NCBI GenBank assembly: GCA_903837355.1
Contig: CAILUI010000060.1
Coordinates: 26,304 to 90,303 of the forward strand
Reading direction: 5' to 3'
Length of the DNA: 64,000 nucleotides
From: an uncultured Victivallales bacterium
GTDB lineage: Bacteria > Verrucomicrobiota > Lentisphaeria > Oligosphaerales > JAFGRS01
The notes below the pieces were generated by a model, which worked only from the letters and a program-made list of their open reading frames with translations, searched no databases and was not told the origin of the DNA. Positions 1-64,000 of this stretch are shown in pieces (the first letter of the stretch is position 1; each line of letters starts with the position of its first letter). The position numbers and the translations under genes were made by a program.

Positions 1-79
1 CGGAGTGCCGGCAGACGTCTCCTGGGCGAACTACGTCGAGACCACCCGCCTGCTGGCCAAGGTCACCGGCTGGCTGTGA
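1..79 (+). CDS. C-terminal end of a truncated gene, unknown
   Basis: An open frame enters from the left edge in frame 2 and stops at TGA 77-79, giving about 25 residues ending in LLAKVTGWL. It is too short to assign to a family. It runs convergently into the NusG-like gene on the other strand. Confidence 0.5.
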   Translation, partial: GVPADVSWANYVETTRLLAKVTGWL

Positions 80-89
80 CGCGCCCGCC

Positions 90-629
90 TCACTCCGTCT
101 CGGGCTCAATCTCCCCAACGTCGATCTCCGCGGTAACGGCCTGACCGAGGAGTTCGATGTTGACCGTCACGCGGGTCAGGCTGCGGCGGCGGGCCACGAT
201 GGCGGTCATGCCCTTGAAGGGCCCCACGGTGACGACCACCGGCGTCCCCGGCTGCAGCTCCGGAAGCACCACCAGGTCCGCTTCGACCTGCAACTGCTCC
301 AGGCGCAGGATGTCGTTCAGCTCGCGCACCAGACCCGCTTCCTGATCCGCAGTCACGTCCACCACACGGACGATCTTGTGGCTCTGCACGATCTGGACCC
401 GACTCTCCGCCCCTAACTGCGCAAACAGATACGAGCGGAACATGGGCAGAAAGGTCTCGACGGTCCGCCGCTGGTAGCGCTTGGCACGACGCACAAGCGG
501 CAGGTAACAGGGGATGGCGTGACGGCGGCAATAGTCCGCGGCTACCTTCTCACAGCGGGGCTTGGTGTAGACCGGTACCCAGGTCACGTCGGCCAGTTGC
601 CGAATGTCAACAGGACTCGTTTCAGCCAC
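90..629 (-). CDS. NusG/RfaH-family transcription antitermination paralog
   Basis: A 179-residue protein with the NusG layout: an N-terminal NGN domain (about residues 15-110, beginning WVPVYTKPRCEK) and a C-terminal KOW motif (GTPVVVTVGPFKGM, about residues 127-140). It lacks the ribosomal-protein neighbours (rplK/rplA, secE) usual for housekeeping nusG. It is therefore more likely a specialised paralog (RfaH/UpxY/LoaP type) that helps RNA polymerase read through long operons. The start is GTG at 627-629, preceded by AGGAG at good spacing. It lies last in a co-oriented run after ptsH-ptsI, 103 bases downstream of ptsI. Family call is firm; the specific targets are unknown. Confidence 0.85.
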   Translation of the reverse strand: MAETSPVDIRQLADVTWVPVYTKPRCEKVAADYCRRHAIPCYLPLVRRAKRYQRRTVETFLPMFRSYLFAQLGAESRVQIVQSHKIVRVVDVTADQEAGLVRELNDILRLEQLQVEADLVVLPELQPGTPVVVTVGPFKGMTAIVARRRSLTRVTVNIELLGQAVTAEIDVGEIEPETE

Positions 630-732
630 ACGTTACTCCTGACTTCCGGAGATCCAGCGAGGGATAGGGTGAGACGCGAACCCCACGGCAGCACCGTGTG
701 CCCGCGCGACCCGCGGCGCCGCGCCGCAGGCG

Positions 733-2502
733 TCACGACTCGGCGTTGGGCAGCAGTTCCGGGTAGACCCGCCGAATGAACTCCCGGCACAGCACCAGCA
801 CCTCTTCGGCCGAACCGCAGTTGACGGCCTGATCCACCAACGCCTCGGCCTCGTGCATACGCACCCGCCGCACGAGCTGCTTGACGGCCGGGATGGAGAC
901 GGGGCTCATGCTGAGCTCGTGGATCCCCAGCCCCAGCAGCAAGGGCACCAGCAAGGGCTCGGAGGCCATCTCACCGCAGATGCCCAACCAGCGCCCGTGT
1001 GCATAGGCAGCCTGCGCCACGTGCCGCATCATGCGGATGATCGAAGGGTGGCTGGGCTGATAGAGATAGGAGATGTCGGGGTTCGAGCGGTCGACTGCCA
1101 GCGAGTACTGGACCAGATCGTTGGTACCTAAACTGAAGAAGTTCACGTGCGGCGCCAGCTTGTCCGCAATCAGGGCCGCCGAGGGAACCTCAATCATCAT
1201 CCCGACGTCCAGATGCGGATTGTGCGGCACACCCTCGGCCGCCAACTCCGCCTTGACCTCGTTGAGAACCCCGAGCGCCTGCTGCAGTTCCTCCAGCGTC
1301 GAGATCATCGGAAACATGATGCGCACCTTGCCAAAGGCGCTGGCGCGCAGAATGGCCCGTAACTGGACCCGAAACACGTCCAGCCGCCGCAGGCAAAAGC
1401 GGATCGCCCGCATACCCAGAAACGGATTCAACTCCACCGGCATCTTGAGGTGACTGAGAAACTTGTCGCCGCCAATGTCCAAAGTCCGGAAAATCACCGA
1501 GTGCGGGTAGATGTCCTCGGCGACCTTGCGGTAAGTGCGGAAGTGCTCCTCCTCCTCGCAAAGACCGTCATTCTTGACAAACAGGAACTCGGTACGAAAC
1601 AGGCCGACCCCGACGCCGAGGCGCTGCCGCAGCGTCTCCACTTCCTCGGCCATCTCGATATTGGCGGCCAGACGCACATGGAAGCCGTCCAGGGTCTCGG
1701 CCGGCAGCTTGGACTCCGCCTCGACGCGGGCTAGCCAGGCCTCCTGCTCCCGAATGCGGCGCTCACAAACAACCAACTGCTCCGGAGTGGGGTTGACGAT
1801 CACCTCGCCACGGGTGCTGCCATCTACCACCAGCACGTCGCCGTCGCTGATCACCTCGACGGAGTCGCTCAACCCAACGACCGCCGGAATGCCCATGGCC
1901 CGCGCCATGATGGCGGTATGGCTCGTGCGGCTGCCGATCGCGGTCACGAACGCCAGCACGTGCTCGCGGTCGATACTCGCGGTGTCCGAAGGCGAAAGGT
2001 CGTGGGCCACCACAATGCAGCGTTCGGGCAGGTGCGACAGGTCGATGGAGGCGTGCCCCTGCAGGTTACGGATCACCCGAGCAGCGACGTCCTGAATGTC
2101 CACCATGCGGTCGCGAATGTACTTGTCGTCGACCTTGCTCAACATCTCGCAGTAGCGGCTGATCACGGACTGAAATACGTGCTCGGCATTGCGGTGCCGC
2201 TCACGGATCTGCTGCACGACCTGCTGCACGACGGCAGGGTCGTCAACCAGCATCAGATGGCTGTCGAAAATGGCGGCATGGTCCCTGCCTACCACCTCCA
2301 GAACCCGCGCCCGCAGGACCGCAATCTGCTCGCGGGAAACCCGCAGCGCAGCCTCGAAACGCTCCACCTCGACGTCGGTCTGCGTGGGACTGAGCGCGAC
2401 TTCATGGACCTGCGACAGGGCCCGGCCAACCAGAACGGCCTTCCCCATCACGATTCCGGCCGAGACCCCCGCCCCCTTCAGTCGCGTGCCCGGACTTGAC
2501 AT
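733..2502 (-). CDS. ptsI: PTS Enzyme I (phosphoenolpyruvate-protein phosphotransferase)
   Basis: At 589 residues it matches the usual Enzyme I length of about 575. It autophosphorylates from PEP in the cytoplasm and passes phosphate to HPr. The phosphorylated histidine is His195 in SRTSHTAIMAR. The PEP-binding barrel is present (GVGLFRTEFLFVKND, RTLDIGGDK, GTNDLVQYSLAVDR) and the catalytic cysteine region GICGEMASEP lies near the C-terminus. The start is ATG with AGGAG placed inside the 3' end of ptsH, two bases after its stop, so the two genes are surely cotranscribed. No EIIA/B/C gene is visible nearby. Confidence 0.96.
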   Translation of the reverse strand: MSSPGTRLKGAGVSAGIVMGKAVLVGRALSQVHEVALSPTQTDVEVERFEAALRVSREQIAVLRARVLEVVGRDHAAIFDSHLMLVDDPAVVQQVVQQIRERHRNAEHVFQSVISRYCEMLSKVDDKYIRDRMVDIQDVAARVIRNLQGHASIDLSHLPERCIVVAHDLSPSDTASIDREHVLAFVTAIGSRTSHTAIMARAMGIPAVVGLSDSVEVISDGDVLVVDGSTRGEVIVNPTPEQLVVCERRIREQEAWLARVEAESKLPAETLDGFHVRLAANIEMAEEVETLRQRLGVGVGLFRTEFLFVKNDGLCEEEEHFRTYRKVAEDIYPHSVIFRTLDIGGDKFLSHLKMPVELNPFLGMRAIRFCLRRLDVFRVQLRAILRASAFGKVRIMFPMISTLEELQQALGVLNEVKAELAAEGVPHNPHLDVGMMIEVPSAALIADKLAPHVNFFSLGTNDLVQYSLAVDRSNPDISYLYQPSHPSIIRMMRHVAQAAYAHGRWLGICGEMASEPLLVPLLLGLGIHELSMSPVSIPAVKQLVRRVRMHEAEALVDQAVNCGSAEEVLVLCREFIRRVYPELLPNAES

Positions 2503-2504
2503 CC

Positions 2505-2807
2505 TTACTCCTCGCCGAATCTGGAACGAAACAACGCCTCAAGAGCGTCCAACGCCTGACGTGCGTCCGGCCCGCGCGCGGTCAGATTCAGGGTCGTATC
2601 CGGACCGGCACCAAGCATCAGCACGCCAATGATACTCTTGCCGTCGCTCACGTGACCATCGTGGCCGATGGTGATCTCCGCGGCAAAACGACAAGCCAAC
2701 TTGACGAACTGGGACGCTGGCCGAGCATGGAGGCCGAGAGCGTTCTCAACCACCACATCCAGGGACCATTCCTGTCCCGTCGAGTCTTCCTGCACTGCCT
2801 TGTTCAT
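2505..2807 (-). CDS. ptsH: HPr phosphocarrier protein
   Basis: A 100-residue protein with about 12 residues more at the N-terminus than typical HPr. It carries phosphate between Enzyme I and EIIA. The active-site histidine is His27 in GLHARPA. A serine at residue 58 (GKSIIGVLML) sits exactly 31 residues further, the spacing of His15 and Ser46 in classical HPr. The regulatory HPr-kinase site is therefore retained, although no HprK gene is in the window. It is first of the ptsH-ptsI pair, with a hairpin region upstream. Confidence 0.95.
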   Translation of the reverse strand: MNKAVQEDSTGQEWSLDVVVENALGLHARPASQFVKLACRFAAEITIGHDGHVSDGKSIIGVLMLGAGPDTTLNLTARGPDARQALDALEALFRSRFGEE

Positions 2808-2848
2808 GCGCCGTTCGCCGATCTGTGCAGACGCCCTGAATGGGCCAT

Positions 2849-2880
2849 CCGCTATTGCGGCACCGCCAAAATATAGGCGG
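2849..2880 (-). promoter_or_regulatory. Tandem small hairpins between the ceramidase-like gene and ptsH
   Basis: Two inverted repeats lie in the 88-base gap: CCGC-TATT-GCGG (2849-2860) and CCGCC-AAAATATA-GGCGG (2863-2880). They could attenuate or terminate transcription from the upstream gene, or frame an AT-rich promoter element for ptsH. There is no clean U-tract on the minus strand, so the role is uncertain. Confidence 0.4.
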
Positions 2881-2895
2881 CCAGACCGGTCTCGT

Positions 2896-4245
2896 CTAAC
2901 CCTCCGGCGCCGGATTGGCGGCGCTGGAGGCGCGTTGCGCCAGTGTCGTCAGGGCCGCTACTGCCGTATCCGCCCAGCGCGGCGCGGTCCCCATCGGGGC
3001 GCGCACGTGCCGGCACAGGCGAGTCTCGTAGCTGCCCTCGGCCAACGCCTGATCCGTGGCCACATAGCCGATGGAGCCATTGGCTAGACCGACGACCAGC
3101 GTCCGTGCCAGCGGTGACCGCGATTTGATGCTCAGGCCGACCTCCACAAAGACCTCTCCGTGCAGGCCCACAATCCCCAGAGAGCCAATCCGCAGGGCCT
3201 GCAGCGGCACTTGCCACGCGCTGGGCCCGGCTGACAGCCACACCACTTCCCGCGCATAGATCCACTCCGCATCATGCGGCGCCGTCGGACTGGCATAGAG
3301 CTCACGCGCCGCGGTCAACTCGGCCGCGGTCGCCTGGCGCGCTTGGAAATCCACCCGCACCAGCTCGGCATCGAGCGTGAGTTCTGAGCTGAAATCGCTC
3401 TCCCGCAGCAGGCTCCACTGCTTCCAGGTCTCGGCGGCAACAACGTTGGCCACGCGCTCCTGCTGCTGGTAGGGGTGGACACTCTGCCGAGCCGGCCGCG
3501 TGAAATCGCAGTTGTTGATGTTGCCCTGACAACCGTTGCTCAGAGCCACCAGGAACTCCGCCCCGGCCAGGCGCTGCAGGGCCTTGGCGAATTCCCCGAA
3601 GTAGTCCGCCGAAACCCACGTGCAGCAGCCGTTGCCGACATAGTGCAGGGCGAGATTGCCGTACACTGCCAGCGGACACCGCGTCTCGGCCTCGCGCACG
3701 ATCAGCAGCCCCAGTTCCTGATCCGTCGGCCCAGCCGGACGCAACGCCTCAGGGTTCAGATAGCCGGGGTTCATCATCACGCGGCCGTCTTTCATGTGCC
3801 AGCGGCGATTGTGCACCTCCTGCCGACAGTCGCCGGAGACGTGCGCCGCTTCCGCCGGACGCAACCGCGCCAACGCCATGACCAATGCATCGGCGATCCG
3901 CGGGATCAGGCTCTGAGCATAGACCTCGTCCGTCGGCGTCCCCAGGGCGCCGACGGCACTGGGTGCGGTATGCGTGTGGGTGCAGGAGATGAGCACCTGC
4001 GCGGGCGGCACCCCGGTCCGGGCCTGGATCGCCGCCTTCGCCGCTTCCACCACACCGACCGGAATATCGATCAGGTCGCAGGTGATAAGCCCCAGGGTAA
4101 CGTCCCCGGAACGCAAGGCGATGGCCTTGACGTAGAGATCGTCATGGATGAAGTCGGCAACACGGTCCTCAAAATGCCCGACCAGGTGACAGCCCAGCCC
4201 CGGCGTGATCACCTGGCGACCCGTACCGGCCTGCAGAATACCCAT
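2896..4245 (-). CDS. Neutral/alkaline ceramidase-like hydrolase (copy 1)
   Basis: A 449-residue protein resembling the catalytic domain of the neutral/alkaline non-lysosomal ceramidase superfamily. Visible marks are the N-terminal ITPGLG region, the metal-ligand motif CTHTHTAPS (His90, His92), a later histidine in NLALHYVGNG followed by SADYFG, and the oxyanion/nucleophile region NGCQGNINN. The nucleophile Ser of true ceramidases is not evident. In this lineage such proteins are common and often unassigned, so ceramide need not be the substrate. No signal peptide is obvious. The start is ATG with AAGGAG nine bases upstream. It belongs to the co-oriented sugar-use block; a paralog lies at 44.2-45.5 kb. 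Confidence 0.8.
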   Translation of the reverse strand: MGILQAGTGRQVITPGLGCHLVGHFEDRVADFIHDDLYVKAIALRSGDVTLGLITCDLIDIPVGVVEAAKAAIQARTGVPPAQVLISCTHTHTAPSAVGALGTPTDEVYAQSLIPRIADALVMALARLRPAEAAHVSGDCRQEVHNRRWHMKDGRVMMNPGYLNPEALRPAGPTDQELGLLIVREAETRCPLAVYGNLALHYVGNGCCTWVSADYFGEFAKALQRLAGAEFLVALSNGCQGNINNCDFTRPARQSVHPYQQQERVANVVAAETWKQWSLLRESDFSSELTLDAELVRVDFQARQATAAELTAARELYASPTAPHDAEWIYAREVVWLSAGPSAWQVPLQALRIGSLGIVGLHGEVFVEVGLSIKSRSPLARTLVVGLANGSIGYVATDQALAEGSYETRLCRHVRAPMGTAPRWADTAVAALTTLAQRASSAANPAPEG

Positions 4246-4300
4246 GCTGACGCGCTCCTTACGTTCACGGCCGCAGCGCCCACACGCACCGACGCCAACC

Positions 4301-5335
4301 TCAGCAGCCGATCAGTGTCTGCATGATCAGCAGATCAAGCTCCTCGTAGTCACGCTCAGCAATCAGCGCCTGGACGCGGGCCTCGTCCAGGCTGCGCGAA
4401 ACCTCGAGCAGGCGCAGGAAGATGGTCCGGCTGTTCGACAGATGCTTGGTGGCCACGGCGCCCTTCTGCGTCCGCATCGCCTTCACGTCGAGCCCCACGA
4501 ACTCCCCGCCCTTGCCGTAGTCATGGCGATCGAGGATGCGAACCTGGTTGAAGGCCCGGCGCAGGTCGACCGAACCGAAGGCCTTATCCTGGTCGAATTT
4601 GAGGCCGTTCTGGTCATTCAGATGCACGCTCCAAAGCTTGTCGAAGCTGAGGGCGAAACCCATCTCATCGGACGGGTCCAGGCCAGCCAGAATGGCGTGG
4701 GCACTCTCGATGTTCACCCCGATCCGGTCCGGCGCCACCGTGCGCTGCGCCAACGCCAGAGCGTGGCCGGTGGTGGGGATGTAGGTGTGGTCCATCGGCT
4801 CGTTCGGCTTCGGCTCGATGGCAATGCGGATCGTCGGGTGGTAGGTCAGCATCTCATTGAGGGTCTCAACGATCTGATCGACGGCCCAAGAGCTGTCCTT
4901 GGCCTCGCGGATATAGGTCCCCTCACGAGCCAGCCAGAGCACGATCAGGTTGGTCCCCATGGCGTCGGCAATGTCAATGCTGCGCCGGAACCGTTCGCGG
5001 GCATAGGCGCGGCAGGCAGCGTCGTTGCTGGTGAAGCCGCCATCGATCGTGCGCTCGTCTTCCCACAGGCGCGGAGCCACGAACTCGGCCACCAACCCCT
5101 GCGCCTGCAACGCGGACTTCATGGCCTTGGCCTCGGCCACGACCTGCTTGGGCGTCTTGCCGTTGATGCCGGGCACGGCGTCGTCGTCGTGGAACTGAAC
5201 ACCGTCAAACCCGAGCGCCTTGTAGAGGCCCAGCTTGCGGCTGAACTCGACGCCGTCGCGCACGGCCGGCCCAAAGGGGTCGGTACCCTCATGGATGTTC
5301 CATGGGCCGAAGGTGAAGCGGAACGTTCCTGCCAT
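4301..5335 (-). CDS. Xylose-isomerase-like sugar isomerase with an altered metal site
   Basis: A 344-residue TIM-barrel protein collinear with actinobacterial class I xylose isomerase: FTFGPW near the N-terminus, catalytic FHDDD (His49), IEPKPNEP (Glu174, Lys176), Glu210, His213, and the metal-2 pair FDQD (Asp248, Asp250). With the constant offset of 7 to Streptomyces numbering, the metal-1 ligand Asp245 is replaced by His238 (SVHLNDQ instead of HIDLNGQ). This suggests a changed metal or substrate preference. I chose the internal ATG at 5333-5335 over the longer ORF because AGGAGGATA lies directly upstream and the trimmed start matches the family. It sits between the ceramidase-like and GH32 genes. 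It could isomerise xylose, glucose or another aldose. Confidence 0.85.
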   Translation of the reverse strand: MAGTFRFTFGPWNIHEGTDPFGPAVRDGVEFSRKLGLYKALGFDGVQFHDDDAVPGINGKTPKQVVAEAKAMKSALQAQGLVAEFVAPRLWEDERTIDGGFTSNDAACRAYARERFRRSIDIADAMGTNLIVLWLAREGTYIREAKDSSWAVDQIVETLNEMLTYHPTIRIAIEPKPNEPMDHTYIPTTGHALALAQRTVAPDRIGVNIESAHAILAGLDPSDEMGFALSFDKLWSVHLNDQNGLKFDQDKAFGSVDLRRAFNQVRILDRHDYGKGGEFVGLDVKAMRTQKGAVATKHLSNSRTIFLRLLEVSRSLDEARVQALIAERDYEELDLLIMQTLIGC

Positions 5336-5505
5336 CGTCGCTATCCTCCTGGTCGATTCGGCTACATACGCCCTGGTGATGAAAGCCCACCCGGACACCG
5401 GGCAGCCTCAACATACCGCGCCGGCACCACCGCGCAACCAGTGCCGCGCTCGGCCAAGGCGGTGCCGGCAACACCCTGGACGCCCGACCTCCGCTCCGCT
5501 CCAGA

Positions 5506-7764
5506 CTACGGCGCGGCAGCTAGATTCGCCGACGCTGCCAGATCCCAGACGGTGAGTGCTGCCAGGCGCGCGGCTGCACCCTGCACGCGCAGAGCGAGAG
5601 TATCGCTGTCGGCGCGGCTGGGATAGACCCGCAGGGTCAGGCATTGGCGGTCGTTGGCGAAAACCTCGACGATGCTGCGATCAACGAAGACACGCAAGCG
5701 CAGCGGTTCGCCGGCTCCCAGCAGCAGCGGGCCACTCTCCGGGGGGCGCGCCTGCACGTCGTCACGCAGCGAGGCGCGAGTGCCGTCCACCATCAGCACG
5801 CAGGGGCGCTGCTGGCCATACTGGCCGAACCAGTTGTGCTCGGTCTGAAAGAAGACGCGGATGTCGGTGCGCTCGGCGCCGTCGGGGGAACGCAGCACGC
5901 TCAGGCACACTTCACGGGCCGCACCAGGATCGATCTCGGCCGTGATCTCGATGCTCTTGCCGCCGCGGGTATCAAGCACGACCTCGGCATTGGCGGGTAA
6001 CTCACGGGCGGCGGCGGCACGGGGATCGGCGCGCAGGCGCTCGACCTCGGCGGCCGGCCGGATACCGAGGGTGCCGTCCGCCTCCAGCGACAGCACCCGC
6101 GGCAACGTCATCACATCGGACCACTCCGTCGCGGGCCGACCCTCGCGCACGTTGAAGAAGGCGATACAACGCCCCTGCGGATCGATGAAGGCGGCGGGTG
6201 CGTGCAGGCTACCCACGCCAATCGGACCGTAGTTGAAGCGGCCATGCCGGCGGATGCGGAAGCGCTCGCCGGAGGGCTCGATGGCACCCAGATAGTACTG
6301 CGCCCCACGCCGGTGGCTGGCGAACAACAGCAGGTGCTCCGCCCCGAGCGGCAGCACGTACGGCACGGCGCCGTCCTCGCCACGCTCGGTGAAAAAGCCA
6401 TCCTCGACAAACACGCCGCGGTACTCCCAGTGCGCCAGGTCGGTCGAGAAGAAGAGTTGCTCCGCCAGGCGGCAGTCCTTCACAAAGTCGCCGTCCTTGT
6501 ACGTGCCCGAAAGCGCCCAGTAGCCGCGCGCATCCTTCCAGACACACGGGTCGTAGATGCGGTATGGGCTCCCGTCTGCCGCGGTGTGGACCGCCGGGAT
6601 GACGGGGTTGGCGGGATGCTTCTCCCAGTTCAGCAGCAGTGGGTCGCTGGCCGTGGCAATGGCATTGCCGCTGCCCGTGCCATGATACAAGGCGATGACG
6701 CGCTCGGGCTCGACCAGCGTATTGCCGCTGAAGCAGTTCCCCTCCGTGTCCGGACGCAAGGCCACCGGCAGGTCGCGCCAATTCACCAGGTCCGTGCTGC
6801 AGGCGTGCCCCCAGAGCAGCGGTCCTCCGCCCGGAGCCACCCACTGGTAGAAGAGGTGGTAATTCCCCTGCCAGAAGCACGGCCCGTTGGGGTCGTTCAT
6901 CATCCCGCCCGGCGGCGCAAAATGCACCGCGGGACGGTAGGGATCGGCAGCCAGACGCTGGCGGGACGCCTGGTGAGCCAGAACCTGCGGATCGGTCGCC
7001 AGGGCCGCCCACTGCGCCGCCAGCGTAGCGGGGTAGAGCACTTGCGGAGCCCGTAACACAGGCGTGATGAGATAGTCGTCCTTGCCGTCGAGATAGAGCT
7101 TGCCATCCCGGATCTCGGCGCCGTTGCGGAGCACGGCCGGACCGAAACAACCCATCTCGTCGCGCCCGCTGCCGTCGACAAAGGTCCAGCGCGCCAAGGG
7201 CCGGACCGGGGTCGCGCCGCCAGGACGCAGCCCCGCAATCTGCGCTGCGCTCAGGGCCTCGGCGTAGAACTGGGCTTCGTCAATGACGCCGCCAAAGGCA
7301 CCCGTGGGGGGCACGCCAGCCGCGTTGCAGTGGCGCATCCCCATGCTGACCCGCAGACCCTCGCCGTAGTCGCGCTGGGGTCGGTCGTAGCTGGCGACGA
7401 CCTGACCTTCACGGTAAAGCGTGATGCGGGTCCCCTGCCAGGTCACGGCAACCTGAACCATGGTCCCCGACGCGACAGTCTCGGTCGGCCACGAATCCTG
7501 GGCGGCTTCCGTCCGCCTAAACAGATGGCTGCCGGCCATCCACACGCGCGGCCTGACCTCCCCCAAGACGATGCTGTCGAACTCCTGCAAATCCTCGACG
7601 CCGAAAACGCCCGCACCACGATGGTCCAGATTCGACGGCGCACACCAGACCACGAGCGTCTTGTCCGCGATCTTCATGTCACCCCCAGCCGTGTTCAGAC
7701 ACAGGGCAAGTACAGAAACGAACAGGGCATGCAGGGCAAGACGCACCGGGTCGTAAGATCCCAT
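5506..7764 (-). CDS. Secreted LamG + GH32 fructosidase-type hydrolase
   Basis: A 752-residue protein: a probable N-terminal signal/anchor (about residues 6-28), a LamG/concanavalin-like domain (about 33-180), a GH32 five-bladed propeller (about 275-590) and the GH32 C-terminal sandwich (DRSIVEVFAND near 690). The nucleophile is Asp291 in MMNDPNGP. The canonical RDP motif is YDP (Asp405) and the ECP motif is replaced by GED (Glu463), a divergent GH32 subtype. The family hydrolyses terminal fructose from sucrose, levan or inulin; the exact substrate is open. The ATG start has GGAGG upstream. It lies 37 bases after the putative glycosidase and before the sugar isomerase, fitting stepwise saccharide use. 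Confidence 0.9.
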   Translation of the reverse strand: MGSYDPVRLALHALFVSVLALCLNTAGGDMKIADKTLVVWCAPSNLDHRGAGVFGVEDLQEFDSIVLGEVRPRVWMAGSHLFRRTEAAQDSWPTETVASGTMVQVAVTWQGTRITLYREGQVVASYDRPQRDYGEGLRVSMGMRHCNAAGVPPTGAFGGVIDEAQFYAEALSAAQIAGLRPGGATPVRPLARWTFVDGSGRDEMGCFGPAVLRNGAEIRDGKLYLDGKDDYLITPVLRAPQVLYPATLAAQWAALATDPQVLAHQASRQRLAADPYRPAVHFAPPGGMMNDPNGPCFWQGNYHLFYQWVAPGGGPLLWGHACSTDLVNWRDLPVALRPDTEGNCFSGNTLVEPERVIALYHGTGSGNAIATASDPLLLNWEKHPANPVIPAVHTAADGSPYRIYDPCVWKDARGYWALSGTYKDGDFVKDCRLAEQLFFSTDLAHWEYRGVFVEDGFFTERGEDGAVPYVLPLGAEHLLLFASHRRGAQYYLGAIEPSGERFRIRRHGRFNYGPIGVGSLHAPAAFIDPQGRCIAFFNVREGRPATEWSDVMTLPRVLSLEADGTLGIRPAAEVERLRADPRAAAARELPANAEVVLDTRGGKSIEITAEIDPGAAREVCLSVLRSPDGAERTDIRVFFQTEHNWFGQYGQQRPCVLMVDGTRASLRDDVQARPPESGPLLLGAGEPLRLRVFVDRSIVEVFANDRQCLTLRVYPSRADSDTLALRVQGAAARLAALTVWDLAASANLAAAP

Positions 7765-7801
7765 ACAGCCGTTGCCTCCGTGCCAAGAACCGCCGCCGGG
7801 G

Positions 7802-10522
7802 TCAGTACGTAGCGATCACCACAACCTGGCCCTGCAGCCCAGCCAAGCGAATGGTCTCCTTGGCCGTATCGAACCGGGTCCAACGCCGGCCGTTGACCAT
7901 CACGCCCTTGATGGGCCGCGCCTGCGGATGCCGCAGGCGTAGAATCACACTCTCGATCGGCCGGCGCTCCGGCAGGCTGAGAGTGGCAGTGATGCTGCCC
8001 TTGTCGGCATCCGAGATGATCTCGTACGCCAGATCGCCGAAGTGGGTGGGTGCATGGGCAACGGCGACCCTCTTGCCCGGCTCCAGCCAGGAGCGCGGGG
8101 TGCCACGCGCCACCCACAGCGAGTCGCCCTCCTCCATCACCAGCAGGTTCCGGAAGTTCTCCAGAAACCAGCCGGCCGTCCCGTTGTCCGGAGCGCCACA
8201 CACATCGTAGTTGCCCAGGTGCGCATGCTCCCAAAGCTTGCCGTCCGCCCCGACCATGGCGGCATACGAGTTCATCCAGAAGCGCAGGAAGCCTGGGATA
8301 TCATCCTGCAACAGGTAGGCGTTGGCCGTGTGCGACGCCTTGGGCAGGATCGAGTAGCTGTGCCAGAACCAGGCGTCCGCGCTGGCAAGGCCCTGCTGCT
8401 TGCGAGCCTCCTCCTTGGCGCTCACGGCGCCCGTGGAGGTCCCCATCTCCTCCATCACCTCCAGCGTGTCCACCAGGCGGGGATCGGCGGCCGCAATGCC
8501 CACATGCGGCTCGGCCAAGGGCAGCGATCCCATCCACAAGTCGGTCTCCGGAAACTGGGGCGCGCCCAGTTCCGGTCCGGTCAGACCGCGGGCGTAGGCC
8601 ATGCGCGGGATGTAGCTGTGGTAGAGGCCATCACGCCCACGCCGCACCGGCGACATGGCCGCCTCCTTCTCCACCACCCGCCGGAGGTCCTTGCGGTAGG
8701 CCTCCGCCTCGCGCAGGTACCTCCGCCCCGCCTTGCGGTCGGACCCCATGAGCGCGTCGGCAAAGCGCTGCAACCCCTGCACCGCCAACGCATTGTCGAC
8801 GTAATACCAACGCCAGTCACAGGACGGAATGGCGTAGTCGCCCAGCATGCTCGGGGGCAGCAACCCCGCCACGAAGAGCTCATCGCGATTGGCAACGTCC
8901 TGCATGTACAGCGAACGCTGACGGATGATCCAGTCCGCCGCCGCCTGCAGCCGAGGCCGCTGACGCCGGAACCAATCCTCGTCACCCGTGAGAAAGGCCC
9001 GCTCGCACATCGCGAACAGTAGCCGACCCGTCGACGCATGCGTCCCATCGTGGCTGTACCCCATGTCATGCCGCATCGAGGTCGCCCACTCCAGCGCCCC
9101 CTGACCGTCCACGTAGTCGCCGTCCGGCTTGGCGCCGGGGGCCTTCAGGAAGTGCTGATAGACCTTGTCGGCCGGTTCGTGCAGCCCAACCATGTCCATG
9201 GCGTGGGCAACGCGCGCCACCTCGAAGGCCAGTCCACCCCACATGTGCTCGCCAGTCAGTTGCTGGGCCGCCGCCCGCCAGGCGGCGGTCCAACGCTCAT
9301 CGGAGAGCTGCACCTGCATCGGCGGGTCCTGCACCGGCGGGAACGGCGCCAACACCGTGCCCGCCGGACAGGTCCACAACCGTACCTCCCGCATCAGCTC
9401 CTCCCAGGAACCAGCCTCCCGATGCTCGTAAGTCATCTGACGCACGCTCTTCAGGCCACGCGCCGCCAGGTCGGCCGCGACCCGCCGACCGTCAAGCCCG
9501 CCGCCCGCCTTGCAGATGAACAGCCCCGCCCGCGGGATCAGGATCGGACCCGTGTCGAGGTCCTTGACACTGAAGGTCACGCCTCCCGCCGAACTCCACA
9601 GCGTCACCCGGCTGTCCAGGCCGGGACGAGCGGCCGGAGCGTAAAGCAATGACACAACGAGACCGCGACGCACACCTTTCGCAGCCTTCGATCGCCACGT
9701 CCCCGCCCCGGTGATAGCGACACCGTTGCGGTCCGCCAGCGGGACCAAGGGACCGATCTGCGCCACATAGGGCTCGAGGCGACCATCAAAGCCCTGCTCC
9801 TCGAACCCCGGCAGGAATCCCCACTCAATCTCGATCTCCAGGCGCTGCCAGTCCCCGAGGCTTGGGCTCACCAGCCGAATCTCGGGTACGGCGGTAGGCG
9901 CACCGAACACCGCAACCATCTCGGTGGCAGCCGGCACCCGCGCATTGTAGGAGGAATCCATCAACTCCGGCGCACCGCTCTGGTAGGTCCACGTACGCCG
10001 GTCCGGCGAGATCGTCGGCGCGGCCAGGACCCGGTCCACCGTAAAGCCGAACCAGCCGAAAGAGGTGGGATAGGCCCGGACTTCCACGCTCTCGGGAACG
10101 GGGATCGCGCTGCCTTCAGGCCAGTGCAACTCCACCTGGTACTCCGCCAGCCCACCGGTCCAGAGCAACCCGCCCCGCAGACGGCCCTGCGGCGGTGGCG
10201 GCAACGCCTTCAGCAGATCCGGCATGTCGTAGTGGATGCTCTTCAGTTGGTCGGGCGGCAGTGCCTCGCGTGCCGTCCGGTAGACCCGGTCCAGACGCTC
10301 CAAACGCCGGGGTATGAAGGCAGCCTCCGCCTGCGGCTGGATCTCCCGATCCGCCCGCCACACGTAGGCCCAGGGAGCCAAGTCAACCGGCGTGCCCACC
10401 AGAGCCTCGCCAAACCAAACGCTGCGCTCATCGTGCGTGCCATCGCGCCCCATACGCCCTCCCGCGCCGCAAACCAGGACTGCTACCAGTGCCGACATGA
10501 CCGCTACCAGGACCGCCTTCAT
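7802..10522 (-). CDS. Putative secreted six-hairpin (alpha/alpha) glycosidase-like protein
   Basis: A 906-residue protein with an N-terminal signal peptide (MKAVLVAVMSALVAVLVCGAG). The first half (about 60-330) is beta-rich with no recognised family. The middle to C-terminal part is helical and resembles (alpha/alpha)6 glycosidases (about residues 430-800: GGLAFEVARVAHAMDM, EWATSMRHDMGYSHDG, LFAMCERAFLTGDEDWFRR). A short C-terminal beta region ends in RLAGLQGQVVVIATY. I do not recognise a specific GH family. It is the first gene of the seven-gene minus-strand block, 37 bases upstream of GH32, so glycan breakdown is the best guess. Confidence 0.75.
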   Translation of the reverse strand: MKAVLVAVMSALVAVLVCGAGGRMGRDGTHDERSVWFGEALVGTPVDLAPWAYVWRADREIQPQAEAAFIPRRLERLDRVYRTAREALPPDQLKSIHYDMPDLLKALPPPPQGRLRGGLLWTGGLAEYQVELHWPEGSAIPVPESVEVRAYPTSFGWFGFTVDRVLAAPTISPDRRTWTYQSGAPELMDSSYNARVPAATEMVAVFGAPTAVPEIRLVSPSLGDWQRLEIEIEWGFLPGFEEQGFDGRLEPYVAQIGPLVPLADRNGVAITGAGTWRSKAAKGVRRGLVVSLLYAPAARPGLDSRVTLWSSAGGVTFSVKDLDTGPILIPRAGLFICKAGGGLDGRRVAADLAARGLKSVRQMTYEHREAGSWEELMREVRLWTCPAGTVLAPFPPVQDPPMQVQLSDERWTAAWRAAAQQLTGEHMWGGLAFEVARVAHAMDMVGLHEPADKVYQHFLKAPGAKPDGDYVDGQGALEWATSMRHDMGYSHDGTHASTGRLLFAMCERAFLTGDEDWFRRQRPRLQAAADWIIRQRSLYMQDVANRDELFVAGLLPPSMLGDYAIPSCDWRWYYVDNALAVQGLQRFADALMGSDRKAGRRYLREAEAYRKDLRRVVEKEAAMSPVRRGRDGLYHSYIPRMAYARGLTGPELGAPQFPETDLWMGSLPLAEPHVGIAAADPRLVDTLEVMEEMGTSTGAVSAKEEARKQQGLASADAWFWHSYSILPKASHTANAYLLQDDIPGFLRFWMNSYAAMVGADGKLWEHAHLGNYDVCGAPDNGTAGWFLENFRNLLVMEEGDSLWVARGTPRSWLEPGKRVAVAHAPTHFGDLAYEIISDADKGSITATLSLPERRPIESVILRLRHPQARPIKGVMVNGRRWTRFDTAKETIRLAGLQGQVVVIATY

Positions 10523-10858
10523 GGATCAGGAACCCCCTTCCCCATACCCGGCCACCCGGGCGCCGTCGCCGAAACCCCGCGTACATATCGGCTGGCAGCA
10601 AGCCAGGTCGCGCGCCGCCGCACTGAACCCGTCACGCTGGAACCGCTCAGCACCCGCAAACCCCCACCCCGGCGCGCCGACAGCCACCGCTCAAACCCCT
10701 GGCAGCAGGCGCCTCAAACCTGAACCAATATGGGCCCCCTCCCCGCGGACCGCAACCCCGCGCGCAACCCTCCCCATCGCTGAACCCCCGCGCGCAACCC
10801 TCCGCCCACCCATACCCGCCCTGTCAGGCCGACCACACGCACCCCCAACTCCACCGTG
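10523..10858. other. Non-coding stretch before the palindrome array
   Basis: Upstream region of the minus-strand block. It contains only weak ORFs in several frames. A repeated short phrase (CCCGCGCGCAACCCTCC) occurs twice around 10767-10802. No gene is supported; a promoter for the 906-residue gene should lie here but no clear -35/-10 is seen. Confidence 0.5.
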
Positions 10859-11464
10859 TTTCGCGAAAACACCGCCGACTGGTTGGAACGCTGGCACGGG
10901 TGACCCACCGCATCCCGCCGAGATCGCCCGGTTGCATGGCCCCAGTTGGCAGCCTCGCAGCAGCAGCTTTCCCTTCCCCCCTTGACCTCCGCCGCCGTTT
11001 CGCGAAAGACTTGCCCACTGGCGCCCCCGTCATCGTTCGTCGTCTCCCGTCTTGCCTCGGCCGCGGTTTCGCGAAAGACCCCAGGCTGCCGAGCCAAGCA
11101 GGCCGGTCCAGCCGCGATGGACGGACAGAGATGGGCTTCGCGAAAGCAGCCCGCAGCCCGCGCCCGGTTCGGGAGTTTCGCGAGAACCTGCTGCTCCGCC
11201 GCGAGTATGCAGGTTTCGCGAAAGCGCGCCGCCGAGAACCGTTGAGACTCTACCGGTTTCGCGAAAGCGCCCCGCCGAGAACCGCCGCGAGTGTGCAAGT
11301 TTCGCGAAAGCGCTCCGCCGAGAACCGTTGAGACTCTACCGGTTTCGCGAAAGCGCGCCGCCGAGAACCGCCGCGAGTGTGCAGGTTTCGCGAAAGCGCC
11401 CTGTCTCGGGCTGATCGCGGTGTGCGGAGAAGCATCGTCTACATATGCTGTGGGTTTCGCGAAG
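10859..11464. repeat. TTTCGCGAAA palindrome array, left arm (11 sites)
   Basis: The 10-base perfect palindrome TTTCGCGAAA or a close variant occurs 11 times. CGCG cores start at about 10862, 11001, 11070, 11139, 11179, 11217, 11260, 11303, 11346, 11389 and 11458. Steps are 139, 69, 69, 40, 38, 43, 43, 43, 43 and 69 bases. In the 43-base section the inter-palindrome sequences alternate between two types, so the region is also an approximately 86-base higher-order tandem repeat. Because 43 is not a multiple of three, the reading frame shifts at each unit, which argues against coding. It lies directly downstream of the recombinase-like ORF. Confidence 0.9.
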
Positions 11465-11587
11465 GTCGAGTCCGGAACAAGCCTATCGGCCTGGCTTCCA
11501 TGGTGCCGGCGACAGGAGCGCGGCGCGGCATGCGTCCTGGCTGCCACCGACGGCGGGGCTGGACGCAACCGGCCAGGCGGCAGGACC

Positions 11588-12877
11588 TCAGCGTTCGGCC
11601 GCGCCGCCGGCGTGGGTGCCTCCAGGCGGGACAGGGCTAGCGGGGGTTGGCGGGACCGGTACGAAGGGAACGCGAGACCCCGGTGGCGCGGCGCGGCAGT
11701 GTGGGCCCGCGCGGCGCCGCCTGATCACCCCGTCCCGGCGCGCTCGTCGGACTGACGCGGGCAAAGCGGTTGGCGCGGAGCCCACTGCAGACTGTGGCTC
11801 CTGGCGGAGTGGGCCAGACGGAGAGAGGCTGCCAGGCGCAATGAACGTCTTGCTGACAGAGCCCTGGCCCAGGCGCCTGCGAGCGTGTCTGCCCGTGCCG
11901 GGCGGACACTGCGCCGATGCTGTTGGCCGCGCCGTGTCCTGAATGGGGACGCCGCGAGAGGGCTTCGACGGCCGAGTCCACACACAGGCTTTCCGCAGGC
12001 TGGTAAAGGTCGTTCCGGGCGTCAGGCCCGCCCGCGCCACGAGGCGCTGCAGCGCATTCTGCAGCGTGCGTGTGGTCACCGGCTGAAGCGCTCCGCACGG
12101 TGCCGAAGGAAAGAGGAAGTCTCCGGGTGAGTGGCTGTAGGCACATGCCGCCAGCACCGCAAGGCAGGAGGCGGGAATGGGGGTTGCCAACCTGCTTCCC
12201 CGAACCCTGACATACAGCAGGCTCTGCCGCAGGCGAACGTCACTCCAGCGCAACGCGACCATCTCTCCAGGACGCAAGCCGAGGTCGCACGCGAGCAGGA
12301 CCAGCAGCCTCTCTCGCGGGCTCTGAACGGCCGCGCGCAACGCTGCCACCGCGCCGGGACCCGCGGCGAGCACCGCGCGTGGCCGTGGCGGCAGGGGTAT
12401 CCCAGCGGTCACGTCCAGCCCCAGAGGGCGGTCGACAGTCGCGCGCAGCGCACAGATCGTGGTGCGCCGCAGTGCCAGGTGCCGGGGGTCGCCGCGGCCG
12501 CTGCTCGCGCCGGTTCCGGGAGCGGTGGCAGCAATGGCCGTCAGGAAGCCCAAGGCGTCCGGAGTGGCGGCAGCGTGTCGACCGGCCGTGCTGTTCCAGG
12601 CCGCAAACCGTGCCGCTATCTGGCGGTACCGGAGCGTCGTAGACGCTGCGTAGAGCCGCGGCAACGGCTCGCCGCGAGGTGTTGCCGTCGCCGCGGCCCC
12701 AACCGCTGCCCCCGGCTGACGACCACCCGCCTGCCCCCCCCAGTGCCGGGCCACCCAGCGTACGAGGCTGGCAGAGGCATCCCAGGTGGCCAGGGCCGCA
12801 TTGAACGCCAGAGCGGCGTGGCGCTCGGGCCGCCCCATACCCGATCCCAGAGACATCGAGGGTCCAAGGTTACTCAT
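11588..12877 (-). pseudogene. Tyrosine-recombinase-like ORF, probably degenerate
   Basis: A 429-residue ORF whose middle looks like a phage-type tyrosine recombinase: an N-terminal SAM-like region (about residues 75-150) and the Arg-I box LLACDLGLRPGEMVALRWSDV (about 190-215). Box II appears as TTFTSLRKA, where the usual His of HxxR is missing. A possible LGH-box equivalent, RLGQGSVSKTF, follows after a too-long interval. No catalytic Tyr is visible at the expected place, and the last 100 residues are low-complexity Arg/Ala/Pro. I read it as a decayed or highly divergent integrase. The N-terminus and its promoter look intact. The two TTTCGCGAAA arrays flank it on both sides. Confidence 0.6.
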
Positions 12878-12901
12878 GAAAGTCCTAAAAGAATGCTTCT
12901 A

Positions 12902-12939
12902 TTTATAATATTATAAACCGATTGGAGGGCTCGTGTCAA
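12902..12939 (-). promoter_or_regulatory. Consensus sigma70 promoter with palindromic operator over the -10
   Basis: On the minus strand TTGACA (plus 12934-12939) is followed after 18 bases by TATAAT (plus 12910-12915). Both hexamers match consensus exactly. The -10 lies within a perfect 16-base palindrome TTTATAATATTATAAA (12902-12917). The start codon of the recombinase-like ORF is at 12877, with TAGGA as ribosome site. The AT-rich patch stands out in this GC-rich DNA. The palindrome suggests repression by a dimeric regulator, possibly autoregulation. Confidence 0.75.
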
Positions 12940-13028
12940 GCAGTCCCGGAACATTGGTGCGGAGGCCTGCGGGGAGCCGTAGCCGCTAGGGGTCCCCCAA
13001 TCCATCCCCCGGCAGGGTTGAAGGCGTC

Positions 13029-13229
13029 TTCGCGGCACGCCAAGAGGGGCCGCACTGTCTTCGCGGAAGCAAGCGACGAACGTCTACGCTTCACCAGCGG
13101 TTTCGCGAAGACACCAGCCATTCCGTGGGCCAAATGGCCTTTCGCGAAAGCAGCGCAAGGCATGCTTCCGCTCGGCACGGTTTCGCGAAGGCAGGCGCTG
13201 GGCGCGGGCGACGTGCGGTTTTCGCGAAA
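13029..13229. repeat. TTTCGCGAAA palindrome array, right arm (6 sites)
   Basis: Six TTTCGCGAAA-type sites with CGCG cores at about 13031, 13062, 13104, 13143, 13184 and 13223, spaced 31, 42, 39, 41 and 39 bases. The first two are degenerate (CTTCGCGG). The intervening sequences are not similar to each other, unlike the left arm. The array lies upstream of the recombinase-like promoter and overlaps the tail of the DruA/transposase remnant. Confidence 0.85.
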
Positions 13230-13738
13230 GCGGGGCGGACAACGTGGGGGGCGGCGTAGGCCCTGGCGGTTGGCGGTGCTACGATTGCGCTCTGCAAGAG
13301 CGCTCTGGCGGTTAGACATTCGGGCTGGCGGTCGACGGACGTGTCGTTCCAGACCTGGGGGTCGGCGATGCCGATCTGCTGCTTGTCGTCGCGGTGGTTG
13401 ACCTCGATCTGCCAGCGGTCGAAGTAGGCCTGCAGCAGGTCGTGGGCGGGCAGGTGGAGTTCGGGACGGTAGCAGGTCCCGCGGAAGCGGCTCAGGTCCA
13501 CGGATGTCTCCGCCAGATAGACCCCGTGCCCATGGCGCCTCTGCCAGTCCCCGGGCAACTGCCGCAGGGCCAGCCCCAGCGCATGGCTGGCCAGATGCGG
13601 GACCCGCCCCCAGGGAGGAATCGGGAAGCGCATGTTGTTGGCCACCTTGTGCAGGTTCTGAGTCAAGCCCTGCCGCACGGTTCCCCCCGCCCGAGATGCG
13701 CTCAGCCTCAAGTGTCCGAACGCCAGGGGGCTCTGCAA
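13091..13738 (-). pseudogene. DruA-domain (DUF4338)/DDE transposase mosaic remnant
   Basis: A 215-residue frame. Residues about 33-92 match the end of the DUF4338/DruA domain: NNMRFPIPPWGRVPHLASHALG and YLAETSVDLSRFRGTCYR, compare the family's LLETFVDPERFRGTCYR. It passes directly into a DDE transposase C-terminal segment (LLQAYFDRWQIEVNHRDDK, QVWNDTSVDR), which carries the final catalytic Glu. Both parts are incomplete and the last about 60 residues are translated palindrome array, so this is a decayed fragment. The annotated TTG start is arbitrary. DruA domains occur in the Druantia defence system but also widely with transposases; nothing else of Druantia is here. Confidence 0.65.
13287..13303. 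repeat. 17-base inverted repeat sharing 12 bases with 13730-13741
   Basis: GCGCTCT-GCA-AGAGCGC is a perfect inverted repeat with 7-base arms. The 12-mer GCTCTGCAAGAG (13289-13300) recurs as a direct repeat at 13730-13741, 441 bases away, bracketing the DruA/transposase segment. It may mark an old duplication or insertion boundary. Confidence 0.5.
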
Positions 13739-13741
13739 GAG

Positions 13742-14038
13742 AGCTCAGAGACGCCGCGGTGACGACGCGCGGACATACCCTGAAACCCTCGTGTGGCAGA
13801 GACGCGGCGGGGGGGCGTCGTGATGGCAGGGTATGGGCGCCACGGTGGGCCTGCCGGGCTGGCGCTCGGTGGTGCCCCAGTCAGTACGGGGTTGGCGGTA
13901 GCGCCGCGGGGGCTTCAGCCTGGGACGCTTTGATCTCGGACTCCAGCATGCGACCCCCGCCAGTCCAAGAGGCGGGCATCTGCCGATCATCCGCAACCGG
14001 CAGGCTGCTCATCGGCATCCCGCCTGATCATGCCGCAG
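13742..14038. other. Gene-free stretch between the remnant and the PepSY gene
   Basis: About 300 bases with no supportable gene. A short minus-strand frame (83 aa, 13745-13996) contains PPRRYRQPRTDWGTTE, which could be a further shred of a transposase upstream of the mosaic remnant, but I cannot assign it. Confidence 0.4.
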
Positions 14039-14626
14039 TCACTTCCGGTCCTGGTGCCCGTGCTCGTTTTCGCCCTCGTCATCATCCTCGGCGTCGTCAG
14101 CGTCATCAGCGTTGTCATCATCGGCGCTCGCGATGACGGCGCCATCCGCCCCCAGGCGTGCCTCGACGGTCTTCTTCTTAGGGGCGTCCGTGTAGGTGAT
14201 TTCATAGACGATCTTGGGCGGGCTCTGCGGCTTGAAGGTGTTTCCCCTGGGCACACCGCGCACCTCCGTACGTTCGACCTCATTGAGCTTGCCGGTGCCG
14301 ACCAGGGCCTTGATCTTGGCCGCGATCTCGGCCGGCAGGTCGGCCTCCTTGAGTTCCTGCGTCACTTCGCCCAGGGCGCCATCCGGAGCGACCTCGACCT
14401 CGAGTTCCTGGTCCTTCCAAGCGATCTCGACCTCGTAGTAGGTCACCTTGCGCTCACGCTCACGCTGCACCGCCTTGATGGTAGCGCCGGGGAAGCTCGC
14501 CACGATGGCCGCCTTGACGGCCTCGGGGGCCTCCACGGCCGCGACCGGCAGGGCGGTCAGCCACAGGGTCGCCAGCAGACCTCCGGCGAGTGTCAGTTTT
14601 GTCAGTCTTTGACAGGCCGTGATCAT
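14039..14626 (-). CDS. Secreted PepSY-domain protein with acidic tail
   Basis: A 195-residue protein with a signal peptide (about 1-31, ending LPVAAVEA). A PepSY-like region follows (about 33-165), with APEAVKAAIVASFPGATI followed by KVTYYEVEIAWKDQELEVEVAPDG, the pattern of periplasmic PepSY-like proteins. The C-terminus (about 168-195) is a low-complexity Asp/Glu run ending EHGHQDRK, likely disordered and possibly cation-binding. PepSY domains are linked to protease inhibition or envelope functions, but no partner is visible. It is separated from folP by about 140 bases on the same strand. Confidence 0.8.
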   Translation of the reverse strand: MITACQRLTKLTLAGGLLATLWLTALPVAAVEAPEAVKAAIVASFPGATIKAVQRERERKVTYYEVEIAWKDQELEVEVAPDGALGEVTQELKEADLPAEIAAKIKALVGTGKLNEVERTEVRGVPRGNTFKPQSPPKIVYEITYTDAPKKKTVEARLGADGAVIASADDDNADDADDAEDDDEGENEHGHQDRK

Positions 14627-14764
14627 GATTCGCCTCCTGGCCGGATGGTTCGCACCCGGGACCCGTACGTGCCGCCCTTACCCTAGGGCGGCTTCCCCAA
14701 TGACACCAATCTACACCATGGTCCGACGGAAGTACTGCGTCCTGACGAGGGGACCACCGTCTGG

Positions 14765-15619
14765 CTATGCCGAGCGGATAGCCAGGCAGACGCGCACGAC
14801 CTCGGACATCTCGCGCACATCGTGCACCCGCACGAGGTCGGCCCCCTGCAGGGCGCAGGCCGCGACCGCTCCGGCGGTACCCCAGACACGCTGCCGCGGA
14901 TCGGGCTGCCCCAGGACCTGCCCAATGAACGACTTGCGCGACGGCCCCATCAGCACGGGCCGTCCCAGCTCCCGGAGCCGTGCCACGCCAGCCAGCAGCG
15001 CCAGGCTCTGCTCCGCGGTTTTCGCGAAACCGATCCCGGGATCCAGCATGAAATGCTCCGGACTGAGGCCGGAACGGTGAACGGCATCCTCCAGGCGCTG
15101 CGCCAACTCGGTGCAGACGTCGGCCACCACGGCGGCGTACTGGGTCAGGGAGCGCATGGTGGCCGGCGTGCCGCGCAGGTGCATCAGGATACATCCGGCC
15201 GCGCTCTCGGCGAGCACGGCGGCCATGTCCGGGTCGGCCTGCAGGCCGGAGACGTCATTGACCACGTGCGCCCCGGCCGCCAGCGCCGCCCGCGCCGTCG
15301 CCGCCTTCATGGTATCGACGCTGATCAGCGCGTCGGTGCGCTGACGGAGTTCCCGGATGACCGGGACCACGCGTCGCATCTCCTCGGCAGCGGGCACTTC
15401 GGCCGCTCCCGGCCGCGTCGACTCGCCGCCGATGTCGAGCCAGGCCGCGCCCTGGGCCAGCAGTTCCAGGCCGTGCTGCACCGCCCGCTCGGTACTGGCG
15501 TGCTCGCCACCGTCCGAGAAGGAGTCGGGGGTGACGTTAAGAACGCCCATGATCAAACATTGACCGTCGCAGACCAACTCCCGGTCACCGAAACGGAAGA
15601 TCAGCGGTGTCCTCTGCAT
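14765..15619 (-). CDS. folP: Dihydropteroate synthase
   Basis: Condenses 6-hydroxymethyl-dihydropterin pyrophosphate with p-aminobenzoate in folate synthesis. All family motifs are present: LIMGVLNVTPDSFSDGG, WLDIGGESTRPGA, ISVDTMKA, HVVNDVSG, LDPGIGFAKT, GPSRKSFIG and the C-terminal VRVHDV. The longer ORF starts at 15793. I prefer the ATG at 15617-15619, which begins MQRTPLIFRFG and gives about 284 residues. The extra 58 residues would run through the gap and overlap the divergent PhoH gene, and a purine-rich GGGGGAAGGG lies just upstream of the chosen ATG. It is divergently arranged with PIN-PhoH. Confidence 0.95.
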   Translation of the reverse strand: MQRTPLIFRFGDRELVCDGQCLIMGVLNVTPDSFSDGGEHASTERAVQHGLELLAQGAAWLDIGGESTRPGAAEVPAAEEMRRVVPVIRELRQRTDALISVDTMKAATARAALAAGAHVVNDVSGLQADPDMAAVLAESAAGCILMHLRGTPATMRSLTQYAAVVADVCTELAQRLEDAVHRSGLSPEHFMLDPGIGFAKTAEQSLALLAGVARLRELGRPVLMGPSRKSFIGQVLGQPDPRQRVWGTAGAVAACALQGADLVRVHDVREMSEVVRVCLAIRSA

Positions 15620-15735
15620 GTGCACCCTTCCCCCGGCGGTTGCTCCCCGCGCCTGGGTCCAGTATGTTAGCGGCTCTGAGACGACCGGCCGTCGCACCTG
15701 GGTGAACGCCGCCGCAGACGAGGACAGAGTTCGCT

Positions 15736-17061
15736 GTGATAGCTCACCGTTACATCCTCGACACGAACATCCTGCTCTTCGATCCGCAGTCACTGTTCCA
15801 CTACCCAGGCGCCGAAGTGATCCTGACCCTCGAAGTTATCGAGGAAATCGACACCTTCAAGCACGACCCGAACGAACGGGGTCGCAGTTCCCGCACGGTG
15901 GCCCAGCTCATCGATGAGTTGCGTGGCCGCGGCTCGGTCGGTGCCGGCGTCCCTCTGGACAACGGCGGCAGCCTCCGCATCCTCTGCCGTGTTCCGCCCA
16001 GTGAGGACAGTGCCGAGATCTTCCGCGGACGTCGCGAGAGTCGGGTGGGCAACAGCATTCTCAACGCCGCTGCCTTCCTGCACCGCACCGACCCCGGGAT
16101 TCCCGTGACCATCGTGACCAAGAACATCAACCTCCGGGTCCGGGCCGATGTCTTTGCGATCGAGGCCCGCGACGACCACCCCGAGCGTCGGCGCGACACC
16201 GACATGCTGAGAGGGTGGCAGACGCTGGAGGTCGACGGGACCCTCATCGACATCCTGAAGACGGGCCGCAGTGTGCAGATCCCCGACCTCGATACCGCCC
16301 CCAACGAGTACGCATTCCTGCGCGACCAGGCGAACGCGAAGCACGCCCAGGCCTGCCGGGTTGACGCCGACGGCCACACCCTCTGGCCGCTCGTCGAGAC
16401 CACCCAGGTCGTATGCGGTATTCGCAGCCTGAATATCGAGCAGACGTTCACGCTCGACGCACTGCTCAATCCGAACGTTCCCCTGGTCACCTTGGCTGGC
16501 AAGGCCGGAACGGGCAAGACCCTCCTGGCGATGGCCGCCGGGCTGCACCAGGTCTTCGCCGAGAACCGCTACCTCCGCCTGATCGTCTTCCGCCCGACCA
16601 TCGCCGTCAGCCGCGACCTCGGCTACCTGCCCGGCGACCTGGGCGAGAAGATGCGTCCGTGGATGCAGCCGGTCTACGACGCCCTGGACCTGATCCGCAG
16701 CCAGGATCGGCTCTGCCCCAGCCGCACGCTGCCCAACGACGTCATGGAGTGCGAGGAGATCAGCGTCGAACCCCTCACCTACATCCGCGGCCGCAGCATC
16801 CCCAACCAGTTCATCATCATTGACGAGGCGCAGAATCTCACCCCGCTCGAAGTGAAGACCGTGATCACGCGTGTCGGCTCCGGCAGCAAGGTCGTGCTGA
16901 CCGGTGATCCGCAGCAGATCGACAATCCCTATGTGGATGCCCGCACCAACGGCCTGACCTGCCTGGTAGACCGCTTCCGCGACAGCCCGCTAAGCGCCCA
17001 CATCACGCTGGTCAAGGGCGAACGCAGTGCCCTGGCCGAGACCGCGGCCAACCTGCTCTGA
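15736..17061 (+). CDS. PIN domain-PhoH-family ATPase
   Basis: A 441-residue protein. The N-terminal PIN nuclease domain is at about 1-130 (YILDTNILLFDP, acidic residues in EVIEEIDTFK). A PhoH-like ATPase follows at about 235-435, with Walker A GKAGTGKT near residue 257, IIDEAQN as Walker B, and the sensor region VVLTGDPQQID. PhoH-type proteins are P-loop RNA-linked ATPases/helicases; the PIN fusion implies RNA cleavage coupled to unwinding (related proteins include YlaK and PhoH2). The start is GTG at 15736. It heads a plus-strand run with the DUF6786-like and deacetylase genes. Confidence 0.9.
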   Translation: MIAHRYILDTNILLFDPQSLFHYPGAEVILTLEVIEEIDTFKHDPNERGRSSRTVAQLIDELRGRGSVGAGVPLDNGGSLRILCRVPPSEDSAEIFRGRRESRVGNSILNAAAFLHRTDPGIPVTIVTKNINLRVRADVFAIEARDDHPERRRDTDMLRGWQTLEVDGTLIDILKTGRSVQIPDLDTAPNEYAFLRDQANAKHAQACRVDADGHTLWPLVETTQVVCGIRSLNIEQTFTLDALLNPNVPLVTLAGKAGTGKTLLAMAAGLHQVFAENRYLRLIVFRPTIAVSRDLGYLPGDLGEKMRPWMQPVYDALDLIRSQDRLCPSRTLPNDVMECEEISVEPLTYIRGRSIPNQFIIIDEAQNLTPLEVKTVITRVGSGSKVVLTGDPQQIDNPYVDARTNGLTCLVDRFRDSPLSAHITLVKGERSALAETAANLL

Positions 17062-17077
17062 ACGCGAGGGCCCACCC

Positions 17078-17134
17078 ATGGCCGAACTGAGCTTTGAGTC
17101 CCGCCGCCGCCCAACCGAGGAGTCTCCACGATGA
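17078..17134 (+). CDS. Possible 18-residue leader peptide
   Basis: ATG at 17078 opens MAELSFESRRRPTEESPR and stops with TGA that overlaps the next gene's ATG (ATGA at 17131-17134). It fills most of the 69-base gap after PhoH. It could translationally couple the downstream gene or be chance. Confidence 0.25.
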   Translation: MAELSFESRRRPTEESPR

Positions 17135-18072
17135 CTGTCCGCGAACTGCTCCAGTTGTTCGAGACCAACCACCGCCGCTGCCTGCTGATCGGCACGGAAG
17201 CGGCCGGCGTCGTCGCCGGCCTGGACCTCGAGGGCCGGCTGTTCACGGTCCTCGCCGGCCAGGTGCTGAATCGCGTCAACCCAGAGGCCTTCACGGGGAC
17301 CAGCAGTCGCGAGCGTTACCTGAACCCGGGCGGCGACGGCCTCTGGCCCGCTCCCGAGGGGTCCCGCCTCGGCTACGAGTACTGCACCGGCATCTGGCGC
17401 GTGCCGCCGGGCCTCAGCGGCGCGCGCTACTGGGTGACCTCGGCCGCGAGCGACCGCGCCGTCCTGCGGGCGGAGATCGACCTGATCAACAACCAGGGAG
17501 TCGGCATTCCCACCGCCTTTGAGCGCCACATCCAAGTCCGTCCCGGGCCCCGTGCCGTCACCCTGGAGATCACCGAGGTCATCGAGTACCTGGGCACGAG
17601 CGCCCGGCCGCGCGAGACGCTGCTGCTGGCCCCCTGGACCCTGGCGCAGTTCGACTGCGGGGAAGGCTGCGAGGCGCGCTTTCCGGCGGCGGGCACCCCC
17701 TGCGTCTGGGATCTTTACGGGCCCAGCGACGAGCGCCGCCAGTGCCGGGACGGCCTCTGGCATGTCCAGACCGCGGGCGGACCGCGGTTCCAGTTGGGGC
17801 TGGCAGCGGAGGTCAGCTACATCGAGTTTATCGACCCAAGACGTGGGCTCACCGTCCGCCGCAGCGCGGCCGCCCTGGCCCCCGGCCTGGGCTATACCGA
17901 CCTGACTGACCGGGCGCCGCAGCACGAGCCGGATGGTCCGCCGATCCGCTTCAGCGTCTACAGCGACCCGACCTGTTTCATGGAGATCGAGGCAGCCGGC
18001 GGTTGTCCGCAGACGCTGCACCCGGGCACTCGTCTTGAACTCGTGGTCACCACCGAACACCGCCTGGCGTAA
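17131..18072 (+). CDS. DUF6786-like conserved protein
   Basis: A 313-residue soluble protein without signal peptide. It resembles the DUF6786 family, often found near sugar-metabolism genes in planctomycete-type genomes: an all-beta, aldose-mutarotase-like pattern (VLAGQVLNRVNPEAFTG, GGDGLWPAPEGSRLGYEYCTG, NQGVGIPTAFERHIQV, TLEITEVIEYLGTS, TLLLAPWTLAQFDCG). No catalytic function is established. The ATG has GAGGAG upstream. It lies 11 bases before the NodB-type deacetylase, suggesting cotranscription. Confidence 0.7.
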   Translation: MTVRELLQLFETNHRRCLLIGTEAAGVVAGLDLEGRLFTVLAGQVLNRVNPEAFTGTSSRERYLNPGGDGLWPAPEGSRLGYEYCTGIWRVPPGLSGARYWVTSAASDRAVLRAEIDLINNQGVGIPTAFERHIQVRPGPRAVTLEITEVIEYLGTSARPRETLLLAPWTLAQFDCGEGCEARFPAAGTPCVWDLYGPSDERRQCRDGLWHVQTAGGPRFQLGLAAEVSYIEFIDPRRGLTVRRSAAALAPGLGYTDLTDRAPQHEPDGPPIRFSVYSDPTCFMEIEAAGGCPQTLHPGTRLELVVTTEHRLA

Positions 18073-18083
18073 GAGGGACGAGC

Positions 18084-18827
18084 ATGGCCGCCATTCCACC
18101 TTTTGCCTGGCCGCGCGGCGCCCGCGTGGCCGTCAGCCTCAGCTTCGACGACGCCCGTCCCAGCCAACTCGATCAAGGTGTCCCCGCGCTGGCACGCAGC
18201 GGCACCCGGGCGACCTTCTACGTCAGTCCCGGGCGCGTGGAGGAGCGCCTGGCCGACTGGCGTCAGGCCCTCGCCGCCGGGCATGAGATCGGCAACCACA
18301 GCCTGCGCCACACCTGCAGCGGCAACTTCGTCTGGGGCGTCCGGAACGTCCTGGAGAATGGCACGGTCGAGCAGATGGAGGAGGAGTTGGCCGAAGCCAA
18401 CCGCCGCCTGCGGGAGCTGCTGGAGGTCACTCCGGTCACCTTCGCCTACCCCTGTGGGCAGACGTTCGTCGGCCGCGGCGTCAACCGCCGCAGCTATGTG
18501 CCGGCCGTGGCCCGGCTGTTCCTGGCGGGGCGGGGCTTCCGCGAGGAGTTCCAGAACCGCCCCGACTTCTGCGATCTGGCCGCCCTCGGGGGCACCGAGA
18601 TGGACGGGGTGCCCTTCGAGCGCCTGGTCGCCACCATCGAGCAGGCGGCCGCCCATGGCCTCTGGGTGGTCTTTGTGGGCCATGACGTCTCGAACCTGCC
18701 GCGGCAGTGCGTCACCCCGGAGACCCTGGAGCGCCTCTGTGCCTGGTGCCAGGATCCGGCCCATGGTGTCTGGATCGACACCGTCGCCGCGGTCGCAACC
18801 CACGTCGCGGCGGCGCGACCGGGCTGA
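18084..18827 (+). CDS. NodB-type polysaccharide deacetylase family protein
   Basis: A 247-residue protein with the NodB fold. The catalytic SFDDARP pair is at about residues 17-20, the metal-binding His motif is GNHSLRHT (His-x3-His), and TFAYPCGQ and VVFVGHDVSN lie further on. Family members remove N- or O-acetyl groups from glycans such as chitooligosaccharide or peptidoglycan. No signal peptide is visible, so it may act in the cytoplasm. It is followed by a strong hairpin shared with the convergent proA gene. Confidence 0.85.
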   Translation: MAAIPPFAWPRGARVAVSLSFDDARPSQLDQGVPALARSGTRATFYVSPGRVEERLADWRQALAAGHEIGNHSLRHTCSGNFVWGVRNVLENGTVEQMEEELAEANRRLRELLEVTPVTFAYPCGQTFVGRGVNRRSYVPAVARLFLAGRGFREEFQNRPDFCDLAALGGTEMDGVPFERLVATIEQAAAHGLWVVFVGHDVSNLPRQCVTPETLERLCAWCQDPAHGVWIDTVAAVATHVAAARPG

Positions 18828-18842
18828 GGTCCCCTCTGGCGA

Positions 18843-18865
18843 GGGCGGGCGCGCCGCGCCCGCCC
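18843..18865. terminator. Strong bidirectional hairpin between nodB-like gene and proA
   Basis: A 10-base perfect stem GGGCGGGCGC / GCGCCCGCCC with a 3-base loop lies between two convergent genes. There is no T-tract, but the position and stability fit a bidirectional transcription stop. Confidence 0.65.
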
Positions 18866-18904
18866 CTGGGGGTGTCCAGTGCGTCCAGTGTGCTCGTCGG
18901 CTCC

Positions 18905-20200
18905 TTACAGCGGGCAGGAGCGCTGCAGGCGGCGATGGGTGAAGGGCTTTGTCCCGGCGGCGTAAGGCGCGACCGTCTGGCCGTTCCCGAGCAGCTTCCA
19001 CTTGTAGATCAGCAGGCCCTCGAGGCCGACCGGGCCGCGGGCGTGGATCTTACTGGTGCTGATCCCGACCTCGGCCCCGAGGCCATAGCGGTAACCGTCG
19101 CTGAAACGCGTGCTGCAGTTCCAGAAAACGTTGGCCGAATCGACCTGATCCATGAACGCGGCGGCGGTCGCCCGGTCACGCGTGATGATGGCGTCGGTAT
19201 GGCGGCTGCCGTACGTATTGATATGCTCGACCGCCTGCGGCAGATCATCCACGACCCGGATCGAGAGGGTGTAGTCCAGGTACTCCGTACGCCAGTCGGC
19301 CTCGGTCGCCGGCTGAACCGCGATCAGGGCTGCGGTGCGCGGGCAGCCAATCAGGGTGACGTGGTGCGCCGCCAGGGCATCGCGCAGGCGCGGCAGAAAC
19401 AGCGCGGCCACGGCCTGATGCACCAGCAGCGTCTCCGTGGCATTGCAGACGGCCACATACTGGCACTTCGCGTCGGCCACCACCGCCGCCGCCATGTCCA
19501 GATCCGCCGCGGCATCGACGTAGACATGGCAGATGCCATCGGCGTGGCCGAGCACGGGGATGTTGGAGTGGTCCATGATATGGCGCACGAAGGCATTGGA
19601 GCCGCGGGGGACGATCAGGTCGATGTCGGTATCCAGCGCCAGCATGGCCGTGACCTCGGCCCGCGTCTCGAGCAACTGCAGCCAGCCCACCGGCATGCCG
19701 GCCGCCTCGGACGCCTGCACGATGATCTCAGCCAGGATGCGGTTCGTGTGCGCGGCCTCACTGCCGCCCTTGAGCAGGGCGGCATTGCCGCTCTTCAGAC
19801 AGAGCGTGGAGATCTGCACCAGCGCGTCGGGCCGCGACTCGAAGATGACGCCGATCACCCCGATGGGGCAACTGACCCGATACAGGTCGAGGCCCTGGTC
19901 AAGCTCGGTCGCGGTCAGGGTCTGACCGACGGGGTCCGGCAGACCGATCAAGCTGCGGATTCCGGCGACCGCGGTCGCCACACTGGCCTCATCGAACTTG
20001 AGGCGCTTGAGCAAGGGTGCGGCCAGTTGCGTCTCGCGGGCACAACGCAGATCCTCGGCGTTCGCCGCGGCGATCTCGGCGGCACGGCGCGTCAAAGCCT
20101 CGGCGACACTGGCCAAGGCCGCATTCTTGCTCTTCGTATCCGCCGCGGCGAGCACGGTCGAAGCCCGCTTTGCCGCCCGTGCGGCTTCCATGACATCCAT
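18905..20200 (-). CDS. proA: Gamma-glutamyl phosphate reductase
   Basis: A 431-residue cytoplasmic enzyme that reduces gamma-glutamyl phosphate to glutamate-5-semialdehyde with NADPH in proline synthesis. Family motifs are clear: CPIGVIGVIFESRPD, LKSGNAALLKGGSEA, VPRGSNAFVRHIM, the catalytic Cys252 in QYVAVCNATET, and the C-terminal GLGAEVGISTSKIHARGP. The ATG start has AGGAGAGG upstream. No proB is adjacent. It is divergent from the response regulator gene. Confidence 0.97.
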   Translation of the reverse strand: MDVMEAARAAKRASTVLAAADTKSKNAALASVAEALTRRAAEIAAANAEDLRCARETQLAAPLLKRLKFDEASVATAVAGIRSLIGLPDPVGQTLTATELDQGLDLYRVSCPIGVIGVIFESRPDALVQISTLCLKSGNAALLKGGSEAAHTNRILAEIIVQASEAAGMPVGWLQLLETRAEVTAMLALDTDIDLIVPRGSNAFVRHIMDHSNIPVLGHADGICHVYVDAAADLDMAAAVVADAKCQYVAVCNATETLLVHQAVAALFLPRLRDALAAHHVTLIGCPRTAALIAVQPATEADWRTEYLDYTLSIRVVDDLPQAVEHINTYGSRHTDAIITRDRATAAAFMDQVDSANVFWNCSTRFSDGYRYGLGAEVGISTSKIHARGPVGLEGLLIYKWKLLGNGQTVAPYAAGTKPFTHRRLQRSCPL

Positions 20201-20499
20201 ACGGCTACCCTCTCCTGCGTGAGGAACGACGTCGGCGCCGCCGAGACCAGCGCCGCAGTATGTGCAACGAACGAATATAGGGAAGCAGGGGCCAGCGTCA
20301 AGGATGCGGCACCACCCTTCCGACGTGGCCCGCGGGTGTGGAGGGCAACGGCCGCCCTGCGGCGATGCTATTCACGCATTCTTCAGAGGCCCGCAGGCAC
20401 GCCGGCGAAAGCACCCCGTTGGCGGGCCACGGGCCGCGCCAGTACACTAAGGGTAACCGACGACCAACGCGGTCGTCGTCCAGGAGCGCAGCGACGGCC
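20201..20499. other. Divergent intergenic region proA / response regulator
   Basis: About 300 bases that should carry both promoters. The ORF track extends the response regulator back to 20338 but without domain support. I see no consensus -35/-10, terminator or repeat. Confidence 0.4.
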
Positions 20500-21201
20500 A
20501 TGGACCACACCGACACGCCATCGACCATTCTAGTTATCGAGGATGAGGCCGACATGGCCCGCGTCCTCGAGGTCAACCTGTCGACTCTCGGGCACCGGGT
20601 CCTACTGGCCGGCGACGGGGCCGCGGCGGCCGCACGCTTGCAGGCTGGTCGGCCCGACCTGGTGCTACTGGACCTGCGCCTGCCCGATGCCTCGGGCCTC
20701 GACCTGCTGCGCGATCTCAAGGCCGACCTCGCGACCGCCGCGGTGCCGGTGATCGTTGTCAGTGCCCTGGGCGACGAGCAGACGGTCGTTCAAGCCCTCG
20801 ACCTCGGCGCCGACGACTTCGTGGCCAAGCCCTTCCGTACCCGCGAGTTGCTGGCGCGGGTGGCCACAGCCCTGCGCCGCCGCCCCACCCCGACCGAACC
20901 CGAGCCCGCGCTCTGCTTCGGCCCGATCGCCATGGATCGTGCCAGCCGCGGCGTTGTGGTCGCCGGCGAGGCCATCGAGTTCACGCGCTCGGAGTTCGAT
21001 CTGCTGGCCTACTTCGTCGCCAACTCCGGGCGGGTGTTGACGCGCAAGCTGTTGTGCGACCAGGCCCTGGGCAGCGGCGGTGCCGTCCTCGAACGGACCA
21101 TCGACGCCCATATTCGCACCATCCGCCGCAAGCTTGGCGAGGCCGGCCGCAACCTGGTCACCGTCTGGGGTGTGGGTTACCGGCTGGTTGAGGTGTCATG
21201 A
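20500..21201 (+). CDS. OmpR/PhoB-family response regulator
   Basis: About 233 residues from ATG 20500, chosen because MDHTDTPSTILVIEDE begins a standard receiver; the longer ORF adds 54 non-domain residues. The receiver has acidic pocket EDE, phospho-acceptor Asp58 (LVLLDLRLPD) and Lys110 (VAKPF). The C-terminal winged helix ends RTIDAHIRTIRRKLGE and VWGVGYRLVE. It binds DNA when phosphorylated. It overlaps the kinase gene by four bases (ATGA), so the two are translationally coupled. Confidence 0.93.
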   Translation: MDHTDTPSTILVIEDEADMARVLEVNLSTLGHRVLLAGDGAAAAARLQAGRPDLVLLDLRLPDASGLDLLRDLKADLATAAVPVIVVSALGDEQTVVQALDLGADDFVAKPFRTRELLARVATALRRRPTPTEPEPALCFGPIAMDRASRGVVVAGEAIEFTRSEFDLLAYFVANSGRVLTRKLLCDQALGSGGAVLERTIDAHIRTIRRKLGEAGRNLVTVWGVGYRLVEVS

Positions 21202-23006
21202 GTCCGGCACCGTCCACCACCACGGCACGTGGGCACGCCCTCTGGACGCGATTGCTGGGCGCCTATGCCGCCGTGGTGTTGTGCTCGCTCGCCCTGCTGG
21301 CGATCCCCCTGCACTACGGACTACAGCGCGACTACATCACCCGCGCCACCGAGTCCTTCGAACGCGCCCTCGCCTTCGAGATCGAGAGCATGGTACGGGC
21401 TGCCGAGAGGGGTGATCGCGGCACGCTGGACCTCGCCTGCGACCGCCTCAACGAGCGCTTCCAGGGGCGGGTCTCGCTGATCGATCCGCAGGGGCGCGTC
21501 CTGGCCGACAGCATGAGCGCGCGCTGCCTGCAGCGGGCCCGTCCCGAGTGCCTGCCCGCCATCCTCAACCTGCAACGCCGCAGCCTGCAGGACAATACGC
21601 CTCTGGACGACACGGTGACCCTGCGCCTGCCGGTCCTGCTGGGCGGCACGGGGCCGGCCACGGTCCGCCTGGCGTTGCCGATCGAGCCGGTGCGTCGGCA
21701 GATGGCGCACATGGGGCGCATGCTGGCCGGCACCGCCGTGGCGGCGCTGGTCCTGGTCGGCGTGCTCAGCCTCTGGTTGGCGCGGCGCATCGCCCAGCCG
21801 GTGGAGGAGATGACCCGCGTCGCGGAGCGCATCGCCGCGGGCGATTTCGAGTGTCGGGCGCCGGTCGGGGGCAGCGATGAGATCGGCCGCCTGGCCGAGG
21901 CCGTCGGGACGATGCAGCAGAGCTTGCGGCGGACGCTCGGCGAGTTGCGGCGCGAGCGCAACCAGGCCCGCGCCATCGTCGCCGGTATGTCCGATGGCGT
22001 CATCGCCCTCGCGCCCTCGCGGAGCATCATCTACGCCAACGAAGCCGCCGCGCGGCTCCTGGCCGTCGGCAGTCTGACGCCGGGGACCGCCTTCGCGCCG
22101 CCGCCCGTGCTGGCGCCGGTCATCGAGCGCGCCCTGGCCCAACGCCAGGAAGCGGCGGTCGAACTGGGCGAGGTGCGCCGGGGGGACCGCATCATCCACG
22201 TCGCGGTGAGCCCGCTCGAACAGGCCAGCGGGGATGACGGCGGCGCGGTGCTGGTCCTCTGCGACCGCACCGAAGCCCGCCGGGCGGAGGCCATGGGCCG
22301 CGAACTGGTGGCCAATGCCTCCCACGAACTGCGTACCCCATTGGCGATCATGTCCGCCACCACCGACACCCTCATCGCCAGCGCCGCGGAGCTGCCGGCG
22401 TCAGCGCGCGAGTTCCTGCAGATCATCGCGCGCCAGGCCGAGCGGATGCAGCGGTTGGTGAACGAGACCCTGCAGCTCTCGCAGTTGGAGTCAGGAATGC
22501 CGACGGGTGATATGGAAATAATTGCCCTAAAGGATATTACGTTACAGATTGTCGACGATCTTCAGCCCCTGGCAAGCAGCCGTGGCGTCGCCCTGCTGCC
22601 AGTCGCGCTGCAGACCGACGCCGTCGTACTCGGCTACGCGCAGCCGCTGACGACGGCGCTCACCAACCTGGTGGACAACGCCCTGCGCTACACTCCGGCC
22701 GGCGGCACGGTCACCGTCGCTATCGAACCCGAGGGGCCACGCCTCGCCGTCGTGATCACCGACAACGGGCCGGGGATTGCGCCCGCCGAGCAGGCCCACC
22801 TCTTTGACCGTTTCGTCCGCGGCAAGGCGGCGACGGCGACCCCCAGCACCGGCAGCGGCCTGGGACTCGCCATCGCCCGGCGCATCGCCGAGATCCACGG
22901 CGGGAGCATCGAACTCGACAGCGCCCTGGGCCGCGGCAGCCGCTTCCGCTTCGTCCTCAAGGAACACCCATGGCCATCCGGAACCCAAGCCAAGGAGCAG
23001 GTATGA
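21198..23006 (+). CDS. PhoR-type membrane sensor histidine kinase
   Basis: A 602-residue protein: TM1 about 18-40, a periplasmic sensor about 41-175, TM2 about 178-200, HAMP about 200-252, PAS about 258-365, HisKA with His376 (ANASHELRTPLAIM), and HATPase_c with NLVDNALRY, DNGPGI and GSGLGLAI. It should phosphorylate the regulator just upstream. A short AT-rich patch (about 22507-22555) interrupts the GC-rich coding without breaking the frame. Its stop overlaps the start of the DUF4838 gene (ATGA). Confidence 0.93.
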   Translation: MSPAPSTTTARGHALWTRLLGAYAAVVLCSLALLAIPLHYGLQRDYITRATESFERALAFEIESMVRAAERGDRGTLDLACDRLNERFQGRVSLIDPQGRVLADSMSARCLQRARPECLPAILNLQRRSLQDNTPLDDTVTLRLPVLLGGTGPATVRLALPIEPVRRQMAHMGRMLAGTAVAALVLVGVLSLWLARRIAQPVEEMTRVAERIAAGDFECRAPVGGSDEIGRLAEAVGTMQQSLRRTLGELRRERNQARAIVAGMSDGVIALAPSRSIIYANEAAARLLAVGSLTPGTAFAPPPVLAPVIERALAQRQEAAVELGEVRRGDRIIHVAVSPLEQASGDDGGAVLVLCDRTEARRAEAMGRELVANASHELRTPLAIMSATTDTLIASAAELPASAREFLQIIARQAERMQRLVNETLQLSQLESGMPTGDMEIIALKDITLQIVDDLQPLASSRGVALLPVALQTDAVVLGYAQPLTTALTNLVDNALRYTPAGGTVTVAIEPEGPRLAVVITDNGPGIAPAEQAHLFDRFVRGKAATATPSTGSGLGLAIARRIAEIHGGSIELDSALGRGSRFRFVLKEHPWPSGTQAKEQV

Positions 23007-25975
23007 AGGTTACGCAGTGGATGTCACTGGCGGCATTGGCCGGATCGGCCGTCGCCACGGCTCAGGCCCCGGCCGGCTTCACGCTGGTACGCGACGCCAA
23101 GCCGGCGGTCACGGTGGTGGTAGCGGCTGAGCCCTCACCGGCCGCTGCCTTTGCGGTGCGCGAACTCGTTGAGCATGTGCGCCGGATCACGGGAGCTGTC
23201 CTGCCGGTTATGCCCGACAGCGCGCCGGTAGCGGGTCCACGCATTCTGGTCGGTGCGAGCGCTGCCACGCGGGCCCTGCAGATCGACAACCAGGGCCTGG
23301 GCTCCCAGGAGTACATCGTCCGCTTTCTGCCTGACACCCTCGTCCTGCTGGGCCGTGACGGCGCTGGCGATCCGGCCGCAGCCACGGCAGGCGTGAAACG
23401 GGTGGAGGGAAGATTCGGGGAGGCTCTCGACTTGGATGGCGCCAAGGATGTCCTCGGGGTCCAGGACTGCGCCTTCAGCGACGAGGCCGGGACGCTCGAA
23501 GCCTGGGTCTGGCTGCCGGCGGCGAAGACCGATGCGCATCACGGCACCATCCTGCGCCTGGACGGTACGGACCCGTGGACGTACCACATTCTGCAGCGCG
23601 AGATGGGGACGAGCGTCGTCACCTACACCACCTACGACGGCAAAGCGGGCCACGGACTGGCCTCCAAAGAGTTGTCCGAGGGCTGGCATCACGTCGCCGG
23701 CACCTACGACGCCAAGGCCGGCAAGATGGCCCTCTGGGTCGATGGTGTGCTGCAGGGCGAGACCAGCTACATCAAGACCACCTGCAAGGGGACGGCGCTG
23801 GGCGTCGGCGCCATGGCCTCACCCGTCGGCAACGCCCTGCGCGGCCGCATCGACGAGGTCCGGGTCTCGACCGTGGTGCGGGCCATGCCGGCAGAGGCTG
23901 CCGGCGGCCCCTACACGCCGGACGCCGCCACCGCCTGTCTGTACCACTTCGACGAAGCTCAGGGCCTCCCCGTGGACAGCGTCAGCGGCACCGGCGCCGC
24001 CCCGCCGCCGGAGCTGTTTGGCGATCACGGCACGCTCTACGCCACCTACGATTTCCTCGAGCGCTACTGCGACGTCCGCTGGTACGCGCCGACGGATCTG
24101 GGGACCGTCTGCCCGAGCACGCCGACGCTGACGGTTACGGCGCAGGACCGGCGGCGGGCCCCCGCCATGATCCACCGCTGGATCACGCCGACCGCGCTCT
24201 ACCTCCCCGGCCCCCCGGACCGCATCCCCGCCAAGGATGTCGCCCTCTGGAAGCTGCGCATGCGCATCGGCGGCCAGGCCTTCTGGGTCTGCCACTCGTT
24301 CCAGGGCTACTATGACCGCTTCCTCAAAGAGCACCCGGACTGGTTCGCGCAAGGCTACGAAGGCCAGCCCCCGCAGGTCTGCTACACCAACCCCGAACTC
24401 ATCCAGCAGGTCATCCAGGATGCCCGCGACTACTTCGATGGCAAGGGCAAGCAGGCCGGCGCCACCGCCGAGGGCGATGTCTTCGGGCTGGTGCCCATGG
24501 ACAACAACCAGTGGTGCAAGTGCCCGCGCTGCCTGGCCGAACTCAACCAGGCTCAGATGAGCAACGAACAGTTCACCAACGGCAAGGCCAGCAACTACAT
24601 CTGGAGCTTTGTCAACAAGGTCGCCAGCGAAGTGCGCAAGACCCATCCCGACAAGTGGATCGGCGCCCTGGCCTACGCCGACTACGGCTACTACCCGGAG
24701 ACGGTCAGGCTGGAGCCCAACGTCGTGGTCCAGATGTGCCTGCACACCCGTAACTGGTGGTGCCCGTCGATGGAGGTCAATGACCTCAAGGTGCTCAACG
24801 ACTGGCGCAACCGCGAGCCGGAGCGGCCCCTGTACCTCTGGCTGTACTACTGCTTCCCGGCCCTCAACGCCAAGTTCGGCAACTTCCACTACTTCCCAGG
24901 CTTCTTCGCGCACACCGCGGTGCGCCAGATGAAGCTCTACAATCAGGCCCGGCTGAAGGGCATCTTCATGGAGCATTCAGGCGAGTTCGGCGAGACCTAC
25001 CTGATGGACCAGCTCGAGTTCTACGTGACCCTGAAGCTCGCCGACGATCCGACCCTCGACGGCGACCGCCTGATCGACGAGTTCTTCACGCGCTACTACG
25101 GTGCCGCGGCCAAGCCTATGGCGGCGCTCTACGCCGGCATCGAGGAGGCGTACTCGAACCCGAAGAACTACCCGGAGGCCATCCAGACCTCACCGAGCCA
25201 CCAGCACCAGACCGAGGCGCTGGCCTGGGGCGCCCTCGGCACCGAGTCACGCCTGGCGGATTTCGCCGCGCTGATGGCCCAGGCCGAAGGCGCCGCCCAG
25301 ACGGCCACGGAAAGAACCCGCGTCGCCGTCTTCCGCGCCGGCATCTGGGACTACATGGTCGAGGGCCGCAAACTCTACGCACAGCATCAGCAGAAGCAGA
25401 CCGAGGCCGTGCGCTCAACGCGCGTGCCGAAGATCGCGGACGGCGGTGGCGACCCCGCCCGAGTCGACTTTGCTGCCGTGCCGGTGCAGCCGGGTTGGGG
25501 CGGGATCGCCGGCGACACCACCCCCCGCAAGCTCGAAGCCAGGCTGGCCCACGATGGCCGCTTCCTCTACCTGCAACTGACCGAGTGGACCGACCCGGCC
25601 AAGCTCGTCAGCGGCGCTGCAGTCTGGGACGGCGACGACTGGGAGCTGTTCTTCGCAGCGCAGCGCGGCGGCGCCTACCGCCAGCTCTGCATCGCCCCGA
25701 ATGGCAAGGCGGCACGTCTCCTGCACAAAGAGGCCCCGGGCGTCTGGGACCTCGGCGAGAAAGTGGCGTCAGAGGCGACCCCCGCGGAGCGCTGGACCGT
25801 GCGCCTGGCCCTACCCCTAGACCGCCTGCTGGCGACGCCGTTGGCGAGCGGCGCCACCTTCTACGCCAACCTCTACCGGGCCTCGCCGGGAGCCGAGAAC
25901 CTGCTGGCCTGGGCCCCCATCTTCGCCGGCGGCTTCCACAACACCGAGCGCCTGCCAGAGTGGATCCTGGAGTAG
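23003..25975 (+). CDS. Secreted DUF4838 glycosidase-like protein with inserted LamG domain
   Basis: About 990 residues from ATG 23003, chosen for AAGGAG upstream, a clear signal peptide (MKVTQWMSLAALAGSAVATAQA) and the ATGA overlap with the kinase. The N-terminus has the alpha-glucuronidase-like strand/helix pattern that precedes DUF4838. It is interrupted at about residues 119-335 by a LamG domain and resumes at GTLYATYDFLERYCDVRWY. The DUF4838 core (about 370-770) includes FGLVPMDNNQWCKCPRC. A C-terminal CBM9-like domain (about 810-990) has LEARLAHDGRFLYLQL and WELFFAA. Probably binds or cleaves polysaccharide outside the cytoplasm; no activity is proven for DUF4838. Confidence 0.85.
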   Translation: MKVTQWMSLAALAGSAVATAQAPAGFTLVRDAKPAVTVVVAAEPSPAAAFAVRELVEHVRRITGAVLPVMPDSAPVAGPRILVGASAATRALQIDNQGLGSQEYIVRFLPDTLVLLGRDGAGDPAAATAGVKRVEGRFGEALDLDGAKDVLGVQDCAFSDEAGTLEAWVWLPAAKTDAHHGTILRLDGTDPWTYHILQREMGTSVVTYTTYDGKAGHGLASKELSEGWHHVAGTYDAKAGKMALWVDGVLQGETSYIKTTCKGTALGVGAMASPVGNALRGRIDEVRVSTVVRAMPAEAAGGPYTPDAATACLYHFDEAQGLPVDSVSGTGAAPPPELFGDHGTLYATYDFLERYCDVRWYAPTDLGTVCPSTPTLTVTAQDRRRAPAMIHRWITPTALYLPGPPDRIPAKDVALWKLRMRIGGQAFWVCHSFQGYYDRFLKEHPDWFAQGYEGQPPQVCYTNPELIQQVIQDARDYFDGKGKQAGATAEGDVFGLVPMDNNQWCKCPRCLAELNQAQMSNEQFTNGKASNYIWSFVNKVASEVRKTHPDKWIGALAYADYGYYPETVRLEPNVVVQMCLHTRNWWCPSMEVNDLKVLNDWRNREPERPLYLWLYYCFPALNAKFGNFHYFPGFFAHTAVRQMKLYNQARLKGIFMEHSGEFGETYLMDQLEFYVTLKLADDPTLDGDRLIDEFFTRYYGAAAKPMAALYAGIEEAYSNPKNYPEAIQTSPSHQHQTEALAWGALGTESRLADFAALMAQAEGAAQTATERTRVAVFRAGIWDYMVEGRKLYAQHQQKQTEAVRSTRVPKIADGGGDPARVDFAAVPVQPGWGGIAGDTTPRKLEARLAHDGRFLYLQLTEWTDPAKLVSGAAVWDGDDWELFFAAQRGGAYRQLCIAPNGKAARLLHKEAPGVWDLGEKVASEATPAERWTVRLALPLDRLLATPLASGATFYANLYRASPGAENLLAWAPIFAGGFHNTERLPEWILE

Positions 25976-26000
25976 TGCCCAGGCCTTGCACAAACGGACG

Positions 26001-26066
26001 GCGGTCCTCGTTCAGAGTTCAGCCTTGAGGCCGCCTGCAGGACACGTTGAGGCGTGGATTCTGAAC
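26001..26066. repeat. Dispersed intergenic repeat, copy 1
   Basis: The 22-base string starting TCGTTCAGAGTTCAGCC (26008-26029) is shared exactly with 63832-63853, and the preceding GGCG-TC context is similar. In this copy GTTCAGA (26010-26016) is matched by TCTGAAC (26060-26066), forming an inverted repeat about 57 bases long. Confidence 0.7.
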
Positions 26067-26129
26067 CTGCACCTCGCTGCCGGGCTTGGGCTGTGAGTCG
26101 CATTTCACATTTTCACATTTAATGTATAG

Positions 26130-26154
26130 GCAGGTACGCGCCAGGGAGACCTGC
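26130..26154. promoter_or_regulatory. Inverted repeat at the start of antitoxin 1 (possible operator)
   Basis: GCAGGT-N13-ACCTGC lies two bases before the antitoxin ATG at 26157 and contains its ribosome site GGGAG. An AT-rich stretch (26101-26128) just upstream could hold the promoter. The site could bind the antitoxin/toxin complex or mask the ribosome site as an RNA hairpin. Confidence 0.4.
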
Positions 26155-26156
26155 AG

Positions 26157-26387
26157 ATGCCGAACATCACGATCACCGTCGCGGACGATCTTTATCGCCG
26201 AGCCCGGATCGCGGCAGCGGAGAGGGAGACCACGGTCACGGCCATGCTCCGCGACTACCTGGAAGACCTGAGCCCGACCGGGCCAAGCCGCGAGCAGCAG
26301 ACAAGTGAACTCCTGAGGGCTCTGGACGCCGGGAAGAACCACAGGCCGGTGGGGCCATTGCGGCGGGAGGATCTCCATGACCGCTGA
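26157..26387 (+). CDS. Ribbon-helix-helix-type antitoxin (VapB-like)
   Basis: 76 residues. The N-terminus MPNITITVADDLYRRARIAA, then ERETTVTAMLRDYLEDL, is a typical RHH/CopG-type DNA-binding pattern; the C-terminus should wrap the toxin. It overlaps the PIN toxin gene by 11 bases, the usual toxin-antitoxin arrangement. Likely autorepressor through the inverted repeat upstream. Confidence 0.8.
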   Translation: MPNITITVADDLYRRARIAAAERETTVTAMLRDYLEDLSPTGPSREQQTSELLRALDAGKNHRPVGPLRREDLHDR

Positions 26388-26790
26388 ATGCTTCATCGAC
26401 ACCAACGTCCTGCTCTATGCGGGCTCGGCGGCCGTTGAGGATCTGACCAAGCGGGGCATCGCCCGTAGTCTGCTGACCCAACCCGGCATCGGCTTCTCGG
26501 CGCAGGTGCTGCAGGAGTTCTACCATGCCGCCGTCTGCAAGAAGCGCCTGTGCATCGCGCACACAACCGCGCTGGAGATCCTGCGCGCCCTGGCCCCCTT
26601 CCCCGTGCTCCCAGTGACGCGGGAACTGGTGCTCACGGCGACCGCGATCCGTGAGCGCCACCGGATCTCGTACTGGGATGCGGCCATCGTGGCAGCAGCC
26701 GCCGAACTCGGCTGCCACACGTTGTACAGCGAAGACCTGAATGCCGGCCAGGACTATGACGGCGTGACCGTGGTCAATCCCTTTGCCTGA
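26377..26790 (+). CDS. PIN-domain ribonuclease toxin (VapC-like)
   Basis: 137 residues, the normal VapC size. Acidic residues of the PIN site are visible: Asp in FIDTNVLLY, Glu in LQEFYHA, Asp in ISYWDAAIVAAA and the final Asp in LYSEDLN. Members cleave tRNA or rRNA when free of antitoxin. The start is ATG 26377 with GGGAGGATC upstream. The stop lies 25 bases before a LamG protein gene. Confidence 0.88.
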   Translation: MTAECFIDTNVLLYAGSAAVEDLTKRGIARSLLTQPGIGFSAQVLQEFYHAAVCKKRLCIAHTTALEILRALAPFPVLPVTRELVLTATAIRERHRISYWDAAIVAAAAELGCHTLYSEDLNAGQDYDGVTVVNPFA

Positions 26791-26814
26791 ACCTCTGCAA
26801 CGGAGGCCACACCC

Positions 26815-29349
26815 ATGCGTACACTCACCGCTTCGACGGTTCTGCTCTGGCTGGTGGGTGCTGGCGCCGGCTGGGCCCAGCCCCGAATCATCGCTTCGTG
26901 GGACTTCGACCAGGGCGCCGGAACCGTGCTGCGTGACACCTCCGGCAACGGCCACGACGGAGTGATCCACGGCGCCACCTGGTCCACCGGCCAATTCGGT
27001 GGCGGCCTCCATTTCGATGGGCAGGATGACGACGTCGAGGTCCCCGCCAGCCCGGCTTTTGACGTCGACGACGCGCTGAGTCTCGAGGTCTGGGCGAAGC
27101 TCGAGAATATGGGGCAGACCCAGGACCGGGTCATCATGGCGCGGGCAGACCAGCCGCTGGCCTACGGCGGTTGGGGGCTGAACTGGGGCTACGGCACCGA
27201 CTTCTGGTGGGGACAGGATGGGGACTACCGCGGTCTGGTCAAGGTGGCCCAGGGCGAGTGGGTGCACCTGGTGCTGGTGACCAGCCTGCGCGGTTACGGG
27301 GTCGCGCTCTACGTCAATGGCACGCTGCAGAATCGCAGCCTGTGGGGTAAGCCGCGGGTCGCCTCGAGCTTCCCGCTGCTCATCGGCCGGCGCGGCCAGG
27401 GGCACGCCTTCAGCGGCTGGCTGGACGATATCGCCCTGTACGACGGGGCACTGACCGCGGCGCAGGTGGCGGCGCGGTACCGCGGCGAGCCCCTGCCTAC
27501 CAGCGTCACGGACCCCCTCTCCAGCGCTGCGCGCCGACCGCTGCCGGTGGGTGCGCCGGCGTTGCCGGCCGGCAGCATCGAGGTCATTGGCGGCTGGACG
27601 ACCCCGGCCGCCGACGCCTCGCCCGTCTACCACAACCTCTGCCTGGCGCTGCACAACCGCGGGCCCGAGGCCCTGCGCGTGACCGACACCTGGCTTGACG
27701 GGTGCCACGCCGCGGGGCCGGAGGTCCTCCTGGCCGGGGCGACGACGGAGATCGTGTTCGCAGGCACGATCCCAAGCAGCATCCCCCCGGGATCGGTGGG
27801 TATCCTCAGCCTCAAATTGCTGCGCGGGGCCCCGCTGCCCGAGACGCTCGCGGTGGTACTGCAGGAAGCCGGCGGACGGGTGCTCGAGACCAGAGCCCGT
27901 TTCGCACCGGGGCCGGCCGCGTTCGCGAGCCTCGCCTTCGACGAGGACCTGCGGGGGGCATGGGCCTACCTGCGCGGAAACCAGGCAACGGCGCTCCAGC
28001 AGATCACCCTCGCCGGCGCCCCGGTCACCGTGGCCTGGCAGGGGCCCGACACGAGCCTCGCCGCGGGCGAGCTGCTGCCGGTCCGCCTGACCTTCTCGGC
28101 AGCCCTTGAGCCGGGAACGGCCGTGGTCCTGAGCGCGCAGACCGCAGCCGGTGCCTGCCACGCCTTCCTGGCCGCCTTCCCGGCCCGCTTCCCGGTGGGG
28201 ATGTACCGTGTCCAGCGCCAGACGGTCAGCGCGGACTACACGCCGCCGGCAGACCGCGAGTGGCTGCGAGACTATCTGGATACCTTCGCCGTCGCCGGAC
28301 AGAGCAGCGGTCAGGCCCCCGACGCCTGGCTGGAAGACTGCCGCCGACACTACATCGATACGCTGGTTCCGGACTACGTCAACTGCGGCGGCGACCCCAC
28401 GATCGCGGCCCGCTTCGGCTTCGCCGTCGTACCCTACGCCAGGCACGTCGCGCGCTACGCCGACCATCCTGCCATCGGGGCCTGGTACCTCGCTGACGAA
28501 CCGGGCCGGGAGCCGATCGTCGACGTCCGCACCCGCTTCGAGGCGATCCGGACCGCCGACCGCACCCGGCCGATCGTGGTCACCATCAACCCGCCGGTCT
28601 GGCCACGGGCCGTGGACTACGATCTCGTCGACGTGGGCTACCAGGACACCTATCCCGTGCCCGGCGAAGCGCTGGACACGATTGCGGCCAACGTGGCACT
28701 CTACGCCCGGCTGCTGGCGCCGAAACCCGTCTGCTTCATCCCCCAGTGTTTCCGGATCGCACCGAACCTGAGTGCGGGCTGGTGCCGGTTCCCGACCCCG
28801 GCCGAGGAGCGCTTCATGGTACTGATGTCGTTGGCGGCCGGAGCGCGCGGGGAGATCTACTTTGCCTACAATGTCGAGCCCAGCGAACCCGTCGAGGGCT
28901 GCGGCATCTCGAAGGCCCCCGAGGCCCGGGCCCTGTGGGCGGAGATCGGACGCATCAACCTGGAGTTGCGGACCCTGGCACCGCTCCTGGCCCAATCCTG
29001 CGTCCTCGATCGGCAGCGGGTGGGGGACATCGAGACCGCCCGCCTGGCGCTGGGGCGCGACGCCATGGCCGCGATTCTGCTGAACCATGACTACGAATAC
29101 ACGCGCGAGACCTTCACGTCACACCCCAAAGAGAACCTCACGATCCCCCTGCCCGCGCCCCGCTGGCTGACCGTCGGGGACGCATTCGCGGTCACGCCGG
29201 ATGGCCTGCAACCCCTGCCCTACACGGACGGCGCGATCCGCCTGAAGCGCCTGGAGGCCGGGGCCATCGTCGTGCTGAGCGCCGATCCCGGCCTACGGGA
29301 GCGACTGCAGGCCCGACGCGCGGCGCTGATCGAGGCGGCGGGCAAGTGA
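26815..29349 (+). CDS. Secreted LamG + TIM-barrel glycosidase-like protein
   Basis: 844 residues with signal peptide (MRTLTASTVLLWLVGAGAGWA). A LamG domain is at about 23-220 (DTSGNGHDGVIHGATW, LDDIALYDGALTAAQVAARY) and a beta linker at about 250-460. A TIM-barrel-like region at about 470-760 has HPAIGAWYLADEPG, whose acidic pair resembles glycosidase acid/base sites, and GEIYFAYNVE. The C-terminal beta domain is at about 770-840. It resembles the 61.3-63.7 kb gene in layout (barrel with DEP motif). It likely acts on extracellular glycan; no GH family could be fixed. Bracketed by two toxin-antitoxin pairs. Confidence 0.8.
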   Translation: MRTLTASTVLLWLVGAGAGWAQPRIIASWDFDQGAGTVLRDTSGNGHDGVIHGATWSTGQFGGGLHFDGQDDDVEVPASPAFDVDDALSLEVWAKLENMGQTQDRVIMARADQPLAYGGWGLNWGYGTDFWWGQDGDYRGLVKVAQGEWVHLVLVTSLRGYGVALYVNGTLQNRSLWGKPRVASSFPLLIGRRGQGHAFSGWLDDIALYDGALTAAQVAARYRGEPLPTSVTDPLSSAARRPLPVGAPALPAGSIEVIGGWTTPAADASPVYHNLCLALHNRGPEALRVTDTWLDGCHAAGPEVLLAGATTEIVFAGTIPSSIPPGSVGILSLKLLRGAPLPETLAVVLQEAGGRVLETRARFAPGPAAFASLAFDEDLRGAWAYLRGNQATALQQITLAGAPVTVAWQGPDTSLAAGELLPVRLTFSAALEPGTAVVLSAQTAAGACHAFLAAFPARFPVGMYRVQRQTVSADYTPPADREWLRDYLDTFAVAGQSSGQAPDAWLEDCRRHYIDTLVPDYVNCGGDPTIAARFGFAVVPYARHVARYADHPAIGAWYLADEPGREPIVDVRTRFEAIRTADRTRPIVVTINPPVWPRAVDYDLVDVGYQDTYPVPGEALDTIAANVALYARLLAPKPVCFIPQCFRIAPNLSAGWCRFPTPAEERFMVLMSLAAGARGEIYFAYNVEPSEPVEGCGISKAPEARALWAEIGRINLELRTLAPLLAQSCVLDRQRVGDIETARLALGRDAMAAILLNHDYEYTRETFTSHPKENLTIPLPAPRWLTVGDAFAVTPDGLQPLPYTDGAIRLKRLEAGAIVVLSADPGLRERLQARRAALIEAAGK

Positions 29350-29393
29350 ACTCTGCACTGAGCCATGGCGCCCGGATTGGCGTTGTAGGCGTT

Positions 29394-29404
29394 TGTATGA
29401 TACA
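29394..29404. promoter_or_regulatory. TGTAT-G-ATACA inverted repeat, possible antitoxin operator
   Basis: Eleven-base inverted repeat with 5-base arms ending 8 bases before the ATG of antitoxin 2. It overlaps a TATGAT sequence that could serve as -10. Position and symmetry fit autoregulation by an RHH antitoxin. Confidence 0.4.
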
Positions 29405-29412
29405 CTGCAGGC

Positions 29413-29664
29413 ATGAAGCCGATTCAATACACGATCCGTGGCATCCCGGCGCGAGTGGACGAACTTGCGCGCCAACGTGCACAGCAGGCTGGCAGAAGTC
29501 TCAACGCGGTGCTGCTCGAGGCCCTCACCCGCGGGGTAGGCGCGGGTGACGATGAGGTGACGTACCACGATCTCGATAGCGTGGCGGGCACCTGGGTCGA
29601 GGATCCCGCCTTCGACGCCGCCATGGCGGCCTTCGAGGCGGTGGACGAGGATCTGTGGCGATGA
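29413..29664 (+). CDS. Antitoxin of a second VapBC-type pair
   Basis: 83 residues. The N-terminal MKPIQYTIRGIPARVDELAR, then QRAQQAGRSLNAVLLEAL, fits an RHH/Arc-type DNA-binding domain. The acidic C-terminus (DPAFDAAMAAFEAVDEDLWR) is the expected toxin-neutralising tail. Stop and toxin start overlap as ATGA. It is not similar in sequence to antitoxin 1. Confidence 0.8.
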   Translation: MKPIQYTIRGIPARVDELARQRAQQAGRSLNAVLLEALTRGVGAGDDEVTYHDLDSVAGTWVEDPAFDAAMAAFEAVDEDLWR

Positions 29665-30044
29665 GGCTGCTGATCGACAGCAACCGCTACCGGGACCTGT
29701 GTGCCGGCGCTCCGGAGGTACTGCGGCTCATCCAGCGGGCGCAGGAGATCCGCCTGCCCGTCGTGGTGCTCGGAGAACTGCGGGCGGGGTTCGCGTGCGG
29801 CACGCGCGGCCGCGAGAACGAGAGGGTACTGCTGCGCTTCCTGAACAGCCCGCGAGTCCAGGTGCTCTACGCCGACGACACGACAACCCAGCACTACGCC
29901 AACCTGTTACGCCAGCTCCGCACGCAGGGGACACCCATACCGTCGAACGACCTCTGGGTGGCAGCCCTCGCGGTGCAGCACGGCCTGACGCTCTTGTCGC
30001 GAGACGAGCACTTCGCCCATTTGCCGCAACTGCAGATCGTCTAA
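29661..30044 (+). CDS. PIN-domain toxin of the second pair
   Basis: About 127 residues from ATG 29661, preferred over the GTG at 29655 because it forms the ATGA overlap. PIN acidic residues are seen in LLIDSNRYRDL, VVLGELRAGF, IPSNDLWVAALAV and LLSRDEHF. The first motif has Ser where most have Thr. Likely an RNase toxin held in check by the gene upstream. Confidence 0.87.
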   Translation: MRLLIDSNRYRDLCAGAPEVLRLIQRAQEIRLPVVVLGELRAGFACGTRGRENERVLLRFLNSPRVQVLYADDTTTQHYANLLRQLRTQGTPIPSNDLWVAALAVQHGLTLLSRDEHFAHLPQLQIV

Positions 30045-30077
30045 GGACGGCAGGCGAGTGACCGAAGGGGGTCCACG

Positions 30078-31247
30078 ATGCGCGTGCTCAGTAAAGAGGT
30101 CTTCGAGCCCTGCCGGGCGGGCCGGCCGGTGTTCCCCGGCTTCGTGACCTATACCAGCGCCGCTGAGTCCGTCCTGCTGCACCGCTACGGCTGGGTCGAT
30201 GCGTCCGACACCTACGACGACTTCGCGGATCACGTCAGCACCGACAACGGCGCGACCTGGGGCCGGCCGACCCTGCGCCTGCACTCGCACGCCACCGCCA
30301 CGGGGCGGGTGCGCTACACCGAGAACGCCGCCTTCTACGATGCCGACCGTGACCTGCTGCTGACCTTCTGCAGCCGCGCCCTCTACCCCCATAACACGCT
30401 CCAGTACGACACGCGCTTCGAGGTCACCTGGGATGCCTACGACCCGCGACGCCAGGCCTGGCGCGGCGAGGAGGTCATCGCCCACGACCTTCCCGGCGGC
30501 CTGGGGATCAGCTTCTGCAATCCGCTCAAGACCCGCAGCGGACGGCTTCTGCTCCCAGCCTACAGCCTGCTGGTGGACGCGCAGGGCCGCGCCCGGCACT
30601 ACGGCAATCTGCCGACGGTGCTCGAGACCGCGCTGGTCCTGCGCGGCGAGACCGGCGCCAACGGCGCTCTGCGCTGGGAGTGCGGCGAGCCGGTGCAGGT
30701 CGACCCTGAGAAGAGCTCGCGCGGCTACTCGGAAAACGCCCTCCTCGAGTTGGCCGACGGCCGGCTGGCGATGGTCCTGCGCGGCGATAACAGCGCCTAC
30801 CCCGAGCGGCCCGGCTACAAGTGGCTCTGTTTCTCCACCGACGACGGCCGGCACTGGTCCGAACCCGAGCCCCTGGGATGCACGGAAGGCGAGCCCATCG
30901 AGTCCGGCTCCAACGGCAGTGTGCTGTTGCGCTCGTGCCGCAATGGCAAGGCGTACTGGATCGGCAATCTGGCCTTGGACGGCGAACGCGCCAACGCGAA
31001 CTGGCCACGCAGCCCGCTGGTCATCGCCGAGGTCCAGGAGGCACCTTTCGCCTTACGGCGCGAGACCATCACCGTCATCGACCGCCGCGCCCCCGGCGAG
31101 CCGCCGCTCACGCAGATGTCGAACTTCCGTTACTACCAGGATCGCCTGACCGGGGACGTCGTGCTCTTCCTGTCGCGCTACGGCGAGCACGACCCCGAGA
31201 ACTGGAAACAGGCGGACTACTACCGCTACCGGGTGAGCCTGGAGTAG
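30078..31247 (+). CDS. Sialidase-fold (BNR/Asp-box) protein
   Basis: 389 residues with no signal peptide. Two Asp-box motifs, STDNGATWG (about 55-63) and STDDGRHWS (about 252-260), mark a six-bladed propeller of the sialidase superfamily. Conserved Arg/Glu positions expected of an exo-sialidase are plausible (GRVRYTENAAFYD; RGYSENALLELADGRL). Such proteins in polysaccharide degraders often act on other sugars, so sialic acid is not assured. The ATG has GGGGG upstream; the gene follows toxin 2 by 33 bases. Confidence 0.8.
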   Translation: MRVLSKEVFEPCRAGRPVFPGFVTYTSAAESVLLHRYGWVDASDTYDDFADHVSTDNGATWGRPTLRLHSHATATGRVRYTENAAFYDADRDLLLTFCSRALYPHNTLQYDTRFEVTWDAYDPRRQAWRGEEVIAHDLPGGLGISFCNPLKTRSGRLLLPAYSLLVDAQGRARHYGNLPTVLETALVLRGETGANGALRWECGEPVQVDPEKSSRGYSENALLELADGRLAMVLRGDNSAYPERPGYKWLCFSTDDGRHWSEPEPLGCTEGEPIESGSNGSVLLRSCRNGKAYWIGNLALDGERANANWPRSPLVIAEVQEAPFALRRETITVIDRRAPGEPPLTQMSNFRYYQDRLTGDVVLFLSRYGEHDPENWKQADYYRYRVSLE

Positions 31248-31757
31248 CAGGCGGTGTCAGGGCGAGCACAGGGGCGGCGACTGCCGCCCCGGCGCGTTGC
31301 CGGCCTGGCGCCCTGCTGGCCAGCCCTGCCGTCCGGCAGGGCCACGGCTGCGGTTCGGCCCGGCGCTTGCCGGCCCTGCCCTTGCCCTCCAGGCGTCGGC
31401 ACCGTCTCGGGATGGAGGGCGAGCACAGTCCTGCTGGCCAGCAGGACGGCGCGCTGCCGGTTCCAGCTCTTGCCCTCCAAAGGTCTGTGTTCATGGTACT
31501 TTGGGAACACCACACTGGTTCGCGGTATCCCAGACATGGCGGAAGCCCGGCAGTACCAGCCTGCCGCAGGACCCGTCGACTCCTGTTGTGCATAGCGCAT
31601 GGAAGACGAAACAGCCGCCAGGGCTTGGCAGCGCCGTTTCCTGCTCGGCTCGGCCGTGTCTGCGCCCGGCTCCCACGGTCCCATTGCGAGACAAGGCCTC
31701 AATGCCTTTCCAGCGCATGACTGGCAGCCGCGCCCGGGTCCAGCATAGTAACTGGCT
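31248..31757. repeat. Repeat- and hairpin-rich intergenic region
   Basis: 510 bases without a supported gene. Hairpins: GGGGCGGC-GACT-GCCGCCCC (31271-31290), a good terminator candidate for the sialidase gene; GCCCTGCCG-TC-CGGCAGGGC (31323-31342); and an 18-base perfect palindrome TCCTGCTGGCCAGCAGGA (31429-31446). Two diverged copies of one unit (31259-31391 and 31416-31479) share, in order, AGGGCGAGCACAG, GGCGCG(T/C)TGCCGG and CTTGCCCTCCA. The rest (31480-31757) shows nothing clear. Confidence 0.7.
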
Positions 31758-34700
31758 GTGAATGCGACGACGGAAGAACGGGGGTCGCTCCGCGCCAGAG
31801 GACGGCGGCTGCTGTGGCTGACCGGCCTGTGGAGTGTCCTTGCCTTCACCCAGGTGCCAGCGCCAGCCCCGGATCCCCTGGCCGAAGCTCGACGGCTGGA
31901 GGCGGCGAAGCAGCCGGTCGAGGCGTTCCTGCTCACCCTGACGGTGCCCGGAGCCGAGCACCTCGCCGTGCGTCTGGCCCGGCCCAACCCGGAGCCCTTC
32001 CTGCCCGCGCTGCGCGAACGCGCCGCCGACCTGCCCCCCGCCCGCACGAAACTGCTCGAAGGCGACCTGCTCCTGGCCCTCGGCCGCCGCGACGACGCCC
32101 TCGCCTGCTACCGCGCCGCGGTCGTGCACGCCACCACCGCCCGGGCCGCGAAGACCGGTCCCCTGGAGTTCTACGTGGTCGAGCCGCCGGCACGCCACGA
32201 CAACGGCGCGTTCGACGCCGGTCGCCTGGCGCTACCGTTCACCTGCGGCCCCGGCAGTCATCGCGACAACTGGCTCCTCCGCCGTTTCATCGCGCTGGAG
32301 GCCTGGCCGGACGCCGCCACCGAGTTCGCCCGTTTGTGGACGTTCCACCAAGCCCGGTCTCGGCCATACACCGTGAGCCGACCGGAAGCCGCCGCTGCTC
32401 AGGGCAACCTGGCACTGTTCCAGGTCACCCCGTCCGGGTTCAGCGGTCTGGGCCTGGAGTTTGCCCTCGATTACGCCTTCTTCCTCAAGAAACAGGGCAC
32501 GCTCGACCGGGCTTTGGCCCTGCTCTCCGAGCCTCTGGCGGTCATGGATATGGACCGCAACCCGGACCTGGCTCTGGAGCAGTTCACGCCGGTGCCGGCC
32601 GACGGCCAGGCTGCGATCGCCCCGGAGTTACCAGGGCCGTTCGCGCCCAACGGCCCCTACACCCCCTGGGACTCTCGGCCGGGCACCTCGCGGAAGGAGT
32701 ATATCCGCCTGGTCTACGGCGAGTTCAAGACGGCGGGACGCGAAGGGACGCTCATCCGTACGCTCGAAGGCCAGATCAGCGCCGGCCACAACGCCGCCCG
32801 CCGGGTCCTGGCCCGGGTCCGCATGCACCAGGGCCAGACCGACGCCGCGCTGGTCCTCGAACTGGCCTACGTGCAGGCGGGCGGCTTCGACCTGCTCTCG
32901 ACGGCCCTGCGCCGAGGCCTGGCGTTCGAGGATGCCCGCAAGCTCGCCGAGGCTGCCGCCGAGTACGAAAGGGCTCTGACGCTGCCCTTCCTGCCCCGCC
33001 TGGCCCTGCCGGACGCCGACGAGGAACAACTCCAGGCTCGCGGCATGGCGCAGATCGCTCAGCCCTCGCTGGCGCCCTGGTCCATGCCGGGGACGCCCGC
33101 GGGCCAAGCCCAGTTCCAGGCCGACCTGATCGCGCGGCTCCGGCGCCTCTACGGGGCGTTGAACCTGCCCGACAAAGCCCTCGCCCTGGCCCTGCAACTG
33201 TACGAGGTCAACCCGCTCCTGCTCGACGACGCCGCAGCGGTCGAGCAGACCGCCGCCCAGTTCAAGGCGGTCGGGCGCGAGGCAGACTTCGTGGCCTGGG
33301 CCAGACCGCAGGCGCCGGCTCTGGCCAGCCCGTTGGCGCGCGCCAACCTGCTCTGGCTCGCGGGCGACGGGGCCGGCGCGGCGAAGGCCCTGGCCGAGAC
33401 GAACCGGGACGGCGGCAGCGGCGTCGACTACCGCTGGAAAGAGCGCTTCCGTGAAGCCGGCAAGGAGCGTCTCCGCCTGCTGTTGCAGGCCATGCTCGAC
33501 GCTAACCCGAAGGACGCCCAGACACGGCTCGAGCTACTCGACCTCGACGGCCGGGTCGATAGCCCGGCGGCCATCCCCGATCTCGAAGCACTCCTCGAGT
33601 CCGAGGCGCTGCCTGCCTTCCAGCACGGCAAAGGGGACTCGAACCGAACCCAGTTCCGCGACTACCACAGCCTGGCTTATCACCTGCTCCGCTTGTACGA
33701 GAAGCAGGGCCAGACTGACAAGCTCCTGGCCCTCGGCCTGCGCGTGGCGACCGGCGCCAAGCCGTTCTGCGACCTCCGCAAGCTGAATGACTCCCCCCAG
33801 TTCGAGTACCGCAATGAGAACGCATTGCCCGAAGATGTGAACAACATCCTGGCCGTCACCCTCCAGCACGCCGACGAGCCGACCCTGGCCGCGCTCGACC
33901 AGGCTTTCGCTGGACTTCCGGACCTGCCCGCAGCCCGGCAACTGGCCCGGCGCCGGGCGGGGGGCTGGGCCGCGACCGGGGCGAGGCCGATCGGCTGGGC
34001 CAACCTCCCGGCTGGGGTGGAGGCGGCCCTGGCGGGCAATGAGAACGTGCTGAGCCTGGCGCTTGGCCGCGAGCACATCTTCGCGGGCATGCCCTGGGGG
34101 GTAGCGGTCTACACGCCCGACGGCACGCCGGTTACCCGGATCGCCCTGGCCGAGGCGGCGCTCTGTCTCGCCACCCAGGACGACGTGCTCTGGGTCGGCA
34201 CGCCGGTCGGCCTGTTGCGGGTGACCGTGGGCCCCTGGGACGTCGCCAGCCTGGCCCTCGACCAGGATCTGCCGCCCCGCGAGCGGACCCCTGACATGAA
34301 GGCGGTCAACAACGGCGTCTGGACCCTGGCGCGCGACGGAGGCATGCTGTGGATGGGCACCCGGCGCAACATCCAACGGCTCGACCCGGCGAGCGGCACG
34401 CTGTGGGTCTATGGGCCGGAGGATCTGGACACCGGGGGCCAGCGCGCCGACTGGACCCGCTTCATCATCGAGCCGGAACGGGTGTGGGCTGAAGGCCAGG
34501 CCGGGGTACGGCGCTACGACCGAGCCAGCGACACCTGGCAGGCAGTGGTGCACGGCGAGCAGCCGGTGCACCTGGTTGCCCTGGCCGACGGCCGGCTCTG
34601 GGGTCATGTCTGGCTGAACGACAAACTGCGCGATCGGCCGTGCCTCATCGACCGCCAGACGCTGGCGGTGACCCCGGTGCTGTTCGACCCATCGGTCCAA

Positions 34701-37322
34701 GGCGAGTCGTGCATCAACGGTCCGTTCGGCTACTTCGGGACCTGGCAGGGCCGCCCGGTCCTGGGGCCGGGTGGCCCGGGGTTCTACTACGACGACCAGT
34801 CCGGTACACTGCGGCGGTTGGCGGAGGCGTTTGACTCGGATCTGCCCGAAGGCCTACGCTCCGGCTTCCCCTGGCGCCGGCCGGATGGCGTGGTCGAAGA
34901 CTACGACGATACCACCCACCGGCACCGCACCGCCGGCGTCCGCTTCGCGGCGGGCCGCTGGACGCTGGCCAGGCTGCCCGACGGCGGGGCGGTCCTGGCG
35001 GGGCGCCGGGACCGCTGCCCGCGCTACGAGTACCCCGGCGAAGACCAGCCAGAGCCCTACGAAACCTGGGATGACGAGGGCGGGCTGTACCTGCTCTCGC
35101 CGCAGAACCAGGCGCGCCGCGCCTCGGCCGCCATCACCCCCGACTCGTTGCCGGGGGACATGGTCGCCGCCCTCGTCGCCGCGGCCGACGGACAAACCTG
35201 GGTCTGCACCAACCGCGGCGTGGCGGTCCTCGACCGGGAGGACCGGGTGCTGACGTGGTTGACCCGGGCTGACGGCTTGTGCGCCAACCGGGTGGTCGGC
35301 GGGGTGCTGGTCGACGGGCGGATGTACCTGGCCACCGGCTGGGACGACCACGGCGGCGGGCTGGCGGTGTATGACCCCAGGACGGCGGTGCTGTCCGCGC
35401 TGACGGCCGCCGACGGCCTGGCCACCAACAACCTGGCAGGGGTCGAGGCGCACGACGGCAGACTGGCGGTGACCTATGCGGTCGAGTACATGCGGTCCGG
35501 CGACGGTAAATACCGGCTCCATCCGCCTGGCGAGTTCAGCCCGGCAACCGGCGTGGTCCGCGGCGGCGGCGAGCCGCTGTACCTGGAGCAACGCGACGCC
35601 CAAGCCTTGATGGCCAAGGAACAGGACCATCGCCGGCCGATGCCGGGCCTCGGCGGCTTCGTCCTGGGCGAGGCCAGGCACGGCGACCGCACCCTCCTCT
35701 TCGGCACGCGGGGACTGCTCGTCCTGCGTCCGGGGGCGGCGGCACCGGCGCTGGCGGTGCAGGAACTCCCGGTCGAACTGAGGCTCGGCGCCGGGTCTGC
35801 TGACAAGGCGGATCTCGAGCAGACCGTGGCCGCAGCGGCCAAAGCGGTCGCGACGCTCGACCCGCCCCGACCCGAGACCCTGGCCCAGGCACTGGCGCAT
35901 CCCAACCCCTACTTCCGCGCCGAAGTCCTCGCGTCGCTGCTCAACCGCCTGCCTGACCTGCCGGCTCTTGTCCCGACACTGATCACCCAGTTGGCTGACC
36001 CGAACCTGCGGGTCCGGAGCACCGCCCTGTACCTGCTCACTCGGGTGGATGGCGACGGCGGCATCGTGGCGGCGCTGCAGAAGCTGCTGGCTGACCCAGA
36101 CCGCACCATCCGGGCCGTGGCCACGATCGATCTGTGCCGGCGCGGCCAGGTGCCGGACATGGCGCCGTTGCGGGACGCCTTCGCCGCGGCTGATCGACCT
36201 GGCAACTTCGCCTTCGGCGCCACCTCGTCCATCGGAGTCCCGGCCGATCGCGAGGTGCTGTACGCGGCGCTGGCGCCGCATGCCACCGCGGCCCTGTTTG
36301 CGCTGTTCCTGGAGGTCCCGCTCGCGACCGACGACGATGAACCGCGGCAGAAGATCCTGGCGGACTTGGGCCATGCCCTGCTGCGGCACCCGGATGCCGC
36401 CGGGATCCTGTTGCGGGCCTACGACCTCGAGTCGGAAGCCGCGAACCAGGTCCGCTTTGCCCAGGCGGTGTTCAAGGCGGCCGGCCCGGCGCTGTTACCG
36501 GTCCTGCACGAGGCCCTGGCCAGCCCTGACCGCGTGCTGCGCTCGAATGCGGCCCGTGCCTGCGGCGCCATCGCCGACCCGGCCTCGGGGCCGCTGCTGC
36601 TCAAGGCCCTGGATCTGGAAAGCGGCCTGTCCCGCGCCTCCATCGTCTGGGCCTTGGGCGAGCTCAAGTACCGTGACGCGCTGCCGCGTCTGGCGGAGCT
36701 GTACGCCGACGCGGTAACCGACGAGTCGCGCCGCCGCGGATCGGGATTCCTGGTCGCCCAGAACGGCGCCGCGACCCAGGCGCAGTACCAGACCCTCAGC
36801 CAGGTGGACGCGCTGGCCGAGGACTGGGATGAGCTCAAGCAGGCGCTCCTGCCCAGCCCGGTCGAACCGCGCCAGAACGACGAACTGCTGGAACCCCGCC
36901 ACATCCTGGAGGCGATCCGCCAGATTGGCGCGGCGTCCGCCCAGCCCTTCTACCGCTCCCTGGCCGGCGGCAAGGACGACGGCAGCCGGGCCGAGGCTGC
37001 CGCCGGTCTGGCGGCCGCAACGGGAGCCGAAAGGGCCGCCAGCGTGCCCGTCCTGCGCAATCTCCTGGCCGACCCCAACGACGCGGTGCGCCTCCGGGCC
37101 GCTGTGAGCCTGCTGCGCCTGGACGAAGAGCCGGGGCCGGCGGCAGTGTGCGAATGGCTCACCTCCGGAGACCGCTGGAAGAGGCAGCGAGCCGTGAACG
37201 AGATGCGCCTGGCTGGCGCCAAGGCCAAGCCGAGGTCGGTGCGCGCCGCCATCGCGGCCATCGCCGCGGATGCACAGGAACCCGAGGGCACGCGCCAGGC
37301 CGCCGCGGCGCTGCTGGAGTGA
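31758..37322 (+). CDS. Giant helical-repeat / regulator-propeller / HEAT-repeat protein
   Basis: 1854 residues. A hydrophobic N-terminal segment (about 18-34) suggests export or anchoring. About 40-740 is helical, TPR-like, without a named catalytic motif. About 750-1360 contains propeller blades like those of two-component-regulator propellers (LWVGTPVGLLRV, LWMGTRRNIQRLDPASG, TWVCTNRGVAVLD, LATNNLAGVEAHDGRL). About 1370-1854 is HEAT/PBS-type repeats (ADPNLRVRSTALYLL, ADPDRTIRAVATIDLC, SPDRVLRSNAARACG). No kinase or DNA-binding domain follows the propeller, unlike hybrid sensors. The start GTG 31758 has a weak ribosome site and is uncertain. It is followed within 11 bases by the OPT-like membrane protein, so the two probably work together. 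Confidence 0.75.
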   Translation: MNATTEERGSLRARGRRLLWLTGLWSVLAFTQVPAPAPDPLAEARRLEAAKQPVEAFLLTLTVPGAEHLAVRLARPNPEPFLPALRERAADLPPARTKLLEGDLLLALGRRDDALACYRAAVVHATTARAAKTGPLEFYVVEPPARHDNGAFDAGRLALPFTCGPGSHRDNWLLRRFIALEAWPDAATEFARLWTFHQARSRPYTVSRPEAAAAQGNLALFQVTPSGFSGLGLEFALDYAFFLKKQGTLDRALALLSEPLAVMDMDRNPDLALEQFTPVPADGQAAIAPELPGPFAPNGPYTPWDSRPGTSRKEYIRLVYGEFKTAGREGTLIRTLEGQISAGHNAARRVLARVRMHQGQTDAALVLELAYVQAGGFDLLSTALRRGLAFEDARKLAEAAAEYERALTLPFLPRLALPDADEEQLQARGMAQIAQPSLAPWSMPGTPAGQAQFQADLIARLRRLYGALNLPDKALALALQLYEVNPLLLDDAAAVEQTAAQFKAVGREADFVAWARPQAPALASPLARANLLWLAGDGAGAAKALAETNRDGGSGVDYRWKERFREAGKERLRLLLQAMLDANPKDAQTRLELLDLDGRVDSPAAIPDLEALLESEALPAFQHGKGDSNRTQFRDYHSLAYHLLRLYEKQGQTDKLLALGLRVATGAKPFCDLRKLNDSPQFEYRNENALPEDVNNILAVTLQHADEPTLAALDQAFAGLPDLPAARQLARRRAGGWAATGARPIGWANLPAGVEAALAGNENVLSLALGREHIFAGMPWGVAVYTPDGTPVTRIALAEAALCLATQDDVLWVGTPVGLLRVTVGPWDVASLALDQDLPPRERTPDMKAVNNGVWTLARDGGMLWMGTRRNIQRLDPASGTLWVYGPEDLDTGGQRADWTRFIIEPERVWAEGQAGVRRYDRASDTWQAVVHGEQPVHLVALADGRLWGHVWLNDKLRDRPCLIDRQTLAVTPVLFDPSVQGESCINGPFGYFGTWQGRPVLGPGGPGFYYDDQSGTLRRLAEAFDSDLPEGLRSGFPWRRPDGVVEDYDDTTHRHRTAGVRFAAGRWTLARLPDGGAVLAGRRDRCPRYEYPGEDQPEPYETWDDEGGLYLLSPQNQARRASAAITPDSLPGDMVAALVAAADGQTWVCTNRGVAVLDREDRVLTWLTRADGLCANRVVGGVLVDGRMYLATGWDDHGGGLAVYDPRTAVLSALTAADGLATNNLAGVEAHDGRLAVTYAVEYMRSGDGKYRLHPPGEFSPATGVVRGGGEPLYLEQRDAQALMAKEQDHRRPMPGLGGFVLGEARHGDRTLLFGTRGLLVLRPGAAAPALAVQELPVELRLGAGSADKADLEQTVAAAAKAVATLDPPRPETLAQALAHPNPYFRAEVLASLLNRLPDLPALVPTLITQLADPNLRVRSTALYLLTRVDGDGGIVAALQKLLADPDRTIRAVATIDLCRRGQVPDMAPLRDAFAAADRPGNFAFGATSSIGVPADREVLYAALAPHATAALFALFLEVPLATDDDEPRQKILADLGHALLRHPDAAGILLRAYDLESEAANQVRFAQAVFKAAGPALLPVLHEALASPDRVLRSNAARACGAIADPASGPLLLKALDLESGLSRASIVWALGELKYRDALPRLAELYADAVTDESRRRGSGFLVAQNGAATQAQYQTLSQVDALAEDWDELKQALLPSPVEPRQNDELLEPRHILEAIRQIGAASAQPFYRSLAGGKDDGSRAEAAAGLAAATGAERAASVPVLRNLLADPNDAVRLRAAVSLLRLDEEPGPAAVCEWLTSGDRWKRQRAVNEMRLAGAKAKPRSVRAAIAAIAADAQEPEGTRQAAAALLE

Positions 37323-37332
37323 CAAGCGTTCC

Positions 37333-39525
37333 ATGACCGTTCGCAGCATCATCATGGGGGCACTGGCTGGGCTGGTCATCTGCGCCGCCTGCTTCTTCAA
37401 CGACTTCGTCATCAAGCAGCGGATGCTGATTCCGCACCAGATGCCAGCCGTGCTCTACGGGAGCCTGATCCTGGGCGTCCTGGGGGCGATGCTGGCAGGC
37501 CGTTGGGCAGGTCGGCGCTGGGCGCTATCCGGGGCAGAGTGGGCCGTGATCGCCGGCCTGGGCCTGGTGGCCTGCGGCATCCCGGGCTGGGGGCTGGTCC
37601 AGGACCTGGTGCCGACCGCGATCATGACGCACCACTACGCCCGGCTGCAGCCCAGTTGGCGCAGCGCGGACGTCGACGTGGTGCAGGCCGTGCCCGCGCC
37701 GATGCTGGTGGACCTCAACGGCGATGACGGCACGATCCTCGACGGCTACGTGCGCGGCCTGGGCGAAGGCAGCCAGCGCGTCCGGGTGACGGCCGTGCCC
37801 TGGCGCGCCTGGGCCGGGTTGCTGCGCTTCTGGCTGCCGTACGTCATGGCCCTGACCGTCGCGGTGCTGGGCCTGGCGCTGGTCCTGCACCAGCAATGGG
37901 CGCACCACGAGGCCCTGCCGTACCCGATCTCGGTGTTCGCCCAGGCGCTGCTGCCGGGCGAGGATGGCCGCGCCGCACCGGTGTTCCGCAACCGCCTCTT
38001 CCAGCTCGGGGCGTTGTTTGTCTTCCTGGTGGAAATGAACAACTACCTGGTGCAGTGGTTTCCCGATGCCCTGATCCCGGTCCAACTCAACCTGGACCTG
38101 AAGCCGGCCTACCCGTTCCTGCCGTTCCTGAACGGGCCAGGCTTCGCGTACGAACTTTCCTTTGCAGTACTGGGTCTGGCCTACTTTCTGCGCACCAGCG
38201 TGGCCCTCTCCGTGGGCATCGTGCCGTACCTCTACACCGGTGTGGCCCTGCTCCTGGCTGACTACGGCGTGTCGCTCAGCGGCGGGGCGCACCTGGGAGC
38301 CAACTACAACACCTTCCTCTTTGCCGGCGGCTACGCGGGGGTCCTGCTGCTGATGCTCTATACCGGCCGGCACTACTACGGGAACGCCCTCCGGCTCGGG
38401 TTCTTCTTCCCGGTCGCCGGCGAAACCCCGAGCCGAGCGCGGCGCGCCGGGCGGGCGGCGGCCGGCGCCGGCCTAGCCTTCGTGGGGTTGCACTATGTCA
38501 CCGGCGCGAGTTGGCCGGCGTCACTGGCCGGGGCGGGGTGCCTGTTCGCGGTCCACTACGCCGGGGCCGGGAGGTTCCCGGCGACGGCCACCCTCGGCGC
38601 GGGGGCGGCCTGGGGTGTACGCGTCTTCGCTGTCGGCATGCTGGTGTTTCTGGCGATGCTGGTCTCGGTCGGGCTCGAGTGGCCCTTCGCCGTGGCCTTC
38701 GCCGCGATCACGGTGACCACGTTCGTCGTGGTCAGTCGGGTGGTGGCCGAGACTGGCGCTTTCCACTTCGGGACCTTCTTCCTGCCGGGGCCGCTGCTGA
38801 TGGGGTTCCTGGGGGCGACCGCGGTGGGCCCGCGGGCGCTGCTGATCATGTCCTTGGCCAGCAGTGCGATCCTGCTGGCCCCGGGCTGGGCGCCGATGCC
38901 GTTCATGGCGCAGGCGCTGAAACTGGTCGACATGGCCAAGGTCAGCGTGCTGGGCACAGCCCGCAGCGCACTGTTCCTGGTGCTGATACTCATCCCGGTG
39001 GCGGTGGCTTGTACGCTCTACTGGTCCTACGATCGCGGCGCCCCTTTGAGCAACTGGCCGGTGGCGGCCAACGAGTACCCGGGCCGCGACTTCGTCACCA
39101 ACACGCAGCGGCTGGAGGGCCAAGGCGCCGGCGAACTGGCCGGGACCCTGCAGGGCTGGGCCCGCCTGCAGCACCTGCAGCCGGACGGACCCCGGGTGCT
39201 GGCCTTCTTCATCATGGCCGGCCTGGCGCTGCTCTGCGGCGGCTGCAGCCTGCGGCTGACCTGGTGGCCACTGCATCCCGTCATGTTCCTCTTCCTGGGG
39301 AGTTTCCACGGTCAGTGGATCTCGGTCTCCCTGCTGCTGGGTTGCCTGCTCAAGATCGGGACCATCCGCTACGGCGGCGTCAGTCTCTACAACCGCTTCA
39401 AGCCCTTGATGATCGGTCTGGTGGCCGGGGCCGTGGTGGCCGCGACCGTGCCGATGGTCGTCGGCGCCGTCTTCTACTTCGCCAGCGGGCAGCCACCGGT
39501 CTCGATGCGCTGGTCGGTGTGGTGA
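37333..39525 (+). CDS. OPT-like polytopic membrane protein (DUF6785/DUF6784)
   Basis: About 730 residues from ATG 37333, chosen over the ORF start at 37270, which lies inside the upstream gene. It has about 14 hydrophobic segments (MTVRSIIMGALAGLVICAACFFNDF first, then FWLPYVMALTVAVLGLALVL, AGLALLCGGC and others). The conserved HHEALPYPISVFAQALLPGE motif and NTFLFAGGYAG fit DUF6785/6784 proteins related to oligopeptide transporters. The transported substrate is unknown. The large propeller/HEAT gene directly precedes it. Confidence 0.8.
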   Translation: MTVRSIIMGALAGLVICAACFFNDFVIKQRMLIPHQMPAVLYGSLILGVLGAMLAGRWAGRRWALSGAEWAVIAGLGLVACGIPGWGLVQDLVPTAIMTHHYARLQPSWRSADVDVVQAVPAPMLVDLNGDDGTILDGYVRGLGEGSQRVRVTAVPWRAWAGLLRFWLPYVMALTVAVLGLALVLHQQWAHHEALPYPISVFAQALLPGEDGRAAPVFRNRLFQLGALFVFLVEMNNYLVQWFPDALIPVQLNLDLKPAYPFLPFLNGPGFAYELSFAVLGLAYFLRTSVALSVGIVPYLYTGVALLLADYGVSLSGGAHLGANYNTFLFAGGYAGVLLLMLYTGRHYYGNALRLGFFFPVAGETPSRARRAGRAAAGAGLAFVGLHYVTGASWPASLAGAGCLFAVHYAGAGRFPATATLGAGAAWGVRVFAVGMLVFLAMLVSVGLEWPFAVAFAAITVTTFVVVSRVVAETGAFHFGTFFLPGPLLMGFLGATAVGPRALLIMSLASSAILLAPGWAPMPFMAQALKLVDMAKVSVLGTARSALFLVLILIPVAVACTLYWSYDRGAPLSNWPVAANEYPGRDFVTNTQRLEGQGAGELAGTLQGWARLQHLQPDGPRVLAFFIMAGLALLCGGCSLRLTWWPLHPVMFLFLGSFHGQWISVSLLLGCLLKIGTIRYGGVSLYNRFKPLMIGLVAGAVVAATVPMVVGAVFYFASGQPPVSMRWSVW

Positions 39526-39564
39526 GGGACATGCGGGGCCACGCCCGTCCCATGGAAGAGCCAG

Positions 39565-39680
39565 AGGCTGTAGCGGTCTAGGCTGTAGACTATTAGGTTA
39601 CGTCATCGAACCCAGATCCGGAAACGGCGAATGCGCCGAGGTAAGACCTAACAGCCTACAGCCTAAGTACCTAACAGCCT
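39565..39680. repeat. AGGCTGTAG-type short inverted/direct repeat cluster
   Basis: AGGCTGTAG occurs at 39565-39573 and 39580-39588. Its complement lies in CTACAGCCTA (39656-39665), giving a perfect 10-base inverted repeat with 39579-39588. CCTAACAGCCT occurs twice (39647-39657, 39670-39680). The cluster fills the gap between the membrane protein and the helicase. A related AGGCTGTAA lies in the 47.1 kb repeat. Confidence 0.75.
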
Positions 39681-39733
39681 TGGCGTCCTGTGGGACGCCT
39701 GTGATTCGGGACGTTGGATCCAGAGGCGGGAAC

Positions 39734-42439
39734 ATGCAGTCGCGGGAAACAGCCGATCCGGTCGAGCCGACGCCGGTACGCGAGCTGACGGCGGTAATCC
39801 TCCCCGAGGCTGAGATCGCCCTCGAGTGGGCGCCGGCAGCCGCGGAAGTGCCAGCCGAGACCACGGCGCTTTACGAACAGCTCTTCGCCGAGTACCGGCA
39901 AGGCGATGGCTGGCTGGTCCGCCTGGCCTTCCATCGGGGCGGCCTGCCGATGTCGCTGTCCCTGGCCTTCTGGCAGGGCTTGGCCAGGCGGTTTGCCGAG
40001 CGTGTTCGGCGCACCGAGGAACTCGAGCAGCGCCGGGCCGCCGTGCGCCCCGAGATCACGGCCGACGACATGACGGCGGTCCTGGCGGCCGCGCCCCTGA
40101 TGGCGGGCGCCGAGTACCTCAGTGCAGACCTCGTCAGCGCGGTCTGGGCGCGGCTGCAGGAGGCGTTTGCACGGGGGCTGGCCAGCACTGCCGGCAGCGT
40201 GGCCGACTACCTGCGCCAGTTCGATCCTGAGTTGCACCTGCCCGGCCGGGTCTACTTCCATCTGGTCGAGAACCGTTCCGGGACAGCCCCCTTCGCCTTC
40301 CTGGCGACCTACTCGACCCGAATCGACCAAGCTGGCAAGGCCAGGCACCTGCCACTGAAACATGCACTGCAGGAGTTTGCCGGAGATCAGAAGCGCCTAC
40401 TGCAGTTGCTGGCGACGGTCCATGCGGCGGGCCGGCGTAGTCCCTTGGTCGCCCGACTGCTCGATTCCGGCGAGCTCTTTCATCCTCTGGCATGGAGTCC
40501 GGCTGAGGCGCACACCTTCCTGAAAGAGGTGCCGCTCTACGAAGAGGAGGGGGTGCTCTGTCGCATCCCAAACTGGTGGCGGGCCAAGGCCGCGGCCGTA
40601 CGCGTCCGGGTGCGGGCGGGCGAGCAGCCTCCCGCCGGCCTCGGGCGCGAGGCGCTGCTGGCGTTCGACGTCGACCTGGCGCTGGACGGAGAGCCGGTCT
40701 CGGCGGCTGAGGTGGCGGCGCTGCAGGGGGCCACCGAGGGTCTGACCCTGATCAAAGGTAAGTGGGTCAGTGTCGACCCCGAGACGCTGCGGCGGACGCT
40801 GGCGGAGTACGAGCGCGTGCGCCTTCTGCTCGAGGAGGGGCTGTCCCTGCGCGACGCGCTGCGGCTGGCGCTCGAGCCAAGCCGACTGGGCGACGGCACC
40901 GACGCCGACGCGGCCCCCGAGATCACCCAGGGCGAGTGGCTGCAGGAGGTCAGCGCGCGCTTGCGTGCCCCGGCCCGGCTGGAGGCCGTAGCCCCCGGGG
41001 CTGGCTTCGTGGCGACGTTGCGGCCCTACCAGCAGCACGGCCTCAACTGGCTGTGGTTCCTGCATACTCTGGGCCTGGGCGGCTGCCTGGCCGATGACAT
41101 GGGGTTGGGCAAGACGGTGCAGGTTCTCGCCTTCCTCTCGCGGCTGCGCCAGGAGGCGCGGCCAGCGCCGAGCCTGCTGGTACTGCCGGCGTCGCTACTG
41201 GGCAACTGGAAGCGCGAGATCGGCCGCTTCCTGCCCGCCCTGCGTGTCTACGACGCACACCCGAGCCTGTGTGCCGAGGGCAAGGTCACCGCCCTCGACG
41301 TCGCGACCATGGGCCAATGGGACCTGGTGCTGACCAGCTACGCGCTGGTGCCGCGCTGGGCCTGGCTGCGCGAGCTACCGTGGGACTATGTCATCCTGGA
41401 CGAGGCGCAGGCCATCAAGAACCCAGGCACGGCGCAGACGCGCGCCGTGAAGGCTCTGCCGGCCTGGAACCGACTGGTCCTGACCGGCACCCCGGTGGAG
41501 AACCAGCTTGTCGACCTGTGGTCGCTGTTCGACTTCCTCAACCGTGGCCTGCTTGGTTCCGCCCAGGAGTTCAAGCGCTTCAGCAAGGGCCTGACCGTCG
41601 ACCCGGCGGGTTACGCCCCGCTCCGGCAGGTGATCTCGCCCTTCCTGCTGCGCCGCCTGAAGACCGACAAGAGCATCATCGCCGATCTGCCGGAGAAGGT
41701 CGAGGTAACGGCCTATGCAGAATTGTCGCGACGACAGGCCTTGCTCTACGACCGGGTGGTCACCGAACTGCGCGAGCAACTCGACAGCGCCGCCGGAATG
41801 CAGCGCCGTGGCCTGGTCCTGGCGGCGCTGCTGAAGTTCAAGCAGATCTGCAACCACCCGGACCAGTACCTGGGTCAGCAGGGCTATGCCGAAGCCGAGA
41901 GCGGCAAGTTCGCCCGGCTGCGGGAGATCGCCGAGGTAGTGCTCGAGAAGCGCGAACGCATGCTGGTGTTCACCCAGTTCCGCGAACTTACCGAGGGGCT
42001 GCACGCCTTCCTGGGGACGGTGTTTGGACGGCCGGGGTTGGTGCTGCACGGCGGCACGCCGGCACGGCAACGGACTGAGCTGGTGGAGCAGTTCCAGGGC
42101 CGCGACTACGTGCCCTACATGGTCCTTTCGCTGAAGGCCGGCGGCGTAGGGCTGAACCTGACGCGGGCCAACCACGTGGTCCACTTTGACCGCTGGTGGA
42201 ACCCCGCCGTGGAGAGCCAGGCCACCGACCGCGCCTTCCGCATCGGCCAGCAGAAGGATGTGCTGGTCCACCGCTTCGTCACCCGCGGTACCCTCGAAGA
42301 GCGCATTGCGGCAATGCTCGAGGAGAAGCGCGGCCTGGCCGAACGCGCCATGGGTGGCGCCGGCGAAGGCTGGATCACGGAGATGGACAACGAGCAACTG
42401 CTGCAGCTCGTCTCACTGGGTCAATACGTGGTTCCCTAG
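39734..42439 (+). CDS. SNF2/Swi2-family ATP-dependent helicase
   Basis: About 901 residues from ATG 39734 (GAGGCGGG upstream; the TTG at 39680 adds residues without support). The N-terminal half (about 20-400) matches the bacterial SNF2-associated region. The ATPase has Walker A DDMGLGKT (about 453-460), DEAQ box VILDEAQAIKN (about 553), motif III LTGTPVENQ, and the C-terminal helicase motifs LSLKAGGVGLNLT and ATDRAFRIGQ. It uses ATP to move along double-stranded DNA. Its role (transcription, repair or defence) is not set by the context, although an ISAs1 remnant follows immediately. Confidence 0.95.
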   Translation: MQSRETADPVEPTPVRELTAVILPEAEIALEWAPAAAEVPAETTALYEQLFAEYRQGDGWLVRLAFHRGGLPMSLSLAFWQGLARRFAERVRRTEELEQRRAAVRPEITADDMTAVLAAAPLMAGAEYLSADLVSAVWARLQEAFARGLASTAGSVADYLRQFDPELHLPGRVYFHLVENRSGTAPFAFLATYSTRIDQAGKARHLPLKHALQEFAGDQKRLLQLLATVHAAGRRSPLVARLLDSGELFHPLAWSPAEAHTFLKEVPLYEEEGVLCRIPNWWRAKAAAVRVRVRAGEQPPAGLGREALLAFDVDLALDGEPVSAAEVAALQGATEGLTLIKGKWVSVDPETLRRTLAEYERVRLLLEEGLSLRDALRLALEPSRLGDGTDADAAPEITQGEWLQEVSARLRAPARLEAVAPGAGFVATLRPYQQHGLNWLWFLHTLGLGGCLADDMGLGKTVQVLAFLSRLRQEARPAPSLLVLPASLLGNWKREIGRFLPALRVYDAHPSLCAEGKVTALDVATMGQWDLVLTSYALVPRWAWLRELPWDYVILDEAQAIKNPGTAQTRAVKALPAWNRLVLTGTPVENQLVDLWSLFDFLNRGLLGSAQEFKRFSKGLTVDPAGYAPLRQVISPFLLRRLKTDKSIIADLPEKVEVTAYAELSRRQALLYDRVVTELREQLDSAAGMQRRGLVLAALLKFKQICNHPDQYLGQQGYAEAESGKFARLREIAEVVLEKRERMLVFTQFRELTEGLHAFLGTVFGRPGLVLHGGTPARQRTELVEQFQGRDYVPYMVLSLKAGGVGLNLTRANHVVHFDRWWNPAVESQATDRAFRIGQQKDVLVHRFVTRGTLEERIAAMLEEKRGLAERAMGGAGEGWITEMDNEQLLQLVSLGQYVVP

Positions 42440-42501
42440 CCTCGGAGACCCGGTGGTGGAGAAAACTGTCTGGATGCACGTATGGCCACCCGTCACCCGC
42501 T

Positions 42502-42717
42502 TGGAGCCACCCGAAGCTGGGCCGTTACGCGGCCCCGAAGTACGGCACACTCTGGCGGACGGTTAGCGGCATCGACGCAGAGCCGTTCGAGCAGACCGTC
42601 AACCAGTGGTTCCATGACGAGAAGCGCCTGCCGACGGCGCCGGCGCTCGACGGGGAGGTGCTGTGGGGCACCCTGCTGGGGCCCCCCCCGCGTTGCATTC
42701 CGCCTGCCACCGTCTAG
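42502..42717 (+). pseudogene. ISAs1-family transposase N-terminal remnant
   Basis: One frame reads PKYGTLWRTVSGIDAEPFEQ, then a Trp-containing stretch and APALDGEVLWGT. This matches the N-terminal associated domain of ISAs1-type transposases, whose hallmark is an S/Y-TL-R..D...F...W...AIDGK-L-G pattern. The Lys of DGK is Glu here, the start is missing and the frame stops at TAG 42715-42717, so only about 70 codons survive. The next gene's ribosome site begins soon after. Confidence 0.65.
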
Positions 42718-42754
42718 TTTGCCCAGGTCTTCCCGGCCCACAGGAGTCCGTCAG

Positions 42755-44170
42755 ATGCAGCTCTGTGCCCAGGCCCTGGCCTTCGCTCCGCCGGCCCTTG
42801 CCAGCCTCGCACTCTCTCTGGTGGCCGCGCCACCCTTGGCCGCAGCTACGGAGCCCTGTCGCATCGAGGTCGTTGAGAAGGGCAGCGGCTGGCCCGTACC
42901 CCTCGTTGAACTGCGGACTACACACCAGGTCCGCCTGGTCTCCGACAACGCCGGCCTCATCGCCTTCGATCTGCCCGAGTTGATGATGCGCGAGACCTGG
43001 TTCGACGTGATCGGTCACGGCTACGAGGTGCCGCCGGATGGCTTCGGCTACCGCGGGGTACGTCTGACCCCGCGGCCCGGGGCAACCCTGCGCCTGGAGG
43101 TCACCCGCACCTGCGTGGCCCGGCGCCTGGGCCGCCTCACCGGGGCTGGACTCTTTGCGGAGAGCCAACGCCTCGGCCAGAACCTCGACTGGCGCGAGTC
43201 CGGAATCGTGGGCTGCGACAGCGTACAGACTGCCGTCTATCGCGGCCGCCTGTTCTGGCTCTGGGGCGATACCTCCCTGGCCTCCTATCCGCTCGGCATC
43301 TTCCACGCCACCGCCGCCACCACGGCGATCCAGCCCCTCGCCGCCTGGGAACCGCCGCTGCGCCTGCCGCTCGACTACATCAGCGACGACCAGGGCCAGC
43401 CGCGGGCCGTGGCGCGCATGGCGGGCGATGGCCCGACCTGGCTGACAGGTTGCGTCGCCCTGCCCGACCAGGCGGGCGTGGCGCGCCTGGTCGGCGCCTA
43501 TGTCAAGATCCGCCCGCCCCTGGAAGCCTACCAGTGGGGACTGTGCGTCTGGAACGACGCCACGGCCGCGTTTGAGCCACTGCGGCTGGTCTGGACACAG
43601 TCCGCTGCGGCACCCAAACCGCCCGCCCTGCCGGAGGGACACGCGCTGCTCTGGACCGACGACCAGGGCAGAGCCTGGGTCCTCTTCGGCAACCCGCTGC
43701 CGACGCTGCGTTGCCCAGCCACCTTCGAGGCCTGGCAGGACGCGGCGCAATGGGAGGTGCTGACCCCGCCGGCAACCCTCGCCGCCGCCGGCGATGGCAA
43801 GCCGGTGAAACCGCACAGCGGTTCCTGCGCCTGGAACCCCTGGCGCCAACGCTGGGTCACGGTCTTCATGGAGGCGTTCGGCAAGCCCGCCGCCTTCGGT
43901 GAGCTGTGGTATGCCGAGGCCGCAGCGCCCACCGGGCCGTGGGGACCGGCCGTCAAGATCCTCTCCCACGACAACTACACCTTCTACAACCCGCGCCTGC
44001 ATCCGGAGTTCAGCGACGCGGACTCGCCGGTCCTGCTGTTCGAGGGCACCTACACCCAGCAGTTCGCTGACCGGCCACCGCCGACCCCGCGTTACGAGTA
44101 CAACCAGATCCTGTATCGGCTCAACCTCGACGATCCGGCGCTGGCCGCGGCGCGCGGACCGCAGCCATAG
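42755..44170 (+). CDS. Secreted DUF4185-like propeller protein
   Basis: About 471 residues from ATG 42755, chosen for CAGGAG upstream and a signal-like N-terminus (ALAFAPPALASLALSLVAAPPLAAA); the ORF-track start at 42482 lies in the transposase remnant. Residues about 33-130 look like a carboxypeptidase-regulatory beta domain (GSGWPVPLVELRTTHQVRLVSDNAGLI). The rest resembles DUF4185 (YRGRLFWLWGDTSLASYPLG; FYNPRLHPEFSD), a five-bladed propeller of unknown role seen with sugar-active proteins. It runs convergently into the second ceramidase-like gene. Confidence 0.7.
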   Translation: MQLCAQALAFAPPALASLALSLVAAPPLAAATEPCRIEVVEKGSGWPVPLVELRTTHQVRLVSDNAGLIAFDLPELMMRETWFDVIGHGYEVPPDGFGYRGVRLTPRPGATLRLEVTRTCVARRLGRLTGAGLFAESQRLGQNLDWRESGIVGCDSVQTAVYRGRLFWLWGDTSLASYPLGIFHATAATTAIQPLAAWEPPLRLPLDYISDDQGQPRAVARMAGDGPTWLTGCVALPDQAGVARLVGAYVKIRPPLEAYQWGLCVWNDATAAFEPLRLVWTQSAAAPKPPALPEGHALLWTDDQGRAWVLFGNPLPTLRCPATFEAWQDAAQWEVLTPPATLAAAGDGKPVKPHSGSCAWNPWRQRWVTVFMEAFGKPAAFGELWYAEAAAPTGPWGPAVKILSHDNYTFYNPRLHPEFSDADSPVLLFEGTYTQQFADRPPPTPRYEYNQILYRLNLDDPALAAARGPQP

Positions 44171-44188
44171 GGCCTACGGCGGCTCGCG

Positions 44189-45493
44189 TCACAGCGCCGC
44201 CAAGGCCTGCCGTACGGCGTCCAGGATCAGCGCTTCGGACTGCGGCAGCGGCATGGTCGTGCCATAGTAGCGGATCGCGTCGCAGACCTCGTAACCGCCT
44301 TCGGAGTACGCGGCGGCGGTGGGGATGTAGCCCGCGTTACCGTTGGCGTAGCCAGCCACGAGGGTCGGGCTGAACGGACTGCCGCGGTCGATGTTCAGAG
44401 CGTACTCAACAAAGACCTCTCCAGGCAGGCCGACGATGGCACCGGTCCCCACCCGCAGCGCCTGCACCTCAAAGGCCACCGTCTGGCCGCGAACGCCTGC
44501 CGCGGCGAGCCGCAGCAGTTCGCCGGACCACTCGACGGCGCCCTCCGCCATCCAGCGTACGCCGCGGTTGGCGGTTGCCGGCAGGACCGCGAGCTGCGCC
44601 TGGGCAGCCGCAAGCTGCGCCCTGGCCTCGGCCAGCGGCGGCGGCGGCGCCAGCGGCAGAACCAGAGGCACCACGGCAGCACCCAGGAGCACGCGCTCGG
44701 ACACGGACGCCCTGGCTACCGCTGCCTTGACCGCCGCCGCCGCCGCGAGCCCCTGACTCTCGACGCCGGCCTCACCACGCTCGCGACAGTTGAGGTTGCC
44801 GCAGCACCCTTGCAGGAAGAGCGCCGTGACCCCGGGTTCGTCCGCCTCGATACCGCGCCGCGCGGCGCCGGGCCAGTCGGCTGAGATCAGCGTGTTGTCA
44901 CCCCCCAACGCCACGGCGTGCGCCGCGTGCGAGAACAGCCGCGCCAGCGGCACGCCGGCCGCCGTCGTCACCGCCAGAACGTCGACGTACGGGGCCGTGC
45001 AGCCCTCGTCGTTGGCGCCAATCACCATCCCAGCGGCCGTCCACTGACGGCGGTTGCGGCCGACCTGCAGTTCGACGCGAGCCCAGCCGGCCCGCGCGGC
45101 CTGGGCGTGCTCCCGGGCCGCCGCCGCGGTCGTGCATAGGGTCCGGAGCAGCCCCGCAAAATAGGCCCGATCCGTCTGGCCGAGGAAACTGAGGCCCGGC
45201 GTGGCCGGACCGGCGTGGGTATGGCTGCAACCGACCAGAATATGGGTCGCCGGCACGCCTGTCCCGGCCTCGATCTCACGGCGCAGCGCCACCACATCAG
45301 CGTGCCGCAGGCCGATCAGATCACAGCTCAGAATGAGCAGTTCGCAGGCCCCATCGGCAAGGTAGAGAGCGCTGGCCACCAGCCGGTCGCGGACCCCCGT
45401 ACTCGGCCCCGGCCGCGCCCCATAGCCACACAAGTCTACCCCGACCGGCGGCGTGATGTCCGCCCGTGCTGCACCCGCCACGAAAGGGCTCAT
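44189..45493 (-). CDS. Neutral/alkaline ceramidase-like hydrolase (copy 2)
   Basis: About 434 residues from ATG 45493, with AGGAGGACGA upstream; the longer ORF to 45550 adds 19 unsupported residues. Motifs parallel copy 1: ADITPPVGVDLCGYG, metal site GCSHTHAGPA, a second histidine region HAAHAVALGGDN followed by ISADWPGA, and QGCCGNLNC in place of the ceramidase nucleophile segment. No signal peptide is evident. The two copies are clearly diverged. The substrate is unknown. Confidence 0.8.
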   Translation of the reverse strand: MSPFVAGAARADITPPVGVDLCGYGARPGPSTGVRDRLVASALYLADGACELLILSCDLIGLRHADVVALRREIEAGTGVPATHILVGCSHTHAGPATPGLSFLGQTDRAYFAGLLRTLCTTAAAAREHAQAARAGWARVELQVGRNRRQWTAAGMVIGANDEGCTAPYVDVLAVTTAAGVPLARLFSHAAHAVALGGDNTLISADWPGAARRGIEADEPGVTALFLQGCCGNLNCRERGEAGVESQGLAAAAAVKAAVARASVSERVLLGAAVVPLVLPLAPPPPLAEARAQLAAAQAQLAVLPATANRGVRWMAEGAVEWSGELLRLAAAGVRGQTVAFEVQALRVGTGAIVGLPGEVFVEYALNIDRGSPFSPTLVAGYANGNAGYIPTAAAYSEGGYEVCDAIRYYGTTMPLPQSEALILDAVRQALAAL

Positions 45494-45568
45494 CCGTCGT
45501 CCTCCTCTGGTTCGCTCGTGAAGCGAATTTAACGCGCGCTCAGGATGCACTCAATCTGCCGCGGCCTT

Positions 45569-45574
45569 ATTATA
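45569..45574 (-). promoter_or_regulatory. Possible -10 (TATAAT) for ceramidase-like gene 2
   Basis: A TATAAT on the minus strand about 75 bases upstream of the ATG at 45493, in a short AT-rich patch of an otherwise GC-rich divergent gap. No convincing -35 is seen. Confidence 0.3.
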
Positions 45575-45648
45575 CCGCATGAGGTTGAGCGCGGTGTGCG
45601 GCCGTGGGCCGGCGGCGCTTGTGACCGGATACGGACGGGGGTCGACGC

Positions 45649-47088
45649 ATGCCCGCTGTGAACGCCGCGAATGCCGCCGAGCCGCGGCGCTATCCGCTTC
45701 TCTGGCTAGCGCTTATCGCCGGCGTCGTGTACCTGTCTGGGTACACCGTCGGGCCGCCGGTCGTCAACGCCGAACTACGGTGTGTGGAGATCGCCCGCAC
45801 CATGTACGCCACCGGCGAGGTACTGGTGCCGCGGCTCGAGGGCGAGCCGCATCTGACCAAGCCGCCGCTGTTCCATTGGCTCTCCTATGCGGTCTCTGTC
45901 GCGCGCGGGCAGGCCGGAATCGGGTCCGTACGCCTGGTAGCGGCCCTCGCCAGCGTGGGGGTGGTGCTGCTGACCTACGTGCTGGGACTACAGCTCGCGA
46001 ACGCCCGCGTCGCCTGGTGGGCGGCGCTGCTGACGCTGACCAATCTTTCCCTGCTCAGCAATGGCCACCGGGGTACGTTCGATACCTTGCTGACCCTCTT
46101 CGTCTGCCTGACCCTCTGTGGTTACCTGGGGATCAGGGGCGGCAGGCAGAGAACAGGCTACGCGCTGATTGTGGCCGGCCTGATCGGGGGCTTCCTGACC
46201 AAGGGTTTCATGGGCTGGGTGGTACCGCTGGTACCCATGCTGCTTGACCGCCTCTGCCGGCCGCGGCCGCGAGAGGCCCTGCGCCCGGTGCTGTGGATTC
46301 TGCCGGGCGTCCTGGCGGGCTCGCTGGCCTGGTACGGCTACCTGCTGCTGTGCGTCCCCGCCGCCCGGACGGTGCTGCTCGACGTCGTGACCGTCAACTT
46401 CGGCGTCAAGCGCTCCGGGGTCGAGATGGCCTTCCACGGCGAGCCCTTCTACTACTACCTCTACGCGCTGCCGTTCGCGCTGCTGCCCTGGGTCGCGATC
46501 CTCTGGCCCGCCCTCCGGCGCCCGGCCATGGGGCTGCGCGACTGGGCCAACCAGCAGCGGCTGCTGCTGGGTTGGCTGCTGGGGAACGCGGTCTTTCTCG
46601 CCCTGGTGCCCGCCAAGGCCGAACGCTACCTCGTGCCGCTGCTACCGGCGTTCGGCCTGCTGGCCGCGCCTGCCATCCTGGCCATCGAGGCCGGCACGGC
46701 CGCGACGACCCGCCGCTGGCGGCGCTGGCTGCTGACGGTGACCCTCCTGCTGAGTACCGCGGTAGTCTGCGTCCTGCCCCTCTGGCTCTGGGTGCGCATT
46801 GGCGAGAGCCTGGCCGTCGCCATCATGGCCCCCGCCGTGCTGCTGCTCTGCTTGCTGGTGGCGGCATGGCATACCTGGCGCGGACGGCTGACCGCGGCAC
46901 TGCATGGACTCGTCCTCTTCGTGATCCTGGCCGCGACCCCAGCCTACGCCCGCTGGGTGCCCATCCATACCGATCTGAGTCACCGCCATACCTCACCCGA
47001 GCACGAGCAGTACCGGTCCCGCCAGCGGCAACTGGCAGGCTACGCGGCCCGGTTCGTCCCTGGACGGGTGAAGGAGCCGGCCCCCTAG
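45649..47088 (+). CDS. GT39/ArnT-type membrane glycosyltransferase
   Basis: 479 residues with about 11 hydrophobic segments. The first loop has VNAELRCVEIARTMYATGE and the second GEPHLTKPPLFHWL, as in ArnT/PMT-like transferases that use polyprenyl-phosphate sugars on the outer face of the inner membrane. The usual Asp-Glu pair of the first loop reads Asn-Ala-Glu, keeping the Glu. The C-terminus is short. With the GT2 and LpxL-fusion genes downstream it likely decorates lipid A or another envelope lipid. Confidence 0.85.
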   Translation: MPAVNAANAAEPRRYPLLWLALIAGVVYLSGYTVGPPVVNAELRCVEIARTMYATGEVLVPRLEGEPHLTKPPLFHWLSYAVSVARGQAGIGSVRLVAALASVGVVLLTYVLGLQLANARVAWWAALLTLTNLSLLSNGHRGTFDTLLTLFVCLTLCGYLGIRGGRQRTGYALIVAGLIGGFLTKGFMGWVVPLVPMLLDRLCRPRPREALRPVLWILPGVLAGSLAWYGYLLLCVPAARTVLLDVVTVNFGVKRSGVEMAFHGEPFYYYLYALPFALLPWVAILWPALRRPAMGLRDWANQQRLLLGWLLGNAVFLALVPAKAERYLVPLLPAFGLLAAPAILAIEAGTAATTRRWRRWLLTVTLLLSTAVVCVLPLWLWVRIGESLAVAIMAPAVLLLCLLVAAWHTWRGRLTAALHGLVLFVILAATPAYARWVPIHTDLSHRHTSPEHEQYRSRQRQLAGYAARFVPGRVKEPAP

Positions 47089-47117
47089 CCTGACCTATTC
47101 ACAAACCGTCATTTCAA

Positions 47118-47220
47118 CCACGAAGAACGCGACGTTCACGAAGACGAACTGAGCCAGAGGGATAGGCTGTAACCATGTGTCACTCATCACCTTCGTGGTC
47201 TTCGTGCCCTTCGTGGTGAG
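47118..47220. repeat. CACGAAG / CTTCGTG intergenic inverted-repeat element
   Basis: Left arm: CCACGAAG (47118-47125) and CACGAAG (47137-47143). Right arm: CTTCGTGG (47191-47198), CTTCGTG (47200-47206) and CTTCGTGGTGAG (47209-47220). The arms can pair to a long hairpin in the gap before the GT2 gene. Similar CCACGAAG-rich elements are common in genomes of several phyla. Confidence 0.75.
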
Positions 47221-47244
47221 TCATCCAGGCGAGGAGATCTCTGC

Positions 47245-47982
47245 GTGCCGAACCCGCCCATAGCCCTCGAACTGAGTGTGGTGGTACCGGTCCATAATGA
47301 GGAAGGCGCCGTCGGCGCACTGGCCACGGAGGTCGAGCAGGCGCTGGCGCCATTGGGTCACGCCTGGGAGTGCATCTGGGTCGACGATGGCTCCACCGAC
47401 CGGACGGTGGCCGTGCTGGCAGAACACCTGCCCGGTAGCCGGCACCGCCTACTCGAACTGCAACGCAACAGCGGCCAGTCGGCGGCGTTGATGGCCGGCT
47501 TCCGGGCCGCCCGCGGGCGCTTCATCGCCACCCTCGACGGCGACGGCCAGAACAACCCGGCAGACCTCATGGGCATGCTGGCTCGCCTGCGCGTCGGCGA
47601 CGTGGACGCCGTCAACGGCATCCGTGCCAAACGCCGCGACACCTGGGTGCGTCGGGTCAGCTCGCGAATCGCCAACGCCTACCGCAATGGCCTCACCGGC
47701 GAGCAGGTCACCGATGTCGGTTGCGCCATCCGCGTCTTCCGCCGCGAGTGCACCGACTTCCTGCCCGTCTTCAAGGGCATGCATCGCTTCCTGCCCACGC
47801 TGTTTCGCCTGCACGGCTTCACGATCACCGAGATGCCAGTGTCGCACCGGCCCCGCGAAACCGGCCGCACCAAGTACGGCATCAACAACCGCCTCTGGGT
47901 GGGCCTCGCCGACACACTGGCCATCTGTTGGATGCAGCGCCGCGTGGCCGTGCCCCGGGTGAAGCGGGAACTGCCAGAATGA
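47245..47982 (+). CDS. GT2 polyprenyl-phosphate glycosyltransferase
   Basis: 245 residues, cytosolic or peripheral. GT2 core: VVVPVHNEEGAVGAL, IWVDDGSTDRT, LDGDGQNNPAD (metal-binding DxD region), DVGCAIRVFRR and the C-terminal RETGRTKYGI typical of dolichol/undecaprenyl-phosphate sugar transferases (DPM1/ArnC type). No C-terminal TM segments. The start is GTG 47245 with GAGGAG upstream. It would make the lipid-linked sugar used by the GT39 enzyme. It overlaps the next gene by four bases (ATGA). Confidence 0.88.
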   Translation: MPNPPIALELSVVVPVHNEEGAVGALATEVEQALAPLGHAWECIWVDDGSTDRTVAVLAEHLPGSRHRLLELQRNSGQSAALMAGFRAARGRFIATLDGDGQNNPADLMGMLARLRVGDVDAVNGIRAKRRDTWVRRVSSRIANAYRNGLTGEQVTDVGCAIRVFRRECTDFLPVFKGMHRFLPTLFRLHGFTITEMPVSHRPRETGRTKYGINNRLWVGLADTLAICWMQRRVAVPRVKRELPE

Positions 47983-49544
47983 ACCGTGCCGTACTCTGCC
48001 TCGGACTGGGGGCGCAGGCTCTTTTCGGTGGCCGCTTCCTGATCCAGTGGATCGCGAGCGAACGGGCTGGCAAGAGCGTCGTGCCGGCGGCATTCTGGTT
48101 CGTCAGCCTGGCGGCGTCCTCGTTGCTGTTACTGTATGCCGGGCTGCGGCACGACCCGGTGAATGCCGCCGCCCAGGTGGTCTCGCTGGCGGTGACCCTC
48201 TGGAACCTGCACCTGCAACGACGTCCCGCGGCGGCCCATCCGGCCACCGCGGCCGGAGCCGCGGCACCGCCGTGCCATGTGGAGTTCGGCGTGGTCGCCG
48301 GCATCATCCTGACCTCCGTCCTGGCGGCCGGGGTGGCCGTACGCCTTCCCGAGCCCATCCCGCCGCTCTGGTTGATGATTGGCCTGATCGGCCAGTTCGT
48401 CTTCAGCATCCGTTTCGCACTGCAGGTCCTGGCCAGCGAGCGCCAGGGCAAGTCCGTGATGCCGGTGGGATTCTGGTACTGCAGCATCGCCGGGTCTGCC
48501 TTGCTGTTAGCCTATGCCTGCTACCGCCTGGACCCCGTGTTCATGCTGGCCAACGCGCCCAACGTCTTCGTCTACGTGCGCAACCTGCAACTGATCCGCA
48601 AGGACCAACGGCGCGCCCGCCAGGCGGGCGCCGGGCTCGAGCCGCAGCACCGGCGCCGCGCGCGCTGGCTGGGGCGCCTGCTCGCACCCATGAACTACGC
48701 TGGGCTCCTCGTGGTCTGCTTCGCCCTGCGCCAACTGCCGCGCCGCTGGGCCTTGGCCGTCGGCGCCGGGGCCGGCTTTTGCGCGTACCACCTGCGCCTC
48801 CGGCGCGGGATCGTGGAGAAGAACCTGGACTACACCGGCCTCATCGCCCCCGGGGAGCGGCGGGCCTTTACCCGCCGCCTCTACCGCACCATGGGGCGCT
48901 ACGCCGCCGACTTCCTGGCCTTTGACGAGCGGCACCCCCCGCGACTCGTGTGCGATCCCCCCGACGCCCTGGACCGCGTGCGTGCCTGCAGCGACGGCCG
49001 GCTCCTCATCAGCGCCCACTTCGGCAACTGGGAACTGCTGGGATACGAGCTCAGGAGATTCGTCCCACGTCTGGCGGTGGTAGCCAAGCCGCTGCGCAAT
49101 CCCTGGGTTGACCGTTGGTTGACCCGCCGGCGCGAACGTACCGGGGTGGAGCTTGTCCTCCCCAAGGACGCCCTGCGCCAGACGCTGCGCGTGGTTGAGG
49201 AGGGCGGCTACGTGGCCTACCTCATCGACCAGTACCCCGGCCGGCGCGGCACCCCGGTGCCGTTCCTCGGCAAGACCGCACTGACCGTGCGCAGCGTCGC
49301 CGGCATCGCCATCCTCTGTTCAGCGCGGGTGATGGCGGGATACGCTCTGCTCGAGGCCGATGGTTCGTATCGGGTCACCATTGAGGAACCACCGCCGGTC
49401 GTGGGCAAGGACGGCGACCGTCAGGACGCCATCAACCAGCACCTCGTCGCGCACAACCAGATCATCTCGCGCTGGGTCGAAGCCTACCCCGAGCACTGGT
49501 TTGGCTGGTTCCACCGCCGCTTCAAGGACGTGGTGCGCTACTGA
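47979..49544 (+). CDS. Fusion: two lipid-A N-terminal (LAB_N) domains + LpxL-type acyltransferase
   Basis: 521 residues. Two tandem small membrane domains of the lipid-A biosynthesis N-terminal type: one at about 1-78 (GGRFLIQWIASERAGKSVVP) and one at about 108-205 (SIRFALQVLASERQGKSVMP). Each has the RF-Q-ASER-GKS signature. A LpxL/HtrB-like acyltransferase follows at about 225-521, with the catalytic HX4E at His347 (HFGNWE) and YLIDQYPGRRGTPVPFLG. LAB_N is normally a single stand-alone or LpxB-linked domain. Coupled to GT2 by ATGA. Probably acylates a lipid A-like acceptor at the inner membrane. Its 3' end overlaps the convergent gene. Confidence 0.88.
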   Translation: MNRAVLCLGLGAQALFGGRFLIQWIASERAGKSVVPAAFWFVSLAASSLLLLYAGLRHDPVNAAAQVVSLAVTLWNLHLQRRPAAAHPATAAGAAAPPCHVEFGVVAGIILTSVLAAGVAVRLPEPIPPLWLMIGLIGQFVFSIRFALQVLASERQGKSVMPVGFWYCSIAGSALLLAYACYRLDPVFMLANAPNVFVYVRNLQLIRKDQRRARQAGAGLEPQHRRRARWLGRLLAPMNYAGLLVVCFALRQLPRRWALAVGAGAGFCAYHLRLRRGIVEKNLDYTGLIAPGERRAFTRRLYRTMGRYAADFLAFDERHPPRLVCDPPDALDRVRACSDGRLLISAHFGNWELLGYELRRFVPRLAVVAKPLRNPWVDRWLTRRRERTGVELVLPKDALRQTLRVVEEGGYVAYLIDQYPGRRGTPVPFLGKTALTVRSVAGIAILCSARVMAGYALLEADGSYRVTIEEPPPVVGKDGDRQDAINQHLVAHNQIISRWVEAYPEHWFGWFHRRFKDVVRY

Positions 49545-52257
49545 GTCCGTCAGCCACAGGCAACTCCCGGACCTCGAGGTTGCTGACGTTGAAGCGGGTC
49601 CGGTAGCCGCCGATGGCCACGACCGGGGTCGCCAGGGGCGCCGGGTCGCGATAGCTGAGCACGGCCAGGCCATTGACGACGGCCGTGAACTGGTCCCCCT
49701 GCCGCACCAGGCAAATGCGGTTGCGCCGTGGCTGGTAGGGGGCGTGGCCGCCGACGTACTGGATGGGGAAGGCGCGATCCTGTTTGACGGCTGCGACCTC
49801 GACGCCGTTGCGGTAGAGCACCGTCTGCGAGCGCTCCCGGCTGTTGACCTCGAGACGGTAGCCCTGCGCCAGGTTCGCGTCTGCCGCCAGCACGGCGCAG
49901 ATGTTGTCGCACGGGCGGTGGTCATGGCTGTGCTCCCGATTCCAGCCCAGCCACTCGGTGTTCTCTTCGCTGTTGAACGCCACCAGCACCGCGCCCGTAC
50001 AGCTCTCCTTCCGCACCAGCATGCCCTCGCCCTCCGGAGCGTCCAGGCTGATCCAGTTGGAGGCCAGCGCGCAGGCGATGCCGCCGTGGTCGGTCCATGT
50101 CCCGCGGCGCCACCAGTCGGTCTCGCGCCGGTCGAAGGCCGCGAAAGAGCTCCGTCGACCGGCCGCAACGGCCCGCCGCGGCATCGTGAAAATGATATCG
50201 TCGAACTCCAGGTGGCCCTGCTCGATGCCCAGGAGCACCCCGCCGCCAATGCCGCGATCCACCGCGGCCTCCTGGGTCGGACCACCGTCCAGCCGCCAGC
50301 GCAGAGCGCGGTCCGCCAGCTCCACCTCCAGCGCGTGCCAGTCGCCAGGGGCGACGAGCGCCACCGCCTCCCCCGCCGCCTCTTGAGTCGCAGGAAGGAG
50401 ACGCAGCACCGTGCCCTTGCCGCCCTGCTCGCCCAGCAACAGGCGCCCAGCGGAGTCGGCCGCGGCCAGGCGCACGCGCAGGGCCAGCGTGAAGGGACCA
50501 TTGAGGGCCTGACAGAAACGCAACCTGGCGCCCGGCCCGGAACCGCGCAGCACCCCGGCCGCGATCGACCAGTCACCGGACTCGCGCTCCCAGACGGCGT
50601 AGTCGGTACTCGACCCCACCAGGTCCAGGAATTTGGCCTCGCGACGCAGGCGTTCCGGGTCCGCGGAGGCCGCTATTTGCCGGTACTCCTCAGGCGTGAA
50701 ATCGAGGTAGTCGGAAGGGTCGGCCACGCGGGCTTCAGTGAAGTGGTACGGACCCATCTGGAAGCTCTCGTCGGCAGGTGGCGAGCGGACCCGTAACGCG
50801 ATGCGGCGCAAACGGCAGCGCTGGCTCGCCTGCAGCACCGGTGGCGCCGACGGCGCCGCTGCCGTGAACACCATGGTCTCCCCGTGTGTGGCCACCGCGT
50901 AACCGGGGACCTGCAGCGTCGTCGCACCGCCGGGCCCGGTGCCGGCCACCGTGATCTCGCAGATGGCTTGGCCCTCGGGGCTTGCCAGTCGGATGGCACC
51001 ACGCGCCGCCGCCAGGGCCCAGCCGGAGTCGCGGCTGCGCGGCCGGTACCAGCGCGCCCCGTCCAGCGGCGCCCAGGCGGCCTGGAAATCACCCCCGTCG
51101 TCCGCCAGCCACGGAATCTCCTCGACCATCACGTCATCGAACCCCGCCGCCGCGCCCGCGACCAACAGCGTGGGCGTGCCGCAGTCGGCCGTCGGCAGGC
51201 CATCGAGTCGGCCCACCTCCCGGCCATCCAGACGGACCACCAGCGTCCAGGCCCAGCGCTCGACCTCCAGGCGGTACCACTGGCCCGCTTCGAAGCTCAG
51301 CCCCGGCGGCTGCAACACCGTCACCCCGGGCAGTTCCGGCAAGCGTACGCCATCCCCCACGACCACTGCGGTGCCGCCGTCGGCGGAGCGGAACAGCACC
51401 CCGACCGCCACCTGGGCTTGGGCAGCACAGAAGCTGACGCCGACCGTCGCCCCCCGCCAGGGCGCTCCGGCGAGCGCCGCCAGGCCCCATTGGCCAGGTG
51501 CCGGCGTCCCGTTCAGGGCATACTGCAGGGGGATGCGGTTGGGATCCAGCGAGAACGCCACCTGCCAGTCGCCCGACTCGAAACGCCAGCCCTCGCTGCC
51601 ATGCCCCGGCGAGCGATCAAAGCGGTCCGCGAAGCGGCGCAGCTCGGCGCCCTGTCGGTTCCCTGACAGGATGGGCCCCACCGGCAGGAAGTCCGCAGCG
51701 GCAGGACAGGCGAGCACTTGGTCGACCGCCACACCGTCCTCACGCTCGTGGACGGTGACCGCCTGCGCTCCGGCCTGCAGATCCGCCTCGCCGGCGTCGA
51801 CCCAATGCCAGAAGTGGTGGAGCGCGTCCTGACCCACCGTGAGTGGTTCGGTGGCGTCCAGGGATACACCCAGAGAGTTGCCGCAGGAGTCTGACCAGCG
51901 GCAACGTAGCCAGAGCCGGTAACGGCCGGCGGCGGGAACTTGCAGCGTCACGATACCACGCCCCGCATTGCGGGCCTTGTCGCCCTGGCCTTCGGCCAGA
52001 CTCAGGGCAAACCCCGCCGGTGAGGCGGCGCTCGCGACCACCGTGAAGGGGGCGACGACGGCCGTCTCGTTCCCCACCGTCGCCACCACGGCCCCCGCGG
52101 GCAGAGCCCCCTGCCCGGCGCCGACGCCGGCATCAGCCCCGTCCCGCAGCGGCACGCCGGGCGGCCAGGCCGTCAGCAGGAACGCCGCGATCAGCAGCGC
52201 GGACAGCACGGCCAGCCCGATCCCAACGAGCCCTTTCCGGCGCGGGTTGCTCAGCAT
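49522..52257 (-). CDS. Membrane-anchored protein with three concanavalin-like domains
   Basis: About 911 residues from ATG 52257 (a start at 52275 is also possible). One N-terminal TM anchor (KGLVGIGLAVLSALLIAAFLLTA). A beta region at about 60-200 is followed by three repeats of a LamG/3-keto-disaccharide-hydrolase-like beta sandwich (about 215-380, 560-730, 745-905). Each has the same progression: WRFESGDWQVAF, WERESGDWSIAA and DWWRRGTWTDHGG openings, a central VEVE/VNS strand, and FDDVMVEE, FDDIIFTM or FNVSNLEVRE near the ends. No catalytic residues recognised; likely a cell-surface glycan binder. The 3' end overlaps the LpxL fusion by 23 bases. Confidence 0.7.
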   Translation of the reverse strand: MLSNPRRKGLVGIGLAVLSALLIAAFLLTAWPPGVPLRDGADAGVGAGQGALPAGAVVATVGNETAVVAPFTVVASAASPAGFALSLAEGQGDKARNAGRGIVTLQVPAAGRYRLWLRCRWSDSCGNSLGVSLDATEPLTVGQDALHHFWHWVDAGEADLQAGAQAVTVHEREDGVAVDQVLACPAAADFLPVGPILSGNRQGAELRRFADRFDRSPGHGSEGWRFESGDWQVAFSLDPNRIPLQYALNGTPAPGQWGLAALAGAPWRGATVGVSFCAAQAQVAVGVLFRSADGGTAVVVGDGVRLPELPGVTVLQPPGLSFEAGQWYRLEVERWAWTLVVRLDGREVGRLDGLPTADCGTPTLLVAGAAAGFDDVMVEEIPWLADDGGDFQAAWAPLDGARWYRPRSRDSGWALAAARGAIRLASPEGQAICEITVAGTGPGGATTLQVPGYAVATHGETMVFTAAAPSAPPVLQASQRCRLRRIALRVRSPPADESFQMGPYHFTEARVADPSDYLDFTPEEYRQIAASADPERLRREAKFLDLVGSSTDYAVWERESGDWSIAAGVLRGSGPGARLRFCQALNGPFTLALRVRLAAADSAGRLLLGEQGGKGTVLRLLPATQEAAGEAVALVAPGDWHALEVELADRALRWRLDGGPTQEAAVDRGIGGGVLLGIEQGHLEFDDIIFTMPRRAVAAGRRSSFAAFDRRETDWWRRGTWTDHGGIACALASNWISLDAPEGEGMLVRKESCTGAVLVAFNSEENTEWLGWNREHSHDHRPCDNICAVLAADANLAQGYRLEVNSRERSQTVLYRNGVEVAAVKQDRAFPIQYVGGHAPYQPRRNRICLVRQGDQFTAVVNGLAVLSYRDPAPLATPVVAIGGYRTRFNVSNLEVRELPVADGLSSAPRP

Positions 52258-52301
52258 ATCGTGTGGCCTTACCATCCGCATTTCCCAGGCTGCCATGCTT
52301 C

Positions 52302-53078
52302 TCAGCCGCGAGACAGGCGGCGCCACGTCGCCTCGAGGTCGGCGGGCGTGAGCTCTGCCAGGATGCGTCCCTCCTGCTGCAGAGTCGTCTCGAGACGCTG
52401 GAACCGGCCGATGAACTTACGGACCCCCTGCTGCAGGACGTCCTCGGCCTCCAGATGATACCAGCGACAGAGGTTGGTCACCGCCAGCAGCAGATCGCCG
52501 AGTTCCTCCGCCGTCCGTCCTGGATCGCCCGACTGGCACGCCTCCTCGGCTTCGGCCAGTTCCTCCCGAACCTTGGCCCAGGCCCCGGCAACGGTGGGCC
52601 ACTCGAAGCCGACCTTGCCGGCCTTACGCAGCACCACCTGCGCCCGGTGCAGGGCCGGGAGTTGGCGCGGCACACCGTCGACCGCCGACGTCTTCCGGGC
52701 ATGGCGCTCCTCGTCGCGCTTGAGGCGATCCCACTGATCGACGACGTCCGCGGACGTTGCCGCCTGGGTGTCGCCAAACACGTGCGGGTGCCGGCGGCGC
52801 ATCTTCTCGCACTCCGACCGCGCCGCATCCTGCAGCGTGAAGCGCCCCTCCTCCTTGCCGATCTGGCCATGGAACACCAGCTGCAGGAGCACGTCCCCCA
52901 ACTCGTCAACGATGGCGCTGTCGTCGCCATCGTCGAGGGCGTCCAGCAGCTCGCCGCACTCCTCGATCAGGAAACGCTTCAGGCTGGCGTGCGTCTGCTC
53001 CCGGTCCCATGGACAGCCGCCCGGCCCGCGCAGGCGCTCGAGGATCGCCACCAGTTCCTGAATGTAATCGGTCTGCAC
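52302..53078 (-). CDS. mazG: MazG nucleoside triphosphate pyrophosphohydrolase
   Basis: About 258 residues from GTG 53078, chosen because GGGAGG lies about eight bases upstream and the protein then begins VQTDYIQELVAILERLRGP as expected; the ORF track extends to 53129. Two MazG domains are present: LIEECGELLDALDDGDD and VDELGDVLLQLVFHGQI in the first, REELAEAEEACQSGD and AEELGDLLLAVTNL in the second. Hydrolyses NTPs or dNTPs to NMPs and pyrophosphate, a housekeeping function. Gap of 44 bases to the anchored concanavalin-like gene. Confidence 0.95.
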   Translation of the reverse strand: MQTDYIQELVAILERLRGPGGCPWDREQTHASLKRFLIEECGELLDALDDGDDSAIVDELGDVLLQLVFHGQIGKEEGRFTLQDAARSECEKMRRRHPHVFGDTQAATSADVVDQWDRLKRDEERHARKTSAVDGVPRQLPALHRAQVVLRKAGKVGFEWPTVAGAWAKVREELAEAEEACQSGDPGRTAEELGDLLLAVTNLCRWYHLEAEDVLQQGVRKFIGRFQRLETTLQQEGRILAELTPADLEATWRRLSRG

Positions 53079-53357
53079 GAAGCGCACCTCCCGGCGTCCG
53101 TTGGCGGACCGCCCTGACCGACGCCGCACTGCGAGAAACCGGTACTATAGCGCGGGTGATCCGGGGGGTGCAGTGACGCTCGCCGTACTACTCAGGCCAT
53201 TCCGGGAAACAGCGAGACCGCAAGGAGGACCGGGCATCCAGCCCAGTGGACGCTATACTGCAGGTAGCGGTGTGCCTGGTCACGAGCGCCGTTGCCGGCG
53301 GGCTGCCGATACGTCGTACCGCGGTGTGTGGGCGAGATCTGTGAGATGGAGAGCCCC

Positions 53358-56300
53358 ATGAAGCCAATGCTACTGCTTGCCAGCGCCGCGGCCCTGTCCG
53401 CGGGCCTTGCCGCTCAGGACACCGTGCCCCTGCGGCTCTCGACCACGGCCGTTCACAGCGCCACGGTGCGCGTCCTGGCGGACGGCGTCTGCGAGGTGCG
53501 CACCACGGGCGGCGATCCCTATGTGCTCTGCGAACGGCTCACGACCGGCTTCGACCACCGCCGACTCAGCGTCTTCGCCTTTGAGTACACGTGTTCGGAA
53601 GCGCTCGAGTTCTTCGAGGTGTTCCTCGGCAATCCCTTTGTGCCCGAGAACCACTATGGCAGCGGCCCCCTGCCCCCGGCGCCGGAATGGACGCGCTTTG
53701 CCGTGGATCTTGGCGCCCTGCCTGGCTCTGAGTGGGGCGAGGACGTGCGCGACTTCCGCATCGACTTCGGAGACCGCGGGGGCCGTGTCGTGCAGGTGCG
53801 GAACCTGCAGCTGCGGGCGCCGACGCCCGCCGAGATCCGGGCCGTGCAGGAACGTCAGGCTGCCGCCGCCGCCGCCCTCAAGGCCGTGCAGGAACGCGTC
53901 GAGAAGACCCTGATCGCGCCCGCTAAGATACCGGCTGCCGACAACGCCATCAGTGCCACCAGCAGCCTCGCCGACGCCGGTGGGCTCACCCTGATCAGCA
54001 TCGTCGGCCGTGACCTCGACCTGGTCACCCAGGTGGCCACCGGCGGCGGTGACGTGCCGCCCGCCGCCGCGCTGCCGCCGGCACTGGTCGTCGGCGAGGG
54101 CGAGAGCGAGGGGAACCATACGGTCATCCGCATCCTGAACCGCTATGGCCTATGCGAGGTGCAGTTTCTGGCCTATCCGGAGAGCGTGCGCGGCGGCGTG
54201 GCAGTCGCCGCCGGCCGCGCCGGGGACGGCCAACCGGTGATCGTCACCGCGCCGCTGACCGACGAGAGCGTGCGCGACCTCCGCCTTTTCGGACGTTACG
54301 GTAACCTCCTGGGTACGCTCCGCGTGGGCCCGGAACTGACACCGCCGTTCGTGATCGCTGTCGGGGACTTCCGCCGCAGCCTGGAGGGCGACGAGGTCGC
54401 GGTCGCAGCGCGCGCCGCCGGAGTCGGCCCGACCCCGGTGCGCCTCTACAGCCTCAGCGGCAGCCTGCTGCAGAGCTTCGAACTCCCGGCTACCGCCGTG
54501 GCCGGCGGCCGGCTCTGCCTGTCCGCGGCACCCAGCCCCGGCGGCGCCACGCACCTGCTCGCCTACGCCGAGGGCTCGACCACCTTCCGCCGGCTCGACA
54601 CCGAACTCGGCACGACCACGGTCCACGAGGCCGGACTGAGCCCCGATTGCACCGGTGTCTTTGCCTCGGCCGTCGCGGCGCAGCCGCTGGCGGCAACTTG
54701 TCGCGAGCCGCTGCACTCGAGCCTCGTACGCCTGGGCGACGCCGGTCCGCCTGCACGTCAGGATGTGGGCACGCGGGAAAACCGCTTCTGGTTTACCACC
54801 GATGGAAAGTTCAGCTCTATCCCGCAAGGGCGCTACGTCCGCCACTCGCGCTTTGCCCATATCCGTACCGACTTCGCCAGCCCGATGGCCAGTACCCCGG
54901 ACTTCGCCAGGACGGACATCGAGTTCTGGACCGGCGAGCGCTTCGCCGGCTGGGTGGCGGCACGGCTGCAAAGCTACGACAGCGATCCGCCGACCTGCTG
55001 GGAGCCCTGCTTCACACACCGCTGGTTCTACGGCCAGGCCAAGACCTGGGCCGCCGCGCTCGACCCGGAGACTGGCCTGCCGAGCTATACCCTCGTCACC
55101 CGCGACAACGAAACCGGCACCTATGGCGAGTTCGGCGAGACCAAGAGCTTCGTCTCCGGTAGCTACGCTCCCGGGGTCACGCCGATCGACTGTTTCTACA
55201 CCTACCCGCAGCGCCGCTTTCTACAGGGGCTGGCCACGCGCTTCCGGGCGAATCCGGAGCATTTCGTGGCGGTCGAACCCAATCACGAGATGGAGATCAA
55301 TGCCGAGAGTCAGGAGACGCACGGCGACTACAACCCGAACATGATCCGTGCTTTCTACGGTTACCTCACCGGGCTCTACGGCGACTTGGATGGCATCAAC
55401 CGCGTCTTCGGCACCGCCTTCTCCCCGGCGCGCTTCGATGCACCTCGCAATCTGCGGCGCGGAACCTGGGATGCCTATGCGACCGGCAATCCCTACTACC
55501 TGGTCTGGATGCGCTTCCTCAACTACGTCATCTACCGGGTCGTGGCAGGAACCTACCGTGAAGCGTTGCTGGCCGGGTTCCCACCCGAAGCCATCAAGTG
55601 CCACCAGATCCCCGATCACTACGCGATCGCCAGCCTGACCGCGTTCAGCCGACCGGCACAACGCATCACCCCGATCGACTGGAACCTCAACGCCGGCGTC
55701 GGCTTCGGCTTCACCAAGTACGGCGTCTGGTTCAACCAGGAGCACAACTGCGTGCAAGGGCCGAACAGCTCCGGGTTTGACGGCATGGTGGTCGGGGAGT
55801 ATCAGTCGCTGACCCCCGATGCCGACGCGGCCTTCAAGCAGTTGGAGTACATGCAGTCACGGGGCGTGCAGTTCGTCCACTGCATGAACTGGCCAGACGG
55901 GCATGACCAAGGCTACAACCAGGCCCTGGCTACGGCGCTGCAGCGCCTGGTTGCCGCGGATCAGCCCCGACCCGGCCAGACCGGCGGCACCGGCGAGGTT
56001 CGGGCCGTACGCCAGGGAGATCGGGCCTACGATATCGTCAGCCTGGGCACACTCCCCGAGACCACCGGCCTGCTCAAGAGCGTCACCGCTACGGGCGCCT
56101 GGGAGGGAACCGTCTACGTCGTGCCCTTCCACGCTCGTGTCGAGGTCGAGACCCTGCTCGCCCGCGAGACCGCCGACCTGGCCGCCGAGTCGCTGCGCCT
56201 CGGGCCTTTCCCCGCCATCGATGCCGGGAACCTGATCGACTGCTCCTTCGCCGCCAAGTCCGCCGGCCCCGGCCAGCAGGCGCTGACCTTGCGCCTCTAC

Positions 56301-56585
56301 CACCACGGGGTCGAGTTGCCGGCGCAGGCGCTGGTCCTCCCGGTGGGGCCGGAGTGGCGGCAGGCGCGGCTCCTGGTACGGGTGCAGATGGACCTCGATG
56401 ACCTGGCCCTCGAACTGGGCTCGGGCGATGGTCGCCACGGCACCTGGCGGCAGGGGCACATCGCCCTGCAGAACCTCAGCGTCGTGCGCCACAGCGAGAA
56501 GACTGCCAAGTTGAAGAAGGGCGTGCTGGCGGGCGAGCGCCACACCGGCGGGGTGCGTTTCGATGTGCTGCCAGAGGTGCCGTGA
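53358..56585 (+). CDS. Secreted GH42-like TIM-barrel glycosidase
   Basis: About 1075 residues from ATG 53358, which gives a clean signal peptide (MKPMLLLASAAALSAGLAAQ). The N-terminal beta region (about 20-480) has no assigned family. A TIM-barrel region (about 490-870) shows glycosidase-like FVAVEPNHEMEINA, YNPNMIRAFYGYL, VWFNQEHNCVQGPN and VQFVHCMNWPDGHDQG, resembling GH42/GH5-type beta-galactosidases; Glu in VEPNHEME is the best acid/base candidate. The C-terminal beta domain is at about 900-1070. It likely cleaves an extracellular glycan. It sits alone between mazG (divergent) and an unknown convergent gene. Confidence 0.75.
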   Translation: MKPMLLLASAAALSAGLAAQDTVPLRLSTTAVHSATVRVLADGVCEVRTTGGDPYVLCERLTTGFDHRRLSVFAFEYTCSEALEFFEVFLGNPFVPENHYGSGPLPPAPEWTRFAVDLGALPGSEWGEDVRDFRIDFGDRGGRVVQVRNLQLRAPTPAEIRAVQERQAAAAAALKAVQERVEKTLIAPAKIPAADNAISATSSLADAGGLTLISIVGRDLDLVTQVATGGGDVPPAAALPPALVVGEGESEGNHTVIRILNRYGLCEVQFLAYPESVRGGVAVAAGRAGDGQPVIVTAPLTDESVRDLRLFGRYGNLLGTLRVGPELTPPFVIAVGDFRRSLEGDEVAVAARAAGVGPTPVRLYSLSGSLLQSFELPATAVAGGRLCLSAAPSPGGATHLLAYAEGSTTFRRLDTELGTTTVHEAGLSPDCTGVFASAVAAQPLAATCREPLHSSLVRLGDAGPPARQDVGTRENRFWFTTDGKFSSIPQGRYVRHSRFAHIRTDFASPMASTPDFARTDIEFWTGERFAGWVAARLQSYDSDPPTCWEPCFTHRWFYGQAKTWAAALDPETGLPSYTLVTRDNETGTYGEFGETKSFVSGSYAPGVTPIDCFYTYPQRRFLQGLATRFRANPEHFVAVEPNHEMEINAESQETHGDYNPNMIRAFYGYLTGLYGDLDGINRVFGTAFSPARFDAPRNLRRGTWDAYATGNPYYLVWMRFLNYVIYRVVAGTYREALLAGFPPEAIKCHQIPDHYAIASLTAFSRPAQRITPIDWNLNAGVGFGFTKYGVWFNQEHNCVQGPNSSGFDGMVVGEYQSLTPDADAAFKQLEYMQSRGVQFVHCMNWPDGHDQGYNQALATALQRLVAADQPRPGQTGGTGEVRAVRQGDRAYDIVSLGTLPETTGLLKSVTATGAWEGTVYVVPFHARVEVETLLARETADLAAESLRLGPFPAIDAGNLIDCSFAAKSAGPGQQALTLRLYHHGVELPAQALVLPVGPEWRQARLLVRVQMDLDDLALELGSGDGRHGTWRQGHIALQNLSVVRHSEKTAKLKKGVLAGERHTGGVRFDVLPEVP

Positions 56586-56600
56586 GGGTCAGCGCCCGCG

Positions 56601-57332
56601 TCAGGCCAACGCGTAGAGCCGGTTCACGGTGGTCAGCGTGACGCGCTGCGAGTAGTGGTGGATCCGGGTGGTCGCGTCCAGCGCTGGCGCCCCGGCGCCC
56701 ACCGCGGTGGGGACCTCCACGACGACGTCCGCAAAATGCGGCACATTAAAGGCTACAAAGGCCAGCGCAATACTGTCCACCAGGCGCTCGGGACGGCGGC
56801 TCAGATCGGCGAAGAGAACCGGGCCGGTGTCGACCTGGTAGGCCTGGCGCTGCCGGTTGGTGTTGAGCGTCTTGACGGGGTACTCGATGATGGCGCGCAG
56901 ACCGCTGGCGGCGTCGCTGTACTCAGTCTGGGCCACGATCGGACGCATGGCGTGCGTCGCCTGGATCACCGCCTCGGTGGAATGCAGCTCCTCGACCCCG
57001 GCGCCCTCGAGCAGATGGTAGATTTGCCCGGCCCACAGGTCACGACTCAGGGGACAACTGCGGTAGTTCGGGTTCAACCAGGCCTTGCGACGGTAGATCA
57101 GGCTGTACTCGGGACCGAACACGGGCAGGAAGTCGTAGTTGTCCTCGTAGAAGAGGTTCCGTTCGGCGAACGTGTCCTCGCTCTTGCAGGAGGCGCACTG
57201 CACGTAGTCCTCGCTGAGTCCCTGCTGCGCATCGATGATGCGGGTACGGGACTCAACCCAGAAGCGCACCTCGTTCTCCGGCCATCTTCCCAGAATGAAC
57301 GATCGCCCGTAGTCCAAGGGTTGCAGACTCAT
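56601..57332 (-). CDS. Unknown soluble protein, 243 residues
   Basis: I do not recognise a family. No signal peptide or TM segment. Visible marks are a two-cysteine motif VQCASCKSED, an aromatic stretch ERNLFYEDNYDFLPVFGPEY, LNPNYRSCPLSRDLWAG and a beta-rich C-terminus. The ATG start has GGAGG upstream. It is convergent with the GH42-like gene and divergent from the hybrid kinase. Codon use looks normal. Confidence 0.75.
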   Translation of the reverse strand: MSLQPLDYGRSFILGRWPENEVRFWVESRTRIIDAQQGLSEDYVQCASCKSEDTFAERNLFYEDNYDFLPVFGPEYSLIYRRKAWLNPNYRSCPLSRDLWAGQIYHLLEGAGVEELHSTEAVIQATHAMRPIVAQTEYSDAASGLRAIIEYPVKTLNTNRQRQAYQVDTGPVLFADLSRRPERLVDSIALAFVAFNVPHFADVVVEVPTAVGAGAPALDATTRIHHYSQRVTLTTVNRLYALA

Positions 57333-57522
57333 TGGAGGTCTCCTCAGAACACGTCACTGAGCGCATGGACGCCGACTGCAGTCCACCCAATGTACCCGAC
57401 TGATGGCGGCGCGGCGAGTCCCGCGCCGACTTGACGCAGCAGCTTCGCTGAGCCACCGTAACAACGCCGGGGGCAAGGCGCCCCGGGCCCTGGTCGCGTG
57501 GTCGCTACAGGAGCCTCGGCAG

Positions 57523-60500
57523 ATGACGTCCGGCCGCCGCATCTCCCTCGCCCAGCCCTACGGCCGCCACCCGCGCCTCCTGCCGACCACAGTGCTCTGC
57601 CTGGCTCTGGCCCTGCGCGCCTTCGCGGCGCCCGCGGCCGGCAACGCCTCCCGACCGCTCGAACGCGTTTCACTGCAACTGAAATGGACGCATGCATTCC
57701 AGTTCGCCGGCTACTACGCCGCCTTGAGCAAAGGCTACTACCGCGAGGCCGGCCTCGACGTCGAGATCGTTGAGGCCAAACCCGGTGTTGACCCGGTCCG
57801 CAGTGTCCTCGCGGGGCGCGCTCAGTACGGGGTGGGAACCAGCAGCCTGCTGCTCGAGCGCAGCGCCGGCAAGCCCGTCGTGGCCCTGGCGGTGATCTTC
57901 CAGCACTCTCCGTACGTGCTGATCGCCCGACACGAGAACGCCACCCAGAACATCCATGACCTCAGCGGTAAACGCCTGATGCTGGAGCCGCAGTCCGACG
58001 AACTCCTCGCCTACCTCAAAGCCGAGGGTATCCCGCTGGACCGTATCACCCGCGTCGAGCACAGCTACGACCCACAGGACCTGATCGACGGCCGGGTGGA
58101 CGCGATCGCCGGCTACGTCACCAACCAACCCTACTCCCTCGACCGCGCCCAGTTTGCCTACCAGATCTACACGCCGCGCTCGGCAGGGATCGACTTCTAC
58201 GGCGACAACCTGTTCACCACGGAGCAGGAACTGCACGCGCACCCCGCCCGGGTCGACGCCTTCCGCACGGCCAGCCTGCGCGGCTGGCAGTACGCCATGG
58301 CGCAGCCGGACGAGATCGTGGATCTGATCCTCGCCGAGTACTCCCAGCGCCACTCCCGTGAGTACTTCCAGTTCGAGGCTCAGCAGATGGTCTCGCTGCT
58401 GCACCCGGAACTGATCGAGATTGGCTACATGTACCCCGGACGCTGGCGCCACATCGCCAGTACCTACGCCGACATCGGCATGCTGCGGACAGACGTCGAC
58501 CTCAGGGGCTTCCTCTATGACCCCCATCCGCCGCCGCCAGATCTGACTTGGTTGTACGTGCTGACGGGCGTGGCCACTGGGGTGCTCTCGATCGTACTGG
58601 GGGTGGCTGTCTATATCGGCCGGATCAACGCCCGGTTGCGCCGGGAGGTCACCGAGAGGAAGCAGGCGGAGGAGATCTCGCGGACAAGTACGGCCAGATT
58701 CCGCAGCTACTTCGAGTTGCCCCTGCATGGCATCGCCATCACCTCTCCCGAGAAGGGCTGGATCGAGGTCAATGACCAGCTCTGCGCGCTCCTGGGCTAC
58801 GCTCGCGAGGAGATCCTCCGCCTCACCTGGGCGGAAATGACCCACACTGACGACCTGGCCGCGGATGTGACGCAGTTTGAGCGTCTGTTGTCCGGCCAGA
58901 TTGGGCAGTACAGGCTCGACAAGCGCTTCATCCGCAAGGGCGGCGAGGCCGTCTGGACCACCATTTCCGTGGGCTGCGTACGAACGCCAGCCGGCGGCGT
59001 GGATCACGTCGTCTGTGTGATGGACGATATCAGCGCCCGCAGGCATGACGAGGAGGCACTGCGCCAGAGCGAGGAGCGCTTCGCAAAGGCCTTCCAGACC
59101 TCGCCCTACGTCATGACCATCACGCGCGCGGCAGACGGCAGATTCATCGAAGTCAATGCCGCGTTTACGGCGCTGACGGGCTTCCGGCACGATGAGGCCC
59201 TCGCCGACTCCTCGCTCGGGCTGAGGCTGTGGGCCAACGCGGACGACCGGCGGCGCGTGGTCGCCGCCCTGAGCGCCGGCGAGCCCGTGGTGAGCCAGGA
59301 GTTCCCCTTCCGAACCCGGACCGGGGCGGCCATCGCCGGCCTGCTCTCCGCGCAGGTGGTCCAACTGGGCCAGGAAGCCTGCATCCTCTCCAGCATTATC
59401 GACATCACGGAACGCAAACGGGCCGAGGCCGAGAAGGCGGTCCTCGAAGGGCGCTTGCAGGAGGCACAGAGGATGGAGTCGGTGGGGCGACTCGCCGGCG
59501 GCGTCGCGCATGAGTTCAATAACCAGCTCATGGGCATCATGAACTACGTCGAGCTCTGCCGGGACGAACTGCCGCCAGAGCACCCCAGCCGCAGCCACCT
59601 GGATGAGATCACCCACGACGCCCAGCACGCCGCGGATATCGCCCGACAACTCCTCGCTTTCGCCCGCAAACAGATCATCGCCCCCGAGATCCTGAACCTC
59701 AACGACGCCCTGGTGGGCATGTTCAAGATGCTGCGCCGCCTGCTGGGTGAGGATATCGAACTGCTCTGGATGCCGGGCGCCAGCCTCTGGCCCGTCAGAA
59801 TGGACCCCGGCCAGATCAACCAGATTATGCTCAACCTCTGCATCAACGCCCGCGATGCGATCGCCGGAGTCGGCACCATCACCATCGAAACGAACAACGT
59901 CACCCTCGATCTATCCCACCCTGCAGCGCACCCGGACGCCGCCGCGGGAGATTACGTGCTGCTGGCCATCCGCGACAGCGGCTGCGGCATGAGCCAGGAT
60001 GTACTCGCGCACCTCTTCGAGCCCTTCTTCACCACCAAAGAGGTGGGCAAAGGGACCGGCCTGGGGCTGGCCACTGTCCACGGGATTGTCAGCCAGAATG
60101 ACGGCCGCATCAGCGTCTGCAGCGAACCGGGCAAAGGAACGACCTTCAGGCTCTACCTGCCCAGGGCGACCGCGCCGGCCGACCCGGCAGCGCCCAGCCA
60201 GGACCCCAGCCGGACTGACCTGCCCCGTGGCACCGAGACCATCCTGCTGGCTGAAGACGAGAAATCCGTCCGCCTCACCACGCGGCGCTTCCTCGAACTG
60301 CTCGGCTACACCGTCATGGTGGCCGAGACGCCGGCGGAAGCACTACGCCTGGCAGCCGCCCACGCCGGCCCCATCCACCTGCTCATCACCGACGTGGTCA
60401 TGCCCAACATGAACGGCCGCGACCTGGCCAGGCAACTGGGTGAGGCCCGCTCCGGTATGAAATGCCTGTTCATGTCCGGCTACACGGCCAGCGTCACCAT

Positions 60501-60597
60501 GGCTCGCGGCGGACTGGACGCCGATGCGCCGTTTCTCGCCAAGCCGTTCTCGCGCCGCGAACTGGCGCGTACGGTCCGCAACGTCCTGGGTGCGTGA
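57523..60597 (+). CDS. Hybrid sensor kinase with NMT1/THI5-like sensor, two PAS, HK and receiver
   Basis: About 1024 residues from ATG 57523 (ACAGGAG upstream; the ORF start at 57403 is unsupported). Signal/TM at about 20-40. A periplasmic NMT1/THI5-like binding domain lies at about 45-330 (LQLKWTHAFQFAGYYAAL, GKRLMLEPQSDELLAYL). TM2 is at about 345-368. PAS domains are at about 395-505 and 520-640. HisKA has His663 (GGVAHEFNNQL). HATPase_c is at about 760-885 (NLCINARDAI, GTGLGLATV). The receiver is at about 905-1022 with Asp957 (LLITDVVMPNMNG). Phosphate would pass to an unlinked output protein. The sensor fold suggests a pyrimidine- or amine-like ligand, but this is not shown. Confidence 0.9.
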   Translation: MTSGRRISLAQPYGRHPRLLPTTVLCLALALRAFAAPAAGNASRPLERVSLQLKWTHAFQFAGYYAALSKGYYREAGLDVEIVEAKPGVDPVRSVLAGRAQYGVGTSSLLLERSAGKPVVALAVIFQHSPYVLIARHENATQNIHDLSGKRLMLEPQSDELLAYLKAEGIPLDRITRVEHSYDPQDLIDGRVDAIAGYVTNQPYSLDRAQFAYQIYTPRSAGIDFYGDNLFTTEQELHAHPARVDAFRTASLRGWQYAMAQPDEIVDLILAEYSQRHSREYFQFEAQQMVSLLHPELIEIGYMYPGRWRHIASTYADIGMLRTDVDLRGFLYDPHPPPPDLTWLYVLTGVATGVLSIVLGVAVYIGRINARLRREVTERKQAEEISRTSTARFRSYFELPLHGIAITSPEKGWIEVNDQLCALLGYAREEILRLTWAEMTHTDDLAADVTQFERLLSGQIGQYRLDKRFIRKGGEAVWTTISVGCVRTPAGGVDHVVCVMDDISARRHDEEALRQSEERFAKAFQTSPYVMTITRAADGRFIEVNAAFTALTGFRHDEALADSSLGLRLWANADDRRRVVAALSAGEPVVSQEFPFRTRTGAAIAGLLSAQVVQLGQEACILSSIIDITERKRAEAEKAVLEGRLQEAQRMESVGRLAGGVAHEFNNQLMGIMNYVELCRDELPPEHPSRSHLDEITHDAQHAADIARQLLAFARKQIIAPEILNLNDALVGMFKMLRRLLGEDIELLWMPGASLWPVRMDPGQINQIMLNLCINARDAIAGVGTITIETNNVTLDLSHPAAHPDAAAGDYVLLAIRDSGCGMSQDVLAHLFEPFFTTKEVGKGTGLGLATVHGIVSQNDGRISVCSEPGKGTTFRLYLPRATAPADPAAPSQDPSRTDLPRGTETILLAEDEKSVRLTTRRFLELLGYTVMVAETPAEALRLAAAHAGPIHLLITDVVMPNMNGRDLARQLGEARSGMKCLFMSGYTASVTMARGGLDADAPFLAKPFSRRELARTVRNVLGA

Positions 60598-60614
60598 GCC
60601 CGCCTCCGGACCGG

Positions 60615-61286
60615 CTACGCCCCGTACAGGGCGCGGTAGGCGTCGATGCGGGCCTTGAGCGCATCATCCAGGACAACCCGGCCGTCGAGGGGCCGGTTGT
60701 GCAGATGCTCGACCACGTCGGCCAAGGTGACGATGGCACAGGCCGGCATCCCGTAAGCCTCCTGGACTTCCTGTAAGGCGCTGCGCTCGCCGGTGCCCTT
60801 CTCCATGCGGTCGACACCGACGAGCAGGCCGGCCAGTCTGATCCTGGCCGCCGCCTGTAGTAGCGGCACGGTCTCGCGGATGGACGTGCCCGCCGTGATC
60901 ACATCCTCAACGATCAGGACCCGCTCCCCGTCCCGCAGTTTGTGCCCGACCAGAGCGCCGCCCTCGCCATGGTCCTTCGCCTCCTTGCGGTTGAAGCAGT
61001 ACGCCACCTCCCGGCCGTGACACGAGGCCAGGGCGATCGCCGCTCCGACCGCGAGCGGAATACCCTTGTAGGCCGGACCGAAGAGGACATCGAAATCGGC
61101 ACCAAAGCGGGCCACCATCGCCTGGGCGTAGAACTCACCCAGGCGCCGCGCCTGCTCACCGGTCCGGTAGTTTCCGGTGTTGATGAAGAAGGGCGTGCGG
61201 CGACCACTCTTGGTGACGAAATCCCCGAAGGTCAACACCCCCGAAGCCACCATGAACTCGATGAACTCGCGCTGGTAATCCTGCAC
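60615..61286 (-). CDS. pyrE: Orotate phosphoribosyltransferase
   Basis: About 223 residues from GTG 61286, with TAGGAGGAGG upstream. Converts orotate and PRPP to OMP in pyrimidine synthesis. Motifs: FINTGNYRTG, DVLFGPAYKGIPLAVG, YCFNRKEAKDHGEGG (flexible loop), and PRPP loop VLIVEDVITAGTSI. The C-terminus is YRALYGA. The ribosome site overlaps the stop codon of the secreted glycosidase-like gene 14 bases upstream, so translation is probably coupled. Confidence 0.96.
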   Translation of the reverse strand: MQDYQREFIEFMVASGVLTFGDFVTKSGRRTPFFINTGNYRTGEQARRLGEFYAQAMVARFGADFDVLFGPAYKGIPLAVGAAIALASCHGREVAYCFNRKEAKDHGEGGALVGHKLRDGERVLIVEDVITAGTSIRETVPLLQAAARIRLAGLLVGVDRMEKGTGERSALQEVQEAYGMPACAIVTLADVVEHLHNRPLDGRVVLDDALKARIDAYRALYGA

Positions 61287-61299
61287 GGCTGGCCTCCTC

Positions 61300-63654
61300 C
61301 TAGAGCTCGTAGACCTGCACCGCGAGCGGCCCGACCGCACCGCTGAGCTTAGCCGCCTGCACACTCAGACCGCCGGGACGGCTCGGAAACAGGTTGACAG
61401 CCGGACCCGTCACCCCCGCCGGCAGGGCGAGGGCGACGTCACGGCTCTCGCTAGGCGCCGAACTGACGACGCACACCACCGTCTTGCCGGCCAGCGTCCA
61501 GGCGCCGGCGTAGACATCCTTGAAGCCGGTTTCAAGCCGCACCCGCCGGCCATCAAGCAACCACGGCTCCAGACGCTTGATCTCCGCCGGCAGACCTGTC
61601 ATCTGGGCCCAAAGTTCGGGCTGTTTGGCCATGTCGAAGCCGGGATCGCGGAAGGTGTAGTAGAGGACGCCTTTGGCCCCGGCCAGCAGCGCCAGGTAGG
61701 TCATGTTCCGCACCTGTGCGAAGGTCGGTACGACCCAAGGCCCGCTACCGGGTTTGCCGTCGTAGCCGAAGCACTGCAGAATCGCCCAGATCGGCCGCCC
61801 GTACTTCCCGGCCTCAGTCTGGGCCCGCGTCAACAGCGCGTACACATCGTCCGTGGTGGCCGTCGCACTGGTGATCGGGTAAGGGTCAGGAGCGATCACC
61901 TCCGCGGCTTCCACGTAACGGCTGTACTTCTGCGGCTGGCACAGGGTCATGAACGTAGGCACGCCGGAATCCCAGTCCTTGATGCTGTTGTGACGCTCCA
62001 GCATCGTTCGCGGCGCCACGCCCTGCCCATCCGGCTCATCGCCAGGGTTCCAGGCCAGCACCGGCGACCGCTCCCGATAGCGCGTGATGGCCTGCTGCAT
62101 GTCGACGCCGAACTCGGTGATGACCTTCATCTTGAGTTGCTCGGCAGCCGCCAGGAAGGGGTCCCACTCGTCGATCTGCTTGAGGCTGGCATGCACGGTG
62201 TTGAAGCCGCCGGCAGCCACCGTCTGCAGAAACTCGAGGCGGTCCGCTGCCGTGAAGCTCCAGGAGACATGGTACCACCCGAAGGGGAAGAAGGGCGTGC
62301 CCGCAATCAGAGCCGTGCCATCCTCGGGACGGATCATGACCCGGGGTTCGGGGTGCGTGGTAATAGGCTGCTCGACCTCGCCCAGTACCGTGTCGCCTTG
62401 CCGCAACCGTAGCGTGACCGTATGGACGCCCGGCACCAGGGCCGCCAACTCAACGGCGGCACTCATCTGCGGCGTCAGGGCCGCCAGACTCAGCGCCAGC
62501 CGGCCGTCCACCAGCAACTCCGCCCGGCACTGCGCCAGCACCGTCCCCGCCTCCGGAGCGAAGCCGAGATCAACCGGCACCTGTTTGTGCCACGGGTAAA
62601 AATGACGGTTTCCCAGCGCCAGACTCAGCATCGGCGGGACGCTCTGCTTCTGCTCGAACACCAAGGGCGCCGCCGCGCCGGAACTGAGCTCGATGCTGAA
62701 GACGACATCGCCGCGCGTCGCCAGCCGGTAGGGCAGCTCAAGGCGTGCCTCGGCCCCGGCCGCGGCGCTCGCCGAGACCGGCCCCAGCCGCAGCGGCGCC
62801 GCCCCGGTCGGGGTGATGACCGCACTCAGGGCGTACGTCGCCGCCGCGCCGGACTGGTTCCGCAGGCCGACCGCCAACGTGTGCTCGCCGGGGACGGCAA
62901 CGCCCAACTGCAGCGCGGTCAAGGCGACCCCGGCGCGCAAGCCCTGGCCGTGCAGCCACAGATTCTGCAGCAACCCGCCGAGAACGGGCGTATCAACCGC
63001 GCCCTGGAACGAGTAGTAGCTAGTCGCCAGTAGACAGCCCTTACCGACATCGCGCGTGACCAACAGGCTCTTGCCATCGGCGCAGGTAACCAGACTGGTC
63101 CACGCCGGTGTCCAGGACTCCAGGTGGGCCCAGAGGTTAGTCTTGCCGGCGAGCAACGGCGGCAACTCGGTCGGCACGTGCAACAGCGGACTGGTGGCGG
63201 CGAAGACCATCCGTTCGGGATCGTCCTTGTCGCGCCGGTGAAAGGCGCACTCGGTGCTGCTCAGGGCGTAGTCCGGACCCAGGCCGTTGACCCACTGATT
63301 CAGCACCTGGCCGTAGCTCGCGTCCGTGATCAGCAGCAAACCGCCGCGCTCCAGGAAGCCCAACCAGGCATCCTTGTACGCCGCCATGTCCACCGCATTC
63401 TCGTAGTTGCCGACACCGGCGGAGATGACTAGGTCAAACTCCCCGAGCCGCGGCACCAGGTCGGCAACCCGCGTGTTCTCGAACTTCTCAAAGGCCCAAC
63501 CCAAGGCCGTGAGGTGCGGATCCATCTCGCCGCGGAAGGCATAGCCGCCCCAGGCCGAGTAGAGCACCGCCACCCGCGGCGCTGCCGAAACCCCGCAAGA
63601 GACGAGAATAAGAGTAGCTATAATGCTACGCAGAAATTCTTTATGCATGATCAT
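61300..63654 (-). CDS. Secreted glycosidase-like TIM-barrel protein
   Basis: 784 residues with signal peptide (MHKEFLRSIIATLILVSCGVSA; ATG 63654 or 63648). An N-terminal glutamine-amidotransferase-like (ThuA-type) region lies at about 25-225 (VAVLYSAWGGYAFRGEMD, DLVISAGVGNYENAVDM, GGLLLITDASYGQVLNQWV). Beta domains follow at about 240-430. A TIM barrel lies at about 440-700 (FFPFGWYHVSWSF, VLAWNPGDEPDGQG, APDPYPITSATATTDD, GAKGVLYYTFRDPG). The Asp-Glu-Pro motif recurs in the LamG glycosidase at 26.8-29.3 kb. Probably cleaves extracellular glycan. Leads into pyrE. The first 60 bases are AT-rich. Confidence 0.8.
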   Translation of the reverse strand: MIMHKEFLRSIIATLILVSCGVSAAPRVAVLYSAWGGYAFRGEMDPHLTALGWAFEKFENTRVADLVPRLGEFDLVISAGVGNYENAVDMAAYKDAWLGFLERGGLLLITDASYGQVLNQWVNGLGPDYALSSTECAFHRRDKDDPERMVFAATSPLLHVPTELPPLLAGKTNLWAHLESWTPAWTSLVTCADGKSLLVTRDVGKGCLLATSYYSFQGAVDTPVLGGLLQNLWLHGQGLRAGVALTALQLGVAVPGEHTLAVGLRNQSGAAATYALSAVITPTGAAPLRLGPVSASAAAGAEARLELPYRLATRGDVVFSIELSSGAAAPLVFEQKQSVPPMLSLALGNRHFYPWHKQVPVDLGFAPEAGTVLAQCRAELLVDGRLALSLAALTPQMSAAVELAALVPGVHTVTLRLRQGDTVLGEVEQPITTHPEPRVMIRPEDGTALIAGTPFFPFGWYHVSWSFTAADRLEFLQTVAAGGFNTVHASLKQIDEWDPFLAAAEQLKMKVITEFGVDMQQAITRYRERSPVLAWNPGDEPDGQGVAPRTMLERHNSIKDWDSGVPTFMTLCQPQKYSRYVEAAEVIAPDPYPITSATATTDDVYALLTRAQTEAGKYGRPIWAILQCFGYDGKPGSGPWVVPTFAQVRNMTYLALLAGAKGVLYYTFRDPGFDMAKQPELWAQMTGLPAEIKRLEPWLLDGRRVRLETGFKDVYAGAWTLAGKTVVCVVSSAPSESRDVALALPAGVTGPAVNLFPSRPGGLSVQAAKLSGAVGPLAVQVYEL

Positions 63655-63820
63655 CTACCTTATCCTAGAGGAGCCACTGAACGCCACCACACTGTAACCC
63701 CACAGAGAAGGTTGGCGAGGCGCCCCAGGACGTCGCCATGGCTGTTTGAAGACAGCGTCTCCCGCCGGCTCTCGCAGCCTGCCGCAATGTCCTTGGGCAT
63801 CCCCTTCCTGTATGAGACTT

Positions 63821-63857
63821 GACGGCGATCTTCGTTCAGAGTTCAGCCTTGAGCCGC
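63821..63857. repeat. Dispersed intergenic repeat, copy 2
   Basis: Shares TTCGTTCAGAGTTCAGCC plus the following TTGAG with copy 1 at 26.0 kb, with similar flanks (GACGGCGATC here, GACGGCGGTC there). The downstream halves differ. Confidence 0.7.
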
Positions 63858-63933
63858 CGCGGGGCGCCGTGTCCGCCCGATCCTGTCAGGATGAAACTCT
63901 GCTTGGGAGTACTGCCGCGTGCCCTCACGCGGC

Positions 63934-63955
63934 TGGCGGGTGGGGGCACCCGCCA
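63934..63955. repeat. Perfect hairpin TGGCGGGTG-GGGG-CACCCGCCA
   Basis: Nine-base perfect stem with a four-base loop, nested inside the TGAAACTC/GAGTTTCA inverted repeat. It may be part of a larger intergenic mobile or structural element cut by the window edge. Confidence 0.6.
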
Positions 63956-64000
63956 CTACCTCAGAGCCCCCCGCGCGACTGAGGTCGAGTTTCACAGGAG

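Follow-up and report, generated by a model that had tools for sequence, protein, structure and literature searches.

At the locus described here, genes for a glycosyltransferase of family GT39, a glycosyltransferase of family GT2 and an unusual fused protein follow one another on the forward strand of the window, by which we mean the whole stretch of 64,000 nucleotides that was analysed. The window belongs to a metagenome-assembled genome (MAG) of 9.6 Mb with 95% completeness and 8% contamination. The GT39 (45649-47088, 479 aa, hereafter GT39b) is an ArnT-like member of the PMT_2 family, scoring 36.1 bits against Pfam PMT_2, above the Pfam cut-off, and 88.2 bits against the NCBIfam ArnT model, below the equivalog cut-off of 567; as judged by these profiles, it matches ArnT by family only. 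The GT2 (47245-47982, 245 aa) is of the polyprenyl-phosphate-sugar-synthase type, with 97.5 bits for Pfam Glycos_transf_2 and 126.5 bits for the NCBIfam ArnC model (positions 7-213 of 316; below the equivalog cut-off of 529), and no C-terminal membrane helices were found after its catalytic domain. The GT2 stop codon (47980-47982) overlaps the ATG of the fused gene at 47979 (ATGA). A sequence-only reading of this DNA had placed the fused gene in translational coupling with a GT2 lying 156 bases after an ArnT-like GT39; the overlap bears out the coupling and the distance is correct, with the likeness to ArnT confined to the family level. Its span of 47245-49544 does hold the fused protein but starts at the GT2, the fused gene itself being 47979-49544.

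The 156 intergenic bases between GT39b and GT2 (47089-47244) contain CTTCGTG-type imperfect inverted repeats, with 4 of the 6 matches found in the window (0.56 expected, and no shuffle reached 6), which could be an interspersed palindromic element; the RNA fold predicted for this stretch was not significant (z -1.6). Adjoining the locus on the opposite strand is a gene for a neutral/alkaline ceramidase-like protein (44189-45550), and large open frames beside it, 49522-52326 on the reverse strand (934 aa) and 42482-44170 on the forward strand (562 aa), have no Pfam match.

The fused protein (521 aa, forward strand) consists of a LAB_N domain, a helix, a second LAB_N domain and an LpxL-type acyltransferase. 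LAB_N (PF07578) is matched in two stretches with 174.8 bits (Pfam cut-off 26.7), and each copy passes that cut-off alone in a search of the own genome, with 90.4 bits for copy 1 (48000-48209) and 97.2 bits for copy 2 (48378-48590). Three helices are predicted by AF2 for either copy, at residues 3-30, 37-56 and 60-81 in the first and at 129-156, 163-183 and 186-215 in the second. A predicted transmembrane helix at residues 100-120 (48276-48338) separates them, coinciding with a hydropathy peak at 103-121 and modelled with a confidence of about 61-64 over much of its length. The LAB_N signature occurs twice, as GGRFLIQWIASERAGKS and SIRFALQVLASERQGKS; the copies are 49% identical (E 5e-21), and both are probably working, because neither has lost any of the eight residues that never vary in 60 LAB_N sequences from the phylum. 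The C-terminal LpxL/HtrB-type domain (48690-49544) gives 120.8 bits for Lip_A_acyltrans (PF03279, residues 244-516; Pfam cut-off 22.3) and a match to a lipid A acyltransferase of solved structure, PDB entry 5kn7 (E 8e-12), whose HFGTWE aligns with the HX4E catalytic motif HFGNWE (H347, E352; 49017-49034), and an in-frame ATG stands at the natural start of the domain, 48690. Two signature copies ahead of an HX4E acyltransferase in one protein, as had been noticed from the letters, are thus confirmed by Pfam in a single frame that has no internal stop.

The fusion is known from one MAG, and it might be an assembly or base-calling artefact, such as a stop missed in the linker around residues 206-237; this linker is very GC-rich, so that stops are rare there by chance and its open frame is weak evidence. 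However, a single frame of 521 codons contains both LAB_N and the acyltransferase, GC at third positions is coding-like along its whole length, and a frameshift would require compensating errors. We regard an artefact as very improbable. The sequence-only reading had considered absence from close relatives together with an assembly or frameshift error, and the fusion was indeed absent from the other genomes searched. A scan of 84,980 species, one genome each, for exact matches to peptide patterns taken from the two halves, which finds close relatives only, yielded no other LAB_N-LAB_N-acyltransferase protein among its best 80 loci, and the architecture is confirmed in the window with no second genome to join it. 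In these 80 loci, LAB_N lay nearby only in L005, from a sister genome of the same family (G003), and in L013, from a genome of the same order (G011). LAB_N was found in 4 of 48 genomes of the window's order and in 60 of 388 sampled across the phylum, and both searches returned LAB_N doubled in one frame only from the window genome and the sister genome; a weak second match in G179 is on a different contig. Of 289 genomes from the class to which an alphaproteobacterial MAG belongs, 78 have LAB_N, as a single copy except for one weak second match.

These relatives show how the locus may have been put together. In the sister genome the order is GT2, a doubled LAB_N fused to an ArnT-like GT39a (736 aa; L128 6545-8752, reverse strand), acyltransferase, a DUF3568 protein and GT39b, a fusion different from that of the window; identities with the window are 60% for GT39b, 64% for GT2 and 45% for the acyltransferase. 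The order in G011 is GT39, GT39b, GT2, a single LAB_N and the acyltransferase, all as separate genes. The GT39a of the sister genome is an orthologue (44%) of the GT39 that adjoins LAB_N in a further genome (G012). In a LAB_N tree, built on few columns and with window copy 1 on a long branch, the second copies of the window and the sister genome pair with each other (100/96), as do the first copies (98/76). A doubling as a private accident was rejected, both copies being common to the sister genome. We infer that the doubling predates the window's fusion and occurred in the family ancestor, and that the window lineage then lost GT39a and had its doubled LAB_N joined to the adjoining acyltransferase. 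A relocation of GT39a within the window genome was also rejected: there is no close counterpart, and the best match (C172, 30% identity) is flanked by neither LAB_N nor GT2 nor acyltransferase. The fusion would accordingly have arisen recently and locally in one MAG, presumably by loss of a stop between neighbouring genes, since LAB_N is fused to GT39 in the sister genome and the genes are separate in G011. The ATG at 48690 fits such a joining and may leave some separate translation of the acyltransferase.

The same history can be read as a fusion without functional meaning, in which operon neighbours lost a stop, the halves work independently and translation of the acyltransferase may begin at the ATG at 48690 as well. 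This agrees with the adjacent separate genes in G011, the different partner in the sister genome, the in-frame ATG at a natural domain start, the occurrence of related acyltransferases in LAB_N-free genomes and the finding of the fusion in one genome only among those searched. On the whole we think it rather unlikely, as doubled LAB_N has been joined at least three times to enzymes of envelope lipids or lipid-linked sugars (LpxL-type in the window, GT39 in the sister genome, LpxB in the model PRK01021), which exceeds what neighbourhood alone easily explains. The LpxB case rests on the NCBIfam model (NF002173/PRK01021), which we take to represent the chlamydial enzyme and which aligns with residues 7-213 of the fused protein in one stretch, across both LAB_N copies; by this model, a lipid A enzyme carrying a doubled LAB_N appears to have precedent. 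Beyond the fusion, found in one MAG, the larger value of the locus is a testable proposal for LAB_N.

The acyltransferase half falls, with strong support (100/99), into one clade together with the copies from the G003 and G011 operons and one G012 copy from outside the LAB_N locus, and the clade also has members from Lentisphaerota and Fibrobacterota. Copies that follow the species fall apart from it (G000:C206, G003:C467, G011:C293 and G012:C67). A housekeeping LpxL joined to LAB_N was considered and rejected, the presumed housekeeping copy being of a different clade and encoded elsewhere. Against the NCBIfam LpxL/LpxM equivalogs all scores were below the cut-offs, the best being 82.7 bits with a cut-off of 248. 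Clade members live in genomes in which LAB_N is absent (those of L003, L004 and the Fibrobacterota loci), and the acyltransferase can thus do without LAB_N. The proposed link between LAB_N function and acylation is thereby weakened, considering that the fusion is in one genome, that the acyltransferase of the sister genome is free and that parts of the clade lack LAB_N; the notion of one assembly unit for a modified lipid A gains little support. The fusion suggests a common pathway for LAB_N and the acyltransferase rather than an obligate LAB_N-acylation machine.

As for lipid A itself, the genes on which the sequence-only reading depended are present: the window genome encodes homologues of LpxC, LpxB and KdtA together with four PF03279-family acyltransferases. 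With these in hand the genome very likely makes lipid A, and a fusion outside any lipid A context was ruled out. Lipid A may also be the molecule that the locus modifies.

The relation of LAB_N to PQ-loop proteins is already known, since its InterPro profile is among those covering this group together with SWEETs and MPDU1 (Saudek 2012, PMC3281891). In our comparison of a LAB_N profile with PDB sequences, the six best matches were all SemiSWEETs (4qnc at E 2.8e-5, 5uhs, 5uhq, 4x5m, 9kax and 4rng), and the A1 profile gave the same outcome (E 1e-5). Alignment by hhalign with four SemiSWEETs of the same phylum reached a probability of 91% (E 1.1e-6, 81 columns), MtN3_slv matched 14 of the 60 single LAB_N sequences weakly, and the invariant Gln of LAB_N lined up with the PQ-motif Gln. 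Where SemiSWEETs have their invariant Trp (A3 position 50), 48 of 60 LAB_N sequences have Leu, and the position of the invariant SemiSWEET Asn holds Asn in 33/60 and Gln in 19/60. Because of the replaced Trp, the ligand of LAB_N, to judge from the alignment, must differ from that of SemiSWEETs, and transport of free sugars in their manner is unlikely.

A single LAB_N is modelled by AlphaFold as three helices (pLDDT 96), and the doubled form by AF2 as seven helices in 3-1-3 order (pLDDT 84, pTM 0.74), so that, in the model, the two copies and the middle helix adopt the layout of SWEET and MPDU1 proteins. Foldseek searches of the PDB with the doubled and the single form listed SWEET/SemiSWEET among the best natural matches (E 0.2 or worse, TM about 0.4-0.5), none of the matches being significant, and the fold comparison is best called suggestive. 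MPDU1, a PQ-loop protein required for all dolichol-phosphate-sugar-dependent transfers (PMC3281891), may be the closest functional parallel to LAB_N. The literature yielded no experiment on a LAB_N protein, and searches on LAB_N function were fruitless. The idea that LAB_N may hold or flip a lipid-linked sugar fits its kinship with SemiSWEETs and, on the whole, finds real support.

Across the phylum, a GT2, a GT39 or both lie no more than 2.5 kb from LAB_N, on its strand, at 38 of 61 loci, and neither does at 23/61; this count includes related, non-independent genomes and some truncated contigs. The tie of LAB_N to GT2/GT39 is real and recurrent, and all three occur together in the window and at 24 other loci. 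The loci that lack GT2/GT39 have mixed Pfam neighbours (aminotransferase with exosortase, IMPDH, DnaJ, nitroreductase). A divergent LAB_N gene precedes a class-V aminotransferase at two such loci (L147 5891-9085 and L190 3782-5556), the former context also holding an exosortase (EpsH) gene.

The GT2s just upstream of LAB_N all lack C-terminal transmembrane helices (36/36; L128-L193 and the window), and two such helices are present in 2/5 other GT2s at LAB_N loci, a small comparison group. LAB_N begins directly after the GT2, often overlapping it. These observations would also suit a LAB_N that serves as membrane anchor and activator of the anchorless GT2, the donor being flipped by another protein. 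Parallels are the small subunits that accompany dolichol-phosphate-mannose synthase in eukaryotes, and GacJ, a protein of three helices that GacI probably needs in order to form its product efficiently (PMC8035078). We consider a purely anchoring role rather unlikely, for it leaves unexplained both the kinship with a transporter family and the fusions to GT39 or acyltransferase instead of GT2. LAB_N could anchor the GT2, move its polyprenyl-phosphate-sugar, or do both.

In published three-component systems, a GT-A synthase works with a small flippase and a GT-C enzyme, and the small protein is a proposed flippase of the GtrA, SMR, MATE or Wzx type (PMC8035078, PMC11127046). By analogy, LAB_N fits either slot, that of the flippase or that of a GacJ-like synthase helper. 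Our preferred reading, held tentatively and at a little short of an even chance, is that the locus encodes a membrane glycosylation system of three components, to which an acyltransferase is attached. On the cytoplasmic side, the anchorless GT2 would load a sugar onto polyprenyl phosphate. The doubled LAB_N, as a covalent pair of SemiSWEET-like three-helix bundles with the linker helix between them (3-1-3), would take up the lipid-linked sugar at the membrane and help to present or move the sugar toward the periplasmic side, where GT39 would pass it to an acceptor in the envelope, with lipid A or LPS core as the likeliest candidates. The same envelope lipid would be acylated, on the cytoplasmic face, by the C-terminal LpxL-type domain as its dedicated enzyme. 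The nature of the sugar and of the acceptor, the presentation or flipping of the donor and the working of both halves in one pathway are conjectural parts of this scheme.

In favour of the three-component reading are the SemiSWEET profile matches, the 3-1-3 model, the GT2/GT39 neighbours with their anchorless GT2s, the LAB_N-GT39 fusion of the sister genome, the adjacent LAB_N and acyltransferase genes in G011, an acyltransferase that is no orthologue of housekeeping LpxL, the presence of lipid A genes and the likeness to published systems. Against it are the insignificant Foldseek matches, the lost Trp, the 23/61 loci that have neither GT2 nor GT39 and the clade members living without LAB_N. 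It is also conceivable that LAB_N serves to bind lipid A precursors, or to position them, for the enzyme fused to it, independently of polyprenyl-linked sugars, as fusions to LpxB-type and LpxL-type enzymes of lipid A might indicate. This is improbable, however, because most LAB_N genes are free and stand beside GT2/GT39 instead of lipid A enzymes, and the closest fusion, that of the sister genome, is to a GT39.

Taken with the three-component reading, the data suggest that LAB_N domains may help to bring lipid-linked sugars across the membrane. A wider claim, possible but less likely than not, is that LAB_N forms a distinct and so far unrecognised class of bacterial translocases or presenters for polyprenyl-phosphate-sugars, a counterpart of eukaryotic MPDU1 in both structure and function that serves anchorless GT2s and GT39s and acts as dimers of three-helix bundles, in this family as a covalent 3-1-3 unit fused to a GT39 or to an LpxL- or LpxB-type enzyme. 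The proposal is underlain by the SemiSWEET kinship, the pairing with anchorless GT2s and the fusions of the doubled form together. It gives LAB_N, which is widespread and has no assigned role, a concrete and testable one in the use of lipid-linked sugars, and it touches the question of which protein flips monosaccharide-polyprenyl-phosphates in bacteria and their dolichol counterparts in eukaryotes.

Compared with known systems, the locus has the GT-A lipid-sugar synthase, GT-C transferase and small membrane protein of GtrA/GtrB/Gtr, CsbB/GtcA/YfhO and ArnC/ArnEF/ArnT, but here the small protein is LAB_N, not GtrA, SMR, MATE or Wzx, and the GT2 lacks the usual C-terminal helices. With SemiSWEET, SWEET, PQ-loop (MtN3) and MPDU1 proteins, LAB_N shares significant profile similarity, the three-helix unit, the PQ-loop Gln and, when doubled, the 3-1-3 order, whereas the Trp invariant in SemiSWEETs is mostly missing. 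The acyltransferase has the PF03279 family and the HX4E motif in common with LpxL/LpxM (5kn7) and PatA, but sits in its own clade with Lentisphaerota and Fibrobacterota members. Chlamydial-type LpxB likewise places two LAB_N copies, in the same order, ahead of an enzyme, which is a lipid A disaccharide synthase there and an acyltransferase here. The nearest relative is the doubled LAB_N-GT39 of the sister genome, with an orthologous LAB_N pair and the same GT2, acyltransferase and GT39b as neighbours; there the partner of LAB_N is GT39a and the acyltransferase is free, whereas in the window genome, which has no GT39a, the partner is the acyltransferase itself.
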